Shown here piece after piece: positions 1-22,541 of a stretch of DNA of 22,541 nt. The position numbers were made by a program, and so were the translations under genes. A model generated the notes under the pieces. That model saw only the letters and a list, made by a program, of their open reading frames with translations. It searched no databases and was not told the origin of the DNA. The stretch is from positions 1-22,541 of the IMG/VR virus record IMGVR_UViG_3300006919_000504. One strand, 5' to 3'. The DNA is from a virus. Numbering within the stretch: position 1 is the first letter of the stretch; every line of letters begins with the position of its first letter.

Positions 1-69
1 AAACACAATCTTGTGCAGTCTAAGAGGGCTGTTAAAGTCCTCAATGAGAGGAAAGGTAGAGACGACATA

Positions 70-1404
70 ATGAACATAGTCGAGGCTCAGACAATACTCT
101 TTTCGTGGTTTACTCAATTCAACCAATGCTCTCATCTTGGTAATCACATGGTTGAGTCTTTACTTTACTGCGAGGACACTTCTTATCTCTATACATTTAA
201 TACGCCATCATCTAGGTATTTGGCAGAGGGTATAACAAATACAAAAGGAAATGACGACTGGCTATCAAACTCTGGAGCAGAAAAAACAATGGAAATAAAC
301 CCTTGGAGAGTTGTACCAATGGACGACAATGGAGACATGGTATCTCAATACTTTAGTCAAGAAATGGTTCAACAACCATACGACAGTTATACACCTTACT
401 GGACTACAATAGACTATACTTGGAATCATGACCAACATCAATTAACGAAAGACTTACTATCGGCAATATCAGACCCAAATATATTTCCAATCACAGTTTC
501 AAAGACTCACTTTTTGTTTTGTCATCGACTTCTCGGTTTCTTTTGTTTGAGAGCATTGCCAGTGCGAGACTCTTCAGACGTACCTAGTCCTTGGAAGTAT
601 GGCCTTAACTTCCGTCGTGAACTTGTTAACATGGGAAATGAGTTTTCCAGTCAACATGGAATGGCGTTTTCAAAATATTTTGAGGTTGAGAAAACAGGAC
701 TAACAATATTCAAAGGTGAGAGAGAATATCAAGGTGGAAAAACAATCTATACAATAAACGAGTATCAATATGCAAACTTAGCACCTATTCTCGCAGACGA
801 ACTATCTACGGAGCGTAATATCTTACCATGTAGAAACCTAGCCAAATCAAGTGCGCTAGGTTCAGCATCGGCTAGGTCATATGCACGTAGGTTGAAAATG
901 TTCTACGGACTTTGTGTTGGTATGGCTTCCGTTGACAAAGCAAAACCATACACTCTGAAAGACGGTGGTGCAGTGGTAGCAGACTCACTAATCTTTTCAT
1001 TCAATAAACAGTTTGAAAGAGACGAGGAAGAAGAAATTGAAATGCTAGACGGTACGTATAAAGAAAAGGACATAGAGAAGAAAGTACGCTTTCATGGTTC
1101 ATTACGCAGTATTTATACAGCAGACACCGACCCTTGGACTTGGGGCGAAATTGTGAACGAATATAGTACATCTAGTGAAATACCAAAACCAACTCATGCA
1201 TCAGAGTTTATACCATCATGGAAGGACATGAGAAGCCCCATTACTATCAATGTAAGTGGAGCACCACCAATCGGTTTCTATCACAAGGAACGCAGGTGCA
1301 AGGTATGTAATGGTCGTGTTATACTAACAACTCCCGCTCACTGTAAAGTAGAGACAGTACAATGTCCTCATTGCAGAAATGGAAAAATAGAGGTGAATGA
1401 ATGA
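70..1404 (+). CDS. Unknown protein with C-terminal zinc ribbon
   Basis: I do not recognise this protein. From the ATG at 70 it has 444 residues. The reading frame is open to base 1, so a GTG at 13 or a start before the window is possible. I chose 70 because another frame stops there in a TAATG overlap, which looks like the end of an upstream gene. The body is soluble and aromatic-rich in its first third, with an acidic stretch (FERDEEEEIEM) about two thirds along. The last 45 residues hold two CxxC knuckles (CKVC and CPHC, with a further Cys between them), typical of a zinc ribbon that binds nucleic acid or protein. It overlaps the next gene by ATGA, so the two are probably co-translated. Its position before the terminase fits a packaging or replication-module gene, but this is inference. 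Confidence 0.7.
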   Translation: MNIVEAQTILFSWFTQFNQCSHLGNHMVESLLYCEDTSYLYTFNTPSSRYLAEGITNTKGNDDWLSNSGAEKTMEINPWRVVPMDDNGDMVSQYFSQEMVQQPYDSYTPYWTTIDYTWNHDQHQLTKDLLSAISDPNIFPITVSKTHFLFCHRLLGFFCLRALPVRDSSDVPSPWKYGLNFRRELVNMGNEFSSQHGMAFSKYFEVEKTGLTIFKGEREYQGGKTIYTINEYQYANLAPILADELSTERNILPCRNLAKSSALGSASARSYARRLKMFYGLCVGMASVDKAKPYTLKDGGAVVADSLIFSFNKQFERDEEEEIEMLDGTYKEKDIEKKVRFHGSLRSIYTADTDPWTWGEIVNEYSTSSEIPKPTHASEFIPSWKDMRSPITINVSGAPPIGFYHKERRCKVCNGRVILTTPAHCKVETVQCPHCRNGKIEVNE

Positions 1405-1847
1405 AGTTAAAAAATAAACAAAAGCAACTAATAAAAAAAGCATTAATGAACGCTAAGAAACAAGGACATGACGTACTTACAAGTAGCGAAATAGCAGAAC
1501 GCTATAACGCCGACCCAAATCTGCCACATCACATGCAAAGAAGTGCTAGACAACTTACCTTTGACTTGAAGAAATTGGCACGTGAAGAAGGTAATGGTAT
1601 CGAGAGCGTAATCTTGAGTAAGAACGGTATCAACCATCATGGGAATCCGCGTGTCAAATTGGGTTATTCAATTAACTTGAATCAAGCAGTTGAAGACCCC
1701 GACGTTATCGAACCTAAGCAAGTCCGTAAGACCATCTCTGTAATCGTTGGAGAAACTGAAATTGCTTATCTCGACCGAATGAAAAAACAATTTGGCGAAT
1801 CTCCGGGCGCAGTGTTTCGAAGGTTAATTAAAGAATCACAAAACTAA
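1401..1847 (+). CDS. Two-domain DNA-binding protein (HTH-like plus ribbon-helix-helix-like); possible small terminase
   Basis: This protein has 148 residues. Residues about 5-95 are basic and helical, and a segment near 25-60 (TSSEIAERYNADPN, then RQLTFDLKKLAREEG) reads like a winged helix-turn-helix. Residues about 110-148 have a ribbon-helix-helix pattern: a short strand (KTISVIVGETE), a helix (IAYLDRMKKQFG), a turn (ESPGA) and a second helix (VFRRLIKES). It starts in an ATGA overlap with the preceding gene. It could be a transcription regulator. Because it lies one gene before the large terminase, where tailed viruses often keep the small subunit, it could also be the DNA-recognition subunit of packaging. 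The domain assignment is by eye and the role is inferred. Confidence 0.6.
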   Translation: MKLKNKQKQLIKKALMNAKKQGHDVLTSSEIAERYNADPNLPHHMQRSARQLTFDLKKLAREEGNGIESVILSKNGINHHGNPRVKLGYSINLNQAVEDPDVIEPKQVRKTISVIVGETEIAYLDRMKKQFGESPGAVFRRLIKESQN

Positions 1848-1866
1848 AACCCCTAGCACTAAATTG

Positions 1867-1873
1867 TTATATA
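1867..1873 (+). promoter_or_regulatory. TATA box, leaderless promoter of the DUF6011-like gene
   Basis: TTATATA followed by a C-rich run (CCCCTAGCCCCTAC). It begins 29 nt before the ATG at 1896. Archaeal TATA boxes are centred about 26 nt before the transcription start, so the transcript would begin at or next to the start codon. The same arrangement recurs at 8501, 12792, 14232, 14770, 14920 and 17266. Confidence 0.8.
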
Positions 1874-1895
1874 CCCCTAGCCCCTACGGTATAAC

Positions 1896-2678
1896 ATGAA
1901 CGCAACAATGGAAACCACAGTTCTAATCAAGAAAGCAACCGAGAACGCCAAGAATGACTGGGAGAAATCCTTTGTCTCATCTTGTCAAGAGCAACTAGAC
2001 AAGGGACGAAGAATGTCTCCAAAGCAACTCAACATTCTTCAAAGAATCCACGACTATTCTAGTCCACAGCCAATAGTCGAAGGTCCTTACGCTCCTATGG
2101 TCGCTTTACTAAGTCGAGCAGGTGAGAAACTCAAATATCCAAAAGTAACTTTCTCTGTATCTGCTTACACTGACCTATGTATTTCCTTAGCCCCTGCTAG
2201 TGGCAGAAATCCCGGCAGCATTTATCTGAAAGCAATCCGTACTATGGACGAGGACTACATTGGAAAAGTTTCACCGCAGGGTGGACTAACTTTTGCTCGC
2301 TCAACTAGCGAAAATGACGAGGCTTTGTTTACCAAGTTCCTTACATTGTTAAACAACGACCCAGTAAATGCGGCTAGAGACTACGGTGCAAAAACTGGAA
2401 ACTGCTGCTTCTGCCACAAGGCTTTGAAAACCGAAGAGAGTACCGCTCACGGCTACGGACCAACATGTGCGAAGAACTGGGGTTTGCCTTGGTCTACCAA
2501 AACAGCAAGGGTAGTTCAAGAAGCACAGTACGAAAAAGTAAATGCTGACATTCTTGAAACAATTGGCGGCGAATGGAACGTAGTTGACAACGACACTGGT
2601 GGAGTCATTATGACCTTCTCTGACCGAAGGACTGCCGAGGACTGGGTAGACCAACACAGCACCATACAGAGGGCTTAG
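1896..2678 (+). CDS. DUF6011-like zinc-binding protein
   Basis: This protein has 260 residues. Residues about 168-197 carry the pattern of the DUF6011 zinc-binding module found in many phage proteins: C170, C171 and C173, then a GYGPTCAKNWG block with C191. The N-terminal 60 residues are helical and charged. The middle part (about 84-135) looks beta-rich (YPKVTFSVSAY, GSIYLKAI). The C-terminal 45 residues (GEWNVVDNDTGGVIMTFSDR) read like a small alpha/beta repeat. The start is fixed by a TATA box 29 nt upstream. An ATG four codons downstream is less likely. The gene has its own promoter and is followed by the terminase promoter, so it is probably a single-gene unit. The biochemical role of the family is unknown; nucleic-acid binding is a reasonable guess. 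Confidence 0.75.
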   Translation: MNATMETTVLIKKATENAKNDWEKSFVSSCQEQLDKGRRMSPKQLNILQRIHDYSSPQPIVEGPYAPMVALLSRAGEKLKYPKVTFSVSAYTDLCISLAPASGRNPGSIYLKAIRTMDEDYIGKVSPQGGLTFARSTSENDEALFTKFLTLLNNDPVNAARDYGAKTGNCCFCHKALKTEESTAHGYGPTCAKNWGLPWSTKTARVVQEAQYEKVNADILETIGGEWNVVDNDTGGVIMTFSDRRTAEDWVDQHSTIQRA

Positions 2679-2681
2679 AAC

Positions 2682-2690
2682 CGTTAAGTG
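2682..2690 (+). promoter_or_regulatory. Candidate TATA-like element before large terminase
   Basis: CGTTAAGTG lies about 31 nt before the terminase ATG. It resembles the CGTTAATAC at 11536 and the CGTTATTAAC at 5231, which sit at the same distance from other virion operons. Single weak match; the position is the main support. Confidence 0.4.
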
Positions 2691-2716
2691 CCATGTTGGG
2701 GTCTGACCCCACATGG
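2691..2716 (+). promoter_or_regulatory. Long palindrome covering the terminase start codon
   Basis: Two 12-base arms, CCATGT-GGGGTC and GACCCC-ACATGG, are fully complementary except for one extra T at 2697 in the left arm. One base (T2704) lies at the centre. The right arm contains the terminase ATG (2713-2715). As RNA it would hide the start codon in a strong hairpin; as DNA it could bind a dimeric protein. Confidence 0.75.
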
Positions 2717-4227
2717 ACGAACATACGGGCGGCCAATTGACCCCCGAACAGGCTAGGGATATTGCTCTCTATCCAGACCGTTGGTCTCAGTATTTCCGAA
2801 CCATAGATGGTAAGGCATTCATGTTACATGAGCGACCATATCTAATTGAGATATACCGACACTTTGGTGCAACTCAGAAATCAAGAAAAACAAAAATGAT
2901 AGTTCTAAAGTGTAGTCGTAAGGTTGAGAAAACTGAAACGATTTGTAATCTCTTAATGTATGGACTGATGAACATACCATACTTCAACGCAGTCTATACC
3001 GCACCTAGACAACCACAAGTAACGAGATTCGTAGATGAGAGGTTCAATGGGGCGTTAATGTCGTCAATCAATAATGGTTGTCTAATGAAGTCGAGAGTAA
3101 AACAATCTGTAAGTCATCAAACATTTGATGTTGGAGCACGTTCTCTGAATCATTTCTATGCTTACTCTAACTGGGGCGACGCACATGCGTTGCTTGGTGT
3201 TGAGGCTGACCTATGTTGTGTGGACGAATACCAAGACTCTGACGCTGACGTTTTGCCAATGCTAATTGAGATGCTTGCTCAATCTGAATATAAGTGGGTT
3301 GTAGTAAGTGGAACTGCCCGTGAGCAGGGTTCAGAGTTTTGGAAACTATGGGAGAAATCAACTAAAGGTGAGTGGGATGGTGAGAAGTGGGTTCATGGAG
3401 AATCAGATATTATTGGCTATCATATCAGTCAAAAGATGCATCCCGATATTGACCCCGAAGAAATAGAATACAAACGAGACACCTACACTCCCCGAAGATT
3501 TGCGAACGAGGTTCTGGGTGAGTTCTTCGCAGGTTCTACGAAGCCCCTTACATTCGATGTCGTTTTACAAGCGGCCCGGCCAGAACTCGAAAAGAATCTG
3601 AAAGGATTAACACCGCCAGAAGAATCTGTTATGGGTGTGGACTGGGGTAATGAAACAACAGTTGTTATCATGAAGAAAGACGGCACGATTCTGAATTGTC
3701 TAAAACTCGATTCTAAGGCTGACAATGAGTTCGATGAGGTAGCGGTCATCAAAGACCTAATGCTACGCTACAACTGTACGCAAGTGGTCGCAGATATAGG
3801 ATATGGAGCGAGGCAGGTCAAAGAACTACAGGCAGAGTTTGGTGAGCGTGTACGGTCTTGTTATTACTCATCTCGGCCAATGACTCCCTTTGAATACAAG
3901 AGGCGAGACAATAATCGAAATCTAATCTATATGTTAGTTGTTGATAGAACAACTTACGTCGAAGAAACGATTGAGGCAATCAAAAATAATGAGGTCCACT
4001 TACCCTACGCAGATACTTCATTTGAATGGGTTCTACATGAATGGTGTTCTCTCAATTCATCAGCAGAAAAAGATGAGAAAGATACTCGCCCAGTGCGAGG
4101 TCAAAAACTTACAAAATATGGACGAGACGGAGACGACCACGCATTCCACGCTTTACTATATGCTAGGCTTGCAGCAGAGTTAGTAGAGGACATAGGGATG
4201 CCAGAGATAAGAGTATTCGGGGGTTAA
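2713..4227 (+). CDS. terL: Terminase large subunit (packaging ATPase-nuclease)
   Basis: This 504-residue motor protein pumps DNA into the prohead and cuts it. The N-terminal ATPase shows a Walker A-like loop at residues 67-74 (CSRKVEKT), a Walker B at about 167-172 (LCCVDE, acidic pair D171-E172) and a coupling motif VVSGTA at about 197-202. The RNase H-like nuclease domain follows, with acidic residues at D310 (VMGVDWG), D361 (VVADIGYG) and D474/D475 (RDGDDHAFHAL). In the Walker A the usual glycine before the lysine is a glutamate (E72). Length is normal for the family. No ribosome binding site is visible, and the ATG lies inside a palindrome. A CGTTAAGTG element 31 nt upstream may make the transcript leaderless. 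Next genes encode small membrane proteins, then the portal. Confidence 0.93.
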   Translation: MDEHTGGQLTPEQARDIALYPDRWSQYFRTIDGKAFMLHERPYLIEIYRHFGATQKSRKTKMIVLKCSRKVEKTETICNLLMYGLMNIPYFNAVYTAPRQPQVTRFVDERFNGALMSSINNGCLMKSRVKQSVSHQTFDVGARSLNHFYAYSNWGDAHALLGVEADLCCVDEYQDSDADVLPMLIEMLAQSEYKWVVVSGTAREQGSEFWKLWEKSTKGEWDGEKWVHGESDIIGYHISQKMHPDIDPEEIEYKRDTYTPRRFANEVLGEFFAGSTKPLTFDVVLQAARPELEKNLKGLTPPEESVMGVDWGNETTVVIMKKDGTILNCLKLDSKADNEFDEVAVIKDLMLRYNCTQVVADIGYGARQVKELQAEFGERVRSCYYSSRPMTPFEYKRRDNNRNLIYMLVVDRTTYVEETIEAIKNNEVHLPYADTSFEWVLHEWCSLNSSAEKDEKDTRPVRGQKLTKYGRDGDDHAFHALLYARLAAELVEDIGMPEIRVFGG

Positions 4228-4230
4228 TCG

Positions 4231-4238
4231 TCATTAAC
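4231..4238 (+). promoter_or_regulatory. TCATTAAC promoter element
   Basis: TCATTAAC begins 30 nt before the ATG at 4261, the same position that TATA boxes take elsewhere in the window. The identical octamer occurs at 8705 before the protease gene, and near copies at 5233 (TTATTAAC) and 13437 (TCATAAAC). Confidence 0.55.
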
Positions 4239-4260
4239 TAGATAGTATAGGGCTATCGAC

Positions 4261-4500
4261 ATGGATGACCAATCTGAATTGATTAAGGTCTTAGTAGAAG
4301 ATGTTAGAACAATCAGAGACAATCATCTTCATCATGTTGAGAAAGACATGGCTTCTATGAAATTAGAAGTACAATCAATCGACCAACGGTTAACAAGTGT
4401 AGAAGGATTCGTTAAAGAAATAAAGGACTTGCTTAAGAGATATGGCATGTATCTACTTGCTGCGATAGTTGCTTCTTCTGGCATACCTATGTTGATGTGA
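4261..4500 (+). CDS. XhlA-like coiled-coil protein with C-terminal membrane anchor
   Basis: This protein has 79 residues. Residues about 1-60 form a charged helix with heptad spacing, consistent with a coiled coil. Residues about 62-79 are hydrophobic (YLLAAIVASSGIPMLM) and end the protein, so it is tail-anchored. This layout matches the XhlA/haemolysin-like family of small phage proteins, some of which help holins. It is the first of four consecutive membrane proteins between terminase and portal, and its promoter element TCATTAAC suggests that it opens that operon. A lysis or membrane-remodelling role is inferred; a virion or packaging role cannot be excluded. Confidence 0.7.
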   Translation: MDDQSELIKVLVEDVRTIRDNHLHHVEKDMASMKLEVQSIDQRLTSVEGFVKEIKDLLKRYGMYLLAAIVASSGIPMLM

Positions 4501-4501
4501 T

Positions 4502-4633
4502 ATGACAATAAACGATTTAATTTCAGCATGTGGAATGGGTGTCTTTGTTGTCATGCTTTGCTTCGGTATAATGTCGGCTACGCAAATGCTTAACCATGCT
4601 CTTAATTTTCTATGGTCGAGGCTCTGGAAATGA
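4502..4633 (+). CDS. Small membrane protein, 43 residues
   Basis: This short gene begins one base after the stop of the previous one. The protein is almost entirely one hydrophobic helix (residues about 10-25, GMGVFVVMLCFGIMSA) and has a short C-terminus rich in Trp and basic residues (FLWSRLWK). It ends in an ATGA overlap with the next membrane protein, which supports real translation. I recognise no family. Its size and position between two other membrane proteins suggest a subunit of the same membrane cassette. Confidence 0.6.
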   Translation: MTINDLISACGMGVFVVMLCFGIMSATQMLNHALNFLWSRLWK

Positions 4634-5229
4634 TAGCATTAGGAACACTATCTTTGTTGATTATGCTCGCCGCCCTATTCACAACCACTACCTATATGGG
4701 ATGGCGGCTTATATACTTTTTCACAACTACCGTCAAATACCGCCTCTTTCACTCATATAGACCGATGGCAATGCGAATGTCGAATCCTAATGAGAAACTT
4801 ATGCTAACATTCGGTATGGGTGTTGTCTTGGCATGGGTAGTTATAGCCGCAACAGCGTCTTACTTTAGTATAGTAGAACAACGTGAGATTTCAGATTCAC
4901 AACTAACAGTCATTGGTCTATTAGGTGGTCCAGCACTTCTTATTATTACATCTGTTCTTGACTTATTCAAAGGTAAAGAAGGAGCAAAGATAAACATTCT
5001 ACCAGACCAACTACAAAGTGAAGTTGATTCAGCAGAAGCAGAGAAAGCACACGTGCGTTTACTAGAGCAAGTAAAACTAGAACACGATTTAGAAATGGAG
5101 AGAATGGCTAAAGCACACGAACTAAACATGGAAGCATTCGGTGTAACTGGAACTAACTCGATAGCGACTGGGGCAAAAGCAGCAGACGCAAAACCAGTGG
5201 CAAAAAAGACCACTAAGAAGACCGAGTAA
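4630..5229 (+). CDS. Membrane protein with three helices and charged C-terminal tail
   Basis: I prefer the ATG at 4630 (199 residues), which overlaps the previous stop as ATGA; an in-frame ATG at 4612 would add six residues. Hydrophobic segments lie at about 2-30, 57-80 and 90-108 of the shorter form. The remaining 90 residues are soluble: a charged helix (EAEKAHVRLLEQVKLEH, LEMERMAKAHELNMEAFG) and then an Ala/Lys-rich basic end (KPVAKKTTKKTE). I do not recognise a family. The neighbours are a tail-anchored coiled coil upstream and a membrane-anchored acidic coiled coil downstream, so these may form one membrane complex. A holin-like role is possible but not shown. Confidence 0.7.
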   Translation: MIALGTLSLLIMLAALFTTTTYMGWRLIYFFTTTVKYRLFHSYRPMAMRMSNPNEKLMLTFGMGVVLAWVVIAATASYFSIVEQREISDSQLTVIGLLGGPALLIITSVLDLFKGKEGAKINILPDQLQSEVDSAEAEKAHVRLLEQVKLEHDLEMERMAKAHELNMEAFGVTGTNSIATGAKAADAKPVAKKTTKKTE

Positions 5230-5230
5230 T

Positions 5231-5240
5231 CGTTATTAAC
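5231..5240 (+). promoter_or_regulatory. CGTTATTAAC promoter element
   Basis: TTATTAAC at 5233-5240 begins 29 nt before the ATG at 5262. It is the second member of the TCATTAAC group and occupies the archaeal TATA position. Confidence 0.5.
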
Positions 5241-5261
5241 GATGTCATCCCCCCTTTGTTC

Positions 5262-5504
5262 ATGCTAGAAGGACTGACTACTGACGATTTACTAATGGGT
5301 TTAGCAGTTGTAGCAGTTCTAATACCACTTGCTATCTGGGGTCTACGTAAGTATCAGACTCTAATGGCTGACGGCAAATTGGATTTAGGAGAAGTCCTAG
5401 ATGCAGTAGAAGAAGGCGTTGAGAAAGTGGAACAAGCCAAAGAAGATGTAGAAGAAATCATCGAAGAGGCAAAAGAGAAGAAAGAAGATGCCAACAAAGA
5501 CTGA
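5262..5504 (+). CDS. N-terminally anchored acidic coiled-coil protein
   Basis: This protein has 80 residues from the ATG at 5262. A TTG at 5256 would add two residues, but the promoter spacing favours 5262. Residues about 8-26 form one membrane helix (LLMGLAVVAVLIPLAIWGL). The rest is a highly acidic helix with repeated Glu-Glu and Val spacing (VEEGVEKVEQAKEDVEEIIE), likely a coiled coil on the cytoplasmic side. Family not recognised. Its acidic tail contrasts with the basic tail of the membrane protein upstream, which might allow pairing. It overlaps the following Cys-rich ORF by 17 nt. Confidence 0.65.
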   Translation: MLEGLTTDDLLMGLAVVAVLIPLAIWGLRKYQTLMADGKLDLGEVLDAVEEGVEKVEQAKEDVEEIIEEAKEKKEDANKD

Positions 5505-5619
5505 GTTCAAATATTGCTTGAATGGTCCAGTGAATACTTGCGCTCAGTTGAGTTTGCCGCATGACGAACATTGCGTTTGTTGTAAAGTAAAAGAATTACA
5601 ACTCGATACGACAACGTAA
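5488..5619 (+). CDS. Cys-rich 43-residue protein, candidate zinc-binding
   Basis: This short ORF overlaps the end of the preceding gene and fills the gap before the portal. It carries five cysteines: C10 and C18 in CLNGPVNTC, then C29, C31 and C32 in HCVCC, plus His residues at 25 and 28. The spacing suggests a small zinc knuckle. I recognise no family. Support comes from the metal-ligand pattern and because other short zinc-ribbon proteins occur at 8529, 14799 and 14949. Unlike those, it has no TTATATA promoter and would depend on the membrane-gene transcript. Confidence 0.5.
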   Translation: MPTKTEFKYCLNGPVNTCAQLSLPHDEHCVCCKVKELQLDTTT

Positions 5620-5645
5620 AAACCCACCACCTATGAGGGTACGAC

Positions 5646-7103
5646 ATGGCAGAGGAACGCAGACGCTTTAATTTCTTTCGCCGTAGAGAAAATAAAGAAG
5701 TCAAATCCGTAAGAAATGATGTTCCTTGGGACGCTAAAAGTCTAGCATCTTTATCTAAAATAGCAACAGTCTCAGCAAAGAAAGCGGCGGCTAGTGGAGC
5801 GAACACAACTGTTTCATATCATTTACTGCGAGATATTTCTCTGAAATCTGAAGTTGTTAATGCCATTCTACGAAGAACCGTAGATGACGTGTTAGCCAAT
5901 GGTTACGAGTTCAAACTTATGTCTGGGATAGAAGAAGGCAATGAAGAACAATTACAAAGGTTGCATGACTTTTTCCGAACACCTAACCCCGATGATATGG
6001 GTGATGAATGGTTAGAATCTTTAGTGTATGATTTAGCACTATTCGGAGACTCATACCTTGAGTTAGATGGTGATGATGATGAAAGTACCCCCAATGGAGA
6101 GGACTGGATTTACGGTGGCAACTTAGTAAGTGTATGGCCTGTACCTGCTGAAACAATGAGATTATTGCCCGGCAATCAAAGACCAGAACCGCCAAAAATG
6201 GCTTACATTCAAGAGATAAGAAAGGAGAAGCGTAGGTTCGCTTCAAATAAGATTCTTCACATATCGAAGTTCAAACAAGGCCGAGGCTACGGAACTTCAC
6301 CATTGATACCATTATTGAATACAATTGCAGGTCAAATGAATCTCAGCAATTACCTAAACGAGATGTTTACTGGAACTTTACCTAAGACGATACTTAACGT
6401 CGGAGACATAAGCAACTCAGAAATGAAAGCGATGCTAGGATTACTAGAACAACAATTGACAGCGGGTAAATCACCATTCGGACTTGTAGCAATCAACGGT
6501 GGTTCGGGTTTCAATATGCACAGGCTTATTGATTCAACTAAAGAAGGACAACAGTTGGATTTACTATACTACTACCGTGAAGAGATATGTGCAGTATTCG
6601 GTATTCCACCAATGAAACTTGGATGGGTTCAAACAGGTAAAATGTCTAATCCAGAACAACAACTAGACGCATGGTATGATGTAGTTGAGTCGTATCATCA
6701 TAGAATATCTTCGGCTATCAATAACAAACTATTACCCCTGTTAGAGATAACAGACTGGAAAATACAATTCAATACTATTAGACCATCCCGTGAGGCAGAG
6801 AGAGCAGATACATTCCGTCTACGCTCACAAGCAATTGCTAACCTAAGACAAGAATCAGCAATCAGTATCAACGAAGCAAGAGAAGTATTGGGACTTGCGC
6901 CATTGCTTGATAAAGATGAAGCAAATGACCCATTCTTCTTATCACCTAAACTAGCAATTAACAAAGGTAAGGTTGAGGATGGAGAAGGGGAAGAACCCGA
7001 ATCAGTTGAAGAAGCAGCAGAAACTCTAGTTGAAGAAGGCATAGTCTTTGGTATGGACGAACTTCTTGAATATCGTTTACTTGGATTGGAGAATGAGGAA
7101 TAA
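5646..7103 (+). CDS. Portal protein (HK97 type)
   Basis: This protein has 485 residues. The portal forms the dodecameric ring at one vertex through which DNA enters and leaves, and to which terminase and neck proteins bind. Recognisable blocks are the N-terminal region (SEVVNAILRRTVDDVLANG), a wing segment (LVYDLALFGDSYLELDG), the middle GYGTSPLIPLLNTIAGQM block, and the stretch ending in EEICAVFGIPPMKLGW, which is typical of HK97-like portals. The C-terminus is acidic (EDGEGEEPESVEEAAE). A GAGGGT ribosome binding site lies 5 nt before the ATG. The gene ends in a TAATG overlap with the gp10-like gene, so the two are coupled. Confidence 0.92.
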   Translation: MAEERRRFNFFRRRENKEVKSVRNDVPWDAKSLASLSKIATVSAKKAAASGANTTVSYHLLRDISLKSEVVNAILRRTVDDVLANGYEFKLMSGIEEGNEEQLQRLHDFFRTPNPDDMGDEWLESLVYDLALFGDSYLELDGDDDESTPNGEDWIYGGNLVSVWPVPAETMRLLPGNQRPEPPKMAYIQEIRKEKRRFASNKILHISKFKQGRGYGTSPLIPLLNTIAGQMNLSNYLNEMFTGTLPKTILNVGDISNSEMKAMLGLLEQQLTAGKSPFGLVAINGGSGFNMHRLIDSTKEGQQLDLLYYYREEICAVFGIPPMKLGWVQTGKMSNPEQQLDAWYDVVESYHHRISSAINNKLLPLLEITDWKIQFNTIRPSREAERADTFRLRSQAIANLRQESAISINEAREVLGLAPLLDKDEANDPFFLSPKLAINKGKVEDGEGEEPESVEEAAETLVEEGIVFGMDELLEYRLLGLENEE

Positions 7104-7534
7104 TGCCAAAGTATGCAACTGTTGATGGCAATGCATTTTTCAAAGCAGCATACGATTTCAATTATCTCGGTGCAACCATCAATGAAAGTTTCAGCGAACC
7201 TTACACGGAGAAGGTTGCTAAGGAGATTCTTAGAATTGCTCAACAGTTAGTCCCGGTCCAGACATCGGCTCTCAAAAACTCTGGCAGAGTGGTAAGAAGT
7301 AAGAGAGCAATATCAAAATACAGGAGAGCAATGGAAGTTAGATTCGGTAACACAAAGGTAAGATACGCAAGTGTAGTTGAGTTTGGACGATTCGAATATG
7401 CTCCATTCGCACCTAGACCGTATCTGCGCCCCGCAGTTGACGCAGTTGCTATGAAGAATAAACGCAGTGGCATTGGTAGTAAAGGAATAGATAAAGCAGT
7501 TAAGAAAGCAATAAAGAAGGTGTATTTACCATGA
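7103..7534 (+). CDS. HK97 gp10-like head-tail or tail-completion protein
   Basis: This protein has 143 residues. The pattern AKEILRIAQQLVPVQTSALKNS, then RYASVVEFGRFEY and APRPYLRPAVDAV, matches the HK97 gp10-like family: a helix, a VPV-T-ALK-S motif, a YA-VEFG strand and a P-PYLRPA block. Members sit at the neck or top of the tail. It is unusual that the gene directly follows the portal and precedes the protease; in many siphoviruses it lies after the capsid gene. A GAGG ribosome binding site is found just before the overlapping TAATG. It overlaps the next gene by 4 nt. Confidence 0.75.
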   Translation: MPKYATVDGNAFFKAAYDFNYLGATINESFSEPYTEKVAKEILRIAQQLVPVQTSALKNSGRVVRSKRAISKYRRAMEVRFGNTKVRYASVVEFGRFEYAPFAPRPYLRPAVDAVAMKNKRSGIGSKGIDKAVKKAIKKVYLP

Positions 7535-8487
7535 ATAAAGGGGATTTTGTAAGTTGGGCTACAAGAAAAGGAAGATATGTTGGTTCATTGGAGTCTGTAA
7601 ATAATGCAGGTAAACACCAAGTTGTTACTTCAAGTGGTGGAACTGAAACAATCGAAGCATCTACCAGTGAGACTGTTGGTATTGTAAGAGTTTACATCAA
7701 TAACGAAGATGGAACTTATACCCGGTCCGATAGAAGAGTTGCAGTTAGAACTAAGATGCTCCGTAAGATAAAGAAACCAGAAACAAAAGGTGAGCAAAAA
7801 GCCAGTGCTGCTGTAAAGAAAACTCTCAAAGAAAAAGCAGAGAAACATAACGCAGATGTTGGAAACGTGGCAAGTAAGAGAACCAACGTCCGTACGTTGA
7901 GTGCCGTGTTTGACCGAGGTGTTGGTGCATATCAAACAAATCCCGGCAGCGTTCGTCCAACCGTAACTTCGGCTGAACAATGGGCTTATGCTAGAGTCAA
8001 TTCTTTTCTCTATGTTTTACGCAATGGTAGATTTAGAGGCGGTAAGCATGACACCGACTTACTACCCGCAGGGCATCCTCAATCTTCTAAGAGTAAGCAG
8101 GTAGTAGAGAAAGCACCTAAGACTAATTTTCCAAAGAGGGGAGATGATAAGAAGGTGAGCCTACGTAATTCTGAGTACGACCAATTCCCTCTTGCCGAGG
8201 CTCAGAAGTTGAAAGAGGAATGGCCTCAGATATGGAAAAGGGGTGGGAACATTCTAGGTAATACACAATTTACTCGATTATCAAAAGTCCATAGTCAAAT
8301 GGGAGAAGCCAAGACTCCAACAGATGAGAAAGCCGTCCGTCTCAGAGAAGCATGGTCGGCTAGGCACTACAAGGATTTCAGACTTGCAGGTGTAATTGCT
8401 CAAGTCAAATGGTTAATGGTTGGTAGCAGAGGTCTCTCACATATGAGAAAAGTAATCTCTGATGAGAAAGCAAGACTTCGTAAGTGA
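7531..8487 (+). CDS. Conserved phage-type protein with SH3/Tudor-like N-terminus
   Basis: This protein has 318 residues. Residues 1-60 read as a small beta barrel (KGDFVSWATRKGRYVGSLESV) like the HVA1/Tudor-type domains of marine phage proteins. Residues about 60-115 are Lys-rich. Residues about 125-190 hold a dense conserved-looking block (VFDRGVGAYQTNPGSVRPTV, WAYARVNSFLYVLRNGRF, DTDLLPAGHP), which I recall from uncharacterised phage proteins often found near head genes. The C-terminal 100 residues are basic and contain WKRGGNILGNTQ and WSARHYKDFRLAGVIAQVKW. It overlaps the gp10-like gene by ATGA, with GGTG upstream. The function is unknown; position suggests a head or maturation factor. 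Confidence 0.65.
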   Translation: MNKGDFVSWATRKGRYVGSLESVNNAGKHQVVTSSGGTETIEASTSETVGIVRVYINNEDGTYTRSDRRVAVRTKMLRKIKKPETKGEQKASAAVKKTLKEKAEKHNADVGNVASKRTNVRTLSAVFDRGVGAYQTNPGSVRPTVTSAEQWAYARVNSFLYVLRNGRFRGGKHDTDLLPAGHPQSSKSKQVVEKAPKTNFPKRGDDKKVSLRNSEYDQFPLAEAQKLKEEWPQIWKRGGNILGNTQFTRLSKVHSQMGEAKTPTDEKAVRLREAWSARHYKDFRLAGVIAQVKWLMVGSRGLSHMRKVISDEKARLRK

Positions 8488-8500
8488 TATAGGGTAAATG

Positions 8501-8507
8501 TTATATA
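8501..8507 (+). promoter_or_regulatory. TATA box with upstream dyad, promoter of 55-residue zinc ribbon gene
   Basis: TTATATA begins 28 nt before the ATG at 8529. Together with upstream ATATA (8488-8492) it forms a 20-bp partial dyad, ATATA...TATAT, spanning 8488-8507. A C-rich stretch follows, as at the other cassettes. Confidence 0.75.
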
Positions 8508-8528
8508 CCTACACCCCTACCGCGATAC

Positions 8529-8696
8529 ATGACAGTAATGACATGCGACGAACCAAACTGCAACAGCAACCAATTTAACATAGTAAGAAATCCATCTATG
8601 GTAGTACCAAACACCATGTATTACACTTTCATATGTAGAGAGTGTTACTCCACTTGTTCATCACCAATAACAGGTGTTCCGTTGGTCGACGCTTAA
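8529..8696 (+). CDS. 55-residue zinc ribbon protein
   Basis: This short gene has its own leaderless promoter. The protein carries two clusters of cysteines: TCDEPNC (C6 and C11) near the start and ICRECYSTC (C36, C39, C43) in the second half, separated by about 25 residues including a beta-like stretch (NTMYYTFI). This is the layout of a small zinc ribbon. The family is not recognised. It sits between the head operon upstream and the protease-capsid operon downstream, and like the genes at 14799 and 14949 looks like a self-contained moron. It may bind RNA, DNA or a host transcription factor; that is inference. Confidence 0.7.
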   Translation: MTVMTCDEPNCNSNQFNIVRNPSMVVPNTMYYTFICRECYSTCSSPITGVPLVDA

Positions 8697-8704
8697 GTTA
8701 ATAC

Positions 8705-8712
8705 TCATTAAC
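8705..8712 (+). promoter_or_regulatory. TCATTAAC promoter element of the capsid operon
   Basis: TCATTAAC is identical to the element at 4231. It begins 32 nt before the protease ATG at 8737. It overlaps a second AT-rich word (GTTAATAC at 8697-8704), similar to the GTTAATAC at 11537. Confidence 0.55.
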
Positions 8713-8736
8713 CATGACGTGTCCTACGACTGAAAC

Positions 8737-10389
8737 ATGGACACGTTATCGGCAACGCTGATTCGAGACCACAGGCTCTTTGACTCACTAGAAGGAGATG
8801 AATCCGAAGCGGTAATTCTCTATCGTGTAGAGACACCTTTCGTAACTATGAAAGGAGCACACGACGACAAAGATTCTGACGTACGAATCAAAGGACCAGT
8901 ATATGTCGGAGACGACGATATGCTAGATAGACATAATGAATTGGTAGACAATGATGCAATCATAGAAGCATGGGAAGGCTATCGAAAGAACCCAGTTATA
9001 TTATACAACCATTCTAAGACATACGGTGTCATTGGTGTTATGGAAGATGTGCAAATGGGTTCATTCAAGAAACCAGATGGAACAACCGTCTCTGTACCAA
9101 TAGGTGTAGCACGTATTGATAACGGTGAGAAAGATATTACTAGAAAGATTCGCAAAGGTATGTTGAGAGCATTCTCAATTGGCTTTATTGCTAAAGCGGC
9201 TGTAAAAGAATGTAAGGATGAAGATTCATGCTACATGAAGTTCACAGATATTGAATGGTTAGAAACTTCGGTTGTTGATGTACCCGCTTCACCCGGTGCA
9301 TTATTTTCCGTAGAGAAGTCGCTCCTTAGTTCAGATATAGCAAATGTCGATTTTAGCATCGACGAAGTTTACGATTCAAACAAATATTCTCAGTTTGAGG
9401 TTAAACCAAAGGTTCATGCTACGGTGTTACGTAGTGAAGAGAAGTCATGTGATGGCGGTTCAAGTTGCACTTGCGACAATAAACAAACCGAAGTTGAAGA
9501 AAAACACATAGTTGCTATCGAGGAAGATGACAGCAACTACTATCTTACATTCGGCAAGGCAGAAGATATGGAAGATGCAAGTTATCATGACGAAGATGAT
9601 GAAGACATGAAATCTATTCTATCGGCATTGGTTGACCGATTATCTATACTTGAAGCAACCCTAGAGGCTTTCGAAGAGAAAGGTATCACAAGCGATTTGC
9701 TTAATACCCCCGTTGTGTCATCCGATAGTTCAATGACCGCCGAGGACATCGAGATAACAGACGACGAACTTGAGGAAAAAACTATCCTTGAGGACGCAGA
9801 AGAGAATCCTATCGAGACAGTTATGCCTGTGGAAGAAACAGTAGTAAAGTCCGAGGATGAAGCAGAAGATGAGGAAGTCGAAGAAGAAGCAGCAGAAGAA
9901 GCAACCGAAGAATTGGTTGAAGAAGAAGCAGCAGAAGACGACCTTGAAGAAGAGTTAGAAGAAGAGTTAGAAGAAAAATCTGACTTACCTTCAACAGTTG
10001 AAGTTTTAATGCAAGTTGTAAAAGCATTAGCAGACATGGACCAAACAGTCAACAACATGTCGGCAATGTTAGATGAGCAAGAATCTCTGAAAACATTACT
10101 TGCGGAGAAAGACCAAACCATTTCATCTCTTATGGAAGAGAAAGCGGCTGCTGAGAAAGAAGCAGAAATTGAAGCAGAAGTTTCCAAGAGACTAGCAGAT
10201 GTGGTAGGCGACTTGCCTATCGCAGTACCAAAAGCAAAGGCGGCACGTAAGTCGCTTGTTGCTGATGAAACAACACCAAAGAAAAAGACTGGTGTAACAA
10301 AGTTCGACCCCCAACCAAACGTGTCTCCGGGCATGGTCGGTTTAGCGGGCTGGTTATCAGCACGTTTAGATGACAGGAGTGGGGTCTGA
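8737..10389 (+). CDS. Prohead protease fused to acidic scaffold-like region
   Basis: This protein has 550 residues. Residues about 25-200 are an HK97/U35-type prohead serine protease, with the catalytic His probably H92 (VILYNHSKTYGVIG) and Ser S147 (GMLRAFSIGF), followed by the conserved ETSVVDVPASPGAL block at 176-189. Proteases of this family cleave scaffold and capsid N-termini during maturation. The rest replaces a separate scaffold gene: a Cys cluster near 239-248 (CDGGSSCTC), a long Glu-rich region at about 370-415, then heptad-rich helix to about 480, and a basic Lys-rich end. Such protease-scaffold fusions are known in other tailed viruses. A TCATTAAC element suggests the gene opens the capsid operon. 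It ends about 30 nt before the capsid gene. Confidence 0.88.
   Translation: MDTLSATLIRDHRLFDSLEGDESEAVILYRVETPFVTMKGAHDDKDSDVRIKGPVYVGDDDMLDRHNELVDNDAIIEAWEGYRKNPVILYNHSKTYGVIGVMEDVQMGSFKKPDGTTVSVPIGVARIDNGEKDITRKIRKGMLRAFSIGFIAKAAVKECKDEDSCYMKFTDIEWLETSVVDVPASPGALFSVEKSLLSSDIANVDFSIDEVYDSNKYSQFEVKPKVHATVLRSEEKSCDGGSSCTCDNKQTEVEEKHIVAIEEDDSNYYLTFGKAEDMEDASYHDEDDEDMKSILSALVDRLSILEATLEAFEEKGITSDLLNTPVVSSDSSMTAEDIEITDDELEEKTILEDAEENPIETVMPVEETVVKSEDEAEDEEVEEEAAEEATEELVEEEAAEDDLEEELEEELEEKSDLPSTVEVLMQVVKALADMDQTVNNMSAMLDEQESLKTLLAEKDQTISSLMEEKAAAEKEAEIEAEVSKRLADVVGDLPIAVPKAKAARKSLVADETTPKKKTGVTKFDPQPNVSPGMVGLAGWLSARLDDRSGV
9880..9938 (+). repeat. In-frame Glu-rich direct repeat within the protease-scaffold gene
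   Basis: A 20-nt unit (GAAGAAGAAGCAGCAGAAGA) occurs at 9880 and again at 9919, 39 nt (13 codons) apart. A smaller GAAGAAGAGTTA repeat lies just downstream (9946-9969). They encode the acidic EEEAAEE / EELEEELEE stretch. In-frame expansion by slippage is the simple explanation. Confidence 0.7.
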
Positions 10390-10394
10390 AACCC
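10381..10394 (+). other. Small hairpin at the end of the protease gene
   Basis: GGGT at 10382-10385 can pair with ACCC at 10391-10394 around a 5-nt loop that contains the protease stop codon. The stem is only four base pairs. The words GGGGTCTGA here and at the terminase start (2698-2706) are identical. Confidence 0.3.
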
Positions 10395-10404
10395 AAATAA
10401 AATA

Positions 10405-10412
10405 GGAAGTGA
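10405..10412 (+). promoter_or_regulatory. Strong ribosome binding site of the capsid gene
   Basis: GGAAGTGA matches the consensus GGAGGTGA at seven of eight bases and lies 6 nt before the ATG at 10419. It fixes the capsid start and shows that this gene, unlike the TTATATA genes, is read from a leadered mRNA. Confidence 0.75.
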
Positions 10413-10418
10413 AAAGAT

Positions 10419-11483
10419 ATGACAACAGAAGAAATTGAGTTTACGGATGTCGTAGAGAGAGTGAAGGCTGCTCTAGCAGGTGCGGCTTCCTCTACTGGTG
10501 CGACATTCCTACCGACAGAGACCGCCGAAGAAATCATTGAATTGGTTTATGAGAGAAACTTCATGAGAAGTTTACTCCCTGCCATGCCAATGAGCCGAAG
10601 AATTGTGAAAGTGCCAAAACTAACTGGCAGTATTGACTTTCACCAACAGACTCTTACAAACACCGAGTCTGGTGATACACCTACTGAATCACGTCAAGCA
10701 ACAAACGAAATCAGTTTGGAACTTAAGACTATGATGGCAAACATCCCAATCGGAAACTACCTAGTAGCATACGGTGTAGAAGGACTACTATCAGTTCTAC
10801 GTGAAGACATAGCATCTCGTTTAGCATTTAACGAAGCAAACTTGTTCCTAAACGCTGACACTGAATCCACATTAGCAAACAACATTATGGGTGCATACAA
10901 CGCTTCAACCAACACTGGTGGAATTAGCACTACATCTGGCTCTGAAAAGAACGACTACCTATTAGTGTTCGACGGAATCAGAAAGAGTGCTGCTGCATCT
11001 GATGTAACAGTAAGCGGAACATTCGCTCTATCTCACATGAGAAGTGCTATCTCCAACCTTGGTGTCTACGCAGACAACAGAGAAGACTTAGCATTCATAG
11101 TTCCCAGAAACCTCGAAGTTCAACTTCTCGGATTAACGGAACTTCAGACAGTGGATAAATATGGACCGGCTGCTACTATCCTTAACGGAGAAGTAGGACG
11201 AATCTACGGAATCCGTGTTTTCGCTACTGGTGTTATCCCAGTCAACCAAGCAGTTGACGGTACATCCGACGCAGGTTCATCATCTACCTTCACAAGTGCT
11301 ATCTTGACTCACATCAGAAGCCCAATCGTAGGTAATTCAACCGTTGCTGAGAGAAGATTCAGCATAGGTTTCCACGACGAACCAACCAAAGACAGATTCA
11401 TATTGATACCAAAACAAGATGTTGCATTCGCAGTAAGATATGGCGAAGCAATATGCGAAGTTGTTGGAATCAACACAGTCTGA
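10419..11483 (+). CDS. Major capsid protein (HK97 fold)
   Basis: This protein has 354 residues and builds the icosahedral shell. Typical HK97-family features are an N-terminal helix region, FLPTETAEEIIELVYERNFM, the P-loop/E-loop strands with KVPKLTGSIDFH, LELKTMMANIPIGNYLVAYG, and the A-domain helix block SVLREDIASRLAFNEANLFL, followed by NLEVQLLGLTELQTVDKYG and the C-terminal YGIRVFATGVIP and ERRFSIGFHDEPTKDRFILI strands. There is no long delta domain at the N-terminus; the scaffold function seems to lie in the fused protease gene upstream. A strong GGAAGTGA ribosome binding site precedes it. A stable hairpin follows the stop, so this gene probably ends the operon. Confidence 0.9.
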   Translation: MTTEEIEFTDVVERVKAALAGAASSTGATFLPTETAEEIIELVYERNFMRSLLPAMPMSRRIVKVPKLTGSIDFHQQTLTNTESGDTPTESRQATNEISLELKTMMANIPIGNYLVAYGVEGLLSVLREDIASRLAFNEANLFLNADTESTLANNIMGAYNASTNTGGISTTSGSEKNDYLLVFDGIRKSAAASDVTVSGTFALSHMRSAISNLGVYADNREDLAFIVPRNLEVQLLGLTELQTVDKYGPAATILNGEVGRIYGIRVFATGVIPVNQAVDGTSDAGSSSTFTSAILTHIRSPIVGNSTVAERRFSIGFHDEPTKDRFILIPKQDVAFAVRYGEAICEVVGINTV

Positions 11484-11499
11484 ATAGGCTAACCGTAAT

Positions 11500-11531
11500 C
11501 GGAAGGACGGGGCTTCGGCCCTATCCTTTCG
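11500..11531 (+). terminator. Strong hairpin after the capsid gene
   Basis: A 14-bp stem (11500-11513 with 11518-11531, two G-U pairs and one mismatch) is closed by a TTCG tetraloop at 11514-11517. It lies 17 nt after the capsid stop and before the next promoter element. It could end transcription or protect the 3' end of the abundant capsid mRNA. There is no T-run directly after it, so mRNA stabilisation is as likely as termination. Confidence 0.65.
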
Positions 11532-11535
11532 TATT

Positions 11536-11544
11536 CGTTAATAC
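11536..11544 (+). promoter_or_regulatory. CGTTAATAC promoter element
   Basis: TTAATAC begins 29 nt before the ATG at 11567, at the TATA position. The same TTAATACCCA word occurs at 17767 before the tail tube gene. Confidence 0.5.
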
Positions 11545-11566
11545 CCACTTAGTGTAAGGTATCAAC

Positions 11567-12211
11567 ATGGCGGCCATAGACTATTGTACTTTAGCAGACG
11601 TTGAGATGTATGCAGGTGTAGACTTTTCCGAAGGCATAGGTCCATCTGACTCACAAATAGAATCTATGATAACCAACGCTTCACGAATGGTTGATGCTTA
11701 TGCAGGTAGACAATTAGCGGGTACGGAAACCGAAACAGAGTATTTTGATATTCATTACTCGCTTCGTCATCTCAGCCTTTCAAAAAGGCCAGTTGTTTCT
11801 ATCACTTCCATTTCAACCATTGACGCTGCTGGTAATGAAACCGTCTTGGATGCAGGGCGTATTCGTTCAACTCATGATTATTGGTTAGACGATGGCGAAG
11901 CGGGCATCATTAGATTTCATCAGCCTTGGGCTGAATCACTACGACAATATCTGAAAGTTGTCTATGTTTATGGTAATGCTGCTGCTCCGATAGAAGCAAA
12001 GATGGCTACCATACTTCTTGTAGTACGTCAATGTGCTAGGGCAGCATTGAATGATGAGAACTGCACTGAAAGAATGAAAGAGTTCTGGAGACCCTTACTT
12101 GCTAGTTCAGAAAAAGAATATATGGAAATGTTAAAGCGTGTTCAAAGAATGGGATTAATGGGGGTGGCAACTTATGGACAATACAGAACCAACTACAACA
12201 ACTTCTACTGA
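11567..12211 (+). CDS. Head-tail connector protein (HK97 gp6 / adaptor type)
   Basis: This protein has 214 residues. It begins with a helical part typical of gp6-like adaptors (YCTLADVEMYAGVDF, IESMITNASRMVDAYAGRQL), which form the ring that docks under the portal. A beta-rich middle (RPVVSITSISTIDAAG, YWLDDGEAGIIRF) follows, and then a long helix (APIEAKMATILLVVRQCARA), as in the family. The C-terminal 50 residues are helical and end with an aromatic tail (YGQYRTNYNNFY). It follows the capsid gene, as connectors usually do, and has its own promoter element. Confidence 0.75.
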   Translation: MAAIDYCTLADVEMYAGVDFSEGIGPSDSQIESMITNASRMVDAYAGRQLAGTETETEYFDIHYSLRHLSLSKRPVVSITSISTIDAAGNETVLDAGRIRSTHDYWLDDGEAGIIRFHQPWAESLRQYLKVVYVYGNAAAPIEAKMATILLVVRQCARAALNDENCTERMKEFWRPLLASSEKEYMEMLKRVQRMGLMGVATYGQYRTNYNNFY

Positions 12212-12278
12212 AAGACCGTACAGTACATGTCGTATGTTTTTAGATTGCATGGAGTCGATATTTGATGGCGATAACTGA
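12174..12278 (+). CDS. Possible 34-residue overlapping ORF
   Basis: This ORF starts inside the end of the connector gene and ends inside the start of the next gene, bridging the 53-nt gap between them. The peptide has a Thr-rich front (TEPTTTTSTERPY), two Cys and an acidic end. No family, promoter or clear ribosome binding site is seen. It may be real because genes here are tightly packed, but chance is a fair alternative. Confidence 0.25.
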   Translation: MDNTEPTTTTSTERPYSTCRMFLDCMESIFDGDN

Positions 12279-12774
12279 TACGGGAGTTCCATCTACCGAC
12301 CCACATACATTAATCAAAAACCTAATCGAGTCCAATATGGTTTCTCCCGATGGAATATGGACACCTTTAGTCAATACTGGTTGGCTAGAGTTCAAGCGTC
12401 AAAAGACATTTCAAATCTCAATCATGCCTTCCTACGGAATGTCATTCCCTGTTCATTTAACGGAAGGTGCTACGTTGAATACAGACGCAACTCAATTCAT
12501 GTTGGTTACTTTGTATGCTGATACTAGAGCGAAACACTGGCAATTGTATCGGAAGTTCATCGACTTGATGCACACCCGTAGTTTGACTACGCCAGACTTA
12601 ACCGGGTCAACCGGGGTGAATGGAACTGATTATCACTTTATCAAAATCATGAGGTCGGAAGAAACCAAGGCAGTTGAAATTGAATCTCCGAAGAAAGGAA
12701 TGGGTGGAGATAAAGAAGGAGATTGCATTGGTTATCAATCTCAGCACACTCTTGCGATTCGATGGCAAGAGTAA
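12265..12774 (+). CDS. Probable tail terminator / neck protein
   Basis: This protein has 169 residues from the ATG at 12265; a TTG at 12262 would add one. GGAG lies 10 nt upstream. It shows an N-terminal helix (DPHTLIKNLIESNM), strands (KTFQISIMPSYGM, QFMLVTLYADT), a helix (KHWQLYRKFIDLMHTRSL), and a closing strand block (QSQHTLAIRWQE). This alpha/beta order, size and position between connector and tail tube fit tail terminator proteins such as lambda gpU or related neck proteins. There is no diagnostic motif, so the call rests mainly on context. An accessory block separates it from the tail tube gene. Confidence 0.5.
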   Translation: MAITDTGVPSTDPHTLIKNLIESNMVSPDGIWTPLVNTGWLEFKRQKTFQISIMPSYGMSFPVHLTEGATLNTDATQFMLVTLYADTRAKHWQLYRKFIDLMHTRSLTTPDLTGSTGVNGTDYHFIKIMRSEETKAVEIESPKKGMGGDKEGDCIGYQSQHTLAIRWQE

Positions 12775-12791
12775 TCCATATAACGAATGTC

Positions 12792-12798
12792 TTATATA
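12792..12798 (+). promoter_or_regulatory. TATA box with upstream dyad, promoter of 55-residue gene
   Basis: TTATATA begins 29 nt before the ATG at 12821. Upstream ATATAA (12778-12783) and TTATAT (12792-12797) form a 6-bp dyad spanning 20 bp. The words TAATCCATATAA before it recur at 17247, before another cassette promoter. Confidence 0.75.
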
Positions 12799-12820
12799 GG
12801 GGTACACGCTCCGATTAAAC

Positions 12821-12988
12821 ATGAGCAACCAAATAATAGGCTTCGGCGGACAACCAATAAACAGAGAACAACTAATGAGACCAAGTGCATGTACTTTCAG
12901 AATAGTGTACGACCGTGAATATCAATGGTGGGAAGAATCCTCATTCGTCGCTTACAGTGGCGACGAGGAAATCGTATTATCTTCTTAA
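12821..12988 (+). CDS. Small 55-residue protein of unknown function
   Basis: This leaderless gene begins the accessory block. The peptide starts MSNQIIGFGGQPI, has a central strand-like stretch (CTFRIVYDREYQWWEE) and an acidic end. It has a single Cys, so it is not a zinc ribbon. No family is recognised. It shares its promoter type with the other small cassettes and its MSN start with the gene at 17295. This suggests a set of independently expressed accessory genes. Confidence 0.6.
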   Translation: MSNQIIGFGGQPINREQLMRPSACTFRIVYDREYQWWEESSFVAYSGDEEIVLSS

Positions 12989-13043
12989 GCAATAATGCGG
13001 TTCAATACCCCTCACTTATTGACCTTACAGTGTATGCTATATT

Positions 13044-13433
13044 GTGAGAGAAAAGGCTACGACTGTGAAAGCCATATTACTGGTCGTCATGATGATTATG
13101 TGGTCTATGTCACTAGCAGTAATTGTAACATCACCTGCTAGATACCCAACCACTTATTTCCCTTGGGTAGAAGATGAATGTCATTGGGTGGGTGGTGTGA
13201 TTGAAAAGAAAGAAATCAAGTTTGATGAAAAAGGAACATACTACGTTTTTACAATCAATGGAACAATAGACAACGGAACTCCTTACAGAGCAGAAGTTCT
13301 AGGTTCTCGTTTACTCTACCTCACTTTACCAGTTAATTCATATTATGAAAATACAGTTTGTAACACTATTACTCTACGTGAAGCATTTACAAATGGCACA
13401 ATTCAGATACTTGAATATGGTCTTGAACCGTGA
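13044..13433 (+). CDS. Membrane-anchored or secreted protein with small extracellular domain
   Basis: This protein has 129 residues from a GTG start; an AT-rich CTTATTG 28-30 nt upstream supports it. GTG at 13065 is another option. Residues about 8-30 are strongly hydrophobic (VKAILLVVMMIMWSMSLAVIV), either a signal peptide or an N-terminal anchor. The outer part looks beta-rich, with two cysteines (C47 and C107) that could pair, and two NGT sites (NGTID and NGTIQ) that could be N-glycosylated in archaea. No family is recognised. Possible roles are superinfection exclusion, surface modification or a virion surface protein. Confidence 0.6.
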   Translation: MREKATTVKAILLVVMMIMWSMSLAVIVTSPARYPTTYFPWVEDECHWVGGVIEKKEIKFDEKGTYYVFTINGTIDNGTPYRAEVLGSRLLYLTLPVNSYYENTVCNTITLREAFTNGTIQILEYGLEP

Positions 13434-13436
13434 TAG

Positions 13437-13444
13437 TCATAAAC
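13437..13444 (+). promoter_or_regulatory. TCATAAAC promoter element
   Basis: TCATAAAC begins 30 nt before the ATG at 13467. It differs by one base from TCATTAAC at 4231 and 8705. Confidence 0.5.
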
Positions 13445-13466
13445 CATAATCTCTGAGACTACCAAT

Positions 13467-13838
13467 ATGACAGACGAATTAACGTCATTATTGAAAGCAG
13501 AACTTGTAGCATTGTGTGAGGAACACGGACTAACAACAGACGGAACTAAGGCTCTCCTTATCGAGAGATTAACAAATCATCTTTATCCAGAAGAGGAAGA
13601 AGTTGTTGAAGAAGTTAAAGTATCGAAAGGTAATATATCACTACCAAGTGTTGACCCTCTTGATATGTCCGTTGAGGACTTCGTAGAGAAGGCTTACATG
13701 GCCGTTCTAGGAAGAGAAGTAGACTTAGGTGGTAAGAAACACTACGTCCGTTCTCTAGGGCCACTAGGGTCATTGACTCGTCAACAAATGTTGGACAGTT
13801 TATTTGCTTCTGACGAATATAAGAAAAAGTACAGTTAA
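13467..13838 (+). CDS. SAP-domain plus DUF4214-domain protein
   Basis: This protein has 123 residues. Residues about 5-40 match the SAP motif, a helix-turn-helix DNA-binding fold (LKAELVALCEEHGL, GTKALLIERLTNHL). An acidic linker (EEEEVVEEV) follows. Residues about 70-123 match DUF4214: VEDFVEKAYMAVLGREVD, GGKKHYVRSLG, SRQ-like block and FASDEYKKKYS. DUF4214 often appears in surface-layer, adhesin and glycan-related proteins, so joining it to SAP is odd. The GT4 glycosyltransferase lies 2 kb downstream in the same block. A role joining DNA and an envelope component is speculation. The SAP-like domain may here serve protein binding. Confidence 0.7.
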   Translation: MTDELTSLLKAELVALCEEHGLTTDGTKALLIERLTNHLYPEEEEVVEEVKVSKGNISLPSVDPLDMSVEDFVEKAYMAVLGREVDLGGKKHYVRSLGPLGSLTRQQMLDSLFASDEYKKKYS

Positions 13839-13865
13839 GAGCCACGTCTTTTACTGTACGGTTCA

Positions 13866-14228
13866 ATGCCCTACAAAGACCCGAAGAAGCGTAGGGAATA
13901 TAACAGGGAATATCAAAGAAAGTATTACCACAAGAACAAGGAGTTAATGCGTTCTAGGGTTAAGGCTAGAAAGCAAGAAATAAAACGCAAGTGGGATGAA
14001 TATAAGGCTAATATTGCCTGTGCCGTTTGTGGCTTCAATGAAGACCCCGAAGCAATTGACTTTCATCATCTTGACCCAACTCAAAAGGTTGCGAACATAT
14101 CTTACCTAGTCTCTGATGGATATGGTTGGGACACTATAATGCAAGAAGTAGCAAAGTGCGAACCCCTCTGTGCTAATCATCATCGAATGAAAACAGCAAA
14201 GCAACAAGGTAGAAGAGAATTAATATAA
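13866..14228 (+). CDS. HNH endonuclease
   Basis: This protein has 120 residues. The N-terminal 45 residues are very basic and helical (DPKKRREYNREYQRKYYHKN), which suits DNA binding. The nuclease core has a zinc site made of C52-x2-C55 and C98/C102, the catalytic pair in DFHHLDP (H67-H68), and the final ANHHRMK motif (N104-H105-H106). HNH proteins in tailed viruses may be free-standing homing nucleases, or may help terminase cut DNA when they lie beside it. This one is far from terL and in an accessory block, so homing or a moron role is more likely. Confidence 0.88.
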   Translation: MPYKDPKKRREYNREYQRKYYHKNKELMRSRVKARKQEIKRKWDEYKANIACAVCGFNEDPEAIDFHHLDPTQKVANISYLVSDGYGWDTIMQEVAKCEPLCANHHRMKTAKQQGRRELI

Positions 14229-14231
14229 AGT

Positions 14232-14238
14232 TTTATAA
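14232..14238 (+). promoter_or_regulatory. TATA box (TTTATAA)
   Basis: TTTATAA begins 29 nt before the ATG at 14261, in an AT-rich stretch with no C-rich run after it. It is a variant of the TTATATA leaderless promoters. Confidence 0.65.
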
Positions 14239-14260
14239 ACATATATGATTTCGCCTCATT

Positions 14261-14482
14261 ATGAGAGCCAAAACCATACCACATGCGGAATACGAAATCC
14301 TTCTGCATGTCATGAGTAATATTGACATAGCCCCAGTAATGAGAAATATGGGTAAAGACGAACATAGTAAGAAGCGTGTAATACAAGCCGCAGACAATGT
14401 GTCTGACCTTATAGGAAATCTACTAGAACGCAGGTTACATAAACTACCAAAGGAGCATCCCGACTATGAGCCAAAAGTATGA
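14261..14482 (+). CDS. Small helical protein, unknown
   Basis: This protein has 73 residues, all charged and helix-forming (AEYEILLHVMSNIDIA, KRVIQAADNVSDLIGNLLER). No Cys and no membrane segment is present. The family is not recognised. It has its own TATA box, so the transcript is probably leaderless. Its last 17 nt overlap the start of the next gene, which carries an AGGAG ribosome binding site inside this gene; the two form a small operon. Confidence 0.55.
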   Translation: MRAKTIPHAEYEILLHVMSNIDIAPVMRNMGKDEHSKKRVIQAADNVSDLIGNLLERRLHKLPKEHPDYEPKV

Positions 14483-14756
14483 CTGGAGTGTTCTTCACTT
14501 ACATAAAGAAGTGAAAAGAGTAGTAGGTAAAGGTGAGTTTGTTACTGTTTACTATGACAAGTTTCGTGTGTGCGACGGCGGTAAACAACCGGACTTGGCT
14601 ATGCCAGAAAAATATCTAGCCGACGAATCATTATTGACTCGTTGCGAAGTTTGCTTTGCCAACATACCAAAGCCCAAAAAAGTAAAACCCAAACCAATAG
14701 GAGACGCTAGAAAACCATTGTATCTCATTGACTTGTGGAACAAAAAGAGAAAGTAA
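14466..14756 (+). CDS. Small basic protein with one CxxC
   Basis: This protein has 96 residues. The front half looks like a small beta domain (GEFVTVYYDKFRVCDGG). The middle holds CEVC (C60-C63), which together with C37 might bind a metal. The C-terminal 33 residues are very basic (IPKPKKVKPKPIGDARK). No family is recognised. An AGGAG motif sits about 10 nt upstream of the ATG in the overlapping gene. Binding to nucleic acid is likely from composition. Confidence 0.5.
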   Translation: MSQKYDWSVLHLHKEVKRVVGKGEFVTVYYDKFRVCDGGKQPDLAMPEKYLADESLLTRCEVCFANIPKPKKVKPKPIGDARKPLYLIDLWNKKRK

Positions 14757-14806
14757 TATAACAAAAGTGTTATATACCCCCACCCTCTACGATAGAACAT
14801 GAGCGA
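14751..14806 (+). repeat. Promoter cassette repeat, copy 1 (operator-TATA-start)
   Basis: A 56-nt unit repeated at 14901-14956 with only two differences (54/56). It contains a perfect 8-bp dyad, ATATAACA (14757-14764) and TGTTATAT (14769-14776), spaced by four bases. The second arm overlaps the TATA box TTATATA at 14770. The unit ends in the start codons ATGAGCGA of the gene at 14799. Confidence 0.9.
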
Positions 14807-14900
14807 AATCTGCCAAGACTGCCACTGCGAAACATTTGACACATACCTGAGCGAAATAAGCGACCGTAGGGTTTGCCTTGACTGCCTATCGGCTGAGTGA
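14799..14900 (+). CDS. 33-residue zinc ribbon mini-protein
   Basis: A very short gene with a leaderless promoter (TATA at 14770, 29 nt before the ATG). Four to five cysteines form two knuckles: CQDCHC near the start and CLDC near the end, 16 residues apart. This is the minimum for a zinc ribbon. The gene downstream, at 14949, also has CQDC and CLDC and the same promoter and start, so the two look like a tandem duplication in which this copy is shorter. No family is known to me. Confidence 0.65.
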   Translation: MSEICQDCHCETFDTYLSEISDRRVCLDCLSAE

Positions 14901-14956
14901 AAGTAATATAACACAAATGTTATATACCCCCACCCTCTACGATAGAACATGAGCGA
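14901..14956 (+). repeat. Promoter cassette repeat, copy 2 (operator-TATA-start)
   Basis: Second copy of the 56-nt unit, exactly 150 nt after the first. It keeps the 8-bp dyad (ATATAACA at 14907-14914, TGTTATAT at 14919-14926), the TTATATA box at 14920, the C-rich run and the ATGAGCGA start. The two changed bases lie in or beside the 4-nt spacer of the dyad, so the arms are unchanged. Confidence 0.9.
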
Positions 14957-15152
14957 CCCAATAGAACCAACAGAGAACGACTGCCTATGCCAAGACTGTG
15001 GCGGAATAAACCAAATGAACGCAAACGACCTACGCCGACACTATGACCGAGAAACAGGAGACATTGTTTACATTTGTCTTGACTGCCATTGGAACAGAAT
15101 AGCACCAGTAGACCCCGAAGAATCAGCCTTCTATCGCTACGGACAGCACTAA
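14949..15152 (+). CDS. 67-residue zinc ribbon protein
   Basis: This gene is transcribed from the second copy of the repeated promoter. The protein has C12, C14 and C17 (CLCQDCGG) and C43-C46 (CLDC), with about 25 residues between the knuckles (NANDLRRHYDRETGDIVYI). This is a classic zinc ribbon like that of DksA/TraR or Zn-ribbon transcription factors, though I cannot name a family. The end is acidic and aromatic (VDPEESAFYRYGQH). The start MSDPIEP resembles MSNPITA at 17295. Its role could be regulation of transcription. Confidence 0.7.
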   Translation: MSDPIEPTENDCLCQDCGGINQMNANDLRRHYDRETGDIVYICLDCHWNRIAPVDPEESAFYRYGQH

Positions 15153-15184
15153 GCGTCAATAGCCTTGTCTGACCCGTCAAGGGT

Positions 15185-15568
15185 ATGGACATGGACAGGT
15201 ATGAGACAGTACGTCTCATGTTTAGGAATCCAGTATGGTATGGCCTAGCCACTTGGTCTAGTGAAACATCAACGGCAGATGCACTCACTGATTCTCTATC
15301 AGACTTTATGGATGGGACAGGGGTAGGAAGCCCGAACCCGAAGTATGCTATCAGTGGGACTAACGTCTTATCTCTGAGGCCGGGATTAAGCGGTGTGATT
15401 CGTGTTGGTTGGTCGTCATCTGACTCATTGACACCTAAACTAACTACAAGTGGAAACAGGTTATTATTGGATGTTGAAACTTATCGAGCAGTCGGTGGGT
15501 CGGGAACTCTCCAACACACCCTAGACAGTCGTCCTACGGCCACGCTTAGAACCCGTTTTGTTATCTAA
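15185..15568 (+). CDS. Beta-rich protein of unknown function
   Basis: This protein has 127 residues from the ATG at 15185; a second ATG at 15191 is possible. GTCAATAG 28-29 nt upstream may be a weak promoter, and a short hairpin (ACCC/GGGT, 15172-15184) touches the start codon. The sequence is Ser/Thr/Gly-rich and likely beta (YAISGTNVLSLRPGLSG, KLTTSGNRLLLDVETY, TLRTRFVI). No signal peptide or cysteines. It could be a small virion decoration or tail protein, but nothing specific is visible. Confidence 0.55.
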   Translation: MDMDRYETVRLMFRNPVWYGLATWSSETSTADALTDSLSDFMDGTGVGSPNPKYAISGTNVLSLRPGLSGVIRVGWSSSDSLTPKLTTSGNRLLLDVETYRAVGGSGTLQHTLDSRPTATLRTRFVI

Positions 15569-15587
15569 GCCCGTTCATCAAATCAAA

Positions 15588-15671
15588 ATGACCGCTTGGT
15601 TCAAAACCCTAAGCCCTATCCGAGATATATGGGGAAGAAAAAAGGCAAGAAACCCAAGTCTAAAAGAATGA
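15588..15671 (+). CDS. Possible 27-residue leader ORF before the glycosyltransferase
   Basis: This tiny ORF starts at an ATG that has a TTATCTA box 27 nt upstream (15561) and ends in an ATGA overlap with the ATG at 15668. The peptide is basic (IRDIWGRKKARNPSLKE). It may exist to couple translation to the glycosyltransferase. The alternative is that the longer TTG or ATG-15632 start of the glycosyltransferase is used and this ORF is noise. Confidence 0.35.
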   Translation: MTAWFKTLSPIRDIWGRKKARNPSLKE

Positions 15672-16960
15672 GAATACTATGGTGTTCTGAACAGCCCACT
15701 CGTCCAACTGGATATGGTGTAGTTACTAGAGAAATAATCAAGCGGCTAGTCAAGAGAGGACATGAAGTATATGTTATGGGGTGGGATTACAACGGTGAAG
15801 ATTTCAAACATACAGAAGGATGGACGCTCGTCCACGCAGGTATAGGTGAGTATGGGGGTGAAGTAGTCAACCAAGCGGGAGACACCGTTCTAGGGGCTAC
15901 AATAGACCGATTACAGCCAGACGTGGTGCTTTCTCTGATTGACCCTTGGTTCATTGGTAAAAATGTATTATCCACAAATAATAGAGGCGTGCCATATGTT
16001 GCTTACATGCCCGTTGATGGCTACCCACTTTCATACAAATGGAAAGACATTCTCAAATTGCTACATACCCCTCTTTGGATGGCCGAGTATGGTCGAGAAC
16101 AATTCGAGTCTTACATTAATTGGTTGAGTACAGAAGGTTCTGCTCCCGAATCTTTGAGAGACCCGATGTTAGACCGTTATATTGACAACTACGGAGACGT
16201 ATTGTATCATGGTGTTGACTTGAAGAAGTTCAAGCCAGTGAGTATGTCTGACAAACTTTTGATGAGACAACAAATGAATGTGCCTTGGGAGTTTGTATTT
16301 CTCTCCGTAGGTAAGAACACAAACCGGAAGCAGCAACCCAGAATGTTAGAGTCGTTCAAACTCATGCTTGACAAACATCCGAATCCATCTTCAGTTGGTA
16401 TGATTATTCACTGTGGTAGTCCGACTGATGCTTATGGCATGGGTGGTTGGGATTTACCTTTGCTTGTCGAGCAAATGGGACTTCGACAACACGTTATTTT
16501 TTCTGACCAGTCTGAGAACCCATTACAGGGATTATCGAGCGACCAGATGGCCGCATTGTACCAAATGTGCGACGTTCATATGTTGGCAACAGGCGGTGAA
16601 GGATTTGGTATTCCATCAGCCGAAGCAATGGCTTGTGGTTTACCATGTATCTTACCAGACAATTCAACAGGTCCAGAATTAATTGGCGACAATGAACGGG
16701 GAATCTTAGTACCATGTTCGACATTCATAACAGGTCCAAAGTGGGGCGTGAACATGGGATTAGTAGATGTTGTCAAACAAGCACAAGCAATGTTGGACTT
16801 ATCATTAGATAAGGAACTCCGTAATACTATGGGTAAGAACGCCAGAGAGTTTGCTGAAAAGAAGTTTGACTGGAATCAAATAACAACTCAAGTGGAACAG
16901 ATATTAAGAGAAGCATCTGAAACTCCACACCCATTAGGGAATAACTCATTGATAGGTTGA
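15668..16960 (+). CDS. GT4-family glycosyltransferase
   Basis: This protein has 430 residues from the ATG at 15668. The frame runs up to a TTG at 15596 and an ATG at 15632, but the extra residues are only a Lys-rich tail. The start MRILWCSEQ, followed by TGYGVVTREII, is the standard first strand and glycine loop of the family. It is a GT-B enzyme that transfers a sugar from a nucleotide donor. The donor-site block has E-x7-E (E311 and E319 in GEGFGIPSAEAMACGLP), and VFLSVGKNTNRKQQPRMLES marks the second domain. Only soluble features are seen. It may glycosylate virion proteins or host surface layers. The next gene starts 4 nt later. Confidence 0.9.
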   Translation: MRILWCSEQPTRPTGYGVVTREIIKRLVKRGHEVYVMGWDYNGEDFKHTEGWTLVHAGIGEYGGEVVNQAGDTVLGATIDRLQPDVVLSLIDPWFIGKNVLSTNNRGVPYVAYMPVDGYPLSYKWKDILKLLHTPLWMAEYGREQFESYINWLSTEGSAPESLRDPMLDRYIDNYGDVLYHGVDLKKFKPVSMSDKLLMRQQMNVPWEFVFLSVGKNTNRKQQPRMLESFKLMLDKHPNPSSVGMIIHCGSPTDAYGMGGWDLPLLVEQMGLRQHVIFSDQSENPLQGLSSDQMAALYQMCDVHMLATGGEGFGIPSAEAMACGLPCILPDNSTGPELIGDNERGILVPCSTFITGPKWGVNMGLVDVVKQAQAMLDLSLDKELRNTMGKNAREFAEKKFDWNQITTQVEQILREASETPHPLGNNSLIG

Positions 16961-16964
16961 TAAC

Positions 16965-17249
16965 ATGAAGTGTAAACATACTTGTAAGACTCACGGCATT
17001 GGTTGTGATATTCAGATACGCTTTCAAGATGCAAGACAAGACGTTATGGATAGACTCAAGAAGTTAGTTCCAGAAGCAGAGAAACACAACAAGTATTCCA
17101 AACATATGTGTCCTCTATGTATCAAAGAGCGGGATGAAGAAAGACCCGCAGGTTGGTACTGCATTGACCCGTTCGATGGTAAGATAAAACCACGCAAGGT
17201 ATTGTCTAATCAAGTATCTCGGCGTTGGGATAACAAAAGATATTACTAA
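16965..17249 (+). CDS. Small Cys-rich protein following the glycosyltransferase
   Basis: This protein has 94 residues and starts 4 nt after the glycosyltransferase stop, so it is probably in the same mRNA. Cysteines lie at 3, 7 and 14 (CKHTCKTHGIGC), 46 and 49 (CPLC), and 62 (WYC). Together with the His residues these could bind one or two zinc ions. The end is basic (GKIKPRKVLSNQVSRRWDNK). No family is recognised. Confidence 0.6.
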   Translation: MKCKHTCKTHGIGCDIQIRFQDARQDVMDRLKKLVPEAEKHNKYSKHMCPLCIKERDEERPAGWYCIDPFDGKIKPRKVLSNQVSRRWDNKRYY

Positions 17250-17265
17250 TCCATATAAGTAAATG

Positions 17266-17272
17266 TTATATA
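17266..17272 (+). promoter_or_regulatory. TATA box with upstream dyad, promoter of the 138-residue gene
   Basis: TTATATA begins 29 nt before the ATG at 17295. With upstream ATATAA (17253-17258) it forms a dyad, ATATAA...TTATAT, 19 bp long. A CCCCCACCC run follows, as in the cassettes at 14770 and 14920. Confidence 0.8.
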
Positions 17273-17294
17273 CCCCCACCCGCTCCCCTAACAC

Positions 17295-17711
17295 ATGAGC
17301 AACCCAATAACAGCCGAAAACGACATGAGAAACACCGACAACTGGAATGACATTATCCAACAGGGTTCAATAGGTTACATCGAATTGAATCAACCTATGG
17401 CTCAATACTTTGAAGGGCCATCTCCTTGCTTAGAGAGAGTCATCTCACGTAACACCCATTCAGAAAACGCTTACTGCGACGGTGAGAATCCATCTGGCCT
17501 CTCAACATTCCACCTTCTATCCCCATACGTACTACGCTACGACATTATGGAAACTATCGAGGGCGACCTTACACCACCTTCTGAAATTGCTAGAAGCAGA
17601 AATCTTAGAGCGGTTTTGTACGAGTCCGGTGAGAATACAGACAACGGTGAGTTCTACCTTGGAATTGCCTTCGTTTCCGAGAGTATGTACCAATCTATCA
17701 TGCAAGACTGA
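17295..17711 (+). CDS. Acidic protein of unknown function
   Basis: This protein has 138 residues, soluble and acidic. It starts MSNPITAENDMRNTDNWND and contains a mid segment with LSTFHLLSPYVLRYDIMETI and a final strand-helix part (GEFYLGIAFVSESMYQSIMQ). Two isolated cysteines do not form a zinc site. No family is recognised. It is the last gene of the accessory block and has a private leaderless promoter. Acidic small proteins with such promoters may be early host-takeover or anti-defence factors; this is inference. Confidence 0.6.
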   Translation: MSNPITAENDMRNTDNWNDIIQQGSIGYIELNQPMAQYFEGPSPCLERVISRNTHSENAYCDGENPSGLSTFHLLSPYVLRYDIMETIEGDLTPPSEIARSRNLRAVLYESGENTDNGEFYLGIAFVSESMYQSIMQD

Positions 17712-17766
17712 GGAATCAAATCTGACAGTATATAAAGTGTGCAAAACACCTACGCAACCGCTTTAC

Positions 17767-17776
17767 TTAATACCCA
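17767..17776 (+). promoter_or_regulatory. TTAATACCCA element before the tail tube gene
   Basis: TTAATACCCA begins 31 nt before the ATG at 17798 and equals the word at 11538 before the connector gene. A separate TATATAAA at 17730 lies 68 nt upstream and could start a leadered transcript. Which one is used cannot be told from sequence. Confidence 0.45.
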
Positions 17777-17797
17777 TGTTCGACAGCATCTCACTCA

Positions 17798-18235
17798 ATG
17801 GCATTACATTCATTCACAGGTGTAACTGGTTCAATCAGAACTTCCGGTACTACAACCGGAGCATTAGTGGGGTATGTGCAGGGAGACTTCACATTGGCCG
17901 CTGCTACTGGAAAATATGTTGAACTAGGGTCATCTTATGCAACTGCGAACACAAGAGGACTGAAATCAGCAAGCGGGTCATTATCCGCCGCATGGGGAAT
18001 AAAATCTTCAGAATTACATGACATGTTAACCAATGACGAAGAGTTTGAGATTAGATTTGCAGCAGCCGGAACACAGGCAGTGGGAACAACATCTGGAACT
18101 AAAGTTTTCACATTAAGCAACTGCGTATTTACTGACCTAGCAACAGAAGGTCTTGAAGCAGGTGGAGAAGGACCATTATTACTCAATGCTTCATTTGAAG
18201 CGTTAACTTGGTCGTACACTGCGGCTGACAGTTGA
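17798..18235 (+). CDS. Major tail tube protein
   Basis: This protein has 145 residues and is rich in Gly, Ala, Ser and Thr, with alternating strands (GSIRTSGTTTGALVGYVQGD, KYVELGSSYATANTRG, SASGSLSAAWGIKSSEL, EFEIRFAAAGTQ, TKVFTLSNCVFTDLA, LLLNASFEALTWSY). This is the profile of siphovirus tube proteins, which stack as hexameric rings. Position fits: directly before the two chaperone frames and tape measure, as in lambda-like tails. No recognisable signature motif, so the call is from composition and gene order. Confidence 0.75.
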   Translation: MALHSFTGVTGSIRTSGTTTGALVGYVQGDFTLAAATGKYVELGSSYATANTRGLKSASGSLSAAWGIKSSELHDMLTNDEEFEIRFAAAGTQAVGTTSGTKVFTLSNCVFTDLATEGLEAGGEGPLLLNASFEALTWSYTAADS

Positions 18236-18249
18236 GACGGTGATTAAAC

Positions 18250-18567
18250 ATGACATGGATAGATAATATAATTGAACAGGCTTCAGAACCGATAATAGTG
18301 GTTGTAAAACATTTGAACATAGGAGTGGATGAGATAAAGTGTCTCCCCCTATCTGTAAAAGAATACAACGGCTTGAAACAGAACCCAGAACTAACAGGAC
18401 TGAGTGAAGAAGACAGAGCAGAAAGACTTGGAATGCTCATGGTTTTTGAAATGATGCTAAAGTGCGACAAAGAACTCACATGGGATAGTTTTCAAAGGAT
18501 GCCCTTAACAACCATAGGACAACTAACAACTGCAATAATGGGAGCAGTTAACGTCCCTTTAGAATAA
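18250..18567 (+). CDS. Tail assembly chaperone, short form (gpG-like)
   Basis: This protein has 105 residues. It is a soluble protein (VKEYNGLKQNPELTGLSEED, RLGMLMVFEMMLKCDKELTW, TTIGQLTTAIMGAVNVPLE) placed between tail tube and tape measure, where lambda gpG and its relatives lie. The gene ends a few codons after a CCCTTTA slippery heptamer, just as in systems where a -1 shift adds a second domain. The product is expected to bind the tape measure protein and guide tube assembly. Confidence 0.8.
   Translation: MTWIDNIIEQASEPIIVVVKHLNIGVDEIKCLPLSVKEYNGLKQNPELTGLSEEDRAERLGMLMVFEMMLKCDKELTWDSFQRMPLTTIGQLTTAIMGAVNVPLE
18555..18561 (+). promoter_or_regulatory. Slippery heptamer CCCTTTA for -1 frameshifting
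   Basis: The zero frame reads GTC CCT TTA GAA TAA; the heptamer fits X XXY YYZ exactly (C CCT TTA). A -1 slip opens the frame CCC TTT AGA ATA ATC, which is free of stops to 18771. It lies two codons before the zero-frame stop. Confidence 0.8.
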
Positions 18568-18773
18568 TCGAAGAGTATGCCGAGTCTGATGAAGGTCAAT
18601 TCCTCTTCGCCCTCTTAGCACATCTCGGCATGAGTATAATAGAGTGGAAAGAATTAGACCCTAGAGAGGCTCATTTCCTTATAACCGCCTTCTCTGTAAA
18701 GAACCGTAAGGAGTCTGAACATAACCGTAAGGCTAGTCAAAGGGCTAGAGCGAATAGAATGGTGGGAAGATAA
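18561..18773 (+). CDS. Tail assembly chaperone, frameshifted extension (gpT-like part of gpGT)
   Basis: This is the second segment of the fusion: join 18250-18561 with 18561-18773, read after a -1 slip at CCCTTTA. The fusion has 174 residues, the last 70 from this frame (RIIEEYAESDEGQFLFALLA, IIEWKELDPREAHFLI, then a basic KNRKESEHNRKASQRARANR end). The segment has no upstream start of its own; an ATG at 18630 would give only 47 residues. Stop and tape measure start overlap as TAATG. The added domain is thought to recruit tube protein during assembly in related phages. Confidence 0.8.
   Translation, partial: RIIEEYAESDEGQFLFALLAHLGMSIIEWKELDPREAHFLITAFSVKNRKESEHNRKASQRARANRMVGR
18569..18631 (+). 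promoter_or_regulatory. Candidate pseudoknot stimulating the frameshift
   Basis: Stem 1: CGAAGAG (18569-18575) with CTCTTCG (18603-18609), 7 bp. Stem 2: ATGCCGAG (18577-18584, inside the stem-1 loop) with CTCGGCAT (18624-18631), 8 bp. The first stem begins 7 nt after the slippery heptamer, in the usual range. Inter-stem loop of 18 nt is longer than typical. Confidence 0.6.
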
Positions 18774-21415
18774 TGGCAGAAGTAACAACCATTATGACAA
18801 GGGTTACGGCTGATACCACATCCTTTCGTAAGAACATGTCTGCTGTAGGTAGGTCTCTACTAGCAGCAGGTGGAAAAGTATCTCGTTTGGGTACGGTGAT
18901 GAATGCTAATTTCAAAGCAATCGCTCTTTCAGCCAGTGCCGTCGGTGCATCTCTGACAGCAGGGTTTCTCAAACAATCTTCTGAACTATTCATTGAGTTT
19001 AACGATACGCTAGTCCGTACACAAGCGGTTATGCAATCGACAGGCGAAGAAGCCATGACGCTTGAGAATACAATCAGAGACATAGGTAAGTCAACAAGAT
19101 TTACTGCGTCTCAAGCAGCACAGGCAGCCGAGGTTCTGGCTATTGCAGGTGTTTCATTTAATGAGATGGTTGATGATGAAGTTATTGACAAGTTAGTGAA
19201 GTTCGCTATCGCAGGTGGTGTCGATATTCAGACTGCTACTACAATTGGTGTAGCGTCGGTTAAGGCGTTCCGTATGGAGATGGGACAATTGAACGAAGCA
19301 ACTGACGTTCTTGTTAAGACATTTACAAGTGCAAACGTGGATGTAGTCGGTCTTGGAGAAGCAATGAAGTTCGTTGCTCCTGTTGCAGCAGCGGCAGGTA
19401 TTGGAATTGAAGAAACAGCAGCGGCTATCGGTGCGTTAGGTAATGCAGGTCTACGTGGTACAGTGGCAGGTACAGGTCTGCGTATGTCCATCAATAAATT
19501 ATTGAAACCAACTTTCGATGCTAGAAAAGTTATCAATGACTTGAACTTAGAAGTATTCGTTTTATCTGATGCAGGTAAGACTGCAAATGCATCATTGAAA
19601 GCCACTATGAACCAAATGGATGTAACAGCACGTATTACATCCCGTCTAACTATGGAAGTCAATAACTTACAAGGCGAGTTAGATGATTTGGCTATGGCTG
19701 AGAGAAAGAATCAACTCTCCATCTCAGAGATTAGATTTAGAGCGGCGCAACAACAAAGAGAGTTGAATCAATCTGAAATAGACCAAATCCGAAGGTTAGA
19801 AATGGCTAATGAAGAACTTAGTATAACATCTCAAAAGAGAACAATAGAGTTGATGGAAACATCCGATGCTATGAAGAAAGCCGAAGAAAGACAATCATCA
19901 TTGAAGAAACGGTCTGATGAACTAATCAAAACAGTTGAGATGCAAACTATGGGTCTGACTTCATTGACGGACTTACTTCATCAGATGCGTGATGGTAATA
20001 TTACTGCGGCTCAAGCACTGGAGATATTCGGTGTTCGTGGTGGTACGGCTGTTCTTTCATTGATGTCTCAAGTAGATGCTTTCGATGAACTTGTAGCAGC
20101 AAACAGAACTGCGGCAGGTACAACAGAACAATTCTCTACCACACTACAACAATCATCTTTTGAAGCATTGCGTGTTTTCAAATCACAGATTGAAGAAGCG
20201 TCAATTACTCTCGGTGTTCATTTCGTCCGGGCTTTATTCGATGTCGAATATCAAGGACAGAAAACTACGGGTGTCCTTAGCGACTTCGGTAAGACGTTGA
20301 ACGAACCGGGTGGTGTAGTTGAACAATTGACACCGCAGATAATTGCATTAGCAAATACTCTGAAAACAAATCTACCTGCTGCAATCGACGTTTTAGTCGC
20401 TACTGTACCTTTGTTCGTAGAAGTCTTGTCGGCAATAGCAAGAATACTACCTGCACTAGCATTGTTGGGTCGAATATTAACGGCTATTGTGACTCCATTA
20501 GTAAGACTGTTTGGTATGTTCATGGATGTGATTGATGCGGTTCTTACATTCGACGGTTCACTAAAGGGGTTAGTGAAAATATTTAGTACACTTATTACTT
20601 TCGTATTGGAAGCAATAGTTATATTCTCTGGGGTTGGATGGGTCTTGAGGTCTCTCGGCGTTTTCTTTGAAGGAACTAATGAAAAAGCGTCTAAGTTTTT
20701 CCACACTCTAGCCGACTTTGCAGGGTTGGCAAAGGGTGGAGCAAAACTATTCATGATGTTGGGTAAAAGGTTGCCCGGTCTAGGACGTTTGTTCAAAGGT
20801 GCAAGTAGTGGAGCAGGTTCTTTCTTGAAGAGTCTTAAAATCTTAAAAGGCCCAATCAACACTATATCGAAGTTGGTTGCTAAATTGAAAAACTTACTCC
20901 AACAACTTGGCGGAGTCTTGAAGAATAATCGTTTTACAAAGTTCTTCGGCAAGGTGAGAAGTGCATTAACTGACAGTCGTTCTTCTGCTCAAATAGCAAA
21001 TAGTGTTGAAAAAACCAATCGAAGAAACTTAGCACATGCTATGGGGAATCAAGGCATGGGTGGAACAAAAGGATTGACACCCGACCAAGTGAACGCAGGG
21101 CTACGGGCTAGAGGTATTCCAGTAAAGGATATGCCTCTCTTCGCCGCAGGTGGTATTGTGTCAAAACCAACAATAGGTATGATAGGTGAAGGTGGAGATA
21201 GTGAAGCAGTTATTCCTTTGACAAATAGTAAACTAAAACAAATTGGAGTAGGTATCGCTGATGCAAGTGGTGGCATGGGTACTAACATCTCTATTGGCGA
21301 TATTGTGATTAACGGTGATGGGTTGAACAAGCATGAGATACAGGCTATGATTGAACGTGAACTACCAAAAATCATCAACCGTTCAATGAGACGGGGAGCA
21401 CAGGGGGTTATCTGA
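18773..21415 (+). CDS. Tail tape measure protein
   Basis: This protein has 880 residues. It sets tail length and is ejected at infection. The N-terminal part up to about residue 280 resembles the TP901/phage tail minor core (AQAAEVLAIAGVSFNEMVD, TSANVDVVGLGEAMKFVAPV, GALGNAGLRGTVAGTGLRMS). A charged coiled coil at about 286-393 is inserted before the core resumes with LTDLLHQMRDGNITAAQALE and IFGVRGGTAVLSLM. Hydrophobic helices follow at about 535-640 and a Lys-rich region to about 730. The C-terminus has the usual AAGGIVSKPTIGMIGEGGDS-EAVIPLTN motif. The start overlaps the chaperone stop (TAATG), and the stop overlaps the next start (TGATG). Confidence 0.93.
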   Translation: MAEVTTIMTRVTADTTSFRKNMSAVGRSLLAAGGKVSRLGTVMNANFKAIALSASAVGASLTAGFLKQSSELFIEFNDTLVRTQAVMQSTGEEAMTLENTIRDIGKSTRFTASQAAQAAEVLAIAGVSFNEMVDDEVIDKLVKFAIAGGVDIQTATTIGVASVKAFRMEMGQLNEATDVLVKTFTSANVDVVGLGEAMKFVAPVAAAAGIGIEETAAAIGALGNAGLRGTVAGTGLRMSINKLLKPTFDARKVINDLNLEVFVLSDAGKTANASLKATMNQMDVTARITSRLTMEVNNLQGELDDLAMAERKNQLSISEIRFRAAQQQRELNQSEIDQIRRLEMANEELSITSQKRTIELMETSDAMKKAEERQSSLKKRSDELIKTVEMQTMGLTSLTDLLHQMRDGNITAAQALEIFGVRGGTAVLSLMSQVDAFDELVAANRTAAGTTEQFSTTLQQSSFEALRVFKSQIEEASITLGVHFVRALFDVEYQGQKTTGVLSDFGKTLNEPGGVVEQLTPQIIALANTLKTNLPAAIDVLVATVPLFVEVLSAIARILPALALLGRILTAIVTPLVRLFGMFMDVIDAVLTFDGSLKGLVKIFSTLITFVLEAIVIFSGVGWVLRSLGVFFEGTNEKASKFFHTLADFAGLAKGGAKLFMMLGKRLPGLGRLFKGASSGAGSFLKSLKILKGPINTISKLVAKLKNLLQQLGGVLKNNRFTKFFGKVRSALTDSRSSAQIANSVEKTNRRNLAHAMGNQGMGGTKGLTPDQVNAGLRARGIPVKDMPLFAAGGIVSKPTIGMIGEGGDSEAVIPLTNSKLKQIGVGIADASGGMGTNISIGDIVINGDGLNKHEIQAMIERELPKIINRSMRRGAQGVI

Positions 21416-22541
21416 TGGCACGTTCAACACAGAATATTGACAAGCCTTTCTCTCGTATCAAGAACGGGCTTGCCGAACTTCAACCTATGTGGCCCGCATA
21501 CGTAAAAGGCGACGGTGGGTTAACCGTTGACCCTCAGATATTCCGCTCAAACTTCGGACCTACAACACCGTCTCTAAGCGGCCTCGTAGATGACGTTGCC
21601 AATACACCCGGTATTCGAGTTGAAGCAATCAATGATAATGGAACAAATGCAGGGACGGAAACCGACCCCGCAGGGATAGAGCCAACTCTTACTATCTCTG
21701 GCTCTGGTGGCTTCAAGCCAATCTGTACGCTTACTCATGCTGATTCTACTAAGACATCAGTCTTTCTCATTGCTCCAACATCTGCACCCACTGATTCATT
21801 TGGTTTGTATGATAATGACTATACTGCTGAGAAGAGAACAAGCCCAATGCAGGGTGAGGTTGGTGTAGGCACTGAGCATACAAGAAGTAACGGTCCATAT
21901 CCAGTCTTTATGACAATTCAAGAACTCACCGAGTTTATTGATGACTACCGTCATATCGGTCAACTCAATGCAAGTAAGCCTTCATTCTTACCACATGGGG
22001 TCGAAGGTAGAGACAGTCATGTAAGTGCGACAAGTGCTAACCCTGTACATGGGGCTGACCCTCGTATTGAATGGATGGTAGATACCAACAGTGAGTCTGC
22101 ATTCGGCCATGCTGACATACCTGCAACTTCTCCTTACAGAGCAACTGTTTTCCATCCAATGTTGCTTGACGTTAATCAGTTTCATAAAGACATATCCGGT
22201 GCTACAATAAAAGTATCAAGTGGTATAAGAAATGGGTCAACATCAGCACAGTATTTTCCTAATGGAATTACTAGATATGACTCTGACCCAAGTGGTCTTG
22301 ATTCTTCAACAATAAAATACAAAGTATTCGGTAAGTCTGGAGACCACTTGACGGGTCTCCTTCATGCTAACCTTCATGCTAATTTACCGAACAGTAATTA
22401 TTTTCAATCATTTGATTCAACAGCAGTGCCTTCACCAAAATATAGAATGAAAATGGCACTGGCTTGCTTTCTCAAAGACGGCACTTACTCATTGAATGAT
22501 GGTGTAATTGTTCCTTATGTCTACGACCAAACAAGACATAT
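21415..22541 (+). CDS. Tail protein of unknown type (partial, runs off the window)
   Basis: The reading frame opens at the ATG in the TGATG overlap with the tape measure gene, with an AGGGGGT ribosome binding site about 7 nt before. It stays open for 375 codons to the window edge. The sequence is Ser/Thr/Gly/Asp-rich with many short strands (TLTISGSGGFKPICTLTHAD, TIKVSSGIRNGSTSAQYF), a calm composition like virion surface or baseplate proteins. No domain is recognised. In this position lambda-like phages carry distal tail or baseplate hub genes, so a distal tail protein or receptor-binding part is likely. Confidence 0.65.
   Translation, partial: MARSTQNIDKPFSRIKNGLAELQPMWPAYVKGDGGLTVDPQIFRSNFGPTTPSLSGLVDDVANTPGIRVEAINDNGTNAGTETDPAGIEPTLTISGSGGFKPICTLTHADSTKTSVFLIAPTSAPTDSFGLYDNDYTAEKRTSPMQGEVGVGTEHTRSNGPYPVFMTIQELTEFIDDYRHIGQLNASKPSFLPHGVEGRDSHVSATSANPVHGADPRIEWMVDTNSESAFGHADIPATSPYRATVFHPMLLDVNQFHKDISGATIKVSSGIRNGSTSAQYFPNGITRYDSDPSGLDSSTIKYKVFGKSGDHLTGLLHANLHANLPNSNYFQSFDSTAVPSPKYRMKMALACFLKDGTYSLNDGVIVPYVYDQTRH

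Follow-up and report, generated by a model that had tools for sequence, protein, structure and literature searches.

Interchangeable slippery sites at a probable −1 frameshift in the presumed tail assembly chaperone genes of a marine virus family with a probable archaeal host

That some tailed viruses of archaea join their tail assembly chaperone genes G and T by −1 frameshifting has already been published, and these viruses are among the closest described systems. Two papers (PMC5009743 and PMC8211752) report −1 G/GT frameshifts for HVTV-1, HCTV-1, HCTV-2 and HCTV-5, the shift sites of the three HCTV viruses being given in the first; for Hardycor1 a −1 G/GT shift at G GGA AAT is proposed (PMC7911831). 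For HSTV-2 (PMC5009743) and the HF1 group the shift described is +1. The 2021 review (PMC8211752) counts one −1 case in an archaeal cellular gene and treats those from viruses as apparent. The public records of HVTV-1, HCTV-1 and HCTV-2 annotate G/GT as joined genes, and our own scan placed their sites at GGGAAAG, GGGAAAC and AAAAAAC, respectively. A sequence-only reading of the locus described below had put it forward as a clear example of such recoding in archaea; as a first, the claim is forestalled by HVTV-1, HCTV-1, HCTV-2 and HCTV-5 and by the proposal for Hardycor1, and the family of the present virus joins a kind already known.

Organisation of the G/T locus

The stretch of DNA analysed here – the window, 22,541 bases of a virus record – carries the head–tail module of a tailed virus, with genes for terminase, portal, protease, capsid and tape measure; the tail genes and RNA features discussed below all lie on its + strand. 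A probable major tail (tube) protein (17798..18235), so assigned mainly from its position before G and the tape measure gene, has a weak PHROGs match (phrog_290, "minor tail protein", E 0.0024) and no match in Pfam. Two small overlapping genes then stand directly upstream of the tape measure gene. The first, G (18250..18567, the 0 frame, 105 aa, TAA stop at 18565-18567), keeps its length and frame in 11 of 11 close relatives. The second, T, is a −1 frame of about 70 codons (18552..18773, stop at 18771-18773) that would be reached only via a shift: it is open from 18552 to 18770, its opening lying three bases upstream of a putative shift site, the slippery heptamer C_CCU_UUA (18555..18561), and its stop overlaps the tape measure ATG (18773) as TAATG. 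The tape measure gene itself (18773..21415) matches PF10145 (E 1.5e-30) and TIGR01760 (E 4.1e-34). A direct check found heptamer, −1 frame and TAATG overlap exactly, to the base, where the sequence-only reading had put them. Between the capsid and tail genes there is also a glycosyltransferase (Pfam PF00534, window 15596-16960), and a relative (L037:5855-6772) carries a match to a TET-associated glycosyltransferase.

We are strongly persuaded that the two genes encode tail assembly chaperones of the lambda G/GT type and that GT arises by programmed −1 ribosomal frameshifting; comparison of sequences supports the frameshift with high confidence, which is less than a demonstration. Beneath this reading are the frames, the heptamer, the conservation of the −1 relation, the behaviour of T as a protein, synteny and a middling chaperone-like fold for G; slippage itself, its efficiency, and its stimulation by a first downstream stem (stem 1, below) or by a hairpin built on that stem, are what we infer. 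Most ribosomes would translate G (105 aa) and stop at 18565. In a minority the P-site tRNA on CCU and the A-site tRNA on UUA would slip back one base to CCC UUU, and these ribosomes would continue through T to give a fusion of about 174 aa, the predicted junction peptide of which contains AVNVPLRIIEEYAESDEGQF. By analogy with lambda, G would coat the tape measure protein while the T part of GT would recruit the tail tube protein.

The chaperone reading of G is likely, and draws jointly on fold, position and the −1 overlap. Family searches with the sequence of the window's G gave no trustworthy match, and Pfam matches among 29 representatives of G came to three at chance level, one member each. 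For the predicted structure of G (mean pLDDT 83.7), Foldseek returned no match at E 0.001 from viral structures or from the PDB; its best viral match was a tail assembly chaperone (probability 1.00, E 0.015), an annotation carried by 10 of the 50 viral matches listed. A structural second look at the PDB placed YqbN (3klu, Z 7.0) and the HK97 tail assembly chaperone (2ob9, Z 5.5) in the top two rows, with 92 residues aligned in each, followed by a PICI-element protein of unknown function (Z 5.0) and then by rows at Z 3.3. The modelled fold thus resembles tail assembly chaperones at middling scores (Z below 8), with sequence identities of only 11% to YqbN and 8% to the HK97 protein.

With the haloarchaeal viruses the window shares a −1 overlap of chaperone genes just upstream of, or near, the tape measure gene. 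It differs from them in its site, C_CCU_UUA, and part of its family uses G_GGG_GAA; neither type is among the published archaeal sites compared. Homology of G to the G proteins of HVTV-1 or HCTV-2 was sought by profile comparison and rejected, none being found, and tblastn with GT gave a weak match to three Halorubrum tailed virus records (E 0.9). In lambda the shift site is G_GGA_AAG, as against C_CCU_UUA in the window. The likeness to lambda gpG/gpGT, as portrayed in PMC5009743, is one of description and extends to gene order, −1 direction, a late site and a small chaperone with a rarer extended form. The same C_CCU_UUA heptamer has been proposed, with a pseudoknot, in giardiavirus – a dsRNA virus of a protozoan, some genomes of which carry that heptamer mutated (PMC8230311). 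Within the open-licence literature giardiavirus was the single case found of CCCUUUA as a frameshift site, and for frameshifting in Poseidoniales that literature yielded only work on fusion proteins in Archaea, both absences being weak evidence; the word "frameshift" does not occur in passages of a 2023 magrovirus survey (PMC10160649).

Shift sites and the T frame among relatives

Within the frame that begins at 18250 the heptamer CCCTTTA lies in phase 2 and is read C_CCT_TTA, followed by GAA and TAA (18565-18567), so that one sense codon stands between heptamer and G stop. Because the −1 frame is open only from 18552, any −1 shift is confined to about five codons, and the heptamer sits inside precisely this stretch. 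Across 12 of the window's other genes, 12 of 4751 positions carry an in-phase X_XXY_YYZ.

Relatives were sought by seven scans of viral contigs with GT or tape measure queries; fused GT queries favour contigs with both parts, and several of the patterns lay in G alone. The 46 contigs read at the junction, window included, represent 30 distinct junction sequences. Left out of the 46 were repeat loci of counted contigs and L132, which is without the junction, and further tape-measure matches stand outside the junction count: L020 (contig starts inside the gene), L027, L028 (32% identity). The T frame is −1 to G in all 46 contigs, with a slippery site beginning 7 or 10 nt ahead of the G stop: CCCTTTA in 13, GGGGGAA in 18, GGGAAAC in 7, GGGAAAG in 5 and GGGAAAA in 3. 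Strict X_XXY_YYZ sites are present in 28, while the 18 with GGGGGAA are non-strict. T is followed by the tape measure gene in 44 of the 46; the remaining two run out 101 and 346 nt past the G stop, and L011, the one with 346 nt, still matches the beginning of the tape measure protein.

Closest to the window are the contigs with GT identity of at least 58% (13, window included), in all of which CCCTTTA is identical and in phase, and in 12 of which the −1/0 overlap is only 13 nt. Among the 6 Pro and 18 Leu columns conserved in seven CCCTTTA representatives, the Pro and Leu codons of the heptamer are the sole ones invariant at the codon level. The programmed −1 frameshift that had been proposed for G/GT from the window alone is thus strongly supported by comparison across 46 of 46 contigs. 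Relatives that keep both frames and lose the heptamer, which could have told against it, turn out to have replaced it by other slippery sites. What appears to be new, as far as such comparisons go, is this series of interchangeable shift sites within one virus family.

T itself behaves as a protein. Its sequence is conserved, with shared residues aligned across 29 representatives, and over the stretch from the heptamer to the first ATG inside the window's T (18630) T-frame differences fall 78/30/138 at codon positions 1/2/3, counted pairwise among seven window-clade contigs, the pairs not being independent. Judged from this pattern, the T frame is under protein selection between heptamer and first internal ATG. 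T gave only weak matches to sequence families, of unknown function, and a Foldseek viral search with it gave no match at E 0.001 or better. These data bear directly on one rival, of negligible probability, in which the G/T split reflects faulty sequencing or the decay of a gene. A metagenomic virus record such as the window does leave room for sequencing error, but the split recurs at the same place in 46 of 46 contigs with differing slippery sequences, and the protein selection on T speaks against decay and error alike.

Another alternative is that T is made as a separate protein, by termination–reinitiation or from an internal start, with no GT fusion. An ATG or GTG does overlap or abut the G stop (as ATGA, GTGA or TAATG) in 11 of the 46 contigs, the window-clade contigs L012 and L056 included, and restart could therefore add T product in some relatives; the −1 ATG in G_GGG_GAA_TGA, however, comes automatically from GAATGA. 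In the window T holds no ATG, GTG or TTG before 18630, and the first 21 T codons counted from the G stop are free of all three in 17 of 46 contigs; the window and its ten nearest contigs are among these 17, and have none ahead of the codon that corresponds to 18630 or inside the tested stretch. Upstream of that codon lies the conserved start of T (EEYAESDEGQFLF), and the slippery site is retained in all 46 contigs, which again argues against restart. Restart does not explain the window, and as an account that dispenses with GT we regard it as very improbable.

RNA structure downstream of the shift sites

If the frameshift is real, its stimulator in the window's clade might be a pseudoknot, as the sequence-only reading had proposed; we think this unlikely. 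The pairings of both stems are present in the sequence. Stem 1 (18569-18575 with 18603-18609, CGAAGAG/CTCTTCG) and stem 2 (18577-18584 with 18624-18631, ATGCCGAG/CTCGGCAT) are perfect in the window at the coordinates first proposed, the former beginning after a 7-nt spacer, within the 5-9 nt expected of interleaved stems that stimulate a −1 shift. Interleaved stems of 7+8 bp, counted where the first of them began 4-10 nt past the heptamer, arose in 0.6% of 5000 synonymous-codon shuffles and in 0 of 5000 dinucleotide shuffles, though the 0.6% is only mild evidence since the stems were chosen after seeing the sequence; a first stem of at least 7 bp alone arose in 20% of synonymous and 2.7% of dinucleotide shuffles. 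Stem 1 is also perfect and invariant in the window and its ten nearest contigs.

Several observations weigh on the other side. Compact H-type frameshift pseudoknots typically have no long gap between their stems, whereas 18 nt (18585-18602) separate the 5′ arm of stem 2 from the 3′ arm of stem 1; the arrangement is therefore not a compact H-type knot. A nested hairpin competes with it, in which an inner helix (18582-18585 and 18587-18590 with 18595-18602) is stacked on stem 1. This nested, bulged hairpin is the minimum-energy fold of a 60-nt stretch in the window, L002, L008, L010 and L011; it is not so in L007 or L009, and its energy in the window is unremarkable, 0.63 and 0.72 of synonymous shuffles reaching one as low. 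Stem 1 is lost in L012, and L056 keeps six of its seven pairs, two as G-U. Stem 2 is broken in L007, L012 and L056 and loses an end pair in L009; imperfect in four of seven distinct rows, it is unlikely to be conserved as an element. Across 7 distinct rows none of the 15 pairs had changed in both of its bases, and the covariation score over these rows lies under the mean of the shuffles, 488 of 500 of which score as high. The rows that retain the stems resemble each other closely, which gives the covariation test low power and leaves the pseudoknot unproven rather than excluded. As a conserved element, then, it is unsupported: compensatory change is absent, stem 2 is imperfect in relatives, and L012 has a different hairpin. 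That hairpin, a perfect 7-bp GTCCGAG/CTCGGAC (L012:5320-5341), also starts 7 nt after the heptamer, both window stems being lost.

Codon conservation over stem 1 is borderline: its T codons are invariant in 10 of 12 cases, against 56 of 101 elsewhere (Fisher p 0.057); a version with p 0.005 spans the heptamer, upstream codons and a stretch chosen after inspection, and so is not evidence for stem 1.

Relatives with other sites differ in what follows the site. In the G_GGG_GAA clade a hairpin lies 6 nt after the site, its six outer pairs kept in all 11 representatives (10 distinct). L059:4330-4374 exemplifies the arrangement, with G_GGG_GAA immediately ahead of the G stop and a CCCTCG/CGAGGG hairpin downstream; the ten others are L057, L058, L060, L064, L065, L067, L068, L101, L107 and L109, the last with one C to U change. 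An inner pair is U-A for C-G in two of the 10 distinct rows, at synonymous sites. This one both-sided pair makes covariation in the hairpin suggestive only, since 38 of 500 shuffles reach the score and 288 of 500 the pair number. Codons of site and hairpin are constant in 5 of 6 cases against 6 of 43 (p 0.001), in eight GGGGGAA representatives and for a stretch chosen after inspection. Folding at or below 0.05 against synonymous shuffles was seen at 7 of 11 GGGGGAA junctions (36-nt window), at 3 of 7 CCCTTTA junctions (L008, L009 and L010, in one window or the other) and at 2 of 12 GGGAAAN junctions in either of two windows (L113 and L127), counts that are uncorrected for two windows and 30 sequences; most GGGAAAN junctions have nothing unusual in structure. 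Rfam gave no match at gathering scores. A single stimulator conserved family-wide was considered and rejected: the window lacks the GGGGGAA-clade hairpin, and GGGAAAN junctions mostly fold no more stably than expected.

A joint reading of sites and structures can be offered, tentatively and at somewhat less than even confidence. At one homologous place the shift signal would be interchangeable – C_CCU_UUA, G_GGA_AAC/G/A, or G_GGG_GAA immediately ahead of the stop. Those that one would expect to be weaker or non-canonical, clearly so for G_GGG_GAA and to a lesser degree for C_CCU_UUA, would tend to carry a downstream helix, and G_GGA_AAN would mostly do without; site strength may in this way be traded against structure to hold one frameshift ratio on archaeal ribosomes.

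Host and significance

The sequence-only reading had taken the virus for a probable archaeal one. An archaeal host is indeed probable, and we hold it with good confidence from an archaeal-type replication factor C (RFC) in relatives; a direct host link was sought and none was found. The window is itself a fragment, and the RFC small subunit is the only archaeal-type replication gene seen, in relatives. Its family is matched in 7 of 11 relatives' contigs (E 3e-76 to 2e-90), with none over the curated cut-off and with bacterial control genomes also matching at a loose threshold. One of the seven, G003, is near-identical to the window (GT 98%, tape measure 100% identical), and its RFC small subunit is 96% identical to that of G004. 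By profile the RFC protein is far nearer archaeal RFC (6e-70) than bacterial gamma/tau (4e-9) or T4 gp44 (2e-6), and it prefers the RFC small subunit model (3e-84) over dnaX (2e-29).

Were the virus to infect bacteria, the locus would say nothing on archaeal recoding. We consider this improbable, though it has evidence of its own. Listed matches of terminase, portal and tape measure are bacterial phages at 23-34% identity, save one virus named for a rodent sample, with two Haloarcula records beside the phages in the terminase tally, and the three capsid matches are bacterial phages as well. No RFC match was seen in G002, which is no more distant from the window than G003. MCM was found over cut-off in 0 of 11 contigs, with one match below it; PCNA (PCNA_N) and TFB were found in none of 11 contigs of a set that overlaps the first in part, and the contigs may be incomplete. 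PolB, helicase, primase-like and VWA/AAA genes are present in G004 and G005 and are not diagnostic alone. The best NCBIfam models of the helicase are YoaA and DinG. Of the 568 records matched by G004 PolB, 313 are Synechococcus phages, yet the best 15 of the 568, ranked on the product of query cover and identity, all come from haloarchaeal viruses. Two short-pattern scans of bacterial and archaeal genome contigs found no relatives; such scans are insensitive, their patterns being short and the RFC scan having missed even cellular RFC genes. With the RFC profiles and the best PolB records set against these points, we retain the archaeal host. Membership of the order Magrovirales is possible; Aoguangviridae of that order, viruses of Poseidoniales, encode MCM and PCNA (PMC10768690).

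Other genes of the relatives deserve mention. A CobT-like VWA protein lies near a CbbQ/CobS-like AAA ATPase in pieces of 82.8 and 80.7 kb contigs (L032:4295-8772, and L036:16467-18764 with L037:799-2004), and in HVTV-1, too, a VWA protein is annotated close to an AAA ATPase. Probable tail fibres are encoded at L029:4400-10379 and L038:2003-4639, as long proteins that combine collagen repeats with a carbohydrate-binding module (CBM_5_12).

For a group of marine virus contigs, the GT fusion would be the better gene model. Very few instances of programmed frameshifting by archaeal ribosomes have been demonstrated. Within one gene, the window's family varies the shift site naturally: five sequences occupy a single homologous position, some followed by a helix and some not. 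Such a set would allow direct comparison of site strength and stimulator in an archaeal system.
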